A stretch of DNA of 64,000 nt from Microlunatus sp. Gsoil 973. Lineage in GTDB: Bacteria > Actinomycetota > Actinomycetes > Propionibacteriales > Propionibacteriaceae. The first letter of the stretch is position 1. Every line of letters starts with the position of its first letter. Under the pieces are notes generated by a model. It did not search any database. It had not been told where the DNA came from and was given only the letters and a program-made list of their open reading frames with translations. The stretch spans positions 4,402,001 to 4,466,000 of the forward strand of contig NZ_CP046122.1 in assembly GCF_009707365.1 (NCBI RefSeq). Reading direction: 5' to 3'. The position numbers and the translations under genes are program-made. Below are positions 1 to 64,000 of this stretch, piece by piece.

Positions 1-10
1 AAACCAAGCA

Positions 11-580
11 GTGACACCTCCCTTCGCCGACTCGTCGGAACCCGGCGGGACCTCGACCCCGCCGGGCATCGACGATCCGGGTGCCAAGACGGCGGTCGTG
101 GTGATGGGAGTCTCCGGGGCGGGCAAGACGACGGTCGCCGAGATTCTGGCGCGCCGACTGGGTTGGCTCGAGGCGGAGGCCGATGACTTCCATCCGCCCG
201 CCAACGTCGCCAAGATGCATTCCGGAATCCCGCTCACCGACGAGGATCGCGAGCCCTGGCTGGCCGCGCTGCGGGATTGGATCACCAAGGCTCCCGGCAG
301 CGTGATCCTCACCTGCTCGGCACTCAGGCGCAGCTACCGGGACGTGCTGCGTTCGGCGAACGCCAGGGTGGAGTTCCTGCATCTCGACGGTGACCATGAC
401 CTGATCAGGCAACGGATCACCTCGCGCAGCGGGCACTTCATGCCGGCGTCCCTGTTGGATTCACAGTTCGCCACCCTCGAGCCGTTGCAGCCCGACGAGC
501 CCGGTCTGGTGGCCGACGTCGCCGACGAGCCGGAAGCGATCGCCGACCAGGCGGTGCGGGCCCTGCGTCTAGGCAACTGA
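11..580 (+). CDS. gntK: gluconokinase
   Basis: Phosphorylates D-gluconate with ATP to 6-phosphogluconate in the cytosol, feeding the pentose phosphate or Entner-Doudoroff route. A P-loop GVSGAGKTT lies at residues 33-41, followed by the GntK/IdnK signature EADDFHPPANVAKM near residues 56-70, then LTDEDREPWL and LTCSALRRSYRD. At 189 aa it is somewhat long because about 27 Pro/Ser-rich residues precede the first strand. The GTG used is the first in frame in the window, and a later start is possible. No gluconate permease or regulator is visible. The SDR gene follows 23 bp downstream on the same strand. Confidence 0.9.
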   Translation: MTPPFADSSEPGGTSTPPGIDDPGAKTAVVVMGVSGAGKTTVAEILARRLGWLEAEADDFHPPANVAKMHSGIPLTDEDREPWLAALRDWITKAPGSVILTCSALRRSYRDVLRSANARVEFLHLDGDHDLIRQRITSRSGHFMPASLLDSQFATLEPLQPDEPGLVADVADEPEAIADQAVRALRLGN

Positions 581-603
581 TCGGCAAGCACGGAAGGTTG
601 GGA

Positions 604-1494
604 ATGGTCGAGGAGGACCAGCGCGGCCGGCGGATGATCATCACCGGAGCCAGTTCGGGTATCGGCCTGGCGGCGGCGTCCCGATTGGCCGCCCGCGGGG
701 CCGACGTCGTGCTCGCGGTACGCAATCCGGAGCGTGGTCGGGTCGCACTGGAGCGTATCCGTACCGAGGTTCCCGATGCCCGCGTCGAGGTCGGCGAACT
801 CGATCTCGCCGATCTCGGTTCGGTGCGCCGATTCGTCGATGATCAACTGGGCCGCGGTCCGTTGAGGGCGTTGATCAACAATGCCGGCATCTCCAACACA
901 CCGAAGCGGACCCTCACTGTCGACGGCTTCGAACTGCAGGCCGCAACCAACGTTCTCGGCCACTTCGTGCTCACCGCAGGATTGATGCCGGCACTCCACG
1001 CCGGCGGCGACTCGCGGATCGTCTCGGTGAGCAGCATGGCCGCATTGGCGGTGCCCTCGGTCGATCTGTCCTTCAACGAGCACGGCCGCTACCTACCCGC
1101 GCTGGCCTACGCGCAGAGCAAACTGGCCTGCGGCATCTTCGCCCTGGAACTCGACCGGCGGCTCAAGGCGGCCAACCGGCCGACCATCTCGGTGCTGACC
1201 CATCCGGGGTGGGCGTCGACCAACCTCTTCGCCGCCCACGACGATCCGGTCAACCGAATGATCAACTACTTCACCGGGGCGCTGGCCACGCCGGCGGCCG
1301 ACGGCGCCGAGTGCGAGGTCCACGCGGCCACTGCTGCGGAGCTGACCGGCGGCGAATACATCGGGCCGCGCTGGATCTCTCGGGGCAAGCCGTGGATCAT
1401 CCGTCCGCGGCGGCTGATGTCGGATCCACAGACCGGCCGTCGCTGGTGGCAGGCCGCAGAGCGACGTACCGGGATCACCTTCGAACTTGATTGA
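604..1494 (+). CDS. SDR family NAD(P)-dependent oxidoreductase
   Basis: Short-chain dehydrogenase/reductase of about 296 aa with unknown substrate. The cofactor motif TGASSGIG is at residues 14-21, the NNAG motif follows in LINNAGISNT, and the catalytic YxxxK appears as YAQSK, preceded by the serine-rich strand VSVSSMAA. The long C-terminal part (HPGWASTNLF and beyond) resembles the retinol-dehydrogenase/WWOX-like branch of SDRs. I chose ATG 604 because GGAAGG at about 591-596 gives good spacing; an in-frame TTG lies at 598. Co-directional with gntK, 23 bp apart, so possibly one transcript. Confidence 0.85.
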   Translation: MVEEDQRGRRMIITGASSGIGLAAASRLAARGADVVLAVRNPERGRVALERIRTEVPDARVEVGELDLADLGSVRRFVDDQLGRGPLRALINNAGISNTPKRTLTVDGFELQAATNVLGHFVLTAGLMPALHAGGDSRIVSVSSMAALAVPSVDLSFNEHGRYLPALAYAQSKLACGIFALELDRRLKAANRPTISVLTHPGWASTNLFAAHDDPVNRMINYFTGALATPAADGAECEVHAATAAELTGGEYIGPRWISRGKPWIIRPRRLMSDPQTGRRWWQAAERRTGITFELD

Positions 1495-1521
1495 TCGGGT
1501 CGCCCGGTCGGTCGGTTCGGG

Positions 1522-2106
1522 TCAGGTCAGGTGGGAGCGGGCCGCCGTCAGATCCTCCGGACGATCGACATCGGTGGTGTACGCCGACGGCAGCCGGACG
1601 CGCACCACCTCACCGGCCGCGGCAAGATCATCCAACAGCCTCCGGGCACTGATGCCGTGATTGTCCGCGTGGGCGGCCAACCGCTGTAACGCCGGAGCTC
1701 GTACGGCCAGTTGCAGCGGCTGATCAACGCCCGCCTGGTCGACCCCGATCACGGCAACGACCTGGTCCGCGGATTCGGACAGCGTTTCGGCCAGCCGTAC
1801 AGCCGCCGCACCGCCGCGTGGCGCGTCACCGGGCAGTGTCGCGATCACGGTGGCGCCGGCAGCGGCAGCCGCCGCAGCACCGGCGACCAGCCCCGCTCCG
1901 GGTCCTCCGCCGGGCGGATCCTCCCGGGCGAATTCGGCCGGCCGATCGAGCGCGCGCTCCGGCCCGACGATGATCAGCAGCCAGGTGTCCGGGATCCCGG
2001 ACACCGCATGATGGAGCAGCGGTACGCCCTCGAGGGCGGCATCGAGCTTGTCAGCGCCGAAGCGGCTGGACGTGCCGCCAGCCAGAACGATTGCGGCCGT
2101 CGTCAC
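1522..2106 (-). CDS. MobA-like NTP transferase domain protein
   Basis: Nucleotidyltransferase of the MobA/NTP_transf_3 fold, 194 aa. The nucleotide-binding signature LAGGTSSRFGADK is at the N-terminus, followed by the Gly-rich loop PPGGGPGAGLVAG, a metal-site strand ending LPGD, and the C-terminal YTTDVDRPEDL that matches the family's D-x-D-T-P-E-D-L. Known members transfer GMP to molybdopterin or CMP/NMP to related cofactors. No molybdenum-cofactor gene is nearby. A CDP-alcohol phosphotransferase lies just upstream, so a role in making a CDP-activated headgroup is equally possible (inference). Its start overlaps the stop of the upstream small membrane gene by 4 bp, indicating translational coupling. 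Confidence 0.75.
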   Translation of the reverse strand: MTTAAIVLAGGTSSRFGADKLDAALEGVPLLHHAVSGIPDTWLLIIVGPERALDRPAEFAREDPPGGGPGAGLVAGAAAAAAAGATVIATLPGDAPRGGAAAVRLAETLSESADQVVAVIGVDQAGVDQPLQLAVRAPALQRLAAHADNHGISARRLLDDLAAAGEVVRVRLPSAYTTDVDRPEDLTAARSHLT

Positions 2107-2360
2107 AGGCCGCGCAGGAAGTCGTTGTCGTCGTCAGGAGCTTTCGGTCGACCGGTGAATTGGTTCTGCCGGCGGGAGTCGGATGTCGGCCGGCCGAAGA
2201 ACAGCCAACCCAGCGATCCCAGCAGCGGCAGCACGATGATGAGCGTTGCCCAACCCCAGCGTGGCATCCGGCGAACGGCGTACGTCGGGGCCTGGGCTAC
2301 CTCAACAATGCAGTAGATGGCGAGCAGGATCACCATCACGATTGGTAGATACCGACCCAT
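2103..2360 (-). CDS. PLDc_N-domain small membrane protein
   Basis: An 85-aa protein with two predicted membrane helices (about residues 4-20 and 35-55) joined by the short loop around APTYAVRRMPRWGW, followed by WLFFGRP and a hydrophilic tail. This matches the phospholipase D-nuclease N-terminal (PLDc_N) layout common in small actinobacterial membrane proteins, whose function is unknown. It overlaps the MobA-like gene by 4 bp (ATGA) and probably leads that two-gene transcript. Divergent from the CDP-alcohol phosphotransferase gene, with 65 bp between them. Confidence 0.75.
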   Translation of the reverse strand: MGRYLPIVMVILLAIYCIVEVAQAPTYAVRRMPRWGWATLIIVLPLLGSLGWLFFGRPTSDSRRQNQFTGRPKAPDDDNDFLRGL

Positions 2361-2425
2361 GCCGCAAGCGTAGTCCGGTTCGCCGCAGGTGAACCTCCAG
2401 CTGAGAAACAGCGTCGCGGAACCCT

Positions 2426-3283
2426 ATGCTGGCCGGTATGTCTGACGCCGCGACGCCCGACCAGCCGACAGTTGGGAGCCAGCGAGGCAACCACCCCTCG
2501 ATGACCGAGCTGCGCGCGGTGTCCCAGCCGCCGACGGTTCTCGGCCGGCGCAATTCCGAGCACTGGGCAGGCGCGCTCTACCTGCGGAAGGGCTCCATCT
2601 ACATCACCCGGGCGTTGCTGCCGACCGGGATCAGTGCCAACGCGGTCACCTGGTGGATCGCGATCATCGGCGTCGGTGCCGCGGCGGTGCTGTTGCTCCC
2701 GGGTTGGTGGCCGTTCCTGGCGGCGGCCGCGCTGATCCAGTTCAGCATCATGATCGACTGCACCGATGGTGAGATCGCCCGGTGGCGGGGCCAGTCGTCG
2801 GCTGCCGGCGTCTACATCGACCGGGTCTGCCACTACGTGGTCGAAGCGTCGCTGCCGATCGGATTCGGGATGCACCTGGACGGCGGACCGGCCCACGCCG
2901 GCGGCTGGACGATCCTCGGGATGGCGACCGCGATCCTGGTGCTGCTCAAGAAGGCAACCGGCGACCTGGTGCATGTGGCGCGGGCCTACTTCGGCTGGCC
3001 GAAACTGTCCGAGGACGCCGAGCTGGCCGCTCCGCGCAGCGGCGGTCTGCGATCGATCCGCGGCCTGCTGAGGTTCTTTCCGTTCTTCCGGGCGTTCGGG
3101 GCGATCGAGTATTCGCTGATCCTGTTGGTGATCGCCACGATCGACCTGCTGCGGCCGCTCGGCTCCGAAGGCCTGCTGCAGCTCTGGGCGATCATCGGGG
3201 TGCCGCTGGCCGCACTGACCGCACTCGGCTACCTGATCGCGATCCTGGCCTCCAGCCGGCTTCGCCCGCCGGCCGGTTCCTGA
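2426..3283 (+). CDS. CDP-alcohol phosphatidyltransferase family membrane protein
   Basis: Integral membrane enzyme (285 aa) that should move a phospho-alcohol from a CDP-activated donor to an acceptor alcohol, as in phospholipid headgroup synthesis. The family motif D-x2-D-G-x2-A-R-x8-G-x3-D-x3-D appears as DCTDGEIARWRG, then G, VYI, D, RVC, H. Three aspartates are kept but the fourth, assigned as catalytic base in the family, is histidine here. About six hydrophobic segments surround the motif. ATG 2426 is used; a second ATG lies at 2438. It converges on the glycosyltransferase gene. Together with that gene and the nucleotidyltransferase it suggests a cell-envelope glycolipid or phosphopolyol function (inference). 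Confidence 0.8.
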   Translation: MLAGMSDAATPDQPTVGSQRGNHPSMTELRAVSQPPTVLGRRNSEHWAGALYLRKGSIYITRALLPTGISANAVTWWIAIIGVGAAAVLLLPGWWPFLAAAALIQFSIMIDCTDGEIARWRGQSSAAGVYIDRVCHYVVEASLPIGFGMHLDGGPAHAGGWTILGMATAILVLLKKATGDLVHVARAYFGWPKLSEDAELAAPRSGGLRSIRGLLRFFPFFRAFGAIEYSLILLVIATIDLLRPLGSEGLLQLWAIIGVPLAALTALGYLIAILASSRLRPPAGS

Positions 3284-3313
3284 CCCGCGGTCACCAACGG
3301 ACCCGGCCTTCGG

Positions 3314-4183
3314 TCAGATGATCGGCGGTTGACCCAGCCGCGCCAACTTGGCGACGGTCTTCCAGCGCATCGGTTCGCGCAGGCCGGGAGAGGTACGCCA
3401 GCCCTCCTGCCAGCCTGACACCCACGACTTGACCGATTCCCAGTCCCCGGCATTGCGGGCCAGCGAGATCGCGGTCCAGACGCCGACATAGATCGGGATC
3501 AGCGGCACCGGCAGATTGCGCCGAGCCACCCAGACCCGGTTGCGGGCGTTCAGCCGCAGATAGTACGAGTGCCGCCCGGCCGGCACGGCCGGATGGTGCA
3601 CCGTCAGGGCCGCCTCGTACCAGGCGTCCCAGCCGCGGTCCCGCATCCGCCAGCAGACGTCGACCCCTTCGTGCCCGTGGAAGAAGTTGCCGGGGAAGCC
3701 GCCGACGTCCTCCCAGGCCCTTCGGCGATACAGGGTGACGCCCTCCGGACAGGTGAAGGCGGGGCCGGATTCCAGCGGGTCTCCGACATGGGCCCGGGGC
3801 ACCCAGCGGCGCAGGGTGACACCGTTCTCGTCCGAAAGGCGCGGTGCCAGCAGCCCGAGCCGCGGCCACCGGTCGAAGATCACCATCGCCTTGCTCAGAA
3901 AGTCCTTGTCGGGCAGCCAGGCGTCGTCGTCGAGGAACATGAACACCTCGCTGGTGACCCGCGCGGCGGCATAGTTCCGGCCGCCGGGAGAACCCAGATT
4001 CTCCGCCACGCCCTCGGATCGGACGCCGTCGGGCAGTCCCTCGGGCTGCCAGCCCATCCCGACGCAGAACACCTCGAAGGAGTCGTACCCCTGGGCAACC
4101 GCGCTGCGCAGACATCGGTCCAGTTCCTCGGGCCGGTCGCCCATCGACAGCACGATGATGCTGACCCGAGGATTTTCCGACAT
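3314..4183 (-). CDS. glycosyltransferase family 2
   Basis: GT-A fold glycosyltransferase of about 289 aa. VSIIVLSMGDRPEEL begins the nucleotide-sugar domain, NLGSPGGRNYAAARV follows, and FLDDDAWLPDKDF holds the DxD-type metal site. The C-terminal half has WRMRDRGWDAWYE and an amphipathic/hydrophobic stretch near RNLPVPLIPIYVGVWTAIS, so it may sit at the membrane. The start is set at ATG 4183 because conserved sequence begins at once after it; upstream in-frame codons code for low-quality residues. It lies 67 bp downstream of menA on the same strand and may be co-transcribed with menE-menA. The acceptor is unknown; envelope polysaccharide or glycolipid is the likely setting. Confidence 0.8.
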   Translation of the reverse strand: MSENPRVSIIVLSMGDRPEELDRCLRSAVAQGYDSFEVFCVGMGWQPEGLPDGVRSEGVAENLGSPGGRNYAAARVTSEVFMFLDDDAWLPDKDFLSKAMVIFDRWPRLGLLAPRLSDENGVTLRRWVPRAHVGDPLESGPAFTCPEGVTLYRRRAWEDVGGFPGNFFHGHEGVDVCWRMRDRGWDAWYEAALTVHHPAVPAGRHSYYLRLNARNRVWVARRNLPVPLIPIYVGVWTAISLARNAGDWESVKSWVSGWQEGWRTSPGLREPMRWKTVAKLARLGQPPII

Positions 4184-4250
4184 GGAATCCACTGTACGGC
4201 CACCCGGCGTTGGACCCGGCGGCACGCTTCGGCGCGATCGGCCGCCGTCC

Positions 4251-5177
4251 TCAGCCGAATGCCGTCGCAACCAACAGCCCGACCGCGAGCCCGACGGCGG
4301 ACAGCAGACAGGCCAGGCCGGCAGCCTTCAGCGCCGGAATCAGCTCCCGTCCCTGCGCGCCGCGCAGAACGGTCACCAGTTGAGGTACCAGATACCCGAT
4401 CCCGGCCAGGGCCAGCAGCGACCACCAGGTCATCACCGCCGCAGCGGCGACGTAGGCGACCGTGGCACCGACGGCCAGCCCGGTGAACATCAGCCGGGTG
4501 GCCGGGGCGCCGATCCGGGTCGCCAGGGTGCGCTTGCCGGCGAGCTGGTCACCCGGGATGTCGCGCAGGTTGTTGACCACCAGAACGGCGACGGCCAGCA
4601 GACCGATCGCGACCGCCACCAGCAGCGTCGGCAGATCGATCCGGCCGAGCTGGACCACCGCCGTACCGCAGACCGCGACCAGACCGAAGAAGACGAAGAC
4701 GAAGACCTCACCGAGGCCGAGGTAGCCGTAGGGATGCTTCCCACCGGTGTAGAACCAGGCCGCCAGGATCGCGGCGATGCCGGCAGGGACCAACCACCAC
4801 TGCCAGGAGAGCACCAGCAGCACCAGACCGAGCAGCGCGGCGACCCCGAAGCAGCCGAACGCGGCGCGCTTGACCAGCACCGGCCGGGCTACCCCGGAGC
4901 CGACCAGCCGCATCGGCCCGACGCGGTCCGCGTCGGTGCCGCGGATACCGTCGGAGTAGTCGTTGGCGAAGTTCACCCCGATCTGCAGGGCGACGCTGAG
5001 CAGCAGTGCGAGCAGAGCCGGAACCACCGCGAACGACCCGCCCGCGTACGCCGTCGCAGAGCCGGCGACCACTGGCGCGACCGACAACGGGAGGGTCCGG
5101 GGCCGGGCCCCCTCCACCCACTGGGCGAAGGTGGGCATCCCCGGCGTTCCCGGCATCGTCGATGCCCCACCACTCAC
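4251..5177 (-). CDS. menA: 1,4-dihydroxy-2-naphthoate polyprenyltransferase
   Basis: Membrane UbiA-family prenyltransferase that joins the polyprenyl tail to DHNA, giving demethylmenaquinone. The first Asp-rich site is NDYSDGIRGTD (about residues 69-79) and the second is NNLRDIPGDQLAGKRT; eight or nine hydrophobic helices fit the family. At 308 aa the length is normal. The GTG start overlaps the menE stop by 4 bp (GTGA), so translation is coupled to menE; a second possible start is the ATG at 5156. One copy of the 41-bp dispersed element ends 15 bp upstream of the start, inside the end of menE. The polyprenyl donor probably comes from the synthase at 38899-39891. Confidence 0.93.
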   Translation of the reverse strand: MSGGASTMPGTPGMPTFAQWVEGARPRTLPLSVAPVVAGSATAYAGGSFAVVPALLALLLSVALQIGVNFANDYSDGIRGTDADRVGPMRLVGSGVARPVLVKRAAFGCFGVAALLGLVLLVLSWQWWLVPAGIAAILAAWFYTGGKHPYGYLGLGEVFVFVFFGLVAVCGTAVVQLGRIDLPTLLVAVAIGLLAVAVLVVNNLRDIPGDQLAGKRTLATRIGAPATRLMFTGLAVGATVAYVAAAAVMTWWSLLALAGIGYLVPQLVTVLRGAQGRELIPALKAAGLACLLSAVGLAVGLLVATAFG

Positions 5178-6529
5178 TGCTGATCCCCTTTCGCCGAGGG
5201 GTCAGTAAATCCCTCATTTTCGCGGCGTGTCGTGGTCCTTGCGGCGCCGTTGCGCAGCGCTTCGCGGTCAATTTTGCCGCTTGTGGTGCGCGGCAGGGCA
5301 GGGAGCACCTCGATTCGGGCCGGCAGCTCGTGCGCGGCCAGCCGGGACATGAGGTAGGACCGCAGGCTCTGCGCGTCGAACTGCCCCGACCAGCATTCGG
5401 CGTACGCCACCGGCCGGGCGCCCCATTCCGGATCGGGTACGCCAACGACAGCGATCTCGCCGTCCAGCCCGGGCCACCCACGGGCGACCCGCTCCACCGC
5501 CGCGGTGTCGATCTTGAGGCCGCCGGAGATGATCACGTCGTCGTACCGGCCGAGAATCTCCAGCCGCCCGCCGGACAGCACGCCGCGGTCGTTGGTCCGG
5601 ATCATCCCGTCGATCACCGTCGCGGCGGTCAGCTCGGGACGCAACCGATACCCGGAGAAGAGCATCGGCCCGCCGAGCCAGACCCGGCCCTGGTCCGGTC
5701 GGTCCTCTCCATGGCCGGGTTCAGGCGCCGGATCCCCGACGACACGCCGCGTAAATGAAGGATTTTGTGACCCCTCGCCGGGGTGGAGGGTGACGGTGAC
5801 GCCGGACAGCGGGACGCCGTCGTAGATGCAGCCGCCGCAGGTCTCGCTCATCCCATAGGTGGTGATCACGGTGATCCCGGCGGCGCGGGCCCGGTCGAGC
5901 AGGGCAGTCTCGGCCGGGGCACCGCCGAGCAGTACGGCGTCGACCCGCGCCAGGGCCGCGGCCAGCGCCGGCTCACGCAGCGCCCGGGTCAGTTGGGTGG
6001 GTACAACGGAGAGATAGCTGCGGCCCTCGGCCGAGGCCACCGCGGCAGCCAGCCCCGACAGGTCACGCCCGACATCCAGCACCGGCCGGTCGGCCGCCAC
6101 TGCCCGGGCGACCACCATGAACCCCGCAACGTAGTGGGTCGGCAACGCCAACAGCCAGCGGCCGGGCCCTCCCAACCGCTGCTCGGTCGCCGCCGCGGAT
6201 GCCCGGATCGCCGAGCGGGAGAGCACCACACCCTTCGGGGCACCGGTGGAACCCGACGTCGACACCACGACGGCCGCGTCCGGTTCGGCGACCGGCACCT
6301 CGGGACGCAGCATCGCCCGCACCACGCCTGCGGCGACCGGATCGGCCGGCAGCGGCGCGATCGGCGGTCCGCCGGCCAGGGTCTCGCCGACCACGTCGGC
6401 CAGGTCGGCGACCGGAGTCGCCGGATCCACCAGCCGCAGGTGGTCCGGCCCCGGGCCGGCACCAGCAGCCGAACCCGTCTCCGACCCGGCAGTCGAACCG
6501 GCGGTCGAACCGGCACCAACAGAACTCAC
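5174..6529 (-). CDS. menE: o-succinylbenzoate--CoA ligase with two repeat-derived segments
   Basis: Adenylate-forming ligase activating o-succinylbenzoate to OSB-CoA in menaquinone synthesis. The P-loop-like motif STSGSTGAPKG is at residues 90-100, YGMSETCGGCIYDGVPL near 230-245, and the C-terminal hinge and catalytic lysine region ends with PRTTSGKIDREALR. GTG 6529 follows a CAGACT box at leaderless spacing and gives 451 aa, longer than typical actinobacterial MenE. Part of the excess is a Gly/Ser/Thr/Ala-rich N-terminus. The rest is two segments encoded by the dispersed 41-bp element: residues about 250-264, in a loop after the signature motif, and 433-446 at the C-terminus. Both stay in frame. 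Divergent from menC; overlaps menA. Confidence 0.9.
   Translation of the reverse strand: MSSVGAGSTAGSTAGSETGSAAGAGPGPDHLRLVDPATPVADLADVVGETLAGGPPIAPLPADPVAAGVVRAMLRPEVPVAEPDAAVVVSTSGSTGAPKGVVLSRSAIRASAAATEQRLGGPGRWLLALPTHYVAGFMVVARAVAADRPVLDVGRDLSGLAAAVASAEGRSYLSVVPTQLTRALREPALAAALARVDAVLLGGAPAETALLDRARAAGITVITTYGMSETCGGCIYDGVPLSGVTVTLHPGEGSQNPSFTRRVVGDPAPEPGHGEDRPDQGRVWLGGPMLFSGYRLRPELTAATVIDGMIRTNDRGVLSGGRLEILGRYDDVIISGGLKIDTAAVERVARGWPGLDGEIAVVGVPDPEWGARPVAYAECWSGQFDAQSLRSYLMSRLAAHELPARIEVLPALPRTTSGKIDREALRNGAARTTTRRENEGFTDPSAKGDQQ
5192..5232 (-). repeat. 41-bp dispersed element, copy A (in menE C-terminus)
   Basis: Read on the minus strand this starts CGACACGCCGCG, has GAGGGATTTACTGACCCCTC in its second half and ends GGCG. 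It shares the first 12 bases exactly with copies B and C and most of the remaining 29. GAGGG and CCCTC can pair around a 10-nt loop. It encodes the last residues of MenE (TTRRENEGFTDPSAKG) and stops 15 bp before the menA start codon. Confidence 0.8.
5740..5780 (+). repeat. 41-bp dispersed element, copy B (inside menE)
   Basis: Plus-strand copy beginning CGACACGCCGCG and ending GTGACCCCTCGCCG. It lies inside menE in the opposite orientation to copy A, so MenE translates it as GEGSQNPSFTRRV. The open reading frame is kept, and the segment sits between two strands of the large domain just after the conserved CGGCIYDGVPL motif, where family members normally have a short turn. Confidence 0.8.
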
Positions 6530-6634
6530 CCCGACAGTCTGCCGCGGCGGCGGGACGGTCGCGAAAGCCGGTCGAGGCGGGGCCGGCGGGGCAGCGAGCG
6601 GTCCGGCCGGCCCACGTCGGGGCCGCCCCGCTCC

Positions 6635-6640
6635 TACACT
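6635..6640 (+). promoter_or_regulatory. menC leaderless promoter -10 box
   Basis: TACACT (TAnnnT type) ends 6 nt before the menC GTG, so transcription would start at or next to the first codon. No clear -35 is seen and no ribosome-binding site precedes the GTG. Confidence 0.5.
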
Positions 6641-6646
6641 GAGGCC

Positions 6647-7675
6647 GTGCCCGCGACCGCCATCACCACGTACGCGATCGCGATGCGCACCCGCTTCCGC
6701 GGCATCACCGAACGTCGCGGAATGATCTGGCGGGGGCCGGCCGGCTGGGCCGAATGGAGCCCGTTCGAGGACTACGCGCCCGCCGAAGCCGTCCCGTGGC
6801 TGCGGGCAGCCCAGGAACAGGCCGACCGGGATTTCCCGTCGCCGGTCCGGGACCAGGTGCCGGTCAACTGCACGATCCCCGTTGTCGACCCGAAGACAGC
6901 GTTCCGGATGGCCTCCGAATCCGGCTGCCGCACCGCCAAGGTCAAGGTGGCCGATCCGGGCTCGAAGCCCAGCGACGACCTGGCCCGGGTCGCTGCGGTC
7001 CGCGCCGCCCTCGGCCCCGCCGGCCGGGTCCGGGTCGACGCCAACGGGGCCTGGGACGTGGACGAGGCGCTCGCTGCGTTGACCGAGCTGAGCGCCTTCG
7101 GACTGGAGTACGCCGAACAGCCTTGCGGGACGGTCGAGGAGCTTGCCCAGCTGCGCCGCCGCCTCCGGGATCGCGGACCGGTCGTTCCGATCGCCGCCGA
7201 CGAGTCGATCCGCCGGGCCGACGACCCCTACCGGGTCGCCGAACTCGAGGCCGCAGATATCGCCGTGCTCAAGGTCCAGCCGTTGGGCGGCGTGCGCGCC
7301 TGCCTGGAGATCGCCGAACGCATCGGTCTGCCGGTGGTCGTCTCCAGCGCGGTGGAAACCAGCATCGGGATCCGCGCCGGCATCGCCCTCGCCGCCGCTC
7401 TGCCCGAGCTGCCGTACGCCTGCGGGTTGAACACCATCCGGCTGCTCACCGATGACATCGCCCGGCAGCCGTTGATCGCCGAGAACGGAATGCTGCCGGT
7501 CGGCCGGGTCGACCCCGACCCGGATGCGATCCGCCGCTGCACCGCACCGGACACCGTCGCGGCCGCCTGGCGGGCTCGGCTCGAGGAGACGCTCCACGTC
7601 GCCGGAGAGGATCCGGGCGGACTCGGTGCCGACCCGCCCGAGCACGGCCAGCGGATCCAGGACGTGATGCGATGA
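6647..7675 (+). CDS. menC: o-succinylbenzoate synthase
   Basis: Enolase-superfamily dehydratase converting SHCHC to o-succinylbenzoate. Superfamily residues are visible in order: the KxK motif in TAKVKVAD, metal aspartate in RVDANGAWD, glutamate in LEYAEQPC, aspartate in PIAADES and the second lysine in AVLKVQPLGG. About 342 aa from GTG 6647, chosen because a TACACT box lies 6 nt upstream and conserved sequence begins immediately. The N-terminal capping domain is short, as in actinobacterial MenC. The stop overlaps the menD ATG by 4 bp (ATGA), so menC-menD form one operon, divergent from menE-menA. Confidence 0.92.
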   Translation: MPATAITTYAIAMRTRFRGITERRGMIWRGPAGWAEWSPFEDYAPAEAVPWLRAAQEQADRDFPSPVRDQVPVNCTIPVVDPKTAFRMASESGCRTAKVKVADPGSKPSDDLARVAAVRAALGPAGRVRVDANGAWDVDEALAALTELSAFGLEYAEQPCGTVEELAQLRRRLRDRGPVVPIAADESIRRADDPYRVAELEAADIAVLKVQPLGGVRACLEIAERIGLPVVVSSAVETSIGIRAGIALAAALPELPYACGLNTIRLLTDDIARQPLIAENGMLPVGRVDPDPDAIRRCTAPDTVAAAWRARLEETLHVAGEDPGGLGADPPEHGQRIQDVMR

Positions 7676-9302
7676 CCGGATCGACAGCCTGCGCACGCGT
7701 GGTGGTCGAGGAGTTGATCAGCTACGGCGTCCGCGACGCCGTGCTGGCTCCCGGCTCGCGCAATGCGCCGTTGGCCTACGAACTCTTCGAAGCCGACAAG
7801 ATCGGTCTGCTCCGGCTGCACGTCCGGATCGACGAACGCAGTGCCGCCTTCACCGCCCTGGGTCTGGCGAAGGCATCCGGAACACCGGTTCCGGTGGTCA
7901 CCACGTCCGGGACCGCGGCCGGCAACCTTCATCCGGCGATGATGGAGGCCTGGCATTCCCGGGTGCCGCTGATCGCGATCACCGCCGACCGGCCGGCGAC
8001 CATGATCGACACCGGCGCCAACCAGACCACCCGGCAACAGGGTCTCTTCGCCGGCCACGTCCGCGCCGCGGTGCAGCTCTCCAGCGATGACCAATCCCCG
8101 CGGGCCTGGCGGTTCCACCTGAATCGAGCCCTGGTCGCCTGCTCCGGCCTGCGCACGCTGATCAGCGGCCCGATACACCTCAACATCGGACTGTCCGAGC
8201 CGCTGGTCCCCGAACCGGTCGCCGCCGTCGAGGAGGACTATCGCGAGGTTGTCGCCACCGCCGCCGGGCCCGCGGTCACCGAACTGCCGGACGGGCCGCA
8301 GACAGTGATCATCGCCGGGGATCTGTCACCCGACGACGGCGGCGCGCTGGCACGGCTGGCCGAACGGGCCGCCGTGCCGCTGCTGGCCGAGCCGTCCAGC
8401 AACGCCCGGGGCGGTCCGACGGCGATCAGCAGCTACCGGCTGCTGCTGCAGTCCTCGCTTGTCGACGACATCGAACGGGTGATCGTTGCCGGACACACCA
8501 CCCTGTCCCGGCCGGTCACCCGGCTTCTGGGCCGGGACGACATCGAGTTGATCATCGTCGACCCGGCGCCGGAGTGGAACGACCCGACGATGAATGCCGA
8601 CCGGGTGATAGCGGCTTTCGACCTGCCGGACCGTGAACCGGACGAATGGCTGGCGCGGTGGCGACAGGCCGACCGGTCGGTCCGCCCGTTGATCACCGGA
8701 GTGATCGACGACGATGCGGTGATCACCGGGCGGCGCTGGCCGAGCTGATCTGGCAGTCGCTCGGAGCAGACGACCTGCTCTTCATCGGTTCCTCCAGCCC
8801 GGTCCGTGATCTTGATCTGACGGGCTGGTCGCCGACCCCACCGGCCACCTACGCCAATCGCGGACTGGCCGGGATCGACGGTTCGGTGTCGACCGCCATC
8901 GGTCTGGCGCTGGCCGCGGACCAGCCGGCGCACGCCCTGCTGGGTGATCTGACCTTCCTGCACGACTCGAACGGCCTGATCATCGGACCGGCCGAGCCGC
9001 GACCGCGACTGCGGATCATCGTCGCCGACGACAATGGCGGCAGCATCTTCGCCACCCTCGAGCAGGGACACCCGGCACAGATGCGGGCCTTCGAACGACT
9101 GTTCGGCACACCCCACAACACCGATCTCGCCGGGCTGGCATCCGCGGTCTCAGCCGACTACACCAAGATCACCGACCTCGATGATCTTCGGCCCGTGCTG
9201 GCCCGGGCGCCGCAATCGCTGGAGATCATCGACGTGGAGATCGACCGCGATCATCGGCGGACCATGAACGAACGACTCAATTCGCTCGCAGCCACGCTCT
9301 GA
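7672..9302 (+). CDS. menD: SEPHCHC synthase MenD, with apparent single-base frameshift
   Basis: Thiamine-diphosphate enzyme adding the succinic-semialdehyde unit of 2-oxoglutarate to isochorismate. Frame 1 (7672-8748) carries the N-terminal and central domains with SRNAPLAYELF, VVTTSGTAAGNLHPA and TADRP. Frame 3 then continues with AALAELIWQSLG, SSPVRDLD, YANRGLAGIDGSVSTA and the ThDP/metal motif GDLTFLHDSNGLI, to 9302. The two parts join at the GGG of 8728-8730; one added G restores one frame of about 543 aa, the normal MenD length. Everything else is conserved and MenD should be needed, so a sequencing error is likelier than a dead gene. Overlaps menC by 4 bp and converges on, and overlaps, the nuclease gene by 26 bp. 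Confidence 0.85.
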
Positions 9303-11067
9303 CCTGTGCGGTCGCGATCACGTCGTCCTCGTTGTAGTTGAGCACCCGCTCCTTGGCCAGCTCGCGCTGCTCGGCCGCCTCGGCATGCACCGCGTCGACG
9401 AACCAGCGGGTCGAATTCAGGCCACCGGCGTCGTCGTCCCGCCAGCTGAACCCGGCTCCCGCGCTGGCCACCGGCTTCAGGCCGACCCCGTTGACGCCGA
9501 AGAAATGTTGCTTGACCAGTGCGAGCAGGTCGCAGAAGGACGTCTCGGCGAATTCCAACGCCCAGGCGAAGACCGGCTCGTCCGGGTAGTTGTCGGCGAG
9601 TCGGCGCAACGCCGCTGTCTCGAAGCCGCTGTAGTGATAGACGCGCACACTGTCCGGGCCATCGGCCTGGCTGCGCAACCAGGTCAACGCACGGACCGCG
9701 AGCCGACGTTCGGCGTCTGCGTCGACGTCGGAAAAGTCGACGAACGGGTGGTAGACACCGCCGGTCGACCCGGCCCGGTGGGTACGGAATCCCCAGAGAT
9801 AGATCGTGCCCTCGGCGGTCGTCTCGATGTCGAAGTCGATCTCGACATCGGCGCCCGGGACCTCGATCGGGCCGGACGTGACGCGTTCGAACTCGATGCC
9901 GGCGGTGATCAACCTTGCCCGCCGCGCGGCCTGCCGGAGACGGTCCTCCGCGCCGGCCCGATGCGTCACCTCCGGCAGATACCAGACGAACAACTCGTCA
10001 AGATCGACTCCGGCGAGTTGATCAACCGTCGAAATGCCGTGGGCGCGTAACGTGGCGATCTCGCGGACGTCAAGGGAACCCTTGCCGATCCGCAGGCTGA
10101 CGTCGTCGTCGGCGAGTTTCGACCGGCAGAGATCCCACCACTGACAGCCGGAGCACTCGGCGACGACGATCGGTTCCACCAGCGGCCGGGGATCGTGTGG
10201 ACCGCCGGACCGACGCAACGCGATCGTGGCGACGTCGACGCGGAACGCGTGCTCGTGGTCGTACCGCTCCAAGGCGCTGCGCGCCGTCCACCCGGAATCG
10301 TCGCTGCGGGAGAACGTCCGCAGCAGCGGCTCCGCCAGATCCATCCAGGTGATCATCCCGTCGACGTCGGGCATCCAGTCGTCGGTGCCGACCAGCCCCG
10401 CCAACGGCCGCCCCGGAGCGTCCCAGCCGAGATCGCCGAGCATCCGCTGGTAGTGGGCAAGCTGCAACAGGTCGGCCTCCCTGGAGGTCAGTCGGAAGCC
10501 GAATCCGGGCACCTCGTCGGCGTGCACCGGCGCCGGTGCTGAGAAGGAGCTGAGCAGCACCGAGCTGTTCGGCCGCGGCTGGGCGAGCGGCTTCTTGCGC
10601 TCGTGGATCTTGTGGTGCTTGATGTCGACGACGTGATAGCCCGGCCTGCCGTCGGGACGGTCCTCACCGCGGACCAGCACGTCGGGACGCCCGGACCGGT
10701 GATGATCAAGATCGCGGGGTAGCAGGCAGCCGATGATCAGATCCGCTCCGGAGGCGACCGCCTCGGCCGTCGCACCGGCCTGGATTCGGGGCGGCAGGTC
10801 GTCGGCCAGCCGGAGATCGATCACCCGGCCGCGGGAGACGGAAGCCATCCGAGCGATCACCGCGTCCTCGAACTGCTGACCGCCCTCGAAGAGTTCGGCC
10901 AGCCGATCGTCGACCTCCCGGATGTGCAGCGGAATGGTCCGGTCGAAGGCGTTGTGGGTTTTGACGGCACAGCTGCGAGCGGCATAGGCACCCAGTGCGA
11001 AGGAGGTGGTGCCCTCGGTCGTTTCGCCGGTCGTCTCCCCGGTCGCAAGTCTGGCAGCCGTCGTCAT
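9277..11067 (-). CDS. TM0106-type RecB-like nuclease with RNase H-like domain
   Basis: A 596-aa two-domain protein. The N-terminal half is a RecB/Cas4-type nuclease: GRPDVLVRGED supplies the metal aspartate, YHVVDIKHHK the D-x-K motif, and cysteines at about residue 33 (ARSCAVK) plus ECSGCQWWDLC could hold a [4Fe-4S] cluster. The C-terminal half begins with VEIDFDIETTAEGTIYLWGF, a DxE site of the DEDD exonuclease/RNase H-like fold, and ends NYNEDDVIATAQVRAWL with further acidic residues. This pairing matches the TM0106 family, whose biological role is not established; DNA processing is inferred. No CRISPR array or cas gene is near. Divergent from the ABC ATPase gene, 86 bp away. Confidence 0.8.
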   Translation of the reverse strand: MTTAARLATGETTGETTEGTTSFALGAYAARSCAVKTHNAFDRTIPLHIREVDDRLAELFEGGQQFEDAVIARMASVSRGRVIDLRLADDLPPRIQAGATAEAVASGADLIIGCLLPRDLDHHRSGRPDVLVRGEDRPDGRPGYHVVDIKHHKIHERKKPLAQPRPNSSVLLSSFSAPAPVHADEVPGFGFRLTSREADLLQLAHYQRMLGDLGWDAPGRPLAGLVGTDDWMPDVDGMITWMDLAEPLLRTFSRSDDSGWTARSALERYDHEHAFRVDVATIALRRSGGPHDPRPLVEPIVVAECSGCQWWDLCRSKLADDDVSLRIGKGSLDVREIATLRAHGISTVDQLAGVDLDELFVWYLPEVTHRAGAEDRLRQAARRARLITAGIEFERVTSGPIEVPGADVEIDFDIETTAEGTIYLWGFRTHRAGSTGGVYHPFVDFSDVDADAERRLAVRALTWLRSQADGPDSVRVYHYSGFETAALRRLADNYPDEPVFAWALEFAETSFCDLLALVKQHFFGVNGVGLKPVASAGAGFSWRDDDAGGLNSTRWFVDAVHAEAAEQRELAKERVLNYNEDDVIATAQVRAWLRAN

Positions 11068-11153
11068 GACAGCCTAGGGTGCCATTCGGCTCGGACACTG
11101 GTGATCACCGGCGCATTCTCGGCGAGCCTGATCCGTGGGGCACAATGCTCTAT

Positions 11154-12011
11154 ATGGCTAAGCGCGGTTCAGTGGTGTTGAAGGTGTCCGGTCTCCGGCG
11201 CGCCTTCGGCCCGGTGACCATTCTGGACAAGTTCAATCTCGAGGTACGCGAGGGTGAGGCGGTAGCGCTCACCGGACGTAACGGCGCCGGCAAATCGACC
11301 TTGCTGCGCTGTCTGGTCGGCGCCGACAAGCCCGACGACGGCACCATCGAGGTCAACGGCACCAAACTGACCGAGTCCGCCGTCGAGATCCGCCGCGACA
11401 TGGCGACCGTCATCGACGACCTGGACTTCTTCCCCGACCTGAGCGTTGTCGAACACCTCGATCTGCTGGCCCGGGCACACGGCCTGAGTGACCCCGAGCC
11501 GGTCGTCGACGAGATCCTGCACGAGGTCCAGCTGATCCCGCAGTCCGGCCAGTTGCCGGGGACGCTGTCCTCGGGCCAGCGCCGCCGGTTGGCCCTGGCG
11601 ACCGCATTCGTACGCCCCCGCAAGCTGCTCATCCTGGACGAGCCGGAGCAACGGTTGGACACCGAGGGCATCGCCTGGCTGGCCGGCCGGCTGCGCGAGG
11701 AGCGGCAGAACGGGCTGGCCATCGTGTTCGCCAGCCACGAACCGTCCCTGGTCAACTCGGTGGCGACCCGGATCCTGCATCTTGGTGCGGCCCGCGACGG
11801 CGACGCGGTCGGTCCGGCGACCGACCAGAGTCTGGCGGAGCCCTCGCTCACTCCGGAGACCGTGGTCCCCGGGGAGCCGTCGGTCGCCGTCGCCGGACAG
11901 TCCACCCAGAAGGCGGCGGAGAAGACCGCACAGAAGCAGCCCGCCAAGAAGCCGCGCCCCAGCCAGGGCCGCAAGCCCAAGTCGACGGCGAACCAGCGGC
12001 GGAACCGGTGA
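11154..12011 (+). CDS. ABC transporter ATP-binding protein
   Basis: ATPase subunit of an ABC system, about 285 aa. Walker A is GRNGAGKST, the signature LSSGQRRRLAL, and Walker B LLILDEPEQRLD, where EQRLD replaces the usual TNGLD. A switch histidine follows in FASHEP. The last 80 residues are Ala/Lys/Pro-rich (KKPRPSQGRKPKS), an unstructured basic tail. ATG 11154 is used, with ATG 11145 upstream in frame; CACAAT at 11141-11146 could be a -10 box giving a leaderless start at 11154. The membrane protein gene starts 7 bp after its stop and is the probable partner. Substrate unknown; single-ATPase exporters of this type often handle drugs or envelope lipids. Confidence 0.85.
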   Translation: MAKRGSVVLKVSGLRRAFGPVTILDKFNLEVREGEAVALTGRNGAGKSTLLRCLVGADKPDDGTIEVNGTKLTESAVEIRRDMATVIDDLDFFPDLSVVEHLDLLARAHGLSDPEPVVDEILHEVQLIPQSGQLPGTLSSGQRRRLALATAFVRPRKLLILDEPEQRLDTEGIAWLAGRLREERQNGLAIVFASHEPSLVNSVATRILHLGAARDGDAVGPATDQSLAEPSLTPETVVPGEPSVAVAGQSTQKAAEKTAQKQPAKKPRPSQGRKPKSTANQRRNR

Positions 12012-12018
12012 GCAACCG

Positions 12019-13632
12019 ATGAGCACCGCAGACCTCCCGTTCGCCGAGCACGGGCAGCGCGCTCCGCTGATCGCCGACGATCCGGCGACGGCCAAAGAGC
12101 TCAAGCTGATGATCAAGGACTGGCGGACCGGGCGTGCCACCCGGTCCCTCGGCCAAGCCCTGTCCGACGGTTACATCGCCGTCTTCGGTTTCCTGCTCGT
12201 CGGCGCCATGATCGCCAACGTGGTCATCCAGGCCCAGGGTGTCGTGTCGGAATGCAACACCCAGGCATGTCTGTCGGCCCGGACGCTGTTGCCCTGGGCA
12301 ACCTTCGCCCTCTGCGTCGCAGCCGCCCTCGTGCTGAGCCGGCTCTTCGGTCCGGTGTTGGCCTCGGCGGCCGAGGGCTTCTGGCTGCTGGACGCCCCGG
12401 TGCAGCGCAAACGGCTGCTGACGCCGCGACTGATCGGCATCACCGCCGCGGGGCTGGGCATCGGCATGCTCGCCGGTGGGCTGATCGCCGCGCTGACCGG
12501 TTCACCGTTGGACGAGATCATCGTCTGGGCGGTGGGCACGGGCCTGTCGGCCTCAGCCGCGATCTCCTTCGCCGCCGCCGAGCAGGGTGCCGAGCGGCAT
12601 CTGCCGGCGAGACTGGTCAGCTACCTCTTCGGTCTCCTCGGTCTGGTCGCACTGCTGGCAGTGATCGCCGTCGCGGCCAGGTGGGTCGTGCTGGGAGTCG
12701 ACTCCACTCGCGCGGTGCAGATCGGATTCGCCCTGATCGCCGCGGCGGCGATCGTCCTTGTGCTGTCCTCTGTGCTGGCCCTGGCGCGGCTCAACCAGAT
12801 CCGGCGTACTCGGCTGCTGTCCGGCGGCGCATTGGTCAGCGGCATCTCGGGCGCGTTCTTCGCCCTTGACTTCGGATTGATCCGCGACATCGTGGTCGAC
12901 CGTCGTGCCATGGAGATCGGCCACGTCCGGTCCAGGCCCGGCCGCGGCATCGGCCTGCAGCCGCTGATCTGGCGCGAGGCGCAACGGTTGGTGCGCAGCC
13001 CGCAGCCGTTGCTGTGGGTCGCGCTGAGCCTCGTCGTGCCGTACGCGGTCGACGCGCTCGGCATGGGCAGCGTGATGCCGATCTTCGGTTCCCTCGTGCT
13101 GTTCGGCGCCATGGTGCCGATGCTCAACGGCCTGCGGGTGCTCACCCGGACGGGCGGGTTGGCCAGGGCGATGCCGTTCACCAACAAGGCGATCAAGCGT
13201 GCCACGGTCGCCGTGCCGGCCGTGATCGCGGGGCTGTGGGGGATCGCCACCATCCCGGCGTTCCTCGGGTTCGCCAGTGATCATCACACGCTTCCCGATG
13301 CCGTCCTGATGGCTCTGGTCACGGCTGCCGCCGGCTTCCTCGGCGCGGTCCGCTGGACCACCGGGAAACCGCCGAACTTCGGCGGCCCGGCGGTCGCCAG
13401 CCAGTTCGGCGCGATCCCGCCCGGACTCGTGATCGGCATGATCCGCGGCTTCGACATGTGCCTGTTGATCACCGCACCGTTGCTGCTGGGCATGTCACCG
13501 GTGGTCTCCTTGGTGATCGCCGCGATCGTCGCGCTCGTCCTGTTGACCCTCGACTGGGACTCGATGAAGACCCAGGCCGAGGAACAGCAGAAACAGCTCA
13601 GAGCGGAGCGTCAGCAGCGGGCCGGGAGCTGA
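12019..13632 (+). CDS. polytopic membrane protein, probable ABC permease partner
   Basis: A 537-aa integral membrane protein with about 12 hydrophobic segments, a soluble N-terminus of about 60 residues and a charged tail (KTQAEEQQKQLRAERQQ). I recognise no transporter signature. The position 7 bp behind an ABC ATPase, same strand, and the layout of two sets of helices around a hydrophilic middle (RSRPGRGIGLQPLIWREAQR) suggest an ABC-2-like permease. It resembles actinobacterial membrane proteins annotated only as DUF6297 (from memory, not checked). Its 3' end overlaps the convergent aminotransferase gene by 35 bp. Confidence 0.7.
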   Translation: MSTADLPFAEHGQRAPLIADDPATAKELKLMIKDWRTGRATRSLGQALSDGYIAVFGFLLVGAMIANVVIQAQGVVSECNTQACLSARTLLPWATFALCVAAALVLSRLFGPVLASAAEGFWLLDAPVQRKRLLTPRLIGITAAGLGIGMLAGGLIAALTGSPLDEIIVWAVGTGLSASAAISFAAAEQGAERHLPARLVSYLFGLLGLVALLAVIAVAARWVVLGVDSTRAVQIGFALIAAAAIVLVLSSVLALARLNQIRRTRLLSGGALVSGISGAFFALDFGLIRDIVVDRRAMEIGHVRSRPGRGIGLQPLIWREAQRLVRSPQPLLWVALSLVVPYAVDALGMGSVMPIFGSLVLFGAMVPMLNGLRVLTRTGGLARAMPFTNKAIKRATVAVPAVIAGLWGIATIPAFLGFASDHHTLPDAVLMALVTAAAGFLGAVRWTTGKPPNFGGPAVASQFGAIPPGLVIGMIRGFDMCLLITAPLLLGMSPVVSLVIAAIVALVLLTLDWDSMKTQAEEQQKQLRAERQQRAGS

Positions 13633-14806
13633 GCCGTTCGGCGATCACCCGTCCCAGGTCGGCGATCCCGGTACGGATCTGGTCCTCGGTCGAGGTGGCG
13701 TAGCTCAACCGCAGCGTGTTGCGCCGCTCCCCGGCGGCGTAGAAAGGCCGTCCGGGAACGTAGGCGACGTTGTTGGCCACCGCTTCCGGCAGCATCGCTT
13801 CGGTGTCGATGGATTCGTCGGGCAGGCTCACCCAGCAGAACATGCCGCCGTCGGGATCGGTACAGCTGACGCCGGTGGGCAGTTCCCGGGCGACCGCGTC
13901 GATCATGATCGCCGCGCGCTGACCGTAGGCCTCCCGGATGATCTTGATCTGCTCGGCAAGCACGTCGTCGAGCAGTTCGGTGATGATCATCTGGTTGAGC
14001 GTGGGCGAGTGCAGGTCTGCCGCCTGTTTGGCCTGCACGAGCTTGTCGATCACGTGGCGTGGGCCCTGCACCCAGGCGTCCCGGAGACCCGGCGCCAACA
14101 CCTTGGAGAAGGTGCCGAGCATGATCACGTTCAAGTCGTCGTCGGGCGTCGTGCGCCGGGCCAGGCTGAACAACGTCTCGACCTCCTGGCCGCGGAAACG
14201 CAGTTCGTTGTACGGCCCGTCCTCGATCACCGTCACAAGGTGCCGACGGGTGATCTCGAGCAGGGCCAACCGCCGCTGCGCCGACAGCGTCCGCCCGGTC
14301 GGGTTCTGGAAGGTCGGGACGGTGTAGAGCAGTCGCCCGTCGACCCGGCCGAGCAGTTCGTCGAGTGCCTCGGGAATGATGCCGTCGTCGTCGGTGGCGA
14401 CCTCGACGAACCGTGGCGCGTACGGGGTGAATGCCTGCAGTGCCCCGAGATAGGTCGGCGACTCGACCAGCACGATGTCTCCCGGATCGATCAGCACCCG
14501 GCCGAGCAGGTCGAGGCCCTGCTGGCTGCCTGTGGTGATCTGCACCATGTCGGCGGTGATTTCACTGCGTTCGGCGATCCACCGGCGCAGCGGCAGGTGT
14601 CCCTCGGTGGTCGAGTACTGAAGGGCCTGTCGGCCGTGCTCGGCCAGCACCCGGTCGGCGGCGGCCCGGATGGGGTCGACCGGGAAGAGTTCCGGTGCCG
14701 GCAGACCGCCGGCGAACGAGATCACCTCGGGGCGCTGGGTGATCTTGAGAATCTCCCGGATGGCGCTTGAGGTCATCCGCCGGGCGGTGCTGCTGACCGG
14801 AATCAT
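13598..14806 (-). CDS. PLP-dependent aminotransferase, class I/II (LysN/2-aminoadipate type)
   Basis: Fold-type I aminotransferase of about 402 aa. Family features: ISFAGGLPAPELFP near the N-terminus, YSTTEGHLPLRRWIA, ITTGSQQGLDLLGRVLIDPGD for cofactor contacts, VPTFQNPTGRTLS, and the PLP-lysine in MLGTFSKVLAPGLRDAW. This arrangement is typical of the LysN/ARO8 group of 2-aminoadipate or broad-range aromatic/branched-chain aminotransferases; substrate cannot be fixed from sequence. The start is ATG 14806, the first conserved Met, with CAGACT 6-7 nt upstream (possible leaderless promoter). Longer upstream frames run through the clgR promoter and are unlikely. Divergent from clgR, convergent with the membrane protein. 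Confidence 0.87.
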   Translation of the reverse strand: MIPVSSTARRMTSSAIREILKITQRPEVISFAGGLPAPELFPVDPIRAAADRVLAEHGRQALQYSTTEGHLPLRRWIAERSEITADMVQITTGSQQGLDLLGRVLIDPGDIVLVESPTYLGALQAFTPYAPRFVEVATDDDGIIPEALDELLGRVDGRLLYTVPTFQNPTGRTLSAQRRLALLEITRRHLVTVIEDGPYNELRFRGQEVETLFSLARRTTPDDDLNVIMLGTFSKVLAPGLRDAWVQGPRHVIDKLVQAKQAADLHSPTLNQMIITELLDDVLAEQIKIIREAYGQRAAIMIDAVARELPTGVSCTDPDGGMFCWVSLPDESIDTEAMLPEAVANNVAYVPGRPFYAAGERRNTLRLSYATSTEDQIRTGIADLGRVIAERLSSRPAADAPL

Positions 14807-14845
14807 GGCGGCAGTCTGCCAGGTGTCCCGGGCTCGTCGCCCGGG

Positions 14846-14867
14846 GCTTTCTGCTGGCAGCGAAAGC
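14846..14867. promoter_or_regulatory. imperfect palindrome, candidate ClgR operator
   Basis: GCTTTC and GAAAGC flank an inner GCTG-G-CAGC. On the minus strand the core reads TTTCGC, then TGCCA, then GCA, close to the ClgR pattern GTTCGC-N5-GCG as I remember it. It lies 39 bp before the clgR ATG and 40 bp before the aminotransferase start, where an autoregulator would bind. Assignment is inference. Confidence 0.4.
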
Positions 14868-14893
14868 ACGGTGCTCCAGGTCCGCGGCGGGGC

Positions 14894-14899
14894 TAGCGT
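14894..14899 (+). promoter_or_regulatory. clgR leaderless promoter -10 box
   Basis: TAGCGT (TAnnnT) is followed by 6 nt and the clgR ATG, with no Shine-Dalgarno between. No recognisable -35 hexamer is seen, which fits a promoter needing activation. Confidence 0.5.
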
Positions 14900-14905
14900 T
14901 TTTCC

Positions 14906-15337
14906 ATGACCGAAGCAGCACAGCGCACCGATCAGGAGCAGCCCGACGGCCGGAGCCGGCCCGACGGAACCGTCGTACCGCTGAACCGCCGCCCGGACCG
15001 TCGTGATCCGCTGCTGCGTACGCTGCTCGGCGGGGTGCTCCGCCAGGCCCGACACGACCAGCAACGGACCCTGTCCGATGTCGCCGACCGGGCCGGGATC
15101 TCCGTCCCCTACCTGTCCGAGATCGAGCGCGGCCGCAAGGAACCGTCCTCGGAGATGCTGGCGGCCGTCTGCGGCGCACTCGAACTCGATCTGGTCGACC
15201 TGGTCTCACGGACCTACATCGACCTGATCGCACGCCGCGCCCAGGCAGCCGAAGCGGACCGGCCGCGTACGGTCGCCGCCCGGCGCATCACCGGCCGCGT
15301 CGGCCGCGCCGGCGACGTGCTGGCCCTTGCCGCCTGA
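14906..15337 (+). CDS. clgR: ClgR-type XRE family transcriptional regulator
   Basis: A 143-aa DNA-binding regulator. After a disordered Asp/Arg/Pro-rich start of about 35 residues comes a Cro/C1-type helix-turn-helix: LLGGVLRQARHDQQRTLSDV, then ADRAGISVPYLSEIERGRKE and PSSEMLAAVCGALELDL. The segment ISVPYLSEIERGRKEPSSE is characteristic of ClgR, which activates clpP1P2, clpC and its own gene in actinobacteria. clpP2-clpP1 lie just downstream on the opposite strand, supporting the call. The C-terminus is short and basic; ClgR proteins are often ClpP substrates, but the degron cannot be judged from sequence. Confidence 0.82.
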   Translation: MTEAAQRTDQEQPDGRSRPDGTVVPLNRRPDRRDPLLRTLLGGVLRQARHDQQRTLSDVADRAGISVPYLSEIERGRKEPSSEMLAAVCGALELDLVDLVSRTYIDLIARRAQAAEADRPRTVAARRITGRVGRAGDVLALAA

Positions 15338-15381
15338 TCCGCGACCCGCCTCACCCGGGCCGGCTTCCTCGAAACATTTCG

Positions 15382-15651
15382 ATGGCCCCGTTCGTCGCCG
15401 CCTCGCCCGATCCGGCCCGCGGTCGCGACGAACCCGGCGATGACCTCGACGATCTCGACGACGGGCCGGACGAGCCGCCCAGTCTGATCGACCCGCCGTC
15501 AGGATGCCGCTTCCATCCACGCTGCCCGTTCGCCATGGCGGAATGCCGGGTTGGCCTACCCGAACCGACGACCTTCGGCGACGGCCATTGGGCCCGCTGC
15601 TGGCTGCACCAAAAGGGGCGGACCGAGGACTTGATCACGGTCGCGGGCTGA
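15382..15651 (+). pseudogene. C-terminal fragment of an oligopeptide ABC ATPase (OppD/DppD type)
   Basis: An 89-codon reading frame with no ATPase core. Its second half ([17 protein letters not shown], then GHWARCWLH) is the oligo_HPY-like C-terminal domain that follows the nucleotide-binding domain of Opp/Dpp ATPases; compare GCRFAPRCPLAEDLCR in the intact DppD-type gene at 45171-46202. The first half is Asp/Pro-rich filler. A 14-bp palindrome (TCGAAA-CA-TTTCGA, 15369-15382) lies at its left edge, possibly a scar. A truncated remnant is likeliest; a small Cys-rich protein is possible. Confidence 0.6.
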
Positions 15652-15668
15652 TCCAGACCGGGGGAACG

Positions 15669-16286
15669 CTAACCGATCCGATAGGCCGCCGTCCTGACGT
15701 CCCGCGGCTGCATCACCTGGTCGACGACTCCGTACTCGATCGCCTGCTCCGGGGTCAGGATCAGGTCACGGTCGGTATCGGTCTTGATCTTGTCGATCGG
15801 CTGCCCGGTGTGCCGGCTGAGCACGTCGTTCAGTTGCGCCCTGAGCCGTACGATCTCCTTGGCCTGTACGGCAAGATCGGGCAGCGTGCCCTCGGCGCTT
15901 CCGGACGGCTGGTGCAGCAGGATCCGGGAGTGCGGCAACACTGATCGCTTGCCGTGGGTGCCCGCTGCCAACAGCACCGCCGCCGACGACGCCGCCTGGC
16001 CGATGCAGACCGTGGCGATCTCGGCGCTGACGAACTGCATGGTGTCGTAGATGCCCATCAGCGCGGTCAGTGAACCGCCCGGAGAATTGATGTAGAAGCC
16101 GATGTCGGAGTCGGAGTTCTCCGAATCCAGATGCAGCAACTGGGCGATGATCACGTTGGCGACGCCGTCGTCGATCGGCGTACCCAGGAAGATGATCCGG
16201 TCGCTCAGCAGCCGGGAGTAGATGTCGGACACACGCTCGCCACGCAGCGTCTTCTCGACAACGGTCGGGATGGTGTATTGGCTCAT
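15669..16286 (-). CDS. clpP1: ATP-dependent Clp protease proteolytic subunit 1
   Basis: Serine protease subunit of the Clp degradation machine. With the start at ATG 16286 the catalytic triad falls at Ser100 (GQAASSA), His125 (RILLHQP) and Asp170 (KTDTDRD). The handle region and oligomer motif [17 protein letters not shown] are intact and the length of 205 aa is normal. ATG 16286 follows AGGAG at good spacing, better than the in-frame TTG at 16292. It is the second gene of a pair, 15 bp after clpP2. Actinobacterial ClpP1 and ClpP2 form a mixed tetradecamer that works with ClpC1/ClpX; neither ATPase is in this window. Confidence 0.95.
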
Positions 16287-16301
16287 GATCAACTCCTGGG
16301 G

Positions 16302-16946
16302 TTACAACCGGGCGGACCGGGTCCGGACGGCGGGGCGGACATCGGACACCTCACTGACCACGGCGTCGATGAAGCCGTAGTCCAGAGCCTGCTCTGCGGT
16401 GAACCAGCGGTCACGCAGCGAGTCGGCGTCGATGGTTGCCTTCGTCTGCCCGGTGTGCTCGGCGATCAGCGTGTTCATCAACTGGTTGGTGTACTCGAGG
16501 TTCTCGGCCTGGATCTCGATGTCGGCGGTCGTGCCGCCGAAACCGGCCGACCCCTGGTGCATCAGTACCCGGGCGTGCGGCAGGCAGTACCGCTTGCCCT
16601 TGGTGCCCGCCGAGAGCAGGAACTGCCCCATGCTCGCGGCGAGCCCCATGCCCAACGTGCTGACATCGTTGGGGATCAGCTTCATCACGTCATAGACCGC
16701 GAGCCCTGCGGTGACCGAGCCGCCCGGCGAATTGATGTAGAGGCTGATGTCGGCCTTGGGATCCTCTGCGGACAACAGCAACAGCTGGGTGCACAACCGA
16801 TTGGCGATCGCGTCGTCGACCAGCTGCCCGAGCACGACGATGCGCTGCTCCAGCAGCCGTTGGACAAGTTGATCATCGAGCCCGGAACGGAACTGTGGTT
16901 CCCCCTCCCGGGTCATCGCCTCACGGGTGTAGGTGCGGGTGATCAC
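16302..16946 (-). CDS. clpP2: ATP-dependent Clp protease proteolytic subunit 2
   Basis: Second ClpP paralogue, 214 aa, first gene of the clpP pair. Catalytic Ser105 (GLAASMG), His130 (RVLMHQG) and Asp175 (TIDADSLRD) are all present, with the NSPGGSVTAGLAVYDVM motif. The GTG start at 16946 is preceded by GAGGAGG five bases away. Which paralogue is numbered 1 or 2 is by gene order and could be swapped. Upstream, 17009-17044 holds overlapping palindromes that may control the pair; ClgR, encoded nearby, is the expected activator. Confidence 0.95.
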   Translation of the reverse strand: MITRTYTREAMTREGEPQFRSGLDDQLVQRLLEQRIVVLGQLVDDAIANRLCTQLLLLSAEDPKADISLYINSPGGSVTAGLAVYDVMKLIPNDVSTLGMGLAASMGQFLLSAGTKGKRYCLPHARVLMHQGSAGFGGTTADIEIQAENLEYTNQLMNTLIAEHTGQTKATIDADSLRDRWFTAEQALDYGFIDAVVSEVSDVRPAVRTRSARL

Positions 16947-17008
16947 GAATTCCTCCTCGAACTGGGTTCGTGATCAACACTGCCCGGCCGGCGCCCTGGA
17001 TTCTCGCC

Positions 17009-17044
17009 GATCTGCCCACCGCAGATCTGCCCAGGGCAGAGATC
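17009..17044. promoter_or_regulatory. overlapping palindromes and direct repeat upstream of clpP2-clpP1
   Basis: GATCTGCCCA occurs twice with 15-bp period (17009 and 17024). The first copy pairs with GCAGATC at 17021-17027, and TCTGCCC-A-GGGCAGA at 17026-17040 is a perfect inverted repeat. Located 63-98 bp before the clpP2 start, so a regulator site or RNA hairpin. It does not match the ClgR pattern well. Confidence 0.4.
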
Positions 17045-17080
17045 GGGTGCTGATGACGCCCGAAATCTGATCGTCGGTCG

Positions 17081-17121
17081 CGACACGCCGCGCAGATTGA
17101 GGATTTAGTGACCCCTCGGCC
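17081..17121 (+). repeat. 41-bp dispersed element, copy C (end of kinase gene)
   Basis: Begins CGACACGCCGCG and continues with GAGGATTTAGTGACCCCTCGG, as in copies A and B. It covers the last codons and the TAA stop (17105-17107) of the minus-strand phosphotransferase and the 24 bp beyond. The stop codon and final PRGH residues of that protein are therefore supplied by the element. Confidence 0.8.
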
Positions 17122-18091
17122 AATTGCGGCGTTCGGCGAGCCAGTCCGCGACGACCTCACGGCTCCAGCGCTGGTGTTCCCGGAGGTACGGCGAACCGTC
17201 CGGCTCGGGCGAGCCGGAGGCGATCGCGTAGTAGAGCGCCAGATCGGCGAGCAGGGTGTCGATGGCTTCCCGGTCCCCGGGGCCGACCAGCGGACTTGCG
17301 GCGAGGATCGCGTCGGCATCCCAACCGTCACCGCGTACCGAGATCAACAGCGTCACCAGATCGATCCACTGCCTGCCGAGCAACGGGAAGTTCCAGTCGA
17401 CGATCCAGCCACGCCCGTCGGCTCCGATGATCATGTTGTCGTCCCGGAGGTCGGCATGCACCAGCGTGGTCCCGTTGCATCGCTCGGGCAGCGCGGCCAC
17501 CAACTCGCGCATCTCGGCGGCATGATCACCGAACCGCTCGGTGATCATCTCTTCCTTGTCCGGTGACAACTCACCGAGCTCTGCGCTCAACGGCTGCCAC
17601 GGGTAGCCGGCCGGTGCCGGAGTCAGTGCGCGAGCTGCAGCCTCGACCGTCCGCACAGCGATCCGGATGTCGTCGACGGTCCACGGCCGGTGCGGCGGAC
17701 GACCGTCGATCTCGGTGAAGATCAACAACTGCCAGTCGACGGAGTCGATCACCGTGCGGGCGTCGGTGATCAACTCCGGCGCGGGGACAGCGTCCGGCAG
17801 CGTGCGCCGCTTGGTCGCCTCCTTCGCATACGAGTCCAGCAGCCACTCCCGGCCCCAGCCCGCCACCTTGGCGAAGAGCCGGCGACCGTCGGCCAGCACG
17901 AGTCGGGCCGCGAAGCCGGGGGTGTACCCGCTGCGCTCGCTGATCGCCGAGATCACCGGCGATCCGAGTTGATCAACGATCCAGTCCTGCACCGCGCTCG
18001 GCAGCTCGGGCCAGGCCGGACGTTGGGCCGTCGCGGCATGCGGCACGGTCAGCGGGGTCGGCGTACGTGATCCGGGCATACCCCGGATCAT
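17105..18091 (-). CDS. aminoglycoside phosphotransferase-fold (APH) kinase
   Basis: Protein-kinase-like small-molecule kinase, 328 aa, substrate unknown. The catalytic loop is LVHADLRDDNMII (H-x-D-x4-N) and the metal site GWIVDWNFPLLGRQWIDL (D in place of DFG). The N-lobe shows SGYTPGFAARLVLADGRRLFAKV, with the ATP-binding lysine in FAKV. Such proteins range from antibiotic kinases to metabolite kinases; similar actinobacterial proteins are often called aminoglycoside phosphotransferase without evidence of resistance. ATG 18091 is taken, with ATG 18079 as alternative. Its stop lies in copy C of the 41-bp element. Divergent from menF. Confidence 0.8.
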   Translation of the reverse strand: MIRGMPGSRTPTPLTVPHAATAQRPAWPELPSAVQDWIVDQLGSPVISAISERSGYTPGFAARLVLADGRRLFAKVAGWGREWLLDSYAKEATKRRTLPDAVPAPELITDARTVIDSVDWQLLIFTEIDGRPPHRPWTVDDIRIAVRTVEAAARALTPAPAGYPWQPLSAELGELSPDKEEMITERFGDHAAEMRELVAALPERCNGTTLVHADLRDDNMIIGADGRGWIVDWNFPLLGRQWIDLVTLLISVRGDGWDADAILAASPLVGPGDREAIDTLLADLALYYAIASGSPEPDGSPYLREHQRWSREVVADWLAERRNWPRGH

Positions 18092-18204
18092 CCACCGACA
18101 CCGGCTCCGAGTGCGAGCCGAATACCTTCAGCCGTGCGGCTGAGATGCAGATCACGAGGTGCAGGTCACAACCGCCGAATCGCCGGTTCGCTGCTGTTCG
18201 CGGC

Positions 18205-18210
18205 TAATCT
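18205..18210 (+). promoter_or_regulatory. menF leaderless promoter -10 box
   Basis: TAATCT followed by 7 nt and the GTG of menF. No ribosome-binding site is present between them, so the transcript probably begins at the start codon. Confidence 0.5.
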
Positions 18211-18217
18211 GAGCGAC

Positions 18218-19483
18218 GTGAGGACGCTTGCGGACGGCGGGATCGCACGGCCGAGACTGCATGTCGCGACCGAGGAGATCGCCGACCCGGGACCGCTCCC
18301 GGCGGTGATGCCGGACGCGACGACACTGGCCTGGATCCGTCGCGGCGAGGGCGTGGTGGGTTACGGCGAGGCGGCCCGCCACAAGGCCACCTCACCGGCC
18401 GACGCCGAGCAGTGGTGGCGGGAGATCCGCGACCAGCTCGTCATCGAGTCGACCCTGCCCGGCGCGGACCTGCCCGGTACCGGCTTCGTCGCCTTCGGCA
18501 GCTTCGTCTTCGACCCGGACAACACCACCGCGGACTCGGTGCTCATCGTCCCGGAACTGATCATCGGTCGACGCGCCGGACGTGCCTGGCGCACCACGAT
18601 CCGGCCGACCTACGCGCCCCCCATTCCCACCCCGGCGATCGATCCGGTCCAGGCTCCCGGCACGGTCAGCTTCGCCGACGGAAAGTTGAGCGGCCCCGAG
18701 TGGCAGCGGGTCGTCGCCGAACTCGTCGAGCGGATCACCACGACCGATCTGGACAAGGTCGTTCTGGCCCGCGAACTGGTGGCCATCGCCGACACCCCGA
18801 TCGACCCACGCCGGCTGGTCAGCAGACTGGCCACCGAGTACGCCACCTGCTGGACCTATCACGTCGACGGACTGGTCGGCGCAACACCGGAGATGCTGGT
18901 CCGTCGGGAGGCCGGCCTGGCCACCTCGCGGGTGCTGGCCGGCACCATCCGGCGATCCTCCGACACCACCCAGGACCTTGCGCTGGCCGCTGCGCTCGCC
19001 CAGTCCAGCAAGGATCTGGAAGAACACGAGTACGCCGTCGCGTCGGTGGCCCGCGCGCTGGCGCCGCACTGCTCGGGGATGAACGTCCCCGACGCCCCAT
19101 ACGTCCTGGAACTGCCCAACGTGCTTCACCTGGCCACCGACGTCACCGCGGTGGCCGATCCCGGTTCCAGTTCGCTGGCCCTGGCGGCCGCCCTGCATCC
19201 CAGTGCCGCGGTCTGTGGCACGCCGACCGGTGCGGCCCGGGCGACCATCGCCGAGTTGGAGCAGCTGGACCGCGACCGCTACGCCGGTCCGGTCGGCTGG
19301 ATCGACGCCGACGGTGACGGTGAATGGGCCATCGCCCTGCGCTGCGGCAGGATCGATCCCGACGACCCGCGACAGATCCGGCTCTACGCAGGCTGCGGCA
19401 TCGTCGGTGGCTCCGATCCCGAGGCCGAACTGGCCGAATCCGTCGCCAAACTGGTGCCCATGAGGGACGCGCTGGCCGGCTGA
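18218..19483 (+). CDS. menF: isochorismate synthase (menaquinone type)
   Basis: Chorismate-binding enzyme that isomerises chorismate to isochorismate, first step of the menaquinone branch. About 421 aa from GTG 18218, chosen because TAATCT stands 7 nt upstream; upstream in-frame codons look non-coding. Family motifs: VVLARELV, the substrate site ATPEMLVRREAGLATSRVLAGT, HEYAVASVARAL, HLATDVTAV, LHPSAAVCGTPTGAA and the C-terminal YAGCGIVGGSDPEAELAES. The lack of an N-terminal glutamine-type domain and the presence of other men genes favour MenF over salicylate or siderophore synthases. The HhH gene follows on the same strand. Confidence 0.9.
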   Translation: MRTLADGGIARPRLHVATEEIADPGPLPAVMPDATTLAWIRRGEGVVGYGEAARHKATSPADAEQWWREIRDQLVIESTLPGADLPGTGFVAFGSFVFDPDNTTADSVLIVPELIIGRRAGRAWRTTIRPTYAPPIPTPAIDPVQAPGTVSFADGKLSGPEWQRVVAELVERITTTDLDKVVLARELVAIADTPIDPRRLVSRLATEYATCWTYHVDGLVGATPEMLVRREAGLATSRVLAGTIRRSSDTTQDLALAAALAQSSKDLEEHEYAVASVARALAPHCSGMNVPDAPYVLELPNVLHLATDVTAVADPGSSSLALAAALHPSAAVCGTPTGAARATIAELEQLDRDRYAGPVGWIDADGDGEWAIALRCGRIDPDDPRQIRLYAGCGIVGGSDPEAELAESVAKLVPMRDALAG

Positions 19484-19516
19484 TTCGCCGTGGCCGTACC
19501 GGGTACGCGGGCGGCC

Positions 19517-19963
19517 ATGGCTGCTACCACCCGCAAGGACCGGATCGGCCCCGATGATCTCGGCCTCGACCTGAGCAAGGGCACCGACACCCAACTGTTC
19601 AGATGGCTGGTCGCCTGTGACCTGTTCGGCCGCCGGATCAGCCAGGACATCGCCGCCGCAGCATTCAAGGAGCTGGACAAGGCGAGGCTGCTGAATCCGA
19701 AGAAGCTGGCCGACGCGGATTGGCAACAGCTGGTCGACCTGCTCGGCGCGGGAGGCTACAAGCGCTACGACGAATCGACCGCGAGCGAGTTGATCAGACT
19801 CGGCCAGGACGCCCAGGACCGGTACGGCGGACGGCTCACCAAGATCACCCGTGGTGACGACGGCCGGACCGTCGACAAGACGGTGATCAAGAAGCGCGTC
19901 CAGGAGTTCAAGGGGATCGGACCGACCGCTGCCGCCATCTTCGTCCGCGAACTACACCTCTGA
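19517..19963 (+). CDS. small helix-hairpin-helix protein, endonuclease III-like C-terminus
   Basis: A 148-aa protein ending in VQEFKGIGPTAAAIFVREL, which matches the hairpin of HhH-GPD DNA glycosylases (FKGIGPxTAxxFLREL). The rest is helical and basic (ELDKARLLNPKKL, VIKKRV). The catalytic K/D pair and FeS cysteines of full endonuclease III are not visible and the protein is too short for a full glycosylase, so it may only bind DNA or be a stand-alone fragment of that fold. ATG 19517 is preferred over GTG 19490. It lies 33 bp after menF and its end overlaps the convergent kinase gene by 12 bp. Confidence 0.7.
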   Translation: MAATTRKDRIGPDDLGLDLSKGTDTQLFRWLVACDLFGRRISQDIAAAAFKELDKARLLNPKKLADADWQQLVDLLGAGGYKRYDESTASELIRLGQDAQDRYGGRLTKITRGDDGRTVDKTVIKKRVQEFKGIGPTAAAIFVRELHL

Positions 19964-20887
19964 GTCGGCCCGGACCGAGTCCGTTTCGGTCAGGAGTTGA
20001 TCGAGCGCGTAGAGCGCGTCCACCCGCGGCTCCACGCCGTCAGCCACGTCTGCCGCGATACCCGACACCGCCTTCCACAACACCCAGCCGCGGGCCCGGG
20101 CGATCAGTGCCGGGTCGGCACCGAGGGCCTGCAGGAACACCGGCCGGCTCTCGCTGTCCAGCAGGGTCCAGGCGATCGCCAGGTCGCAGGCCGGATCGCC
20201 GACGCCGCAGGTGCCGAAGTCGATCACCGCCGCCAGCTCGCCGTCCTTGACCAGCAGGTTGCCCGCAGCAATGTCGCCGTGGAACCACACCGGCGACCCG
20301 CTGGGTCCGGCATCGAGCGCGCACCGCCACAGTCGGCGCAGCTGATCGGCACCGCTCTGGTCCGGCAGGGCGGGCAGCGAGTCGTCGACCAGCCCGACGA
20401 ATCTGATCAGCGGGCCCCCGCGAAACCAGTTGTGCACCCCCGGCCCCGGGCCGCCGTCGGTGTCCACCGACTGCAGCGCCAGCAGGAACCGGGCGAGCTC
20501 GGCGGCGAACCGGCGCAGGTCGGTGATCAGCGAACGATCGGCCGGCTGCCCGGGCAGCCACCCGTACACCGACCACGGGTGCGGATACTCCTCGGTCGGG
20601 CTGCCGTGGCCGAGCGGCACCGGAATCGGCAGCGGGAGCCGGGGTGCCAGCACCGGCAACCACCGCTGCTCCTTCTGCACGGCCAGCGCGTACGGCTCGG
20701 CGCTGGGCAGCCGGACCGACATCGCCGGGCCGAGGTGGAAGGTGCGATTGTCCCAACCCTGCTCGGCAACCCGCCGGATCTCCAGGTCGGCCCACCCGGG
20801 GAACTGTGCGGCGACCAACCGGCGGACCAGGTCCTCATCAAGCGGAAGCCGGACCGGGACCGGACCGAGATCCTCCTCAGAGCTCAC
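19952..20887 (-). CDS. aminoglycoside/macrolide phosphotransferase-like kinase
   Basis: APH-fold kinase of 311 aa. The catalytic loop is VWFHGDIAAGNLLV and the metal-binding strand LAAVIDFGTCGVGDPACDL, which together match the actinobacterial branch near macrolide 2'-phosphotransferases and their metabolic relatives. RVAEQGWDNRTFHLGPAMSVRLP forms the N-lobe. Resistance function is not shown; the gene is chromosomal, not near mobile elements. Start GTG 20887 has TAGGCT 9 nt upstream. It converges on the HhH gene and is divergent from the menJ-nuo operon across a 244-bp spacer. Confidence 0.82.
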   Translation of the reverse strand: MSSEEDLGPVPVRLPLDEDLVRRLVAAQFPGWADLEIRRVAEQGWDNRTFHLGPAMSVRLPSAEPYALAVQKEQRWLPVLAPRLPLPIPVPLGHGSPTEEYPHPWSVYGWLPGQPADRSLITDLRRFAAELARFLLALQSVDTDGGPGPGVHNWFRGGPLIRFVGLVDDSLPALPDQSGADQLRRLWRCALDAGPSGSPVWFHGDIAAGNLLVKDGELAAVIDFGTCGVGDPACDLAIAWTLLDSESRPVFLQALGADPALIARARGWVLWKAVSGIAADVADGVEPRVDALYALDQLLTETDSVRADSEV

Positions 20888-21079
20888 AGACCGGGGAGCC
20901 TAGGCTGCCGAGGTGCCGTCCGGCCAACCATTTACCTCGGCCGGATTACGCAAGGTCGCGGTTGCGAAAATAGTGCTGTTGGCAAGGGGAAACGCTGCTT
21001 CAGCCGTGGAATTGACCTATTCGGCAAGGCCGGGTTCACTAGCCCGGGTACCGACGTGACTCCCGGGGTTGTCCCGTCG

Positions 21080-21085
21080 TAGAGT
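21080..21085 (+). promoter_or_regulatory. candidate -10 box for menJ-nuo
   Basis: TAGAGT (TAnnnT) 46 bp before the menJ-like start codon, just upstream of the Rex-like palindrome. A second possible promoter has TTGACC at 21012-21017 spaced 17 bp from TTCACT at 21035-21040. Which is used cannot be decided by eye. Confidence 0.35.
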
Positions 21086-21095
21086 GACCGGTAGC

Positions 21096-21113
21096 TAGTG
21101 AAGAGTTTCACTA
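21096..21113. promoter_or_regulatory. Rex-like operator before the menJ-nuo operon
   Basis: The perfect inverted repeat TAGTGAAGAGTTTCACTA has 7-bp arms and a 4-bp spacer. The redox regulator Rex binds TTGTGAA-N4-TTCACAA, so this differs only at the second base of each arm. It sits between the putative -10 and the start codon, a repressor position. An extra half-site TTCACTA lies at 21035-21041. Rex senses NADH/NAD+, which suits control of NADH dehydrogenase. Function inferred. Confidence 0.5.
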
Positions 21114-21131
21114 AGTCCCTCGGAGTGTTTG

Positions 21132-22406
21132 ATGACTGGCAGCGAAAGCGGCGCGATCACCAGTGATGTGATTGTCGTCGGCGCCGGACCGGCTGGTTCG
21201 GCGGCTGCGACCTACCTGGCGCGCAGCGGCCTGGACGTGTCGCTGTTGGAGAAGACCAAGTTCCCGCGTGAGAAGGTCTGCGGCGACGGGCTCACCCCGC
21301 GCGGCACCAAGCAGCTGATCAAGCTCGGCGTCGACATCTCGACCCAGAACGGCTGGGCACACCAGCGGGGCCTGCGGTTCTGGGCCGGCGGCCGGCACTG
21401 GGATCTCGACTGGCCCGATCTGGTCGACTACCCGGGCTTCGGGGTCACCCGGCAACGCGCCGACTTCGACCAGATCCTGGCCGAGAACGCCGTCGCCTCC
21501 GGTGCCAAGCTCTACGAACTTGCCAATGTCACCGAACCCGTCATCGACCCGGTGTCGGACCGGATCACCGGCGTGATCACCAAGGACGGGCAGCGGTTCA
21601 GCGCTCCGCTGGTGGTTGCTGCCGATGGCAACTCCACTCGGATCAGCATCGGTATGGGGATCAACCGGCGCGAGAAGCTGCCGATGGGCGTCGCGGTCCG
21701 CACCTACTACAAGAGCCCGTTACACACCAGCCCGTACATCGAATCCTGGCCGGAGTTGTGGACCGGAAAGCCGGGGGAGTCCGACCTGCTGCCCGGGTAC
21801 GGCTGGATCTTCCCGCTGGGTGACGGCACCTGCAACGTCGGGCTGGGCATCCTCAACACGTCCAAGGCGTTCGGCAAGGTCGACTACAAGCAGATGCTCA
21901 AGGTGTGGATGGACAACACCCCGGCCGAGTGGGGCTTTCGGGACGAGAACCAGGTCGGCCGGGTGCTGGGCGCGGCACTGCCGATGGCCTTCAACCGCAT
22001 GCCGCACTACAGCCGCGGACTGCTGCTGGTCGGAGATGCCGGAGGGATGGTCAGCCCGTTCAACGGTGAGGGCATCCCGTACGCGATGGAGTCCGCAGAG
22101 ATGGCTGCCGAAGCGATCGCCGAGGCGCACTATCGCGGCGTCGGTACCCCGAGTGCCGAGAAGGCCTTGCACGGCTATCCGGCCCGGCTGCGCGAGACCT
22201 GGGGCGGTTACTACTCGTTGGGCCGGGTGTTCACCAAGATCATCGCCCAGCCGGCGATCATGAAGGCCTGCGTCCGCTACGGCCTGCCCCGCAAGGTGGT
22301 CATGCAGTTCACCTTGAAGATGTTGTCCAATCTGACCGACCACAAGAACGGCGACATCTACGACCGGATCGTGAACGGCCTGTCCAAGATCGCGCCGGCA
22401 ACGTGA
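21132..22406 (+). CDS. geranylgeranyl reductase family protein (probable menaquinone reductase MenJ)
   Basis: FAD-dependent polyprenyl reductase, 424 aa. The dinucleotide-binding fold begins VIVVGAGPAGSAAATYLARS; KVCGDGLTPRG is the family's substrate-cap motif, and GDAGGMVSPFNGEGIPYAM is the second FAD motif. Relatives reduce isoprene double bonds of geranylgeranyl groups, archaeal lipids or, as mycobacterial MenJ does, one unit of menaquinone. The position directly before nuoA and near men genes favours the last. ATG 21132 follows CGGAG; a TTG at 21129 is unlikely. nuoA starts 81 bp later on the same strand, so it may lead the nuo transcript. Confidence 0.82.
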   Translation: MTGSESGAITSDVIVVGAGPAGSAAATYLARSGLDVSLLEKTKFPREKVCGDGLTPRGTKQLIKLGVDISTQNGWAHQRGLRFWAGGRHWDLDWPDLVDYPGFGVTRQRADFDQILAENAVASGAKLYELANVTEPVIDPVSDRITGVITKDGQRFSAPLVVAADGNSTRISIGMGINRREKLPMGVAVRTYYKSPLHTSPYIESWPELWTGKPGESDLLPGYGWIFPLGDGTCNVGLGILNTSKAFGKVDYKQMLKVWMDNTPAEWGFRDENQVGRVLGAALPMAFNRMPHYSRGLLLVGDAGGMVSPFNGEGIPYAMESAEMAAEAIAEAHYRGVGTPSAEKALHGYPARLRETWGGYYSLGRVFTKIIAQPAIMKACVRYGLPRKVVMQFTLKMLSNLTDHKNGDIYDRIVNGLSKIAPAT

Positions 22407-22487
22407 GATCGCAGATGAGGCCCCACTGCGACACGCAGGTGCGGGTGCGATAGGGATGGACCTGATGCATCGAGAAAGAAGGCAGGG

Positions 22488-22850
22488 ATGAGCCTCTACA
22501 CCGGCTTCGTGATCGCCCTGATCATCGCTGCGGCGTTCGTGGCACTGACCATCACCGCCAGCATGCTGGTCGGCGGTCCCGGTCGTTACAACCGGGCAAA
22601 GCTCGACTCTTACGAATGCGGCATCGAGCCGACGCCGCAGCCCGCGGGCGGTGGCCGCTTTCCCGTCAAGTACTACCTGACGGCGATGCTCTTCATCGTC
22701 TTCGACATCGAGATCGTCTTCCTCTACCCGTGGGCGGTGACCTTCCACCAGATGGGTCTCTTCGCCCTGGTCGAGATGGTGCTGTTCATCGTGACCGTCT
22801 TCGTGGCGTACTTCTACATCCTGCGCCGAGGGGGTCTGGAGTGGGACTGA
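22488..22850 (+). CDS. nuoA: NADH-quinone oxidoreductase subunit A
   Basis: Small three-helix membrane subunit (120 aa) of complex I, lining the quinone site between the arms. The loop [15 protein letters not shown] after helix 1 is the family signature, with the conserved cysteine of the TMH1-2 loop. [13 protein letters not shown] marks helix 2. ATG preceded by a purine-rich GAAGGCAGGG. First of fourteen nuo genes in canonical order; a 61-bp gap separates it from nuoB. Confidence 0.95.
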
Positions 22851-22911
22851 TCAACTTCGGCCTTGTGTCAACCAACCCTGCAGCAACGAAACAGATGAGG
22901 ATCGTCTAGCC

Positions 22912-23469
22912 ATGGGACTCGAGGACAAGATCCCGAGCGGGATCCTGCTCACCACGGTCGAGGCACTCGCCGGCGCCGCCCGCAGCGCCTCGTTCTGGCC
23001 GGTGACTTTCGGCCTTGCCTGCTGTTCGTTCGAGATGATGACCATGGGTACGCCCCGGTTCGACTCCGCCCGCTGGGGCCAGGAGGTCTTCCGGAACTCG
23101 CCCCGGCAGGCGGACCTGATGATTGTCGCCGGACGGGTCAGCCAGAAGATGGCGCCGATCGTGCGGCAGGTCTACGACCAGATGGCCGAGCCGAAGTTCG
23201 TGCTGTCGATGGGCGTCTGCGCCTCCAGCGGCGGCATGTTCAACAACTACGCGATCGTCCAGGGTGTTGATCACATCGTGCCGGTCGACGTGTACGTTCC
23301 GGGCTGCCCGCCGCGGCCGGAGATGTTGATCGACGGCATCTTCAAGCTGCGCAAGCTGAAGGTCGAGAAGCTGCCGATCGGCACCCATCGCGAGGAGGTC
23401 GAGGCGAGCGCGGAGCAGCAGGCTCTGGACAAGCCGGCGACCATCGAGCAGAAGGGCCTGCTGCGGTGA
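22912..23469 (+). CDS. nuoB: NADH-quinone oxidoreductase subunit B
   Basis: Peripheral subunit carrying the terminal [4Fe-4S] cluster N2 that hands electrons to menaquinone. Ligands visible: the adjacent Cys37-Cys38 in [10 protein letters not shown], Cys103 in MGVCASSGG and Cys132 in PGCPPRPE. 185 aa with a normal C-terminus. The stop overlaps the nuoC GTG by 4 bp. Confidence 0.96.
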
Positions 23470-24323
23470 CTGATCCCAACACGCCGAAGAACCCGAATCC
23501 GGCCACCCCGAAGAACGCGCCGCGGGACGACTCCAATGCCCAGCAGCCGGGCAAGGGTGCGGACGAGGCGAAGAGTTCGGTGCCCAGCACTCCGCCCGAT
23601 GCCACCCCTGGCGGCGGGCCGGAGGAGCGGGGTGATCTCGAGCCGACGCCGACCGGCCCGGGCAGCGCCCAGGGGCCGGAGATCCTGGCCGTCCGGGACG
23701 GCATGTTCGGTGTCAAGGGCAGCCCGGACACCTCGGGCTACGGCAGGCTACGCCGGGTCATCGAGTTCCCCGGTCCGAGCCAGCGGCCGTTCGGCAGTTG
23801 GTATGACAGCGCCATCGACCGGATCGCGGAGCTGATGCCCAACGTCGGCGAGGTGATCACCAAGGTGGTCGTCGAGCGCGGCGATCTGACGGTCCACGTC
23901 GCCAGGGAGCACCTGGTGGCCCTGATGAAGATCCTGCGGGACGACGCGCACCTGCGCTTCGAGTTCTTCAGCGGCGTCTCCGGCGTGCACTATCCGACCG
24001 ACAAGGGCCGGGAATTGCATGCGGTCTATCACCTGGGTTCGTTCACCCACAACCGACGGATCCGGATCGAGGTCTCGGTCTCCGAAGCCGACCCGCACAT
24101 CCCGTCGGTGGTCGGCGTCTACCCGGGTGCCGACTGGCACGAGCGGGAGACCTTCGACATGTTCGGGATGATCTTCGACGGTCACCCGCATCTGACCCGG
24201 ATCCTGATGCCCGACGACTGGCCGGGCCACCCGCAACGCAAGGAGTACCCGCTCGGCGGCATCGACGTCGAGTACAAGGGCGCCCGGATCCCCAGCCCTG
24301 ACAACCGGAGGTCGTACAACTGA
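23466..24323 (+). CDS. nuoC: NADH-quinone oxidoreductase subunit C
   Basis: 30-kDa subunit of the hydrophilic arm, 285 aa, separate from NuoD. The core contains [18 protein letters not shown], the [20 protein letters not shown] signature and [14 protein letters not shown], ending [16 protein letters not shown]. The first 70 residues are a Pro/Asn/Thr-rich low-complexity extension ([13 protein letters not shown]) beyond the usual NuoC, as seen in some actinobacteria. GTG start overlaps nuoB by 4 bp; its TGA shares one base with the nuoD ATG. Confidence 0.95.
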
Positions 24324-25675
24324 TGAGCGCGACGACCAGCGACCAAGATCTTTTCGCCGGGTCGGGTGAGGAACCCGCCGAGGGCACCGTCTACACCGCG
24401 ATGGGCGGCGACTGGGACGACGTCGTCCATGATCAGGCCGAACGCGGTGACGAGCGGATCGTGGTCAACATGGGACCACAGCACCCGTCGACGCACGGCG
24501 TGCTGCGGCTGATCCTGGAACTCGACGGTGAGACGGTGACCGAGCTGCGATCGAGCATCGGTCACCTGCACACCGGCATCGAGAAGAACATGGAGTACCG
24601 CACCTGGACCCAGGGCGTCACCTTCATCACCCGGGCCGACTATGTGATGCCGTTGCACAACGAGCTCGCGTATGTGCTCAGCGTGGAGAAGCTGCTGGGC
24701 ATCGAGGACCAGATCACCGAACGGACCAACATCATCCGGGTGATGATGGCGGAATGGATGCGGATCGCCTCGCATCTGGTCGCGCTCGGCACCGGCGGCC
24801 TGGAACTCGGCGCAACCACGCTGATGACCGTCGCCTTCCGGGAACGCGAGAAGATCATGGACGTCTTCGAGACGATCACCGGTCTGCGGATGAATCACGC
24901 GTTCATCCGCCCGGGGGGCGTGGCACAGGATCTGCCGGCCAACGGCGTGCAGATGCTCAAGGACACCCTGAAGTCGATCAAGAAGCAGATGCCGGAGTTC
25001 GGCAAGCTGGCCAACGCCAACCCGATCGTGAAGTCCCGGCTGGTCGGCGTCGGCTACCTCGATCTGCCGGCCTGCATGGCACTCGGCGTCACTGGGCCGC
25101 TGCTGCGGGCCGCCGGCTACGAGTACGACCTGCGCAAGGCGATGCCTTACTCGGGCTACGAGACCTACGAGTTCGACGTCCCGGTGCGTGAGGAGGCGGA
25201 CTCCTACGCCAGGTTCCGCAACCGGGTCGACGAGATGTGGGAGAGCGTGCGGATCATCGACCAATGCGTCGTCCGGCTCGAACAGACCCAGGGCCAGCGG
25301 GTGATGATCGACGATCCCAAGATCGCCTGGCCGGCCCAGCTGTCCATCGGCTCCGACGGCCAGGGCAATTCCAACGAGCACCTCAAGCACATCATGGGCC
25401 AGTCGATGGAGGCTCTGATCCACCACTTCAAGCTGGTCACCGAGGGTTTCCGGGTGCCCCCGGGTCAGGCGTACGTGCCGACCGAGAGCGCCAAGGGTGA
25501 ACTCGGCGCCCATGTCGTCTCCGACGGTGGCACCCGGCCCTTCCGGGTGCACATGCGGGACCCGAGTTTCCACCAGCTGCAGGCCCTTCCCGCGCTCTGC
25601 GAGGGCGGCATGCTCGCCGACGTGGTGGTCAACATCGCAACCATCGACCCGGTACTGGGAGGCGTCGATCGATGA
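24323..25675 (+). CDS. nuoD: NADH-quinone oxidoreductase subunit D
   Basis: 49-kDa subunit, 450 aa, forming the quinone-binding cavity with Nuo[14 protein letters not shown] contains the conserved HPSTHG loop, followed by [10 protein letters not shown] and the helical core around [15 protein letters not shown]. It ends with [16 protein letters not shown], the usual C-terminal DPVxGxxDR, confirming an intact protein. The first 50 residues are acidic and less conserved. Overlaps nuoE by 4 bp. Confidence 0.96.
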
Positions 25676-26625
25676 GTCCTGATCCGAAGACGGCGGGTTC
25701 GAACGATCCCGAGCCGCGGCACCCGCTGAGTGCGGAGGACCGCAGCCCGGCTGTCTCGTCCCGCCGCAACGACTTCGAGCCGACCTCGGCGCCCGACCTC
25801 GCCGGGCACCGTGACCTGGGCACCCAGGTCCGCGGCGGCCAGTTCGCGCAGGTGCCGCCGGGCGTTGACATCGAGGACCCCAACGCCCACCGGCCGGAGC
25901 CGATCGACACCTCGGTGACCGATACGGCGATCGACGCGAAGACGCTGGAGGAGCTTCGCCAGATCGCCGCCCGCTACCCGCAGTCCCGCTCCGCGCTGCT
26001 GCCGATGTTGCACCTGGTGCAGAGCGTTGAGGGTCGGGTCACCCCGGCCGGGGTGGAAGCCTGTGCCGACATCCTGGGGATCTCCAGCGCCGACGTGTCC
26101 GGTGTCGCGACCTTCTACACGATGTACAAGCGCCGGCCCAACGGCGAGTACAACGTCGGCGTCTGCACCACGGCACTGTGCGCGATCATGGGCGGCGACG
26201 ACATCTTCGAGCGGCTCAGCAAGGAGCTCGGGGTCGGGCACGACGAGACCACCCCGGACGGCAAGATCACCTTGGAGCGGGTGGAGTGCAACGCCGCCTG
26301 TGACTACGCGCCGGTGATGATGATCAACTGGGAGTTCATGGACAACCAGTCGCCGGACTCGGCGGTGGAGACCGTCACCAAGCTCCGGCACGGTGTCGAG
26401 ATCACCTCAACGCGGGGCGCCCGGATCTGCACCTGGAAACAGGCCGAGCGGGTGCTCGCCGGTTATCCCGACGACCGCGCCGACGAGGGACCGACCTCGG
26501 GTCCGGCGTCGCAGCTGGGCGTCCGGTTGGCGGCCGAGAACGGGTGGCGGGCGCCGACACCCGACGAAGCGGCCGCAGCGCTGGCCGCCGCCCGGGAAGC
26601 AGAAGGGGAGGAAGGGGCGAAGTGA
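25672..26625 (+). CDS. nuoE: NADH-quinone oxidoreductase subunit E
   Basis: 24-kDa thioredoxin-like subunit with the [2Fe-2S] cluster N1a. Four ligands are seen in [12 protein letters not shown] and [12 protein letters not shown]. At 317 aa it is much longer than the usual 160-250 aa: about 80 hydrophilic residues are added in front ([15 protein letters not shown]) and about 90 at the back, ending in [18 protein letters not shown]. The stop overlaps the nuoF GTG by 4 bp. Confidence 0.95.
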
Positions 26626-27935
26626 CCGATCCGATTACCCCGGTCCTGACGGCCAACTGGGCGGACGAGCGGGCCTGGAAGATCACCAACTACGAACGGC
26701 GGGGCGGTTACCAGGCGCTGCGTAGCGCCCTCACCCGTCCGCAGGCCGACCTGGTCCAGCTCGTCAAGGACTCCCAGCTCCGCGGCCGCGGTGGTGCAGG
26801 CTTCCCGACCGGCAACAAGTGGGGCTTCCTGCCCGACAACGGCGCGCCGCGTTACCTGGTGGTCAACGCCGACGAGTCCGAGCCGGGCGCCTGCAAGGAC
26901 ATGCCGCTGATGATGGCCAGTCCGCACACCCTGGTCGAGGGCGTGGCCATCTCCTCCTTTGCGTTCAACGCCCACTACGCCTTCATCTACGTGCGCGGCG
27001 AGGTGTTGCACGTCATCCGGCGGCTGCAGCAGGCCGTCCGTGAGGCGTACTCGGCCGGTTACCTCGGCCGGAACATGCTCGGCATGGGTTATGACCTCGA
27101 GGTCATCGTGCACGCCGGCGCGGGCGCCTACATCTGTGGCGAGGAGACCGCACTGCTGGACTCGCTCGAGGGTCGCCGCGGCCAGCCCCGGCTCAAGCCG
27201 CCCTTCCCTGCGGTGGCCGGCCTCTACGGTGCCCCGACGGTGATCAACAACGTCGAGTCGATCTCGACGATCCCGTCGGTCATCGCCAACGGGTCGGACT
27301 GGTTCACCTCGATGGGTGTCGACAACGGTCGCGGGATGGGCATCTTCTCGCTGTCCGGCCACGTCAAGAACCCCGGCCAGATCGAGGTGCCGCTGGGTAC
27401 CACGTTGCGTCAACTGCTTGACATCACAGGCGGCATCCGGGAGGGCCACCGACTGAAGTTCTGGACGCCGGGCGGTTCGTCCTCACCGATCTTCACCGAC
27501 GAGCACCTGGACATCCCGCTGGACTACGACTCGGTGATGAAGGCCGGATCGATGCTCGGCACCCGGTCGCTGCAGATCTTCGATGAGACCACCTCGGTGG
27601 TGCGCGCGGTCACCCGCTGGGTCGACTTCTACAAGCACGAGTCCTGCGGCAAGTGCACGCCGTGCCGGGAGGGCACCTGGTGGCTGGTGCAGATCCTGCA
27701 GCGGATCGAGGCCGGTCAGGGTCAGGAAGGTGACATCGAGAAGCTGCTCGACCTGTGCGACAACATCGGCGGCAAGGCGTTCTGCGCGCTCGGTGACGCC
27801 GCGGTGACCCCGGTCAACTCCGCGATCAAGTACTTCCGGGACGAGTTCGAGGCCGGCTACCACACGCCGGCCTGGGAGTTGTTCCCCTACGAGCGGAACG
27901 CCATCTACGTCCAGCCTGCAGGAGTGGCCAAGTGA
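26622..27935 (+). CDS. nuoF: NADH-quinone oxidoreductase subunit F
   Basis: 51-kDa NADH-oxidising subunit holding FMN and cluster N3, 437 aa from GTG 26622. GRGGAGFPTGNKWGF is the FMN/NADH glycine-rich loop, VVNADESEPGACKD the second nucleotide motif, and ESCGKCTPCREGT, with a later Cys in GGKAFCALGD, binds the [4Fe-4S] cluster. The start codon overlaps the nuoE stop; upstream in-frame codons belong to nuoE. Confidence 0.96.
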   Translation: MTDPITPVLTANWADERAWKITNYERRGGYQALRSALTRPQADLVQLVKDSQLRGRGGAGFPTGNKWGFLPDNGAPRYLVVNADESEPGACKDMPLMMASPHTLVEGVAISSFAFNAHYAFIYVRGEVLHVIRRLQQAVREAYSAGYLGRNMLGMGYDLEVIVHAGAGAYICGEETALLDSLEGRRGQPRLKPPFPAVAGLYGAPTVINNVESISTIPSVIANGSDWFTSMGVDNGRGMGIFSLSGHVKNPGQIEVPLGTTLRQLLDITGGIREGHRLKFWTPGGSSSPIFTDEHLDIPLDYDSVMKAGSMLGTRSLQIFDETTSVVRAVTRWVDFYKHESCGKCTPCREGTWWLVQILQRIEAGQGQEGDIEKLLDLCDNIGGKAFCALGDAAVTPVNSAIKYFRDEFEAGYHTPAWELFPYERNAIYVQPAGVAK

Positions 27936-30367
27936 CTGTCACCCAGAACCAAGGCGGAAGCCAGGGTCAGGCCGTCGAGAAGAAGGAGGATCTCGTCACG
28001 ATCACCATCGACGGCATCGAGGTCAGCGTGCCCAAGGGCACCCTGGTCATCCGGGCCGCTGAGCTGATCGGGGTCGACATCCCGCGCTTCTGCGACCACC
28101 CACTGCTCGACCCGGTCGGCGCCTGCCGGCAGTGCATGGTGGAGATCCCCGACATGGGCAACGGTCGCGGTATGCCCAAGCCGCAGGCCTCCTGCACGAT
28201 CACCGTGATGCCGGGCATGAAGGTCGAGACCCAGCGCACCAACGCCCGCGCCGAGAAGGCGCAGAAGGGCATGTTGGAGTTCTTGCTGATCAACCACCCG
28301 CTGGATTGCCCGATCTGCGACAAGGGCGGTGAGTGCCCGCTGCAGAACCAGGCCCTCAGCCACGGCTACGGCGAGTCCCGCTACGACGGGGTGAAGCGGA
28401 TCTACCCCAAGCCGATCAACCTCTCGGCACAGGTGTTGCTCGACCGTGAGCGGTGCGTGTTGTGCGCCCGGTGCACCCGGTTCAGCGAGCAGATCGCCGG
28501 TGATCCGTTCATCAAGATGCTCGAACGCGGTGCGCTGCAGCAGGTCGGCATCTATGAGAAGGAACCCTTCGAGAGCTACTGGTCGGGCAACACCATCCAG
28601 ATCTGCCCGGTCGGCGCCCTGACCAGCGCCGACTATCGGTTCCGCGCCCGTCCGTTCGACCTGGTCAGCGTCCCGTCGGTCGCCGAGCACGACTCCTCGG
28701 GTTCGGCCATCCGGGTCGACTACCGGCGAGGCACGGTGATGCGCCGGCTGGCCGGTGACGATCCCGAGGTCAACGAGGAGTGGATCAGCGACAAGGACCG
28801 GTTCGCGTTCCGGTACGGCCGGGGCGAGGACCGGCTGACCACCCCGCTGGTCCGCGATGGTGACGAACTGCGCGCCGCGTCCTGGCCGGAGGCGATCGAC
28901 GCCGCCGTCCGGGGTCTGAAGAAGGCCGGCAGCTCCGTCGGCGTGCTGACCGGCGGCCGGCTACCGGTCGAGGACGCGTACGGCTACAGCAAGTTCGCCC
29001 GCGCGGTTCTCGGCACCAACAACATCGACTTCCGCGCCCGGCCCTACTCGCAGGAGGAGGCCGACTTCCTGGCGGCCGCCGTGGCCGGCACGGGACTGGT
29101 CAACGGGCAGGCAGCAGTCACCTTCGCCGACCTGGAGAAGGCCTCGACGGTGCTGATGGCCGGATTCGAGCCCGAGGACGAGGGCGGTGTGGTCTTCCTT
29201 CGGCTGCGCAAGGCCTATCGCAAGACCGGGCTGAAGTCTTTCCAGCTGGCTCCCTATCTCTCCAACGGCTGCGTCAAGATGGGCGCCGCCCTGATTCCGA
29301 CGGTTCCCGGCGAGGAGGCCGCCACCCTGGCGAACCTGCCGGCGGAGGTGGCACTGGACGAGACGTCGGTGATCATCGTCGGGGAGCGGCTCGCGCTGGC
29401 GCCGGGCGCGTTGACCGCAGCCCTCGAACTGTCCGGACGCACCGGCGCCCGGCTGGCCTGGATCCCGCGCCGGGCCGGTGAGCGGGGAGCGGTGGAGGCC
29501 GGTTGCCTGCCCAACCTGCTGCCGTTCGGCCGTCCGGTGGCCGACCCGTCGGCCCGGGTCGACGTGTCGACGCTGTGGGGGTCGGCGTCCCTGCCATCGA
29601 CCCCCGGCCGGACCGCCGAGGAGATGCTGGTCGCCGCGTCGAACGGCCTGCTGGAGGCGCTGGTGGTCGGCGGCATCCAACCCTCGGACTTCCGCGATCC
29701 GAGCATCGTCCGGGTCGGCTGTGAGAACGCCGGCTTCCTGATCAGCCTCGAGGCTCGTGCGTCGGAGGTCACCGAGCGTGCCGACGTCGTGCTGCCGGTG
29801 GCACTGCTCGAGGAGCGCTCGGGCAGCTTCGTCAACTGGGAGGGCCGCGAGCGGCCGTTCCCGGTGGTGATCAAGAAGCCGAACGTGATGAGCGACCTGC
29901 GGGTGCTGGCGGCGCTGGCCGACGGACTCGGCACCGATCTGGGTGTGCGGACCGCCGAGCAGGCTCGCGCCGAACTCAGCGAGTTCGGCCCCTGGGAAGG
30001 GGAGCGTGCTGCGGCGCCGCAGGTTGCCGTCGGCGGCCGCGTCCAGACCCAGGTCGGGACTGCTGTGCTGTCCACCTGGCGGCTGCACCTGGACGACTCG
30101 CGGGTGCTTGAGGGGGAGACCGAAGTCCTGGCGACGGCCCGCAAGCCGGTGGCCCGGTTGAACCCGCGCACAGCGACGGCCGCAGGGGTCACCGAGCAGG
30201 TCAGGGTCAGCACCGACCGTGGAGCGGTGACGTTCGATGTCGAGATCGTTCCGGGACTGGTCGACGGGGTGATCTGGCTGCCGACCCGTGCGCCCGGGTT
30301 GGCCCTCAGTGAGCACTTGGCGGTAAGTTCCGGCGAGGTCGTACGGATCGAAGGAGCGCACTCATGA
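27932..30367 (+). CDS. nuoG: NADH-quinone oxidoreductase subunit G
   Basis: Largest peripheral subunit, 811 aa. The N-terminal [2Fe-2S] ligands lie in FCDHPLLDPVGACRQCMVE, then the His/Cys [4Fe-4S] site HPLDCPICDKGGECPLQ, then CVLCARCTRF with CPVGAL. The molybdopterin-oxidoreductase-like domain that follows starts EHDSSGSAIRVDYRRGTV and lacks the cysteines for the extra N7 cluster. The C-terminal half is more variable, as in other actinobacterial NuoG. Overlaps nuoF and nuoH by 4 bp each. Confidence 0.94.
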   Translation: MTVTQNQGGSQGQAVEKKEDLVTITIDGIEVSVPKGTLVIRAAELIGVDIPRFCDHPLLDPVGACRQCMVEIPDMGNGRGMPKPQASCTITVMPGMKVETQRTNARAEKAQKGMLEFLLINHPLDCPICDKGGECPLQNQALSHGYGESRYDGVKRIYPKPINLSAQVLLDRERCVLCARCTRFSEQIAGDPFIKMLERGALQQVGIYEKEPFESYWSGNTIQICPVGALTSADYRFRARPFDLVSVPSVAEHDSSGSAIRVDYRRGTVMRRLAGDDPEVNEEWISDKDRFAFRYGRGEDRLTTPLVRDGDELRAASWPEAIDAAVRGLKKAGSSVGVLTGGRLPVEDAYGYSKFARAVLGTNNIDFRARPYSQEEADFLAAAVAGTGLVNGQAAVTFADLEKASTVLMAGFEPEDEGGVVFLRLRKAYRKTGLKSFQLAPYLSNGCVKMGAALIPTVPGEEAATLANLPAEVALDETSVIIVGERLALAPGALTAALELSGRTGARLAWIPRRAGERGAVEAGCLPNLLPFGRPVADPSARVDVSTLWGSASLPSTPGRTAEEMLVAASNGLLEALVVGGIQPSDFRDPSIVRVGCENAGFLISLEARASEVTERADVVLPVALLEERSGSFVNWEGRERPFPVVIKKPNVMSDLRVLAALADGLGTDLGVRTAEQARAELSEFGPWEGERAAAPQVAVGGRVQTQVGTAVLSTWRLHLDDSRVLEGETEVLATARKPVARLNPRTATAAGVTEQVRVSTDRGAVTFDVEIVPGLVDGVIWLPTRAPGLALSEHLAVSSGEVVRIEGAHS

Positions 30368-31725
30368 GCCCCCTGCAAGGGAACCCCGTGGCCATGAACC
30401 TCGTGCCGATGGATCTGACCATCTTCATGCACGACCCGCTGTGGGTGGTGATCCTCAAGGCACTGTTCGGCTTCATCCTGCTGATCCTGTTCGTGCTGTT
30501 CGCGATCGTCTTCGAACGCAAGGTGCTCGGCCGGATGCAGAACCGGCCGGGCCCGACGATGAACGGCCCGTTCGGATCCCTGCAGTCGCTGGCCGACGGC
30601 ATCAAGTCGATGCTCAAGGAGGACGTCACCCCGAGCGGCGTCGACAAGATCGTCTTCATGCTGGCGCCGGCGATCAACGTGATCCCCGCGGTGATGATCT
30701 TCGCGCTGATCCCGTTCGCCGGTGAGGTGCCGATCCCCGGCGGGACCACTAGGCTGCAGGTCGCCGACATGCCGATCTCGGTGCTGCTGGTGCTGGGAGT
30801 CACCTCGGTCGGCATCTACGGCGTCGTGCTCGCCGGTTGGGCGTCCAACTCGACCTTCCCGCTGCTCGGTGGCATCCGCGCCTCGGCTCAGATGATCAGT
30901 TACGAGGTCGCCATGGGCCTCAGCCTGGTCGCGGTGTTCCTCTACGCGGGATCGCTGTCCACCTCCGAGATCGTCGATGCGCAACAGAAACTCTGGTACT
31001 GCCTGGCGCTGATCCCGTCCTTCGTGATCTTCGTGATCGCAATCTTCGGTGAATCCAACCGGACGCCGTTCGACCTGCCCGAGGGCGAGTCGGAGATCGT
31101 CGGCGGCTACCTCACCGAGTACTCCTCGATGCGGTTCGCGATGTTCTACATGGCCGAGTACATGGCCCTGACCAACGTCTCCGCGGTTGCTGTGACGATC
31201 TTCCTCGGCGGCTATCACGCGCCGATCCCGTTCAACTGGCTCGGCATGGATCACGGCTACTGGGGACTGCTCTGGTTCGTGGTCAAGACGGTGCTGTTCA
31301 TGTTCTTCATGGTCTGGGTCCGGGCGGCCGTCCCGCGGTTCCGCTACGACCAGTTCATGAATCTCGGTTGGAAGTGGCTGATCCCGATCTCGCTGGTCTG
31401 GGTGCTGGTGGTCGCCACCATGCAGACGCTGCTGCAGGGCGGCAACAACCTGCGCAGCAGCCCGGTCTTCTGGGTGATCGTCGCGATCATCGTCCTCGGC
31501 ATCCTGGCCGCGGTGCTGTTCGGCGGCGGTTCGGAGGAGAAAGCCGAGCCGGAACCCGAGGGTGCACCGTTCGACGCTTTCGCCGGCGGCTTCCCGGTGC
31601 CGCCCAAGCCCGGCCAGGTGCTGCCCGAACTGGCCGAGGTGGTCGCCTCCCAGCCGGCGTCCGAGGCCGCGACATCCGCTGCGGCTGAACCGCACGATCA
31701 ACAGCCTGCGAATGGAGCCAGCTGA
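30364..31725 (+). CDS. nuoH: NADH-quinone oxidoreductase subunit H
   Basis: Membrane subunit joining the peripheral arm to the proton pumps, 453 aa, about eight or nine helices. Family motifs [20 protein letters not shown], the acidic quinone-channel loop [20 protein letters not shown] and [16 protein letters not shown] are intact. An Ala/Glu/Pro-rich cytoplasmic tail of about 60 residues ([12 protein letters not shown] and on) extends past the last helix. The stop shares its last base with the nuoI ATG. Confidence 0.95.
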
Positions 31726-32474
31726 TGGGATTGCTCGATCCGATCGCCGGATTCGGTGTCACCTTCAAGACGTTCTTCCAGAAGACCTTCACCGAGGCGT
31801 ACCCGACGGGTCCCAAGGTCACTGCACCGCGCTATCACGGACGGCACCAGCTGAACCGCTGGCCGGACGGCCTGGAGAAGTGCGTCGGGTGTGAGCTCTG
31901 CGCCTGGGCGTGCCCCGCGGACGCGATCTACGTCGAAGGTGCGGAGAACACCGAGGAGGAGCGGTACAGCCCGGGCGAACGGTACGGCCGGGTGTACCAG
32001 ATCAACTACCTGCGGTGCATCCTCTGCGGCCTGTGCATCGAGGCCTGCCCGACCCGTGCGCTGACCATGACCAATCACTTCGAGCTGAGCGACTTCACCC
32101 GCGAGGACATGATCTACGAGAAGCACCAGCTGCTCGCGCCGCTGCTGCCGGGGATGGAGGCGCCACCGCATCCGCGCCGGCTCGGTGACAGCGAGAAGGA
32201 GTACTTCCTCGGGCTGCCGGAGACCAAGCCGATGCCCGCCGACTTCAATTCCGGCCTGCCCAATCCGGGTTGGCGGAAGAAGGACCAGGCGAAGGCCCGC
32301 GCTCAGGTCGCCGAGACCTACGGCAACACGCCGCAGTCGGCGATCGCCCTGGCGGAGATGGGCAAGGCGTTGCCGCCCGCCCGGCGGGTCGAAGACCGGG
32401 CCGACGACCAGGCCGACGACCGGGCCGAAGGGTCACGGTCCGAGACAACAGGTGAAACGGGTGAGGGACAGTGA
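31725..32474 (+). CDS. nuoI: NADH-quinone oxidoreductase subunit I
   Basis: 23-kDa ferredoxin-like subunit with two [4Fe-4S] clusters (N6a, N6b). Ligands are Cys53/56/59/63 in [12 protein letters not shown] and Cys98/101/104/108 in [12 protein letters not shown]. 249 aa including a charged C-terminal tail in which Asp/Arg/Ala repeats occur ([13 protein letters not shown]). The nuoJ ATG lies at its stop (TGATG). Confidence 0.95.
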
Positions 32475-33418
32475 TGGTTCCGCTGGTTTCCGGAGCCTCG
32501 TTCGCGTTCTGGATGCTGATGCCGGTGATGATCCTCGGCGCGCTGGGCACTGTGCTGGCGCGGAAGCCGGTGCACTCGGCGCTCAGCCTGGCCGCGGTGA
32601 TGTTGTCCCTGGCGGTGCAGTACGCGGCCCAGCAGGCGCCCTTCCTGTTCGCTGTGCAGATCATCGTCTACACCGGCGCCATCCTGATGCTCTTCCTCTT
32701 CGTGATGATGATCGTCGGTGTCGACACCTCGGAGTCGCTGGTCGAAACGATCAAGGGCCAGCGGGCGCTGGCCGGCCTTGCCGCGCTCGGCTTCTTCGTG
32801 TTGCTGATCTTCGCGGTCGGAAATGCGCTGGTCGGACAGCCGACCGGGCTCGACCAGGCCAACAGCGCCTACGGCGGCAACGTCCAGGGCCTGGCAGCGT
32901 TGGTCTTCGGCCGTTACGTCCTCGCGTTCGAGGGGACCTCGGCGTTGCTGATCACGGCTGCACTCGGTGCGATGGTGTTGGCCCATCGGGAACGTACCCG
33001 GGCCAAGAAGACCCAGGCCGAGATGCTCGGCGATCGGCTGCGGAAGTACGCCGAGACGGGTGCCCACCCCGGCGCGCTGCCGCCACCCGGTGTCTACGCC
33101 CGGCACAACGCCGTCGACACCCCTGCACTGCTGGCCAACGGTGAGATCGCCGAGACCTCGGTGTCCAGCACGCTCAAACAGCGTGGCGTGGTGCAGGACC
33201 CGAGCGACCTGATCGCACCGACCCAGGCCACCGTCCGGGCCATCGCGCCGGAGCGGGCCGACAATCCCGCGACCGCGGTCGCGCCCTACATGCCACATCG
33301 GGCCGCCCCGGCCCGTGGTGTGCGGCCCGAACTCGGCCGGGACGCGGAGCCGAACGAGACGAACGGCGTCCCGGATGGCCCGAACCCGGAGAGCACAGGA
33401 ACGGAAGGGGATCAGTGA
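32474..33418 (+). CDS. nuoJ: NADH-quinone oxidoreductase subunit J
   Basis: Membrane subunit with five helices in the first 170 residues, including the family motif [18 protein letters not shown]. The protein is 314 aa, because about 140 hydrophilic residues (from [19 protein letters not shown] onward) extend into the cytosol, a long tail also seen in some actinobacterial NuoJ. ATG 32474 has GAGGGA at better spacing than the GTG at 32471. Confidence 0.94.
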
Positions 33419-33717
33419 TGGACCCACAGGCCTACATCGTGATGTCGGCGATCCTCTTCTCGATCGCTCTGCTCGGGGTGATGATCCGCCGGAACGTGCT
33501 GATCGTGTTCATGTGCATCGAGCTGATGTTGAACGCCGCGAACCTGGCGCTGGTCACGTTCTCCCGGATGCACGGCTCGCTCGACGGGCAGATCGCCGCC
33601 TTCTTCGTGATGGTCGTCGCCGCTGCCGAGGTCGTCGTCGGCCTGGCGATCATCGTCGCGATCTACCGCACCCGCCGGTCGGCCTCGGTCGACGATGCCA
33701 ACCTGCTGAAGTTCTGA
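33418..33717 (+). CDS. nuoK: NADH-quinone oxidoreductase subunit K
   Basis: Three-helix antiporter-like subunit of 99 aa. Conserved membrane glutamates are seen in [14 protein letters not shown] and [18 protein letters not shown], both needed for proton translocation in homologues. ATG 33418 follows AAGGGGA and overlaps the nuoJ stop; GTG 33415 is the less likely alternative. 12 bp precede nuoL. Confidence 0.95.
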
Positions 33718-33729
33718 GAGGACTGGCCA

Positions 33730-35637
33730 GTGACTCCGCTCGAAGTGACCCAGGCAACAGGCCTGTTCTCACTCTCCTGGCTGCTGATCGCCATCCCCGG
33801 TGTGGTCGCCCTGGTGCTGCTCGCCGCCGGCAAGATCAGCGATGCCTGGGGGCACATCGTCGCCACCCTGGCCCCGATCGCCTCGTTCGTCCTGGCATTG
33901 CTGCTGTTCATCCAGCTGCTGGGCAGGGGAGCCGACCAGCGATCGGTCAACCTGAGCCTGTACGACTGGATCGCCACCGGCAGATGGCACATCGAGGCCG
34001 GGTTGCAGATCGACCAGTTGTCGATCATCTTCGCGTTGTTGATCACCAGCGTCGGCAGCCTGATCCACATCTACTCCGTCGGCTACATGGCCCACGATCC
34101 CAACCGGCGCAGGTTCTTCGCCTACCTCAACCTGTTCGTGGCGGCGATGTTGCTGCTGGTGTTGGCCAACAACTACTTCGCCCTCTTCGTCGGCTGGGAA
34201 GGTGTCGGGCTGGCGTCGTACCTGCTGATCGGCTTCTGGCAGGAACGCCCGACCGCGGCCACGGCGGCCAAGAAGGCGTTCGTCGTCAACCGGGTCGGCG
34301 ATCTCGGGATGTCCATCGGCATCGCGTTCATGCTGTACCTGTTCGGGTCGGTCCAGTTCTCCGACGTCAACGCCGGAGCTGCCGGCATGAGCTTCGCCCA
34401 GGCGACGGTGCTCGGCCTGTTGTTGTTGCTGGCCGCCTGCGGCAAGTCCGCGCAGGTTCCGCTGCAGTCCTGGTTGCTGGATGCGATGGAAGGTCCGACC
34501 CCGGTGTCGGCGTTGATCCACGCCGCGACCATGGTGACCGCCGGCGTCTATCTGATCGTCCGCAGCCACGCGATCTTCGCCGAGACCGGCACCGCAAGTC
34601 TGGTGGTGGCGATCGTCGGTACGGTCACTTTGCTGGCCGGCGCCTGGATCGGCTGCGCCAAGGACGACATCAAGAAGGTGCTCGCCGGTTCGACGATGAG
34701 CCAGATCGGCTACATGATGCTGGCCGCGGGTATCGGCCCGGCCGGCTATGCGTTCGCCATCTTCCACCTGCTCAACCACGGCTTCTTCAAGGCCAACCTG
34801 TTCCTGGGCGCTGGGTCGGTGATGCACGCCACCAACGATGACGTGAACATGCGGCACTACGGTGCACTGCGCAAGGCCCTGCCGATCACGTTCGTGACCT
34901 TCGGCATCGGCTACCTGGCGATCATCGGCTTTCCCTTCCTGTCCGGCTACTTCTCCAAGGACCACATCGTGGAGGTGGCCTTCGAACGCAGCTGGATCCT
35001 CGGCACCCTCGCACTGATCGGCGCCGGCGTCACCGCGTTCTACATGACCCGATTGATGATCATGACCTGGTTCGGTCGGGAGCGGTACGCCGATGACGTC
35101 CACCCGCACGAGTCGCCGGCGGTGATGACCGTTCCGCTGATCCTGTTGGCCGTCGGTTCGGTCTTCGCCGGCCTGGTGCTGAACAACTGGATCGCCGAAT
35201 GGCTCGCGCCGGCGGTCGGCGGCCACGTCGCCGAGACGCCCGGACTGTTCCACCTCAGCGTTATCGGTGGGATCACCCTTCCGGTGGTGGCCCTCGGCGT
35301 CGCCATCGCCATCCTGGTCTTCGGCCGCGGTCGGGAGATTCCGCTGGAACAGCCGGCGAGCCGCTCGCCGTTCACCCTGGCCGGCCGGAACGATCTGTAC
35401 GGCGACGCCTTCAACGAGGCCGTGTTCATGCGGCCCGGGATCGGGCTGGTCAGCGGTGTGGCCAAGACCGACGCCGGCGGCGTCGACGGCACGGTGATGG
35501 GGGTGTCCGGCATCATCGCCGGCCTGTCCGCCCGGTTGCGCCGTTGGCAGACCGGCTTCGTCAGGTCCTATGCGCTGACCATGATCGCCGGTGCGTTCCT
35601 GATCGGCTTCGTCGTCGTCCTCGGCCGCCTGGGCTGA
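33730..35637 (+). CDS. nuoL: NADH-quinone oxidoreductase subunit L
   Basis: Largest antiporter-like proton-pumping subunit, 635 aa. [18 protein letters not shown] carries the conserved TM5 glutamate, [20 protein letters not shown] the TM7 lysine region neighbours, and [13 protein letters not shown] the broken-helix segment. The long C-terminal part includes the lateral helix, ending [19 protein letters not shown]. Starts with GTG, 12 bp after nuoK. Confidence 0.96.
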
Positions 35638-35655
35638 GCAGAAGGAGATACCGAC

Positions 35656-37209
35656 GTGTTCCCCTGGCTGACCATCCTCGGTCTGCTTCCGCTGATCGGC
35701 GGGCTGGCGATGATCTTCGTACGAGGCACCGCCGCCAAGCAGATCGGCCTGGCATTCTCTCTCGTCACCCTGGTGCTGGCGATCATCGTCGCCCTGACCT
35801 ACAGCGGCGGCGGCAAAGGCTTCCAGCTCACCGAGCAGGCGACCTGGATCAAGGCGATCGGCGCGCACTACGCGCTGGGCCTCGACGGCATCGGCCTGAC
35901 CCTGCTGTTGCTCACCGCCTTCCTCACCCCGGTGGTGTTGATCGCATCCTGGAACGATCCGGATCTGCCCAAGCCCGGTGAGGATCCGACGGCCATCACC
36001 CACCGCTGGGGTGCGCACGTCTTCGTCGGTCTGATCCTGGCCATCGAGGGCTTCGCGATCTTCGCGTTCACCGCAACCGACGTCTTCCTGTTCTACCTCT
36101 TCTTCGAAGTCATCCTGATCCCGATGTACTTCCTGATCGGCGGCTTCGGCGGCGCCCGGCGGTCGCAGGTCTCGGCCAAGTTCCTGCTCTACGGCCTGCT
36201 CGGCGGGTTCGTGATGCTGGCCGCGGTGATCGGCCTCGGCGTCGTCTCTGCCCAAGCCGGCACGCCGAGCTACCTGTTGACCGACCTGACGCAGCTGCAC
36301 CTGTCGACCAATGTCGAGCGCTGGCTGTTCATCGGTTTCATGATCGCGTTCGCGATCAAGGCGCCGATGGTCCCCTTCCACACCTGGCTGCCGGACTCGA
36401 TCGAGCAGTCGACGCCGGGCGGGGCGGTGATGCTGACCGGCGTGATGGACAAGCTGGGCACCTTCGCCATGATCAGGTTCTGCCTGCAGCTGTTCCCGGA
36501 GGCGTCGAAGTGGGCGACCCCGGTGGTGATGGTCCTGGCGATCATCTCGATCCTCTACGGCGCCCTGATGGCCATCGGCAGCAAGGACATCCTCCGGCTG
36601 ATCGGGTGGACCTCGATCAGCCACTTCGGATTCATCGTGCTGGGCATCTTCGCCCTCACCACCCAGAGCACGGCCGGTGCAACCTTCTACATGCTCAACC
36701 ACGGGCTGTCCACGGCTGTCTGGTTCTTCGCCGCCGGCTTCATGATGAAGCGCCGCGGATCCCGCGACATCAGCGACTTCCGCGGCGTGGTCAAGCTGAC
36801 CCCGCTGCTCGGCGGGCTGCTGCTGTTCGCCGTCCTGTCAGCACTGGCGCTGCCCGGCCTGTCCACCTTCATCAGCGAGTTCATGGTGCTCGCCGGAACC
36901 TTCTCCCGGCATCCGATCTACGCGGTCGTCGCCACCATGGGCATCGTGCTGGCCGCCCTCTACGCGCTGATCATGTACCAGCGCACGGCGACCGGCGTAC
37001 CGACGCCTGCAGTGGCCGAGCGGTTCACCCGTGACCTGTCGGGCAAGGAACGCCTCGCGCTCATCCCGCTGGTCGTGGTGATCCTGGTGCTCGGCTTCTT
37101 CCCGAAGCCGATGTTGCAGATCATCAACCCGACCGTCACCGACACGCTGACCCAGCACGTCGGGATCACCGACCCGCAAGCCCACGTCAGTTCGGAAGGA
37201 GGTCGGTGA
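35656..37209 (+). CDS. nuoM: NADH-quinone oxidoreductase subunit M
   Basis: Antiporter-like subunit of 517 aa. Key segments are FYLFFEVILIPMYFLIG (conserved Glu in TM5), FHTWLPDSIEQSTPGGAVML and the lysine-bearing GVMDKLGTFAMIRFC, with SHFGFIVLGIF in the C-terminal half. GTG start preceded by AGAAGGAGA. The stop overlaps the nuoN ATG, where AAGGAGGT provides a strong ribosome-binding site. Confidence 0.96.
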   Translation: MFPWLTILGLLPLIGGLAMIFVRGTAAKQIGLAFSLVTLVLAIIVALTYSGGGKGFQLTEQATWIKAIGAHYALGLDGIGLTLLLLTAFLTPVVLIASWNDPDLPKPGEDPTAITHRWGAHVFVGLILAIEGFAIFAFTATDVFLFYLFFEVILIPMYFLIGGFGGARRSQVSAKFLLYGLLGGFVMLAAVIGLGVVSAQAGTPSYLLTDLTQLHLSTNVERWLFIGFMIAFAIKAPMVPFHTWLPDSIEQSTPGGAVMLTGVMDKLGTFAMIRFCLQLFPEASKWATPVVMVLAIISILYGALMAIGSKDILRLIGWTSISHFGFIVLGIFALTTQSTAGATFYMLNHGLSTAVWFFAAGFMMKRRGSRDISDFRGVVKLTPLLGGLLLFAVLSALALPGLSTFISEFMVLAGTFSRHPIYAVVATMGIVLAALYALIMYQRTATGVPTPAVAERFTRDLSGKERLALIPLVVVILVLGFFPKPMLQIINPTVTDTLTQHVGITDPQAHVSSEGGR

Positions 37210-38804
37210 TGCTGCCCACGATGATCGGGCTGGAGATCCCGACGCCGCACATCGAGTACGGCTTGTTGATGCCCTTCCTGCTGGTCGTCGTCGCGGCCTG
37301 CGTCGGGGTGCTCGTCGAGGCCATCGCACCGCGGCAGTTGCGGCATTCCCTGCAGCTGCTGGTCGCCTTCCTCGGAATCGTCCTGGCGCTCTTCGTCACG
37401 ATCTTGAACTGGGCCGGTGGCGACAAGGCGGTGATCGCCCTCGGCGCCCTGAGCATCGACGGACCGACGTACTTCGTGTGGACCATCCTGCTGGTCTTCG
37501 GCGGCATCTCGTTCCTGGTCTTCGCCGAGCGTCGGCTGGAAGGCAACGCCTCGGCGTTCACGCCCAGCGCCGCCGCCGTCCCCGGCAGCACCGGTGAGCA
37601 GGAGGCCATCGCGGCCCGGCTGGAGCACACCGAGGTCTACCCGCTGGCCATGTTCGCGCTGAGCGGCATGATGTTGTTCCCGGCCGCCAACGACCTGATC
37701 ATGATGTTCGTCGGCCTGGAGATCCTTTCGCTGCCGCTCTACCTGCTCTGCGGCCTGGCGCGACGCCGCCGGCTGCTCAGTCAGGAAGCTGCCATGAAGT
37801 ACTTCCTGCTCGGCTCGCTTTCCTCGGCGATCTTCGTCTACGGAATGGCCATGTTGTACGGGTTCTCCGGATCCTTCGACCTGTCGGCGATCGCCGACTC
37901 GTTGCAGACCTCGAACCAGAAGGACGGCCTGCTGTTGGCCGGCATGGCACTGGTCGGTGTCGGTCTGCTCTTCAAGCTGGGCGCCGTCCCGTTCCACTCC
38001 TGGATACCCGACGTCTATCACGGCGCTCCCACCCCGATCACCGGCTACATGGCCACCTGTACCAAGATCGCCGCTGCCGGCGCGCTGCTGCGGGTGTTCT
38101 ACGTGGCGCTCGGCGGGATGCGCTGGGACTGGCAGCCGCTGATGATCGTCGTCGCGATCGCGACCATGTTCATCGGGTCGGTTCTCGGCATCACCCAGTC
38201 CGACGTCAAGCGGTTGCTGGCCTACTCCTCGATCGCCCACGCCGGCTTCATCCTGGTCGCGGTGGCCGCGGCCAGCCAGGACGGTTCCGGCAAACCCGCC
38301 GACAGCCTGTCCAGCGTGGCATCGGCGCTGTTCTACCTGGTCGCGTACAGCGTTGCGACGCTCGGCGCCTTCGCGATGCTGACCATGGTCCGGCTGCGCG
38401 GCGGCGAGTCGACCGCGCTGTCCACCTGGGCCGGACTCGGTCGCCGGTCCCCGGTGACGGCGGCGGTGTTCTCGCTGTTCATGCTGAGCTTCGCCGGCAT
38501 CCCGCTGACGGGCGGTTTCATCGGCAAGTGGTCGGTGTTCGCCTCGGGCTGGGCCGGTGGACAGTATTGGCTGGTCGTCGTCGCCGTGATCATCTCGCTG
38601 ATCTCTGCGGTCATCTACCTCCGGGTGATCGTCACCATGTTCTTCACCGAGCCCAAGGCGGACACCCCGGTGGCCGAGGTGGTCGCCCCCAGCTGGACCA
38701 CCCTGGTACCGATCGGCTTCGGTGTTGTGGTCACGGTCGTCCTCGGCGTCTACCCCGGCCCGATCCTGGATCTGGCCGCCAGTGCCGGCGAATTCCTGCG
38801 CTGA
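37209..38804 (+). CDS. nuoN: NADH-quinone oxidoreductase subunit N
   Basis: Third antiporter-like subunit, 531 aa, closing the operon. MMFVGLEILSLPLYLLCGLAR carries the conserved glutamate (its first 20 residues begin with MMF), PFHSWIPDVYHGAPTPITGY and MATCTKIAAAGALLRVF the helix-7 region, and LLAYSSIAHAGFILVAV the second half. ATG 37209 is chosen over GTG 37206 because AGGAGG lies 6 nt upstream. The polyprenyl synthase gene follows 94 bp later on the same strand. Confidence 0.95.
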   Translation: MLPTMIGLEIPTPHIEYGLLMPFLLVVVAACVGVLVEAIAPRQLRHSLQLLVAFLGIVLALFVTILNWAGGDKAVIALGALSIDGPTYFVWTILLVFGGISFLVFAERRLEGNASAFTPSAAAVPGSTGEQEAIAARLEHTEVYPLAMFALSGMMLFPAANDLIMMFVGLEILSLPLYLLCGLARRRRLLSQEAAMKYFLLGSLSSAIFVYGMAMLYGFSGSFDLSAIADSLQTSNQKDGLLLAGMALVGVGLLFKLGAVPFHSWIPDVYHGAPTPITGYMATCTKIAAAGALLRVFYVALGGMRWDWQPLMIVVAIATMFIGSVLGITQSDVKRLLAYSSIAHAGFILVAVAAASQDGSGKPADSLSSVASALFYLVAYSVATLGAFAMLTMVRLRGGESTALSTWAGLGRRSPVTAAVFSLFMLSFAGIPLTGGFIGKWSVFASGWAGGQYWLVVVAVIISLISAVIYLRVIVTMFFTEPKADTPVAEVVAPSWTTLVPIGFGVVVTVVLGVYPGPILDLAASAGEFLR

Positions 38805-38898
38805 CGTTGCCGCGCGGGCGTCGACCTCCCCGGTGACGTGCCCCGGCGGCTGCGCAGCGAGTACGGTTGGCAACCTGCCGGCAGCTGAGGGGTGAGGT

Positions 38899-39891
38899 GT
38901 GGTGAAGGCAGTGAGTACGGAGTCGGAGTTCGACGTTGCCCTCCGTGCCCAGATGTCGTCGATCGAGAAGGCGCTGCTCGCGGCGGTCGATTCGGACAGC
39001 GAACTGTTGACCGAGGCCGCTCGGCACATCATCGAGGCGGGCGGCAAGCGGACGCGTCCGCAGCTGGTCGTGCTCGGTTCGAAGTTCGGAGCGCCGTACG
39101 GACCGGGTGACCGGATCGAGCAGCAGGTCTGCATCGGCGCCGTCGTAGTCGAGCTCACCCATGTCGCCAGCCTCTACCACGACGACGTGATGGACGATGC
39201 CGCGGTACGCCGTGGCACGCCGAGTGCCAATGCCCGCTGGGGCAATTCGTTGGCCATCCTGGTCGGCGACTACCTGTTCGCCAGGGCCTCGGACCTGGTC
39301 ACCGACCTCGGCCTGGACATCGTTCGGGTCTATTCGGCGATGTTCAACCGGTTGGTCCGTGGCCAGATCGCGGAAACGGTCGGGCCCGAGGCGGGAACCG
39401 ATCCGCGGGAGCATTATCTGCAGGTGCTCGCCGACAAGACGGCGGCGCTGATCTCCACCAGCGCCCGGGTCGGCGCGATGATCGCCGGCGCCGATCCCAC
39501 GGTCCAGGACCTGCTCGGCGACTTCGGGGAGAAGTTCGGTGTCGTCTTCCAGCTCAGCGACGACATCATCGACATCACCAGCGACGAGACGGGCAAGACG
39601 CCCGGCACCGATCTGCGCGAGGGCGTCGACACGCTGCCGATCCTGTTGGCCCGCCGCTCCACCGACCCGGCCGACGCCCGGCTGCTGGAGTTGCTGGCCG
39701 GAGACCGTACCGACGCCGCGGTGGACGAGGCGCTGGGGCTGCTCCGCAAGCATCCGGCGATCGAGGAGGCCCGGGCAGACGTCGCGGCTCGCGCCGAAGC
39801 GGCCAGGCGGGTGCTCGACCCGTTGCCGGACGGGCCGGCCAAGCAGGCACTCGCCGACCTCTGCGACGTGGTCGTCACCCGTACCGCCTGA
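38899..39891 (+). CDS. polyprenyl (trans-isoprenyl) diphosphate synthase
   Basis: Head-to-tail isoprenyl chain-elongating enzyme, 330 aa. The first Asp-rich motif is DDVMD at residues 95-99 and the second DDIID at 221-225; GGKRTRPQ and the KT of LADKTAALIS are further family hallmarks. Small residues before the first motif (HVASLYHDD) suit a medium to long chain product. The position after nuoN and the nearby menA imply it makes the menaquinone side chain (hepta- to nonaprenyl; length not deducible by eye). GTG start at 38899 with an in-frame GTG next to it. A possible -10 (TACGGT, 38862-38867) lies upstream. Confidence 0.9.
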   Translation: MVKAVSTESEFDVALRAQMSSIEKALLAAVDSDSELLTEAARHIIEAGGKRTRPQLVVLGSKFGAPYGPGDRIEQQVCIGAVVVELTHVASLYHDDVMDDAAVRRGTPSANARWGNSLAILVGDYLFARASDLVTDLGLDIVRVYSAMFNRLVRGQIAETVGPEAGTDPREHYLQVLADKTAALISTSARVGAMIAGADPTVQDLLGDFGEKFGVVFQLSDDIIDITSDETGKTPGTDLREGVDTLPILLARRSTDPADARLLELLAGDRTDAAVDEALGLLRKHPAIEEARADVAARAEAARRVLDPLPDGPAKQALADLCDVVVTRTA

Positions 39892-39903
39892 TCCGTACGC
39901 CCT

Positions 39904-39923
39904 CACCCGGCCCCGGGCGGGTG
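39904..39923 (+). terminator. possible short hairpin after polyprenyl synthase
   Basis: CACCCG and CGGGTG pair around an 8-nt GC-rich loop, 12 bp after the stop codon. No T-run follows, so terminator function is uncertain. Confidence 0.35.
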
Positions 39924-39973
39924 TGCCAGCCTTCCCGCCACACACGATCCCGTTCCCGCACCAGTTGGTCGAC

Positions 39974-40042
39974 CCCGCACCGGTTGGTCGTTGCCGCGAC
40001 CTTTACTCGGCGGCGCACCGGCTGCAGTGGGTGCGGGGCCGA
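39974..40042 (+). repeat. 69-bp direct repeat, copy 1
   Basis: Starts CCCGCACCGGTTGGTC and ends GGGTGCGGGGCCGA. Identical to 40149-40217 over its whole length. Contains two reverse-oriented 19-bp units, the joint CGGCTGCAGTGG and the head of the first forward unit. Confidence 0.88.
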
Positions 40043-40106
40043 GGAAGTGGTGCGGGCCCGAGGAAGTGGTGCGCCGTCGAGGAAGTGGTGCGGGCCCGAG
40101 GAAGTG
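40031..40106 (+). repeat. tandem array 1: four 19-bp units
   Basis: Units begin at 40031, 40050, 40069 and 40088, each exactly 19 bp, all with tail GGAAGTG. Cores are GTGCGGGGCCGA, GTGCGGGCCCGA (twice) and GTGCGCCGTCGA. CGGGCCCG in two cores is a perfect 8-bp palindrome. A fifth, degenerate unit begins at 40107. Confidence 0.88.
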
Positions 40107-40148
40107 GTGCGGCGTAGCCGCGTTCCCCTGGGGTGCCACGCGCTCGTT

Positions 40149-40217
40149 CCCGCACCGGTTGGTCGTTGCCGCGACCTTTACTCGGCGGCGCACCGGCTGC
40201 AGTGGGTGCGGGGCCGA
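40149..40217 (+). repeat. 69-bp direct repeat, copy 2
   Basis: Identical to 39974-40042. After the shared GGGGCCGA the two copies differ at once: copy 1 continues with a GGAAGTG tail, copy 2 with CCAACTG, so the duplication ends at the core/tail boundary. Confidence 0.88.
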
Positions 40218-40319
40218 CCAACTGGTGCGGGGCCGATTAGGGGGTGCGGGACCGAGTAAAGGGTGCGGGGCCGAGTGGAGGGTGCGGGGCCGAGTGGAGG
40301 GTGCGGGGCCGAGTAAAGG
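40206..40319 (+). repeat. tandem array 2: six 19-bp units with changing tails
   Basis: Units begin at 40206, 40225, 40244, 40263, 40282 and 40301. Tails in order are CCAACTG, TTAGGGG, GTAAAGG, GTGGAGG, GTGGAGG, GTAAAGG. The 12-bp core GTGCGGGGCCGA is invariant except one G to A at 40251. A degenerate unit continues to about 40337, where the phytase-like gene ends. Confidence 0.88.
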
Positions 40320-40337
40320 GTGGCGACCCCGAGGGGG

Positions 40338-41480
40338 TCAGGGGAGCAGGGCGACCAGATTCAGGATCCGGCTGGTCTGTACGGCGCTGTTGTTGTCGTC
40401 GCTGATCAGGCTCACCGCATAGGCACCGCCACCGAGTCGCCGGGTCGTCATCCCCTCGTAGTTGTCCATCAGCGGATTGATCTGCGTCTCCTTGGCGGTG
40501 GCGCCGAGGTCGGGGCAGCTGGTGACGTCGGCCACCAGTCGTTTGGACACGACCAGGCGCGGCGTGGTGGCGAGGTCGGCGACATCGGTGACATCCGCCG
40601 CGCGGGAGATGTCGACGGCGTACAGGGTGATCCGGTTGCCGACCTCGGCGCTCCAGGACGCCTCCATGATCAGCAGCTTGCCCGGCGCGTACTCCTGAAT
40701 CTCGGGGATCCGCATGCCGGGGTCGACCCGGTAGCCGACCTGGCGGGCCAGCCGGTAGCCGTGGTGAGCGCGCGTGTAGACCAGGATCCGGCGGAACGTG
40801 CCGTCCCCGGTGTCACCCGCCAGGGTGCCCTCCATCGAGACGATGATCTGCCGACCTCCGCGCCCGATCGTCAGACCCTCGAAGGTGGCGTTGGCTGTCG
40901 ACTCGCCCTCCGGGGCCACCGCGAACCGGGCGGGCACCGGCAGCGAGGCCGTCTGCAGCCCGTCGGGTGAGAAGACCCGGATCGAGGGCTCGACCTCGGA
41001 GCTGACCACGAAGTCGCCGTTGGGCAGTACGCCGAGACCCTCGTTGTCCGCGGTCTGGCCGGTGTACGGGGTGCCGTCGCGGCCCTTGAGGACGACCGGG
41101 TCGCCAACCGGCGTGGGATCGGAGAGGTTGCGGTAGAACCAAACCCGGGACGGGTCGGTGCCGTTGTTGTCAACGGATGAGACGTAGCTGTGCGTGTGGC
41201 GGTCGTAGGCGATGTCGGACAGGCCGCTGATCTCCATCCCGTGGACCACCCTCTTGTCCAGCGCGTCGCTGAAGTTGATTGCGGCGGCGGACGGCGGACA
41301 GAGCCGGCTGCCCCACCGGCCCCCGCCGTGATCAGCACGACCGGGGTCGTCCCGGTGTGCGACCGGATCTGCGGCAGCCGTGCCGACACCGCTGAGCGCG
41401 GTACCGAGCGCCACGGCGGCGGCGAGCGCCGTGATCCTGTTCAGCCTGATCCGGTTCGACCTGACGCGGTTTGTGATCAC
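40338..41480 (-). CDS. secreted esterase-like/phytase-like domain protein
   Basis: Probable exported protein of about 380 aa with a Phytase-like (beta-propeller) domain. From GTG 41480 a basic N-terminus and hydrophobic stretch ALAAAVALGTALSGVGTAAA form a signal peptide cleaved near AAADP. Propeller motifs: GLSDIAYDR, ADNEGLGVLPNGDFVVSSE, NATFEGLTIG, VSMEGTLAG, IQEYAPGKLLIMEASW and DNYEGMTTRRLGGG, each pairing an Asn/Glu with Gly in the family's way. Enzyme activity of this family is poorly known. GTG 41480 is preferred because TAAGGT lies 8 nt upstream; an in-frame GTG at 41549 would add 23 residues. Its 3' end abuts the minisatellite. Confidence 0.78.
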   Translation of the reverse strand: MITNRVRSNRIRLNRITALAAAVALGTALSGVGTAAADPVAHRDDPGRADHGGGRWGSRLCPPSAAAINFSDALDKRVVHGMEISGLSDIAYDRHTHSYVSSVDNNGTDPSRVWFYRNLSDPTPVGDPVVLKGRDGTPYTGQTADNEGLGVLPNGDFVVSSEVEPSIRVFSPDGLQTASLPVPARFAVAPEGESTANATFEGLTIGRGGRQIIVSMEGTLAGDTGDGTFRRILVYTRAHHGYRLARQVGYRVDPGMRIPEIQEYAPGKLLIMEASWSAEVGNRITLYAVDISRAADVTDVADLATTPRLVVSKRLVADVTSCPDLGATAKETQINPLMDNYEGMTTRRLGGGAYAVSLISDDNNSAVQTSRILNLVALLP

Positions 41481-41585
41481 GGTTGGCGACCTTACTGGGA
41501 TTGGGTGAACCGGGCGAGGCTCGGGGACGGCAGTTATTGGGTTTGCCACTGAGCCTATTTACTCCAAGGGCTTGATGAACCCTCG

Positions 41586-41599
41586 CCGACCATGGTCGG
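41586..41599. promoter_or_regulatory. 14-bp perfect palindrome, possible operator
   Basis: CCGACCATGGTCGG lies 36 bp before the GTG of the first Gfo/Idh gene and downstream of an AT-rich stretch (TATTTACTCC, near 41556). A LacI- or GntR-type repressor site is possible. No regulator gene is adjacent. Confidence 0.35.
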
Positions 41600-41634
41600 A
41601 TAGGGCGTACCCGCGATGCGAAGGAGCTTGTGCA

Positions 41635-42627
41635 GTGCCCTCACCGATCAGAGTGGCGGTCCTCAGTTTTTGGCATGTCCATGCCGGCGACTACACCAGA
41701 AGGACCGTTGAACATCCCGATACCGAACTCGTCGCGATCTGGGACGACGACGACGAACGTGGCAAGGCCGCGGCCGAACAGTACGGCGTGGAACACACCG
41801 CAGATCTCGAGGCGCTGCTGGCTCGCGATGACATCGACGCGGTAACTGTCACCACCGAGACCAGCCGGCACCGCGACATCATGGTCGCCGCGGCACGCGC
41901 CGGTAAGCACATCTTCACCGAGAAACTCCTGGCGCCGACCGTGGCCGAGGCTGAGGAGATCATCAAGGCCTGTGACGACAACGGGGTGAAGTTGATCGTC
42001 TCGCTGCCGCGGCTGTACGACGGTTACACACCGGTGATCAAGGAGCTGATCGAGTCGGGCAAGCTCGGCGACATCACCTACGGCCGGGTCCGGCTGTCCC
42101 ACAACGGCTCGGTCGCCAACTGGCTGCCGGACCGGTTCTACGATCCGGAGCCGGCGATCGGTGGCGCGCTCACCGACCTAGGCTGCCATCCGGTCTACCT
42201 GACACAGCTGTTCCTCGGCAGTACGCCGTCGACGGTCAGCGCGACCTACGGTTCGGTGACCGGCCGGGCCGTTGAGGACAACGCAGTGGTCACCGTGGGC
42301 TACCCCTCGGGGGCGATCGGCGTGATCGAGGCGGGCTTCGCCTCGCCGAGTCCGTTCATCATCGACATCGGCGGTACCGAGGGCGTGCTGACCTTCAACG
42401 ACCGGGACGGTGTGGTCGTTGTCCGCGGTGCGGCGTTCGGCGACGACGCCCAGCAGCTCCCGATCGCGGAGAAGGCGCCCTCGGCCTACGAACAATGGGT
42501 GACCCATATCCAGCAGGACACCCGGGCCGACGCCAACCTCGCAGCCGCCGTCGAACTCACCCGCCTGGTGGTCGCGGCGAACGAATCGGCGCACACCGGC
42601 CGGACGATCTCGTACTCCAAGGACTGA
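41635..42627 (+). CDS. Gfo/Idh/MocA family oxidoreductase
   Basis: NAD(P)-dependent dehydrogenase of about 330 aa, probably acting on a sugar, inositol or derivative. IRVAVLSFWHVHAGDY is the start of the Rossmann domain, although the usual GxGxxG is replaced by a form typical of a divergent branch. The catalytic EKP-type motif appears as FTEKLLAPT, with L for P. The C-terminal domain holds GGALTDLGCHPVYLTQLFLG, the active-site DxxxH region. GTG 41635 is chosen because AAGGAG lies 8 nt upstream. Ten bp separate it from a second family member, so the two probably act in sequence on one substrate. Confidence 0.85.
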   Translation: MPSPIRVAVLSFWHVHAGDYTRRTVEHPDTELVAIWDDDDERGKAAAEQYGVEHTADLEALLARDDIDAVTVTTETSRHRDIMVAAARAGKHIFTEKLLAPTVAEAEEIIKACDDNGVKLIVSLPRLYDGYTPVIKELIESGKLGDITYGRVRLSHNGSVANWLPDRFYDPEPAIGGALTDLGCHPVYLTQLFLGSTPSTVSATYGSVTGRAVEDNAVVTVGYPSGAIGVIEAGFASPSPFIIDIGGTEGVLTFNDRDGVVVVRGAAFGDDAQQLPIAEKAPSAYEQWVTHIQQDTRADANLAAAVELTRLVVAANESAHTGRTISYSKD

Positions 42628-42637
42628 AGGACCAACG

Positions 42638-43636
42638 ATGCTCAATGTAGGACTCATCGGTGGCGGCGGGATCGCGGGTGCACACATCCGCGGCTACGCC
42701 GCGCATGCCGACAAGATCAAGATCACTGCGGTGGCCGATGCGGTCGAGGCGACCGCCGAGAAGCGTGGCGCCGAACTGGGCGCCACGCCGTACAGCGACT
42801 ACCACCAGTTGATCAAGGAGGAGAAGCTGGATGCGGTCGACATCTGCCTGCCGCACCACCTGCACGCCGATGCGATCATCTCCGCCGCCGAGGCAGGGCT
42901 GAACATCCTGTGTGAGAAGCCGCTCTGCCTCACCGCCGCCGAGGCGCGGTCGGTCAATGCCGCCGTCAAGGACAACAAGGTGACCCTGATGAGCGCGCAC
43001 AACCAGCTCTTCATGCCGACGGTCGCCAAGGCCAAGGAACTGCTGGATGCCGGCGTCATCGGACCGGTGTACGAGGTACGCACCACCGACAGCTTCTTCA
43101 ACAACTTCGATCCGGCCAACATGGGTTGGCGTGCCCACGTCGACACCGCCGGCGGCGGTGAGCTGATCGACACCGGCTACCACCCCAGCTACCTGCTGCT
43201 CACCCTGGCCGGTGGCGTGCCGGTCGAGGCGACCGCGATGCTTGCCACTCACCGGCTGACCTTCTCCGAGGCCGAGGACAGCGCACAGGTCCTGGTCCGC
43301 TTCGACAACGGCGTGATCGGCCAGTTGGTGACCAGCTGGGCCTACCAGCCTGCGGCGATCACCGAACGCTTCTCCGCGGTCGGCGAACTCGGCTCGTTGT
43401 ACGCGGACGGGTCGACCCTCAGTTACCGGCTGCGGGACGGCAAGGAGGAGACGTTCACCTTCGATCAGGTGGACACCTTCGCAGCGGAGATCGGGCAGTT
43501 CGCCCATTGTCTGGAGACCGGCGAGCGTCCGCCGCACACCGAGGACGAGGGCATCCAGGTGCTCGGGATGATCCTGGCCGCCTACGAGAGTGCCAAGAAC
43601 AAGACGATTGCTCCGGTGCTCAACGTGCTGGAGTGA
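42638..43636 (+). CDS. Gfo/Idh/MocA family oxidoreductase
   Basis: Second dehydrogenase of the pair, 332 aa. GLIGGGGIAGAHIRGY is the Rossmann glycine motif and LCEKPLCLT the conserved EKP with the catalytic lysine. GGGELIDTGYHPSYLLLTL carries the D-x-x-x-H active-site motif. Unlike its neighbour all canonical residues are present. ATG follows GAAGGACCAACG. A strong hairpin (43651-43687) ends the transcript. Convergent with the ABC importer operon, whose substrate may be what these enzymes oxidise (inference). Confidence 0.9.
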   Translation: MLNVGLIGGGGIAGAHIRGYAAHADKIKITAVADAVEATAEKRGAELGATPYSDYHQLIKEEKLDAVDICLPHHLHADAIISAAEAGLNILCEKPLCLTAAEARSVNAAVKDNKVTLMSAHNQLFMPTVAKAKELLDAGVIGPVYEVRTTDSFFNNFDPANMGWRAHVDTAGGGELIDTGYHPSYLLLTLAGGVPVEATAMLATHRLTFSEAEDSAQVLVRFDNGVIGQLVTSWAYQPAAITERFSAVGELGSLYADGSTLSYRLRDGKEETFTFDQVDTFAAEIGQFAHCLETGERPPHTEDEGIQVLGMILAAYESAKNKTIAPVLNVLE

Positions 43637-43650
43637 TGATCACCAGGTAA

Positions 43651-43687
43651 GTACGCCCCGGCTCCGCGTTGCGGAGCCGGGGCGTAC
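43651..43687 (+). terminator. strong hairpin terminator after the Gfo/Idh pair
   Basis: A perfect 17-bp stem: GTACGCCCCGGCTCCGC, loop GTT, then the complementary arm ending GGGGCGTAC. Starts 14 bp after the stop codon. Only short T stretches follow, as is common for high-GC actinobacterial terminators. Confidence 0.85.
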
Positions 43688-43731
43688 TGCTTTCGGGTGC
43701 CCTCTTCGAGTTCCCAGTGGGTGCCGTCGGG

Positions 43732-43836
43732 TCAGGACTTGGGCACGATGTAGCCCTGTTGGATGGCAAGGGAGAAGCCGGCAGTCATGGTGTAGCCGGC
43801 GAGATTCCACAACGGACCGGTTCCGGTCGCCTGTGC
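43732..43836 (-). pseudogene. C-terminal remnant of a family 5 substrate-binding protein
   Basis: A 34-codon minus-strand frame with stop at 43732-43734. It reads GPLWNLAGYTMTAGFSLAI followed by QQGYIVPKS, matching the end of the SBP at 48196-50129 (SPLWDIIGANMSAGVSLAL, QQGYIVPKK). No start codon or upstream coding sequence is present. It is the leftover of a second, related SBP gene, lying just beyond the end of the importer operon. Confidence 0.8.
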
Positions 43837-43869
43837 CAAAGTTTGCCAAGAACGCCGTTCGGAATGACA

Positions 43870-43901
43870 ACGGCGCCCGCCCGGAGGTGGGCGGACGCCG
43901 T
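43870..43901 (-). terminator. hairpin terminator of the importer operon
   Basis: ACGGCG-C-CCGCCC pairs with GGGCGG-A-CGCCGT around a 6-nt loop, with a single internal C/A mismatch. It begins 18 bp downstream of the stop of the small membrane gene (minus strand), so it should end the operon before the SBP remnant. Confidence 0.7.
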
Positions 43902-43919
43902 GCTCGACTGAAATCTGTC

Positions 43920-44165
43920 TCAGCGTCGGAGCTTGGCCTCGCGGGCCTTCTGCCGCTCGGTGAACTGCTTGGCCAGCGGTTCATCGATGCGGCGCGCAAC
44001 CCGCGTGCCGATGAACCCGGTGATTATCACCAGAAGGCAGGCGATGATCGCCAGGTCGTCTCCGACCTTGCCTGAGCGGGTGTCAATTGCCGGTCGGACG
44101 AGAAGCGACAAGATCAGCATCGCCAGTCCCATCCGCATGAGCAGCTTTGCTGCCATTCCGATCAT
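43920..44165 (-). CDS. small membrane protein, unknown function
   Basis: An 81-aa protein with two hydrophobic helices (about residues 12-25 and 38-56) and a basic, charged C-terminus (RRIDEPLAKQFTERQKAREA). A strong ribosome-binding site AGGAGG lies 5 nt before ATG 44165. Its first 83 bp overlap, in another frame, the end of the DppF-type ATPase gene. No family recognised. Last gene before the operon terminator. Confidence 0.65.
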   Translation of the reverse strand: MIGMAAKLLMRMGLAMLILSLLVRPAIDTRSGKVGDDLAIIACLLVIITGFIGTRVARRIDEPLAKQFTERQKAREAKLRR

Positions 44166-45174
44166 GATGACCTCCTGCGGTACTCCCCGTCATGTGGGCC
44201 AGCGGAGGCACCTGGTCAAAGAAGTGGCAGGCCGTACGGTGCCCGCCGCCGATATCGGACAGTTTAGGCGCCTGCTTGCGGCAGACGTCCTGCACAAGGG
44301 GGCAGCGGTTGGCGAAGACGCATCCTTGCGATGCCGGTTCGCCGATCAGTCGCTCACCCTCGGGCTCACCCTCGGTCTGGTTGCGTTTCCTGGCCATGGC
44401 CGGGTCCGGAACCGGGATCGCCTGGAGCAACATGTGCGTGTAGGGATGCCGTGGCTTGGTGATCAGCTCCTCGACCGGGCCCTCCTCGACGATGTGGCCG
44501 AAGAACATCACCGCGATGCGCCCGCCCTGGGCGAAGTAGCGGACGACACCGAAATCGTGGCTGATGAAGATATAGCCGATGCCGCGCTCCCTGGCGAAGC
44601 GCAACAGCAGGTCAAGGATGGCCACCCGCATGGAGACGTCCAGCATGCTGGTCACCTCGTCGGCGACGATCAGTTTGGGTTGCAGACTGATCGCCCGGGC
44701 TATCGATACCCGTTGACGCTGCCCGCCGGACAGCTGGTGCGGGTAGCGCTGCAGGAAGTCGGGTGTCGCGTCCAGCCCGACCTGCTCCAGAAGCCTGAGC
44801 ATCTCGCTCTGCACCGTGCGCCAGGTGGCGAGTTTGTGCTGCAGCATGCCCGGGGCCAGCGTGCTTCCGATGGTCAGACCGGGATTGAGCGAGCCGTACG
44901 GGTCCTGGTGCACCATCTGCACCTTGCGGCGCCACTGCTTGCGCCGTCGTCCCTTCAACTGGGCGATGTCGGTGTCCTCGAAGGAGATGGTGCCGCCGGT
45001 CGGCTCATGCAGTCCGGCGATCATCCGGCCGAGGGTGGTCTTGCCGCAGCCGGATTCGCCGACCAGGGCGACGATCTCGCCGGGTTCGGTGCTCAGGTTG
45101 ATCCCGTGCAGCACCGGCCGGCCGCTGCCGGTCGCGTAGGTGTGGGTGACATTGGTTACCTCGAGCAGGCTCAC
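44083..45174 (-). CDS. peptide/oligosaccharide-type ABC ATPase, DppF/OppF-like
   Basis: Second ATPase of a family 5-type ABC importer, 363 aa. Walker A is GESGCGKTT, Q-loop VHQDPYGSLNP, signature LSGGQRQRV, and Walker B KLIVADEVTSMLDVS with Val in place of the usual Pro after DE. The C-terminal oligo_HPY-like domain includes QGCVFANRCPLVQDVCRK. About 30 ill-conserved residues after CHFFDQVPPLAH run into the next gene (83-bp overlap), suggesting the original stop was lost. Its start overlaps the DppD-type gene by 4 bp. Confidence 0.9.
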   Translation of the reverse strand: MSLLEVTNVTHTYATGSGRPVLHGINLSTEPGEIVALVGESGCGKTTLGRMIAGLHEPTGGTISFEDTDIAQLKGRRRKQWRRKVQMVHQDPYGSLNPGLTIGSTLAPGMLQHKLATWRTVQSEMLRLLEQVGLDATPDFLQRYPHQLSGGQRQRVSIARAISLQPKLIVADEVTSMLDVSMRVAILDLLLRFARERGIGYIFISHDFGVVRYFAQGGRIAVMFFGHIVEEGPVEELITKPRHPYTHMLLQAIPVPDPAMARKRNQTEGEPEGERLIGEPASQGCVFANRCPLVQDVCRKQAPKLSDIGGGHRTACHFFDQVPPLAHMTGSTAGGHHDRNGSKAAHADGTGDADLVASRPTGN

Positions 45175-46202
45175 GCTTCCACCTTCCGGGGACCGTTCAG
45201 CGGACGGTTGACGACATGACAGGCGACCAGATGACCATGATCATCACCGAGCAGCGGTGGTTCGGTCTGCCGGCACAGGTCCTCGGCCAGCGGGCAGCGC
45301 GGCGCGAACCGGCAACCCTTCGGCAGCAGGGCGAGATTCGGCACCGAACCGCCGATCGGCTTCACCTTCAGACCGGCATCCAGCACGCTCGGGATGGCGC
45401 TGATCAACGCTTCGACGTAGGGATGCCGGCGGCCGCGGCCGAAGATCTCCTCGACCGTGCCGGACTCCACCAGCCGACCGGCGTACATCACCGCGACGCG
45501 GGTCGCCAGTTCGGCGACCACCGCCAGGTCGTGAGTGACGAAGATGATCGTCACCCCGAGCGTCCGGTGCAGGTCGTTGAGGATCTCGATCACCAGTCGC
45601 TGGTTCAGTACGTCCAGCGCGGTGGTCGGCTCGTCGAGGATCACCAGCGACGGCTTGAGGAGCAGCGCGACCGCGATCGCGACCCGCTGCTTCATGCCGC
45701 CGGACAGCTGGCTCTCGAACGACTTCCAGATCCGTTCAGGCTGCAGTTGGACCAGTTCCAGCAGGTGCTCGAAATACTCCCGGCCGTCCTTCGGGTCGTC
45801 GAAGACCTCGGGATGGGCCTGCAGGATGTGTTCGACCTGTTTGCCGATGGTGAGCACAGGATTGAACGCGTTCATCGCGCCCTGGAAGACCATGGAGACC
45901 TGGGCCCCGCGCAGGTGGTTCAACTCGGACTTGGACATCCGGGTGGTGCTCTCGCCCCGGATCCGGACCTCACCGCCGACCACCCTGCCCGGCGCCGGCA
46001 CGATGCCCAGCAGGGAGTAGGCCAGGGTGGACTTGCCGCACCCGGATTCGCCAACCAGGGCATAGATCTCGCCGGCCATGACATCGAGGCTGACGTTCTC
46101 GACGGCCTTCACCGAACCCGGTCCGTCGCCGAACGCGACGGTCAAATTGTCGACCTGGAGCAGAGCGGCATCAACAGAAGTATCAACAGTCGTAGTGGTC
46201 AC
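45171..46202 (-). CDS. peptide/oligosaccharide-type ABC ATPase, DppD/OppD-like
   Basis: First ATPase of the importer, 343 aa. Walker A GESGCGKST, Q-loop VFQGAMNAFNP, signature LSGGMKQRV, Walker B LVILDEPTTALD, switch His in FVTHDLAVV. The C-terminal cysteine-rich domain GCRFAPRCPLAEDLCRQ is typical. GTG 46202 overlaps the permease stop by 4 bp (GTGA); longer upstream frames lie in the permease gene. Both ATPases power import through the two permeases upstream. Confidence 0.93.
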   Translation of the reverse strand: MTTTTVDTSVDAALLQVDNLTVAFGDGPGSVKAVENVSLDVMAGEIYALVGESGCGKSTLAYSLLGIVPAPGRVVGGEVRIRGESTTRMSKSELNHLRGAQVSMVFQGAMNAFNPVLTIGKQVEHILQAHPEVFDDPKDGREYFEHLLELVQLQPERIWKSFESQLSGGMKQRVAIAVALLLKPSLVILDEPTTALDVLNQRLVIEILNDLHRTLGVTIIFVTHDLAVVAELATRVAVMYAGRLVESGTVEEIFGRGRRHPYVEALISAIPSVLDAGLKVKPIGGSVPNLALLPKGCRFAPRCPLAEDLCRQTEPPLLGDDHGHLVACHVVNRPLNGPRKVEA

Positions 46203-47050
46203 TGGACACGCAGCCTCGGGTTGAACACGCTGTCGAGCGCGCGGGAGAAGAACACGAACGCCACCTGAAGGATCACGATCGCGGCCATCGGTGAGAACAG
46301 GTAGAAGGCACTGTCGGTGGTGTACAGGGCGCCCTGGGACATCGCCAGGTTGATCATGATGCCCCAGTTGGTGCCGCTGATCGGTGCGACGCCCAGCAGG
46401 AACAGACCGACCTCGGCGTAGATCGCACCGGTGATCGCCAACAGGAAGTGGATTGCGACGTACGGCCCGACGTTCGGCAACAGCTGCCGGCCGACCATGT
46501 TGCCGATCGACACGCCCTGCAGCCGGGCGGCCTCGACGAAGTCGCTGCTGCGCAGGCTGAGCGCCTGTGACCTGATCGCCCGGGCCAGCCCGGCCCACGC
46601 CGTGATCGACAGCACACAGGCCAGCACGAACGGGTTGGTGGTGTGGATGACCGCGGCCAGCACGATGATCAACGGCAGGCCGGGAACGGTCAGGAAGACA
46701 TCGGTGATGCGCATGATCACCGAATCGGTGAGCCCACCGGCGTAACCGGACAACAGCCCGAGCAGGACGCCGACGAAGATCGTGATGATCGCCGCCAGTA
46801 CGCCGACGATCATGATCGGTCGGGCGCCGACGATGATCTGGCTGAGCACGCCCTGACCGAGTGCGTCTGTGCCCAGCGGATGGTTCCAGGACGGCGGCAG
46901 GTAGGCGTTGTTGGCGTCCTGGTCGTTGCTGACGTGGACCAGGATCGGACCGAAGATCGCCAGCAGGCAGTAGAACAACACGATGAAGCCGCCGACCAGC
47001 GCGCCCTTGTCGTTGCGGAGGATCCGCCACAGGTCACTGAGGAATCTCAT
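46199..47050 (-). CDS. ABC permease, DppC/OppC-like
   Basis: Inner-membrane permease, 283 aa, with an N-terminal OppC-type segment (NDKGALVGGFIVLFYCLLAI) and six helices. The ATPase-contact loop is seen in WAGLARAIRSQALSLRSSDF, followed by VEAARLQGVS, the EAA motif. HPLGTDALGQGVLS in the periplasmic loop is diagnostic of this family. Overlaps the DppB-type gene by 4 bp. Confidence 0.93.
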   Translation of the reverse strand: MRFLSDLWRILRNDKGALVGGFIVLFYCLLAIFGPILVHVSNDQDANNAYLPPSWNHPLGTDALGQGVLSQIIVGARPIMIVGVLAAIITIFVGVLLGLLSGYAGGLTDSVIMRITDVFLTVPGLPLIIVLAAVIHTTNPFVLACVLSITAWAGLARAIRSQALSLRSSDFVEAARLQGVSIGNMVGRQLLPNVGPYVAIHFLLAITGAIYAEVGLFLLGVAPISGTNWGIMINLAMSQGALYTTDSAFYLFSPMAAIVILQVAFVFFSRALDSVFNPRLRVQ

Positions 47051-48117
47051 GCGACCGTCCCCCCGACCGGCAGGGCCTGGACGTCCTCGGAGCCGTCCTG
47101 GGTGGCTTCGGCCTTCTTCCGCGCGGCGGGATTGACGATCCGCGGATCGACCAGCGGGTAGAGCAGGTCCACCAGCAGGTTAGTGATCACCACCGAAACG
47201 GTGATCAGCAGGAAGCAGCCCATCATCAGTGAGTAGTCACGCTGGTTGACCGACTGGATCATGTAGTAGCCGATCCCGGGGTATTGGAAGTAGGTCTCGA
47301 CGAACACCGAACCACCGAACATGAAGCCGATCGACAGGGCCAGCTGCGTGATCATCGGCAGCATCGAGTTGCGGCCGACGTAGGAGCGGCTGATCACCCG
47401 GTCGCTGAGTCCGCGGGACTCTGCGGCCCGGACATACTCCGAGCCGAGCACCGAGACGGCGCTGCCCTTCATCGCCAGCGCCCAACCACCGAAGGAGGTG
47501 ATCACGGACGCGACGATCGGCAGCACGGCGTGGTAGAGCACGCTCAGGATGTAGGCGAGGTTGGGCCCCGGTGTCACGTCGACGCCGTACGCGCCGCCGG
47601 CCGGGAAGGCTCGATAGGTGGCAGTCAGCACGTACAGGAGCATGATCGCGACCAGGTAGCTGGGCACGGCGCTGAGGAAGGAGACGACGAACGTCATCAC
47701 CTTGGTGAAGATGCTGTCCTGGAAGGTGGCCATCGCCGATCCGATCGCGACACCGATGATGAAGCTGATGATCAGCGACACGGCGACGATCAGGATGGTC
47801 CACGGCAGAGCCTCGGCGATGATCGCGGTGACCGTCGTCCCCGGATTGGTGATCGGCACGCCGAGGTCGCCGTGCAGGATGTTGAGCAGATAGTCCTTGT
47901 ACTGGGTGAGAATGGGGTCGTTCGGCACGACGCCGTAGATCGCGGCGACCCGTTGCTGGATCTCCTGGTCGGTCAGGCCACCCTGCATCCGCAGCTGGGA
48001 CTCCAGCGCGGCCATCGGATTGCCGGGCATCAATCTGATCATGAAGAACGACAGTGTCAACACGATGTAGATGATGGCCAGGGACATGATCACACGCTTG
48101 GTCAGATATCGGAGCAT
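47047..48117 (-). CDS. ABC permease, DppB/OppB-like
   Basis: Inner-membrane permease, 356 aa. Typical start MLRYLTKRVIMSLAIIYIVL, periplasmic loop of about 80 residues (RLMPGNPMAALESQLR), six helices, and an EAA loop VRAAESRGLSDRVISRSYVG. The C-terminus has a charged tail KKAEATQDGSEDVQAL. It lies 78 bp after the SBP gene, with a strong hairpin in between that probably reduces permease expression relative to the binding protein. Confidence 0.93.
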   Translation of the reverse strand: MLRYLTKRVIMSLAIIYIVLTLSFFMIRLMPGNPMAALESQLRMQGGLTDQEIQQRVAAIYGVVPNDPILTQYKDYLLNILHGDLGVPITNPGTTVTAIIAEALPWTILIVAVSLIISFIIGVAIGSAMATFQDSIFTKVMTFVVSFLSAVPSYLVAIMLLYVLTATYRAFPAGGAYGVDVTPGPNLAYILSVLYHAVLPIVASVITSFGGWALAMKGSAVSVLGSEYVRAAESRGLSDRVISRSYVGRNSMLPMITQLALSIGFMFGGSVFVETYFQYPGIGYYMIQSVNQRDYSLMMGCFLLITVSVVITNLLVDLLYPLVDPRIVNPAARKKAEATQDGSEDVQALPVGGTVA

Positions 48118-48140
48118 CGATTGGTCCTCATCGGCGAGAA

Positions 48141-48184
48141 CGCGAGGCCATGACCACCGCCGAAGCGGTGATCATGACCTCGCG
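48141..48184 (-). terminator. UUCG-capped hairpin between SBP and permease genes
   Basis: A 20-bp stem on the minus-strand RNA with two G-U pairs, arms ending CACCGC and GCGGTG, closed by a UUCG tetraloop. Located 11 bp after the SBP stop. As a partial terminator or 3' stabiliser it would keep SBP mRNA more abundant than the permease/ATPase part, a common arrangement in such operons. Confidence 0.75.
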
Positions 48185-48195
48185 AGTGACGGGCA

Positions 48196-50129
48196 TTACT
48201 TCTTCGGGACGATGTAGCCCTGTTGCAGAGCCAGCGAAACGCCTGCGGACATGTTCGCACCGATGATGTCCCACAACGGGCTGCTGCCGTTCTTGTCGGT
48301 CGGCGGCCAGTTGGTGAAGGTCTTGTCCGAGTAGGAGAACTGGTAGACCTTGGTCGCGTACCAGATGTATGGGACCTGCTCGTTCACCATCTGGGCGTAG
48401 TCCCAGGTCAACTCGTTCAGCTTCGGGCCGGGGGCGACCTGGCGGGCCTGGCGGTCCAGCGTGGTGTTGATCTCGACGTTGCCCAGACCCGGAACGTCGA
48501 CCTTGGGGCCGAAGCCGAGGCCGCGCTTGCCGGCATAGTTGCCGGAGCTGGCGTAGTTCTGCCCGGTTCCCAGCATCGCGTCGAACTGGTTCAGCGGGTC
48601 GTTGCCACCGACGAAGTACATGCCGGCGTCGAAGTCACCGTTGTGTTGATCGGCATCCTGTTGTGCACCAGACGTCGCGTTCACGTCGGCCTTGATGCCG
48701 AAGGCGGTCAGTGCCTTGGCGGCCGAGTCGAACGAGGTGACGATGTCGGAGGTGTCGGCGTTGGCCGTCAGGGTCATCTTGAACGGCTTGCCGTTCGGCA
48801 TCATCCACTGACCGCCCTGCTTCTTGAAGCCCTTCGACTCCAGCAGCTGGGTTGCCTTGGCCGGATCGACCGGGTACTTGTTCAGCTGGTCGATCTTGTC
48901 CTGCGGCAGGTACAGCTTCTCCATCGTCGGGGAGATGCCGGTGTTGACTTCCTTCCACGTGCCGCCGGCGCCCTGAGCAGTGCCGTAGGCGGCGTTGCTC
49001 ATCTGCTGCCGCGGGATCACGTAGGCCAGTGCCTGCCGGACCTCCTTGATGTTCAACGGGTACTCATGGTTGTTGAATCCCAGCACGAAGCCGAAGGCCA
49101 GCGGCAGCGCGGTGTGCGCGTTCGGGGTGCTGCTCCAGCGCTTCAGGATCGGCGGGGGAGATAGACGTTGGAGAAGTCGGCCCGGTTGGAGAACAGCTGC
49201 GGGTAGATCGTCTGGTTGGCGCCGTTCAGGTAGTCCAGGCCGCCGATCTTGATCTTGTCCGCGCCCCAGAAGCCGTCCCACTTGGAGAGTCGGGCCTCCT
49301 TGGTGGTGATGTTGTCCAGCTGGAAGGGGCCGTCACCGATCAGCTTGTCGACCTTCTCGGCGGCGAGTTTCTTGAAGGTCTCACCCATCCGCTTGAACTC
49401 CGGCATCTTCGCAGCCTTGTCGGGGTCCTTCTTGTTGGCCGCGAAGTAGGCCGGAACGTCCTTCTCCAGTTGCGGCGTGACGAACTTGCCGTACACGCTC
49501 GACGGGTAGGGCAGGATGTTGGCCAGGATGTCGTTCTCGGCCAGCGGGATCGGCTGCCCCTTGATCAGGCTGAACTCGACGGTCTGATCGTCGGTGGCCT
49601 TGACGCCGGTGATGTCGTTCCAGAAGCCGTCGCCGCGGGTGCCGTCAAGCAGCGCGGTGTCGTAGACGTCCTTGCTGGTGACCGGGCTGCCGTCCTGCCA
49701 CTTCGCGCCCTCGCGGATGTGCACGATGAGCTTGTTGTTCTCGACCTTCCAGCTGTCCGCCAGCTGCGGGGTGTAGTCGGTCAGGCTGGGGTAGTTCTGG
49801 ACGGCCAGCCGGAGCGTGATGAAGTCGTTCTGGATACCCAGCGCATTCACGTTGTACGGGTTGTACGACCAGGTGGTGTTCCAGCTACAGCACGGCGAGA
49901 AGGACAGGTACGGGGCGGAGGCGCCCTGGCTGTTTCCGCCGCCGGCGTTTCCGCCCGCGGCATTTCCGCCGCTTCCGCTGGTGGCCGTACCGGCCGAACA
50001 CGCTGCCGCCATGGTCATCGCAACGCCGGCGGCGGCGACGGCCACCAGACGCTTGCCGGCCAGCCCACGCGTCTTACGCAAACCAGCCCAATCGATTAGC
50101 CGTACTCCCATACGGCGCATTTTTGACAT
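48196..50129 (-). CDS. family 5 extracellular substrate-binding lipoprotein, with apparent frameshift
   Basis: Binding protein of the adjacent importer. A signal peptide with lipobox (VAVAAAGVAMTMAAAC) and a Gly/Asn-rich linker lead into the SBP fold: LADSWKVENNKLIVHIREGA, KWQDGSPVTSKDV, and GDGPFQLDN. The frame breaks at the C5 run (plus-strand GGGGG 49154-49158): NVYLPRRS-stop versus continuation PPPILKRWSS in the next frame to 48196. One extra C gives about 644 aa, normal for the family. ATG 50129 follows GAGGAGG. Both halves are well conserved, so a sequence error is likelier than decay. The substrate could be peptide or oligosaccharide; neighbouring Gfo/Idh genes favour a sugar. Confidence 0.85.
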
Positions 50130-50185
50130 GGATCCTCCTCGACCCCGAGCGGACGCCCGACGGGTGCAACACAGAGGATCATGGA

Positions 50186-50206
50186 TTACTAAGGCGGCGT
50201 TAGTAA
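50186..50206. promoter_or_regulatory. AT-rich palindromic operator upstream of the importer operon
   Basis: TTACTAA-GGCGGCG-TTAGTAA: perfect 7-bp arms, 7-bp spacer, conspicuous in GC-rich surroundings. It lies 57 bp before the SBP start codon in a 126-bp gap. Form resembles sites of ROK- or LacI-family sugar regulators; no regulator gene is adjacent. Confidence 0.55.
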
Positions 50207-50255
50207 AGAGGCTGGAGGAAATTTCATCCCTTCGTCTCAGCCAACGGGCAAGCCG

Positions 50256-52238
50256 TTACCAGATCTTGACCCGAAGCTCCGGCGACAACCACAGCTTGTC
50301 GTTCTCTGACACCGAGAACGCGTCGTAGAAGGCGGGGATGTTGCGGACGATCTGATTGCAGCGGAACTCGCTCGGAGAGTGTGGATCGGTTGCCAGCCGC
50401 TGGATCGTCGCCTCCGGTCGGCTCTTCTCCTGCCAGATCGCTGCGTAGCTGTAGAACAACCGCTGATCACCGGTCATGCCGTCGATCACCGCTGGCTCCT
50501 GCTCGCCGTCCGGCTTCTTGGCCAGCGCGATCTTGTAGGCACGGTAGGCGATCGAGAGCCCTCCGAGATCACCGATGTTCTCACCGATGGTCAGCGCGCC
50601 GTTGACGTGGTGACCCGGTGTGTTGTGTGGTTCGAGGGCATCGTATTGTTCGATCAAGGACTTGGTCCGCTGCTCGAACGCGGCCCGGTCGTCGTCGGTC
50701 CACCAGTTGATCAGTCGTCCGTCACCATCACAGGTCGAGCCCTGATCATCGAAGCCGTGACCGATCTCGTGGCCGATCACCGAGCCGATGCCGCCGTAGT
50801 TGACGGCGTCGTCCGCCTCCGCGTTGAAGAACGGCGGCTGCAGGATGGCAGCGGGGAAGACGATCTCGTTGCGCAACGGGTGATAGTAGGCATTCACCGT
50901 CTGCGGAGTCATGAACCATTCGTCGCGGTCGACCGGCTTGCCGACCTGCCCGAGGGTCCGGTCCAACTCGTACTGGTGGGCGCGGATGACGTTGCCGACC
51001 AGGTCACCCGGCTTGATCTCCAGCGTCGTGTAGTCGCGCCACTTCACCGGATAACCGATCTTCGGCCGGAACTTGGACAGCTTGTCCAGCGCCTTGGCCC
51101 GGGTCTCGTCGGTCATCCAGTCCAGTTCGCTGATCGATTCGTGATAGGCGGCGATCAGGTTGTCGACCAGTTCGTCCATCCGTTCCTTGGCAGCCGGCGG
51201 GAAATGCCGGTCGACGTAGATCTTGCCGACCGCCTCGCCCATCCCGCCCTCGACCAGTTCGACACCGCGCTTCCACCGCTCCTTCAGCGACGGAATGCCG
51301 TTGAGGGTTGTGCCGTAGAACGCGAACCGGGCCTCGACGAACTCCGCCGACAGGTAGGGCGCGAAGCTGTTGATGATCTTGAACCGGGCCCAGGACCGCC
51401 ATGCCTCAAGCGGCTCGCTGGTGATCAACCCGGCTGCGCCGGACAGGAAGGACGGCTGCTGGACGACGACCTCGGCGAACGCCTGCTCCTCGATCTCCGC
51501 TGACGCAAGGAACGTCCTGATCGCCAGGCCCGGTGCCGAGCGATCGAGGTCGTCCAGTGACATCAGGTTGTACTTGGCCTGCATGTCGCGGTTGCGCACC
51601 CGGTCCCAGTGGTGGGCGGCGATCGCCGTCTCCAGCGCCAGGACCCGGCCTGCCTGTTCGGTGGCATCCTCCAAGCCGGCCAGGCCGAAGGCCTTGGTCA
51701 GGTAGTCGGAGTACTTGTCCCGGATCTCCTGGTACTTGTCGTCGCGGTAGAACGCCTCGTCCGGCAGGCCCAGCCCGGCCTGCCCGGTGAACATGATCAT
51801 CCGCTGCGGATCGCCCGGGTCGGCATCGGCGTCGAAACCGAACAAGCCGGCTATGCCGAGCCGGGCGAACCGCCCGAGCAACCCCACCAGCCGGGCGGTG
51901 TCGGTGACTTCGCCGACCTCCGCCAGCAGCGGCTGGATCGGTTCGGCACCCAGGGCCTCGACGGTCTCGGTGTCCATGAAGCTGGCGTAGAGCGCGGCAA
52001 TCTTGCCCTCTTCGCTCGCCGGGTCGTCGGCCTCCAGGCCGGTGATGATGTCCTTGACCGCCTCCTCGGCGCCGTCGCGCAGCTTGATGAAGGCGCCGGT
52101 CCAGCTCTGGTCGGCGGGGATCTCGGTGTTCTCCAGCCAGGTGCCGTTCACGTGGCGGAAGAGATCGTCCTGGACCCGCACCTGCGGGTCGGCGGCTGAC
52201 AGGTCAAGGGCGGCGGGTGCATTCTGCTCGACGGTCAC
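50256..52238 (-). CDS. M13 family metallopeptidase (neprilysin-like, PepO type)
   Basis: Zinc endopeptidase of 660 aa. The zinc site HEIGHGFDDQG is at residues 490-500, the third ligand in ENIGDLGG downstream, substrate-binding NAYYHPLRNEIVFPAAIL before it, and the C-terminus RVKIW keeps the family's terminal tryptophan. No signal peptide is seen, so it is probably cytosolic, as other actinobacterial M13 proteins. GTG 52238 is chosen because TAATCT lies 7 nt upstream, giving a leaderless start; longer frames enter the divergent gene's promoter. Role: degradation of short peptides (inferred). Confidence 0.92.
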   Translation of the reverse strand: MTVEQNAPAALDLSAADPQVRVQDDLFRHVNGTWLENTEIPADQSWTGAFIKLRDGAEEAVKDIITGLEADDPASEEGKIAALYASFMDTETVEALGAEPIQPLLAEVGEVTDTARLVGLLGRFARLGIAGLFGFDADADPGDPQRMIMFTGQAGLGLPDEAFYRDDKYQEIRDKYSDYLTKAFGLAGLEDATEQAGRVLALETAIAAHHWDRVRNRDMQAKYNLMSLDDLDRSAPGLAIRTFLASAEIEEQAFAEVVVQQPSFLSGAAGLITSEPLEAWRSWARFKIINSFAPYLSAEFVEARFAFYGTTLNGIPSLKERWKRGVELVEGGMGEAVGKIYVDRHFPPAAKERMDELVDNLIAAYHESISELDWMTDETRAKALDKLSKFRPKIGYPVKWRDYTTLEIKPGDLVGNVIRAHQYELDRTLGQVGKPVDRDEWFMTPQTVNAYYHPLRNEIVFPAAILQPPFFNAEADDAVNYGGIGSVIGHEIGHGFDDQGSTCDGDGRLINWWTDDDRAAFEQRTKSLIEQYDALEPHNTPGHHVNGALTIGENIGDLGGLSIAYRAYKIALAKKPDGEQEPAVIDGMTGDQRLFYSYAAIWQEKSRPEATIQRLATDPHSPSEFRCNQIVRNIPAFYDAFSVSENDKLWLSPELRVKIW

Positions 52239-52281
52239 ATACCTCAGATTACGGGACGGGGCGGCTGCGTACGATGCCCGT
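52239..52281. promoter_or_regulatory. divergent leaderless promoter pair, M13 peptidase / AKR
   Basis: Only 43 bp separate the two start codons. TACGAT (52270-52275, plus strand) ends 6 nt before the AKR ATG; TAATCT on the minus strand (52251-52246) ends 7 nt before the peptidase GTG. Each -35 region would overlap the other promoter's -10 or start site, so the genes may compete for polymerase. Confidence 0.55.
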
Positions 52282-53343
52282 ATGCCGCGCTTCAACGATC
52301 CCGTCCCGGGCACCCACGATCCTTACCTGGCCGCCGCCGACCGCTACGCCTCGACCGACTACCGCAAGGTCGGCAGATCGGGTCTGCTGCTGCCGCCCAT
52401 CTCGTTCGGGCTGTGGTGGAACTTCGGCGACAACCGGCCGTTCGACACCCAACGAGAGATCCTCAGGTACGCCTTCGACCACGGCATCACCCACTTCGAC
52501 CTGGCCAACAACTACGGTCCGCCGTACGGCTCGGCCGAGGAGAACTTCGGCCGGATGATGATCAAGGACTTCGGCCCGTACCGCAACGAGATGATCATCT
52601 CGACCAAGGCCGGCTGGGACATGTGGCCCGGCCCGTACGGCCAGCTCGGCGGACGGACGTACGTCCTGAACAGCCTGGACGAGTCGCTGCGGCGGATGAA
52701 CCTGGACTACGTCGACATCTTCTACAGCCACCGGTTCGACCCGGACACGCCGCTGGAGGAGACCATCGGAGCACTCGACACGGCCGTCAGGTCCGGGAGG
52801 GCGCGGTACGTCGGGATCTCGTCCTATTCGGCGGACCGCACGCGGCAGGCGAAGGCGATCGCCGACGATCTCGGCACGCCGCTGGTCATCCACCAGCCGT
52901 CGTACTCGATGATCAATCGCTGGATCGAGGACGGCTTGACCGACGCCCTGGACGAACTGGGCATGGGCGCGATCGCCTTCACCGCACTGGCCCAGGGGCT
53001 GCTCACCGATCGCTACACCAGCAAGGGCGGCGGCCTCCAGGGGCCGAGCCGGCCGAGCTTCACCCCGGACGCCGCCAAGAACGCCGACGTGGTCAGGCGA
53101 CTCGACGCGCTGTCCGAGATCGCCCGGCGGCGCGGGCAGACGCTCGCCCAGCTGGCCCTGGTCTGGGTGCTCCGCCGGCCGACCGTCACCTCGACGCTGA
53201 TCGGCGCCTCCAGCGTGAAACAGGTCGAGGAGAACCTGAAGGCGCTGGACAACCTCGACCTCAGCGACGAGGAGCTGGCCGAGATCGACAGCTACGCCGT
53301 CGAGGGCGGCGTCGATCTGTGGCGGTCGGTGGCCGAGAGCTGA
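52282..53343 (+). CDS. aldo/keto reductase, YghZ/GAP-reductase type
   Basis: NADPH-dependent reductase of 353 aa. The tetrad is visible: Asp and Tyr in HFDLANNYGPPYGSAE, Lys in ISTKAGWDMWPGPYG, and His in IFYSHRFDPDTP. WWNFGDNRPFDTQ and GLLTDRYTSKG are typical of the AKR14/YghZ branch (L-glyceraldehyde-3-phosphate reductase, methylglyoxal detoxification). ATG 52282 follows TACGAT by 6 nt. Converges on rmlA with a shared hairpin terminator at 53354-53381. Confidence 0.9.
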   Translation: MPRFNDPVPGTHDPYLAAADRYASTDYRKVGRSGLLLPPISFGLWWNFGDNRPFDTQREILRYAFDHGITHFDLANNYGPPYGSAEENFGRMMIKDFGPYRNEMIISTKAGWDMWPGPYGQLGGRTYVLNSLDESLRRMNLDYVDIFYSHRFDPDTPLEETIGALDTAVRSGRARYVGISSYSADRTRQAKAIADDLGTPLVIHQPSYSMINRWIEDGLTDALDELGMGAIAFTALAQGLLTDRYTSKGGGLQGPSRPSFTPDAAKNADVVRRLDALSEIARRRGQTLAQLALVWVLRRPTVTSTLIGASSVKQVEENLKALDNLDLSDEELAEIDSYAVEGGVDLWRSVAES

Positions 53344-53353
53344 GGCCAGCGGA

Positions 53354-53381
53354 GAGCGGGGCGTTAGTCCTTGCCCCGCTC
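53354..53381. terminator. bidirectional hairpin between AKR and rmlA
   Basis: GAGCGGGGC and GCCCCGCTC form a 9-bp perfect stem around a 10-nt loop that contains the rmlA stop codon (TAA at 53364-53366). Positioned to end both convergent transcripts. Confidence 0.65.
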
Positions 53382-54236
53382 CAGCAACTGGAGCAGGTAG
53401 TCGCCGTAGCCGGACTTCGCCAGCGCCTCGGCGCGAGCCGCGAGCCCCTCGTCGCTGAGGAATCCCTGGCGCCAGGCGGCCTCCTCCGGCGAGCCGACCT
53501 TCAGGCCCTGCCGGGACTCGAGGGTTCGAACGAAGTTCCCGGCGTCGTTCAGTGAATCGAAGGTGCCGGTGTCCAGCCAGGCGGTACCGCGCGGCAGGAT
53601 GCCGACCTGCAGTCGCCCGTCTTCCAGGTAGCGCTTGTTCACGTCGGTGATCTCGTACTCGCCGCGGGCCGACGGGGTCAATCCGGCGGCGATCTCCACG
53701 ACGTCGTTGTCGTAGAAGTAGAGGCCCGGGACGGCGTAGTTGGATCGAGGCTTCTCCGGCTTCTCCTCCAGCGAGATCGCCTGCTGGTTGGCGTCGAACT
53801 CGACCACGCCGTAGCGCTCGGGATCCGAGACCCAATAGGCGAACACCGCCCCGCCGTCGAGGTCATGGAATCGTCGCAGCTGGGTGCCAAGGCCCGGGCC
53901 GTAGAAGATGTTGTCGCCCAGCACCAGCGCGACCTTCTCATCGCCGATGAACTGCTTTCCGATGACGAACGCCTGGGCCAGGCCGTTCGGTTGGGGTTGG
54001 GTGGAGAAGCTGATCGAGATGCCGAACTGGGACCCGTCACCGAGAAGCCGACGGAAACTCTCGGCATCCTGCGGTGTGGTGATCACCAGGACGTCGGAGA
54101 TGCCGGCGAAGATCAGCGTGGACAGCGGATAGTAGATCATCGGTTTGTCGTAGACCGGGACCAGTTGCTTGCTGACGCCGATCGTCACCGGATGCAGTCG
54201 GGTACCGGAGCCACCGGCCAGGATGATGCCTCGCAC
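53364..54236 (-). CDS. rmlA: glucose-1-phosphate thymidylyltransferase
   Basis: First enzyme of dTDP-L-rhamnose synthesis: dTTP + glucose-1-phosphate to dTDP-glucose. 290 aa, with the nucleotide loop [37 protein letters not shown] (metal aspartate) and [22 protein letters not shown] 54236 is supported by TACACT 7 nt upstream (leaderless). Divergent from rmlB, 58 bp away, so a single regulatory gap serves both arms of the pathway. Confidence 0.95.
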
Positions 54237-55293
<1,057 letters not shown>

Positions 55294-55295
55294 TC

Positions 55296-56687
55296 ATGAC
55301 AGACCTCCAGGTGACAGAGTCCCCGATCCCCGGCCTGTTGATCATCGATCTGCCCCTGCACGGAGACAACCGCGGCTGGTTCAAGGAGAACTGGCAACGG
55401 GAGAAGATGATCAAGCTCGGGCTGCCGGACTTCGGCCCGGTGCAGAACAACATCGCGTTCAACGCCTCGGTCGGTGTCACCCGCGGCCTGCACGCCGAGC
55501 CCTGGGACAAGTACGTCGCGTTGGCGACCGGCCGGATCTTCGGCGCCTGGGTCGACCTGCGGGAGGGCCGCTCGTTCGGCACCGTCTACACCCGCGAACT
55601 CGGCCCGGGAACGGCGATCTTCGTGCCGCGCGGGGTTGCCAACGGCTATCAGACGCTCGAACCGGACACCGCCTACAGCTATCTGGTCAACGAGCACTGG
55701 AGCGCCGAGGCGCGCGCGCAGTACACCTTCCTGAACGTCTCCGACGAGACAGCGGCCATCGACTGGCCGATCCCGCTGCAGGACTGCGAACTATCCGAGG
55801 CGGACAAGGGTCACCCGCGGCTGGCCGAGGTGACGCCGATGCCGGCCAGGCGAACCGTGATCATCGGCGGTAACGGTCAGGTCGGCCGGGCACTGGCGGC
55901 TGTGCTGCCCGATGCCGAGGTCACCGATCGGTCCGTCCTCGATCTCGCCGATCCTGTCTCGCTGGACAAATACGACTGGCGTTCCTGTGACGTGGTGATC
56001 AACGCGGCCGCATTCACGGCCGTCGATGCCGCGGAGACGCCGGACGGTCGGCGGGCCGCCTGGGCGACGAACGTCGCCGGGGTCGCCGCGCTGGCCGAGA
56101 TCGCTCGACGACACCGCCTCACCCTGGTGCACATCTCGTCCGACTACGTCTTCGACGGCTCGACCGGTCCGCACGGCGAGGTCGAGCCGCTGTCGCCGTT
56201 GGGCGTCTACGGCCAGACCAAGGCTGCTGGTGATCTTGTCGTCGCAGCGGTGCCGCAGCATTACATCATCCGTACGAGTTGGGTGATCGGCGACGGCGGC
56301 AACTTCGTCCGGACCATGATCAGGCTGGCTGCCAACGGGGTGTCACCGTCGGTCGTCGACGATCAACTCGGCCGGCTCACCTTCGCCGACGACATCGCCC
56401 GCGGCATTGATCATCTTCTCCGGGTGCGACCAGCCCACGGCGTGTACAACCTCAGCTGCGGCGGCGAGCCGCAGTCGTGGGCGAGCATCGCCCGCTCGAT
56501 CTTCACCGCGCAGGGACGATCAGCCGAGGACGTCACGCCGGTCAGCACCGAGACCTACGGCGCGGGCAAGGAACTTGCGCCGCGGCCGCGGAACAGCGTG
56601 CTGGACCTGAGCAAGATCACTGCGACCGGTTTCGTGCCGCGAGACGGCGGCGAGGCGTTGGCCGGTTACCTCGACCAGCACGGGTAG
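55296..56687 (+). CDS. rmlCD: fused dTDP-4-dehydrorhamnose 3,5-epimerase / reductase
   Basis: Bifunctional 463-aa protein finishing dTDP-L-rhamnose. Residues 1 to about 183 are an RmlC cupin: DNRGWFKENWQREKM, TRGLHAEPWDKYV with the catalytic His and the Lys of the phosphate site, and GVANGYQTLEPDTAYSYLVN. From about residue 188 an RmlD-type SDR begins: RRTVIIGGNGQVGRAL, NAAAFTAVDAAE, HISSDYVFDG and YGQTKAAGD (YxxxK). A short linker (RLAEVTPMPA) joins them. Fusion lets the unstable 4-keto intermediate pass directly between sites (inference). With rmlA and rmlB the full pathway is present. Confidence 0.93.
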   Translation: MTDLQVTESPIPGLLIIDLPLHGDNRGWFKENWQREKMIKLGLPDFGPVQNNIAFNASVGVTRGLHAEPWDKYVALATGRIFGAWVDLREGRSFGTVYTRELGPGTAIFVPRGVANGYQTLEPDTAYSYLVNEHWSAEARAQYTFLNVSDETAAIDWPIPLQDCELSEADKGHPRLAEVTPMPARRTVIIGGNGQVGRALAAVLPDAEVTDRSVLDLADPVSLDKYDWRSCDVVINAAAFTAVDAAETPDGRRAAWATNVAGVAALAEIARRHRLTLVHISSDYVFDGSTGPHGEVEPLSPLGVYGQTKAAGDLVVAAVPQHYIIRTSWVIGDGGNFVRTMIRLAANGVSPSVVDDQLGRLTFADDIARGIDHLLRVRPAHGVYNLSCGGEPQSWASIARSIFTAQGRSAEDVTPVSTETYGAGKELAPRPRNSVLDLSKITATGFVPRDGGEALAGYLDQHG

Positions 56688-56690
56688 AGT
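56685..56690 (+). promoter_or_regulatory. candidate -10 box for the orphan SBP gene
   Basis: TAGAGT overlaps the rmlCD stop codon and would give a 5' leader of about 48 nt containing the GGAAGG ribosome-binding site before ATG 56745. Confidence 0.35.
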
Positions 56691-56744
56691 CCTGGGCACA
56701 GCGTCTCGCGGGGGCAGACACAAGCCAACCTTGGAAGGACGACG

Positions 56745-58856
56745 ATGACCTTTCCGATCAGCCGCCGCGCCCTGCTGTACGGGTCGGCCGCTCTCGCCGG
56801 CGCCGCAGCGCTGGGTGCCTGCAGCAGTGACCAGAAGCCAGGGTCGCAGGGTACGAGCGGTGGCACAACATCGGGCGCTGTCGGGTCAGCGACCAAACCG
56901 TTGCCCAAGCCGGCCAAGTTCAACGAGGCGCCATCGCTGAAGGGCAAGGGGCTGCCTCCTGTTGAGCAGCGGTTGCCCGAGAATCCGTACGTCATCCCGC
57001 ACAAGTGGGTGAAGCCTGGTAAGTACGGCGGTCGCATCAACCTCAATTCCAACAGCACCCAGGGCATGGCCTTGTCCAGTGGCGACACGGAGTTCTTCTA
57101 CGGCCACTCGCTGCTGCGCTATCTCAACGACGGCAAGGACATCGGCCCCGGCCTGGCGGAATCCTGGGAGTCCAACGCCGACGCGTCGGAGTGGACCTTC
57201 CACTTCCGCAAGGGCATGAAGTGGTCCGACGGCCATCCGTGGACGACCGCCAGCATCATCTGGTGGTGGGAGAAGTTCATCCTGGCCCAGAAGATGGGAC
57301 AGGCTGTGCCGGATGAGGCACGCTCCGGCAAGGGCACACTGGCGAAGTTCACTGCGGTCGACGACACCACACTGAAGCTCACCTATGATTCGCCGGCGCC
57401 GCTGGCTGCTGATCGGATCGTGGCCTGGGCGAATGGCAACGTCGGTCACAACGGGCCGATCTGGACGATGCCGAATCACTACCTGGAGCAGTTCCACCCG
57501 GACACCGGCAAGGACGTTCCTGCCGACTGGGACGCCAGCGGTGGCCTGATGGAGCAGAAGGCCGACTGGCATCGCAATCCCGATTGTCCGACGATGACGG
57601 GCTTCAAGTGCAAGTCCTTCGACAACAACAAAGGCGTCGTCCTGGAGCGGAACCCGTTCTACTACGCCGTGATGCCCAACGGCGACCAGCTGCCGTACGT
57701 GGACGAGATGTCCTTCTCACTGATCACCGACCCCGAGGTCGGCAAGCTCCAGATCCAACAGGGCAGTGTCGACTACGTCCACGGACCGTTCAACGCGATC
57801 CTGCTGGCCGATGTCGAGGGCATCCGGAATTCCCAGGACAAGGCGGGAACCGAGCTGATCCTGTGGGACAGCGGATCGGGCACCGGTTCGATCTTCTTCC
57901 TCAACTACGACTACATCGAGGACGACCATCGGGCGCTGTTCCGCGAGCCGAATTTCCGGAAGGCCATCTCGTTCGCGTTCGACAGGGCGACCGTGCAGAA
58001 GTCGGTGTACTTCAACACGGGCGAGCGGACCACCGGCACGTTGAGTCCGAAGGCGAAGGAATTCCAGGTCAACGACGAGGGCAGGGAGATCTACCGGGCC
58101 TGGCGTGATTCCGCCGTTGCGCACGATCCGGAGAAGGCCAAGCAGCTGTTGGACGAATTGGGCTGCAAGGCCGGATCCGACGGCATCCGTACGCTCCCGA
58201 ACGGCAAGCCGCTTGAGCTTCGACTGGATTACCCCGCCGATCAGTCTGCGGAGCACACCGCCAAGGACAACCAGTTGGTGTCCGACCTGGCAAAGGTCGG
58301 CCTGAAGATGAAGCGCAATCCGATCCCGCCGCAGTCGTTCGATGATCAATGGCAGACCGGCAAACTGATGGCACACACCGACTGGGAGGTCGGCGACGGC
58401 CAGCCGCTGATCTACCCGGGCTGGATCGTTCCGGTGCAGTATCAACACTGGGCGCCGCTCTCGGGCCAGTGGTGGTCATTGAAGGGGACACCGACATTGA
58501 AGAAGGAGCTCAATGTCGATCCGTACAAGCGGCACCCACCGCGGATGGAGCCCGATAAGAACGGCCCGGTCCAGAAGCTGTGGGACCTTTATAGCCAAGC
58601 ACTGCTCGAGCCGGATGAGGTCAAGCGCTTGCAGTTGGTCTGGGACATCTTCAAGGTGCACACCACCGAAGGCCCATTCTTCATGGGCTGTGTGGCGAAC
58701 TACCCGCAGTCGGTGATCATCAAGAAGGACCTGAGGAACGTTCCGCGGAAGGAGAATCTTGCGCTGGGCGGTTTCGTCAATCCGTGGATCCATCCGACGC
58801 CGGCCGTCTACGACCCGGAGTGCTACTTCTGGAACAACCCGGAGGAGCACAGCTGA
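56745..58856 (+). CDS. family 5 substrate-binding Tat lipoprotein (orphan)
   Basis: Large extracellular solute-binding protein, 703 aa. The N-terminus SRRALLYGSAALAGAAALG has the twin-arginine motif followed by the lipobox LGAC, so it is exported folded and anchored by lipid. SBP_bac_5 features: LAESWESNADASEWTFHFRK, GMKWSDGHPWTTASIIW and FRKAISFAFDRATVQK. Longer than typical, near the oligosaccharide/oligopeptide branch. No permease or ATPase gene is adjacent; it may serve a transporter elsewhere, or the one at 44-48 kb. Good ribosome-binding site GGAAGGACGACG. Convergent with the DUF402 remnant, 0 bp between stops. Confidence 0.9.
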   Translation: MTFPISRRALLYGSAALAGAAALGACSSDQKPGSQGTSGGTTSGAVGSATKPLPKPAKFNEAPSLKGKGLPPVEQRLPENPYVIPHKWVKPGKYGGRINLNSNSTQGMALSSGDTEFFYGHSLLRYLNDGKDIGPGLAESWESNADASEWTFHFRKGMKWSDGHPWTTASIIWWWEKFILAQKMGQAVPDEARSGKGTLAKFTAVDDTTLKLTYDSPAPLAADRIVAWANGNVGHNGPIWTMPNHYLEQFHPDTGKDVPADWDASGGLMEQKADWHRNPDCPTMTGFKCKSFDNNKGVVLERNPFYYAVMPNGDQLPYVDEMSFSLITDPEVGKLQIQQGSVDYVHGPFNAILLADVEGIRNSQDKAGTELILWDSGSGTGSIFFLNYDYIEDDHRALFREPNFRKAISFAFDRATVQKSVYFNTGERTTGTLSPKAKEFQVNDEGREIYRAWRDSAVAHDPEKAKQLLDELGCKAGSDGIRTLPNGKPLELRLDYPADQSAEHTAKDNQLVSDLAKVGLKMKRNPIPPQSFDDQWQTGKLMAHTDWEVGDGQPLIYPGWIVPVQYQHWAPLSGQWWSLKGTPTLKKELNVDPYKRHPPRMEPDKNGPVQKLWDLYSQALLEPDEVKRLQLVWDIFKVHTTEGPFFMGCVANYPQSVIIKKDLRNVPRKENLALGGFVNPWIHPTPAVYDPECYFWNNPEEHS

Positions 58857-59349
58857 TCAGGTGGCGGCAGGCAGCTGCCACTTCCGCCCGCTGGCAGAGC
58901 GGATCAGCCCGGCTTCGGCCAGGATCGGCGCCTCGATGGAGCCGTCGAGAATGTGATCGTCGAGTGCACGACGGAAATCATCGTGATCCTTCCAACGCCA
59001 GCTGCGGTCCGGGTCGACCCAGATGTCGAGTACGAGGTCCTTGGTGACGATGCCGCAGGCAGTGGCCGGCGCGGTGGATGTTGAGCTTGTGCGGGGAGTC
59101 TGGACGCTCGGCGACCACTGCCTGACGGGTCTTGAGCGCGAGCAGCTTCCGTTCCTCACGAGTGAGCCCCTCGGCCTCGGGGAGGTCACGGTTGGTCGCG
59201 TACGTGGCGATCGTCCCTTCCGGCGTGTAGCGGACCAGTTCGTCCGCGGTGCTCGTGATCACCCGAGCCGGGAAGGCACTCCACAGCAGACCGTGCCAAC
59301 GCTCCTCGACGATCACGGTCGTTGCGATATCGAAGGTCGGCAAGGTCAT
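58857..59349 (-). pseudogene. disrupted DUF402 family gene
   Basis: Two frames are needed. The upstream part (from ATG 59349) has the DUF402 N-terminus VIVEERWHGLLWSAFPARVI, YTPEGT and ERPDSPHKLNIHRAG. The downstream part has VTKDLVLDIWVDPDRSW and RWKDHDDFRRALDD, the conserved metal-site end, to stop 58857. Between them, near 59075, the middle strands of the domain are missing and the frame changes, so this is an internal deletion, not only a single-base slip. Probably inactive. Confidence 0.7.
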
Positions 59350-59411
59350 GTACGGACTGTCTCACGTATTTCCGTTGTCGCGCACATGATCAACGGCGAG
59401 GCTGGGGGATG

Positions 59412-60860
59412 TCAGGCGGCGCGGGTGGCTGGGGCTCGGGCCATGGTGTCGGCGAGGTTCCAGACTTGTTGGGCGAAGTCTTGGCTGCCCAGGTCGTGGG
59501 TGCCGCTGTCGTTGACGATGAGTACTCGTCCGTAGCGTGTTCGCCAGACATAGTTGCCTGGCCAGGGTTGTCGGACCTTGATTCGGCCAATGGTTCGGGG
59601 TCGGTGTTCGTTCCGGGCGAGTGGGCCGAGGTTGTGCAGCCCGGTCTGTCGGGGTGGGCCGGCAGGGATGGGCACGAACGGGATGGTGTGGTCCAGGTCG
59701 TTGCCGCGATTCAGGCTGCTGGACCAGGGGAACACGCTGGCCGGCGTCCGGGCGACTAAGGCGTCCCTCATCCGGTCGGGCGTCTCGTACCGATCAACAG
59801 GCTTGACGCCGGCGACGTCGAGCACCGGTTGTAGCCGAACCCTGCAGCCCGTACCGAGCCAGTCCCGGATCGTTGACAGGAGGGCGGGACCGACCTCCTC
59901 GACCCTGGCGATCGAATGGTCGGGAGCGGTGAATGCTTCGCCGCTGATATGGACGTGCAGCGTCTCTGTGGGTGCCAGCTTGATGGGGTCGATCTTTGTG
60001 ACCATCTGGGTGACCAGCTGCTCGGCTTGTTCGGCGTTCCAATCGGCGAAGAGGTCGGGTTCGTGGTTTTCGGTGAGCAGTCGCAGGGCGAGGGCCGGGT
60101 TGTTGATGGACAGGGCGGCGGCGACGGATCGCCAGCTGTCTTTGGTGTCTGCGCCCTGGGGGTTGACGCCGTCGGGCAGGTGGTCCCGGCGGGTGATGAG
60201 GATGTCGGCGAGCCGGTCGATGGCGGCGTCCATGTGGAATGCTTCGGTGGCGGTGACCTTGGCCTGGACGTCAACGAGGTTGTTGGTGTCGGGCCGGCCG
60301 AACCGGACCGCTCGATGCCGGGCAGCCTCGGCGGCGGAGTTCTCGCGGTTTTCCTGGTCGACCCGGATGATTTCGGCGTCGAGGAGGTTCTCCAGGCGTT
60401 GTTTGGACAGGTTGCCCAGGTGGCCGGCCAGTCGGAGGTCGATCTGGTCGGCCTGAGCCTTGGTAAGGCTGCGCGTCTTTTGGGCGATCAGCCGGGCTTG
60501 CCAGGCGGGGATGGCCCAGGAGTGGATGCGTGCCCAGATGTGCGGGTAGCGGTGGCGCAGGTCCAGGGCGTCTTCGATGAGGGCTTTGGCCTGGCCGGGG
60601 CTGAGTCGGGTTTCAAGGCCGAGGTCGGCTGCGGCGCCTTCGGCGATGCTGGGGGTTCCGTCGCCGCCGATGACCAGTTGGCGTTCGTCTGCGCCATTGT
60701 CGAGTTTGATCTCGAACGGGAGTCCGTCGCCCGGGTGCTGGTCTGCCCAGCAGGCGGCGACCTCGAGGAGTTGGCAGTCGGCGGCGTCCCTGGTCCGCAC
60801 GCAACCGGCTGCGACCGCGGCAAGTCCCGAGGTATCCAGTTGTGTGAGATCCAAGCTCAT
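59412..60860 (-). CDS. DUF222/HNH endonuclease domain protein (13E12-like)
   Basis: A 482-aa protein of the large actinobacterial DUF222-HNH family, often repeated in a genome. The N-terminal helical DUF222 region runs to about residue 330 (RLSPGQAKALIEDALDLRHR, AFHMDAAIDRLADIL), followed by an HNH-type nuclease part: DLDHTIPFVPIPAGPP, then GLHNLGPLARNEHRPRTIG, with His/Asn ligands. The usual zinc CxxC pairs are absent. Function is unproven; some relatives sit in mobile or variable regions. ATG 60860 follows TAGAAT by 6 nt (leaderless). Flanked on both sides by broken genes. Confidence 0.85.
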   Translation of the reverse strand: MSLDLTQLDTSGLAAVAAGCVRTRDAADCQLLEVAACWADQHPGDGLPFEIKLDNGADERQLVIGGDGTPSIAEGAAADLGLETRLSPGQAKALIEDALDLRHRYPHIWARIHSWAIPAWQARLIAQKTRSLTKAQADQIDLRLAGHLGNLSKQRLENLLDAEIIRVDQENRENSAAEAARHRAVRFGRPDTNNLVDVQAKVTATEAFHMDAAIDRLADILITRRDHLPDGVNPQGADTKDSWRSVAAALSINNPALALRLLTENHEPDLFADWNAEQAEQLVTQMVTKIDPIKLAPTETLHVHISGEAFTAPDHSIARVEEVGPALLSTIRDWLGTGCRVRLQPVLDVAGVKPVDRYETPDRMRDALVARTPASVFPWSSSLNRGNDLDHTIPFVPIPAGPPRQTGLHNLGPLARNEHRPRTIGRIKVRQPWPGNYVWRTRYGRVLIVNDSGTHDLGSQDFAQQVWNLADTMARAPATRAA

Positions 60861-60866
60861 AAGGAA

Positions 60867-60872
60867 ATTCTA
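60867..60872 (-). promoter_or_regulatory. leaderless promoter -10 box of the DUF222/HNH gene
   Basis: TAGAAT on the minus strand, near the TATAAT consensus, ends 6 nt before the ATG. The rest of 60861-61014 shows nothing recognisable. Confidence 0.55.
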
Positions 60873-61014
60873 GGGACGGCCACTGACATTTCCGACGCTC
60901 GTAGTGTTGTCCGTCCGCCTCAGGTGTTGGCGGTTTCCGGACACCCGGATCAGCCCAGGTCGAACCTTGACAGCCGACACGGATTGATCGTCATCGGGGG
61001 CACCGACTCGAAGA

Positions 61015-61320
61015 TCAAGTGCCGATTGCGATCATTCGGCGCAGCGATCCCGGCGTCCACCCGGACTCACGGTGGACCAGCCGTGTCAGGTGCGCTTGAT
61101 CAGCGAATCCGACTCGCGCGGCCAGCTGGGCGAGGTCGGTCTCGCCTTCGGCGAGTTGATCAAGGGCGGCGGTGATCTTCAGGGCGATCCGATAGGCACT
61201 GATCGTGCGCCCGGTGGCTCGCCGGACGACGCGTTGCAGCGCACATCATCGACCCGCAGGGTGGGCGTCTCCATCACGATGCGTCCGGAAAGCACGGCGT
61301 CACGCCAGCGGCGGGCACCG
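61015..61320 (-). pseudogene. AraC-family regulator remnant
   Basis: The minus strand, ending at stop 61015-61017, encodes LQRVVRRATGRTISAYRIAL, then KITAALDQLAEGETDLAQLA and ARVGFADQAHLTRLVHRES, an AraC-type double helix-turn-helix. In another frame just upstream is RRWRDAVLSGRIVMETPTLR followed by VDDV, which looks like the preceding helix. About 25 bp and the frame are lost between them, and no ligand domain or start codon remains. It is divergent from the broken DUF gene at 61409, perhaps its former regulator. Confidence 0.6.
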
Positions 61321-61408
61321 ACAGCGCAAGATCGTTCAAGACACGGAGGTCTGGGACCGGTGACGCTGGCATCACGACCAAGCCACTGACTAATCACTGC
61401 TGACCCAC

Positions 61409-61877
61409 TTGACGGCATCGGCGCCCCACCCCGACCTCGGCCCCAATAGCGATCTGTACGGCCAGTTCGTCGGCTCCTGGGATGTCGACAATCGCCACTT
61501 CGAGGAGGACCGCGGCGTCTGGGTGGAGACCCAACGCAAGTGCACTTCGGCTGGATCCTCGGCGGCCGCGCGATCCAGGACCTCTGGGGTGGACCGGCCG
61601 AGGACGGGTTCGGCACCACGATCCGCTGCTATGACCGCGGTCTCGACGCCTGGCGGGTCGGCTGGTACGGCCCGCGGCTCGGCTCCTACTGCACCCTCGT
61701 CGGACGTCGCCAGGGCGACATGATCATGCAGAAGGCAGCGGAGAGGACGGACGGCCGATCCGCTGGACGTTCAACGACATCACCGCCGATTCCTTCGTCT
61801 GGCGGGGCGAGATCTCCGACGATGGGGGAGCGACGTATCGCCTCGAACAGGAGATGCATGCTCGCCGCAGACGCTGA
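61409..61877 (+). pseudogene. conserved hypothetical (DUF1579-like) gene with two frameshifts
   Basis: Three consecutive frames together make one lipocalin-like protein of about 156 aa: LYGQFVGSWDVDNRHFEEDR, then HFGWILGGRAIQDLWGGP with RCYDRGLDAWRVGWYGPRLG, then EDGRPIRWTFNDITADSFVW and DGGATYRLEQEMHARRR. Breaks are at 61540/61541 and about 61730; each is cured by one added G next to a G. The similarity is to small actinobacterial proteins of unknown function that resemble DUF1579. Real decay or sequence error cannot be told apart here. TTG 61409 is the only start seen. Confidence 0.6.
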
Positions 61878-61892
61878 CCGCTCCGCGACAGC

Positions 61893-62834
61893 TCAGGACG
61901 CGCCGGGAACGCCGGGCGCTTCCTCCACATCACCGACGGCTGGAACGGGCCGGACCCGTCGCAGGGTCATGATCATGCCGATCGTGAGGATGATCAATGC
62001 GATCCAGACCATCACGAAGCCGATCCATCGACCGGCGGGCATCTGCTCACCGAAGTAGAGCACGCCCAGCAGGAACATCACGGTCGGTGCGATGTACTGC
62101 AACATGCCGACCACGCTCAGCGGGATCCTGGTCGCCGCGGCGCTGAACAGCAGCAGCGGCACGAGCGTCACCAGGCCGCCGGCGGCCAGCAGCAGGCTGT
62201 GCAGCAAACCGAGCTGTCCGAAGGTCAGCGTGCCGCGTGCCTGGAGGATGATCAGAAAGACGACCGCAGGCAGGAACATGAAGCCGGATTCGATCACCAG
62301 CGTCTGCACCGCACCAGCGCGGACGCGGTTCTTGATCAGGCCATAGGAACCGAACGAGAACGCCAGCACCAATGCGATCCACGGCAACTTGCCGTACTCG
62401 ATCGTCATCACCACGACAGCGGCCACCGCCGGGGCGATCGCCACCCACTGCCAGCGCGCCAGGCGCTCGCGGAGCAACAGCACGCCGAACAGGATCGACA
62501 CGATCGGGTTGATGTAGTAGCCGAGTGCGGTCTCGGTGACGTGGCCGTGATTGGTGGCCCAGATGAAAGTGCCCCAGTTGATCGACACGACGGCCGACGC
62601 CGCAGCCAGTAACAGCAACGTGCGCCGGGTTGCCATCCTGCGGAACCAGTCGCGGGGCAGGATGATCAGCGACAGGATGGCGGCGAAGACCAGGGACCAG
62701 ACCATCCGCATGCCGAGGATCTCACCGGCCGACGCGTCGTCGAGCAACCGCCAGAACAAAGGGACCAGGCCCCAGATGCCGTAGGCACCCAGGCCGTAGA
62801 GCAGGCCGGGTTTGTCGACCTTCGTCTCAGTCAA
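61893..62834 (-). CDS. rarD: RarD/EamA family permease
   Basis: Ten-helix transporter of the DMT superfamily, 313 aa. GAYGIWGLVPLFWRLL and SINWGTFIWATNHGHVTETA, then LGYYINPIVSILFGVLLLRE, are RarD signatures, with the second EamA half ending PTVMFLLGVLYFGEQMP. RarD proteins are linked to chloramphenicol sensitivity and probable metabolite export; substrate unknown. The TTG start at 62834 overlaps the end of korB by 8 bp, so it is probably translated by coupling. Confidence 0.88.
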   Translation of the reverse strand: MTETKVDKPGLLYGLGAYGIWGLVPLFWRLLDDASAGEILGMRMVWSLVFAAILSLIILPRDWFRRMATRRTLLLLAAASAVVSINWGTFIWATNHGHVTETALGYYINPIVSILFGVLLLRERLARWQWVAIAPAVAAVVVMTIEYGKLPWIALVLAFSFGSYGLIKNRVRAGAVQTLVIESGFMFLPAVVFLIILQARGTLTFGQLGLLHSLLLAAGGLVTLVPLLLFSAAATRIPLSVVGMLQYIAPTVMFLLGVLYFGEQMPAGRWIGFVMVWIALIILTIGMIMTLRRVRPVPAVGDVEEAPGVPGAS

Positions 62835-63919
62835 CGGTCCACGTGTCGCGGCCGTTGATCATCTGCTGCAGGGCGCCGTCGTCGGAGTCGTACTTGGAGC
62901 GGGCGGTCTCGACCTGCTCCCGGGCGAGATCGTCGTAGGCCGGGGCGTCGACGCTGCGGAAGATGCCGATCGGTGCTCGCTCCAGAACGCCCGGCGTGGT
63001 CAGTCGGGACAGTCCGAACGCGTAGGCCGGGTCCTTGTGATGGGCGTCGTGGACGACGATGTTCTCCAGGCCAACCTCGGCGACTTCGGCGATCTTGAGC
63101 TCACCGGTCTGCCGATCACGGGTGACGCCGAGGCGGTTGTCGATGCCGAACAGGATCGGCTCACCGTGGGTCAGCGGGATGATCGCTTCTGCCTTGCTGT
63201 CCTTGTCCTTGACCGCGGCAAAGGCGTCGTCGTTGAAGATCGGGCAGTTCTGGTAGATCTCGATGAACGACGCGCCGCGGTGCTCGGCCGCCGCCTTCAG
63301 GGTCGCAGTGAGGTGCTTACGATCGGAGTCGATCGTCCGGGCGACGAAGGTCGCCTCCGCGCCGAGCGCCAGCGAGAGCGGGTTGAACGGATTGTCCAGC
63401 GAGCCGTACGGCGTCGACTTGGTGATCTTGCCCAACTCGGAGGTGGGTGAGTACTGGCCCTTGGTCAGACCGTAGATCCGGTTGTTGAACAGCAGGATCG
63501 TGAAGTTGACATTGCGGCGCAGCGCATGGATGAGGTGGTTGCCGCCGATCGACAGCGCGTCACCGTCACCGGTCACCACCCAGACACCAAGATCGGGCCG
63601 GGACGTCGCGACACCGGTCGCGATCGCCGGTGCGCGGCCATGGATCGAGTGCATCCCGTAGGAGTTGACGTAGTACGGGAAGCGTGAGGAGCAGCCGATA
63701 CCGGAGATGATCACCGTGTTCTCACGCCTGATCCCGGCCTCGGGCATGAATCCCTGGAAGGCCGACAACACGGCATAGTCACCGCAGCCCGGGCACCAGC
63801 GAACCTCCTGGTCGCTGGTGAAATCCCTTCCGGTTCAGCGGTTCCAGGGCGAGCGGAACCCCGGCGAGGCCGCTGCGATGTCCGTTGTGTCCGTTCGTTG
63901 TAGTGATCTCGACGCTCAC
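62827..63919 (-). CDS. korB: 2-oxoacid:ferredoxin oxidoreductase beta subunit, with apparent frameshift
   Basis: Thiamine-diphosphate subunit of the KorAB (2-oxoglutarate:ferredoxin) enzyme. From GTG 63919 the frame reads to LALEPLNRK, then slips: the plus-strand CCC at 63825-63827 has one base too many. Removing it restores DFTSDQEVRWCPGCGDYAVL, with the cluster motif WCPGCG, joined to the long frame from 63771: GIGCSSRFPYYVNSYG, HGRAPAIATGVATSRPDL and VTGDGDALSIGGNH (ThDP/Mg site). Corrected length is about 363 aa, normal. The start overlaps the korA stop by 4 bp. A sequencing error is the likeliest cause. Confidence 0.87.
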
Positions 63920-64000
63920 GCGTTCGCTCCAGCGGGGTTGTGATCAGCGAGCTGATCGATCTCTGTCTGCAGATCCTCGGCCAGCTCCGACAACGAGATC
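63916..64000 (-). CDS. korA: 2-oxoacid:ferredoxin oxidoreductase alpha subunit, C-terminal end (partial)
   Basis: The last 27 codons of a gene entering from the right edge: ISLSELAEDLQTEIDQLADH and then NPAGANA-stop. The 4-bp overlap with the korB start (GTGA) and the order KorA-KorB in actinobacteria identify it; too little is present to see domains. Confidence 0.65.
   Translation of the reverse strand, partial: ISLSELAEDLQTEIDQLADHNPAGANA

What the first reader, a model, noticed from the sequence alone, without database searches (positions are those of the whole stretch)
5192..5780. A 41-bp dispersed element is translated in both orientations within menE
Copies A (5192-5232) and B (5740-5780) share CGACACGCCGCG and GGATTT...TGACCCCTCG but lie in opposite orientations inside one gene. 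Both keep the menE frame: B adds about 14 residues in a loop after the CGGCIYDGVPL motif and A makes the C-terminal tail and abuts the coupled menA start. Bacterial repeats that insert in frame into proteins are rare; Rickettsia palindromic elements are the known parallel. I know no such element in Actinobacteria.
Basis: partly seen in the sequence, partly recalled or inferred. Interest (0 to 1): 0.8.

Follow-up and report, generated by a model that had tools for sequence, protein, structure and literature searches.

The report
In-frame REP-like repeats in Microlunatus proteins
A short DNA repeat scattered about a hundred times over an actinobacterium's chromosome, mostly outside genes and often just behind them, has also landed inside several protein genes without breaking the reading frame, including twice in the menaquinone enzyme MenE.

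Summary
MenE carries two oppositely oriented copies of a 38-bp element; a third lies at 17081; 100 shuffles gave none. This genome holds 88-97 copies, its closest searched relative Microlunatus endophyticus 52-68. Of 19 congener MenE loci aligned, only these two have insert B; both also share copy A. A methyltransferase has a clean net 42-bp in-frame insertion that 17 of 17 congener loci lack. AlphaFold gives these segments low confidence. Most copies are extragenic: in 45 of 80 the TGACCCCTCG end lies within 30 bp of a gene's 3' end. At least four congeners carry diverged 57-nt hairpins (19-nt arm, loop, arm) with co-varying arms; the 38-bp element matches loop plus 3' arm. I read it as a REP-like repeat lacking one arm. 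No Y1/RAYT gene was found in 20 genus genomes, so its mover is unknown. In-frame REPs are already described in other phyla (PMC3733652), so this is a new variant of a known kind.

The parts
5195..5232 (-). Copy A of the 38-bp element; codes the C-terminal tail of MenE (about residues 430-442 of the ORF used); model match extends to about 5184
   Evidence: matching site in M. endophyticus L116:2558
5740..5777 (+). Copy B, read antisense in the menE frame (EGSQNPSFTRRV, about residues 248-261); loop insert; model match extends to about 5791
   Evidence: matching site in M. endophyticus L116:2037
17081..17118 (+). Copy C, at the 3' end of a minus-strand ORF; supplies its TAA stop
   Evidence: as L081:3082
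5174..6520 (-). menE (2-succinylbenzoate--CoA ligase); start codon uncertain
   Evidence: PF00501 and PF13193; best match 5buq
17105..17956 (-). ORF whose stop codon lies inside copy C; product not tested
   Evidence: own gene caller

Best explanation
The element is a REP-like non-autonomous repeat. Shown: four congeners carry a family of 57-nt hairpins (19-nt arm, 19-nt loop beginning CGACACGCCGC, 19-nt arm, then SCGG) whose arms change together; in this genome and M. endophyticus the copies examined have only the part that matches loop plus 3' arm (38 bp), singly, in tandem or as inverted pairs that make long palindromes. Shown: in 45 of 80 extragenic copies the T end lies within 30 bp of a gene's 3' end, and at least one genic copy is a clean insertion with a net length divisible by three. 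Inferred: the arm was lost rather than never present; copies are made by an unidentified trans-acting enzyme; genic copies survive only where they keep frame and fall in loops, linkers or ends; extragenic copies are kept because the motif acts at transcript 3' ends (terminator, mRNA end or binding site).
For: Copy number without chance matches. Insertions against relatives: methyltransferase, net 42 bp, in 1 of 18 loci; MenE B in 2 of 19 loci; RimO N-terminus, longer insert, in 1 of the 17 loci (of 20) where my motif was found; NrdA N-terminus against one relative. Low-confidence segments: MenE 253-272 and 428-448, methyltransferase 340-354. Hairpins: 83.2% of cells paired against 70.6% shuffled (0 of 500 shuffles), covariation score 0.301 against 0.127, slid controls at most 0.118. 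3'-end bias: 45 of the 50 gene ends within 30 bp of the T end are 3' ends; 21 of 21 in 32 congener hairpins. At 15 matched intergenic sites of the two species the element is 30.7/38 identical, flanks 14-15/38 ungapped. IS110-type elements sit at one fixed point of the motif in four loci (Pfam of one copy), as REP-targeting ISs do (PMC1525189, passages).
Against: A single 38-bp copy is not a palindrome: its 5' flank pairs no better than shuffled (8.06 against 8.00 of 19, 114 copies), and 65 single copies fold weakly (mean z -0.98 and -0.50 on the two strands, control -0.10). No GTAG or CGTC tag by inspection. No Y1 transposase in 20 genomes. In one search the number of pairs with a change on both sides (13 of 19) is only slightly above shuffled (11.3; 31 of 500 shuffles reach it). 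The flanks were compared without gaps, which understates their identity, and only sites recognisable in both species were used. Target-site duplication not established. E1: the linker varies and the relative's linker is of similar length without the element. The MenE model has 118 of 448 residues below pLDDT 50, so low confidence is not special to the insert. None of 32 congener hairpins with context was inside a gene.
Confidence: 0.75

Rival explanations
1. The 38-bp motif is a binding site for a host DNA-binding protein, kept by selection near 3' ends; the copies are fixed functional sites rather than a mobile family.
For: Neighbours within 130 bp are spaced near helical steps: inverted 62 (11), 72 (4), 61, 51; direct 52 (4), 62, 63. 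113 of 114 copies score above 40 bits. Motif kept at 15 matched sites while ungapped flanks look nearly unrelated.
Against: Two inverted pairs, at 76 and 115, do not fit the steps. The loci were fetched around near-consensus copies, so decayed copies are under-sampled. Genic copies present in one of the two species only point to continued insertion. Covariation in the congener hairpins points to a folded strand.
Confidence: 0.3
2. The inverted pairs are 100-bp MITEs of a DNA transposon whose terminal repeat is the 38-bp unit; single copies are broken or solo ends.
For: 19 inverted pairs with outward T ends, mostly at constant spacing, none the other way within 130 bp; some spacers are palindromic.
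Against: 65 of 114 copies are single; the methyltransferase insert is one 38-bp unit with a net gain of 42 bp; no transposon bounded by these units was noticed in the fetched loci, though no dedicated search was made; the IS110-type copies lie inside the unit.
Confidence: 0.12
3. The MenE segments are ordinary divergent protein sequence and the DNA match is coincidence.
For: The loop varies in length in other congeners.
Against: 0 matches in shuffles, 88 copies in the genome, clean insertion in a second protein.
Confidence: 0.01

Closest known systems
REP elements (GTAG- and CGTC-tagged families; PMC3733652: abstract, sections 6 and 15 and passages read)
   Same: Short, many copies, hairpin-forming in the congeners, opposite-orientation pairs, often close behind ORFs, sometimes supplying the stop codon, sometimes inside ORFs; CGTC REPs also lack a dedicated transposase.
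   Different: 57-nt hairpin with a conserved loop and no GTAG or CGTC tag by inspection; in this clade only loop plus 3' arm; the phyla named in the passages read do not include Actinobacteria, though untagged REP-like repeats of M. tuberculosis are mentioned.
Rickettsia palindromic elements (RPE)
   Same: Present in frame inside unrelated proteins (as told in PMC3733652).
   Different: Here most copies are extragenic and the unit of this species is not palindromic. Other RPE details are recalled; the paper tried was not held.
REP-targeting IS110-type elements such as IS621 (PMC11208160 and PMC1525189, passages)
   Same: An element with PF01548 and PF02371 domains sits at one fixed point of the repeat in four loci.
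   Different: It uses the repeat and is not the repeat; no match of 7 nt or more between its first 260 nt and a target string was found, a crude test of a bridge RNA.
Mycobacterial interspersed repetitive units (MIRU)
   Same: Actinobacterial interspersed repeats that overlap start and stop codons of neighbours (recalled).
   Different: Not compared here.

Membership tests
REP (GTAG/CGTC super-families) | high copy number, dispersed, restricted to few species | tested here: met
REP (GTAG/CGTC super-families) | each unit an imperfect palindrome | tested here: not met
   38-bp units: 8.06 of 19 pairs against 8.00 shuffled, 114 copies; best L050 with 15. Met in the congener hairpins
REP (GTAG/CGTC super-families) | unpaired GTAG or CGTC tag at one end | tested here: not met
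   inspection of the consensus
REP (GTAG/CGTC super-families) | location behind ORFs and opposite-orientation pairs | tested here: met
REP with RAYT | Y1 transposase (PF01797) in the genome | tested here: not met
   0 of 20 genus genomes at E up to 0.001; the control rings in 5 of 14 genomes
RPE-like in-frame insert | in frame in unrelated proteins and absent from orthologues | tested here: met
   MenE B, methyltransferase, RimO, NrdA
RPE-like in-frame insert | insert present in the expressed protein | not testable with these tools
   needs mass spectrometry
MITE of a DNA transposon | terminal repeats shared with an autonomous transposon, target-site duplications | tested here: inconclusive
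   insertion boundary ambiguous by a few bases; no dedicated transposon search
known RNA family (Rfam 15) | match at the gathering score | tested here: not met
   8 loci searched; only a sub-threshold dauA match (29.5 bits, gathering 45, E 0.46) overlaps an inverted pair, in L069

The most novel reading that the evidence does not exclude
A hairpin repeat lost one arm in one lineage of Actinobacteria and the remaining asymmetric 38-bp half went on multiplying without any HUH transposase; it is now both a selected site at gene 3' ends and a recurring source of new protein segments, so that repeat spread, gene ends and protein evolution are coupled through one unit whose mover is unknown.
Probability: 0.35. 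Interest if true: 0.65.

Novelty: new variant of a known kind. Interest (0 to 1): 0.5.

Why it matters
It shows the in-frame, REP-like way of adding protein segments in Actinobacteria, with insertions of different relative age (shared by two species in MenE, in one only in the methyltransferase and RimO) and with congeners in which a full hairpin can be seen. As no Y1 transposase was found in the genus, it is a test case for how REP-like repeats spread without one. Of the held library, searches for Microlunatus with palindromic or REP terms gave 0 papers, as did two with Actinobacteria terms; a looser one gave 15 papers, 10 listed, of which I read only PMC3733652.

Tried and rejected
Chance or plain protein similarity: rejected. 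RAYT mobilisation: not found. Rfam: no family at the gathering score in 8 loci; one sub-threshold dauA match overlaps the L069 pair. Bridge-RNA guide in the IS110-type element: crude test, nothing of 7 nt or more. Pattern searches in 198 family genomes, named genomes and viral contigs gave this genome and M. endophyticus or nothing; only a sequence model showed the diverged hairpins. The covariance model over the family hits 28 of 198 genomes, 13 of them in the genus; only 26 candidates per genome were scored. Of the 15 hits that one search printed uncut outside G004, G008, G011 and G016, several (L274, L276, L278, L279, L282, L283, L286, L288) are another hairpin without the CGACACGCC loop and are not counted; L277 (G017) and L280 (G003) do hold CGACACGCCG in the loop and may be further members. 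Paper searches without a hit; lists.

Full report
Observation. The window holds three copies of a 38-bp element: A 5195-5232 (-), B 5740-5777 (+), C 17081-17118 (+); 100 dinucleotide shuffles gave none. A and B are both read in the menE frame (B). The window lies at 4402001-4466000 of a single-contig 4.91-Mb genome, G000.

Copy number and range. With up to 3 mismatches G000 has 88 copies and one congener, G012, has 52; the other 55 of 57 relatives have none. A sequence model finds 97 and 68 at E up to 0.1 (at most 150 candidates per genome were scored). By pattern, 2 of 198 family genomes have it. Viral contigs: none. G012 is the closest of the genus genomes in four protein searches; no tree was built.

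Anatomy in this clade. In 60 fetched loci (50 of G000, 10 of G012) a weight matrix finds 114 copies (88 and 26), scores 29-66, with nothing above 8 in block-shuffled sequence. The loci were chosen around near-consensus copies. The ends CGACACGCCGC and TGACCCCTCG hardly vary, the middle does; conservation runs on mainly on the TGACCCCTCG (T) side, into SCGG and a G-rich tail. Neighbours within 130 bp: 19 inverted pairs with the other (C) ends inward, at 62 (11), 72 (4), 51, 61, 76 and 115; 6 direct pairs at 52 (4), 62 and 63; none with T ends facing. 18 close inverted pairs fold strongly (mean z -10.9); 65 single copies weakly (mean z -0.98 and -0.50 on the two strands; control -0.10).

Where the copies lie. 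By my own gene caller 80 of 88 G000 copies are not inside a gene; of these, 50 have a gene end within 30 bp of the T end, 45 of them a 3' end, and 14 have one within 30 bp of the C end, all 3'. Eight copies supply a neighbour's stop codon, copy C among them.

Copies inside genes. Open frames through the element with coding-like sequence beside it were listed. MenE: of 19 congener loci aligned (of 20 genomes) only G000 and G012 have insert B, and G012 has copy A at the same place too, both still in frame. A class I methyltransferase has a clean 14-residue, net 42-bp insertion in G000; 17 of 17 congener loci lack it (DNA of 8 loci). RimO: start region alike in G012, but the protein of G000 is about 28 residues longer there, about 13 of them element-coded; my motif was found in 17 of 20 loci and only G000 has the element. 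NrdA: insert near the N-terminus, compared with G012 only. E1 of a 2-oxo acid dehydrogenase: copy in the variable linker between two domains, 14 loci, not a clean insertion. A Tgt-like ORF and L046: open frame only. G012 has a copy at the N-terminus of a TrpE-like ORF where G000 has none. RimO, NrdA, Tgt and TrpE are my reading of motifs; MenE, the methyltransferase and E1 have Pfam support. AlphaFold: pLDDT below 50 at MenE 253-272 and 428-448 (also 1-74) and at methyltransferase 340-354 (also 7-14, 135-153, 253-256); the element codes about 248-261, 430-442 and 343-355. Keeping frame is cheap: five of the six frames are open in 81-103 of 114 copies, the sixth in 3.

The hairpin family. The model finds weaker relatives in four congeners: G008 81, G004 33, G011 18, G016 19 matches at E up to 1. 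I examined 67 hairpins from them, neighbours included: 19-nt arm, 19-nt loop beginning CGACACGCCGC, 19-nt arm, then SCGG. Mean paired of 19: 16.0 (14 copies, G004), 17.5 (15, G011), 13.0 (9, G016), 15.7 (29, G008). 83.2% of cells pair (shuffled 70.6%, 0 of 500), covariation score 0.301 (shuffled 0.127, slid controls at most 0.118); 13 of 19 pairs change on both sides, against 11.3 shuffled, which 31 of 500 shuffles reach. The 5' flanks of G000 and G012 copies do not pair: 8.06 of 19 against 8.00 shuffled, 114 copies, best L050 with 15. So the 38-bp unit matches loop plus 3' arm; that an arm was lost is inference. In 32 congener hairpins with context, 21 have a gene end within 30 bp of the 3' arm, all 3' ends; none was inside a gene.

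Maintenance. At 15 intergenic sites matched between the two species the element is 30.7 of 38 identical and the flanks, compared without gaps, 14-15 of 38; the variable columns are hardly more alike (5.3 of 11) than in mismatched pairs (4.7). This fits selection on the motif or homogenisation, but counts only sites recognisable in both species.

A user of the repeat. An element of about 1.4 kb, whose ORF has PF01548 and PF02371 (one copy tested), sits at the same point after CGACACGCCG in four loci (L063, L066, L068, L078). L063 is 99.65% identical to L068 and to L078, and L087 of G012 is the matching site without it for L078. REP-targeting IS110 elements are known (PMC1525189 and PMC11208160, passages).

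Known kinds. PMC3733652 (abstract, sections 6 and 15, passages) describes REPs behind ORFs, in pairs, supplying stop codons, and inside ORFs in several species; CGTC REPs lack a dedicated transposase; the phyla named there do not include Actinobacteria, but untagged REP-like repeats of M. tuberculosis are mentioned. PMC2817692 (passages) gives the RAYT link. No Y1 transposase was found in 20 genus genomes; the control rings in 5 of 14. The element works like a REP but fails three REP tests (palindromic unit, tag, RAYT), so I call it REP-like and not a REP.

Verdict.

Noticed in passing
window 39950-40330: Two blocks of 19-bp direct repeats rich in GGTGCGGG, with 27-bp inverted arms between the blocks.
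   Followed up: no
L063:3230-4636, L066:3070-4476, L068:3179-4585, L078:3133-4539: Four IS110-type elements at the same point of the 38-bp repeat; a model hit at G000:C1:3609546 may mark a fifth.
   Followed up: partly
L274, L276, L278, L279, L282, L283, L286, L288: Elsewhere in the family a different hairpin, CGACTTGTCAG..CTGACAAGTCG or close to it, without the CGACACGCC loop.
   Followed up: partly
L277 (G017), L280 (G003): Hairpins with quite different arms (CGAGCGGTAGGTTGC..) that still hold CGACACGCCG in the loop; possible further members.
   Followed up: no
L215, L224, L259, L260, L262: Copies of G011 whose loop is itself self-complementary, making near-perfect palindromes.
   Followed up: no
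L050:3053: The one copy of this clade whose 5' flank pairs well with the 3' arm (15 of 19).
   Followed up: partly
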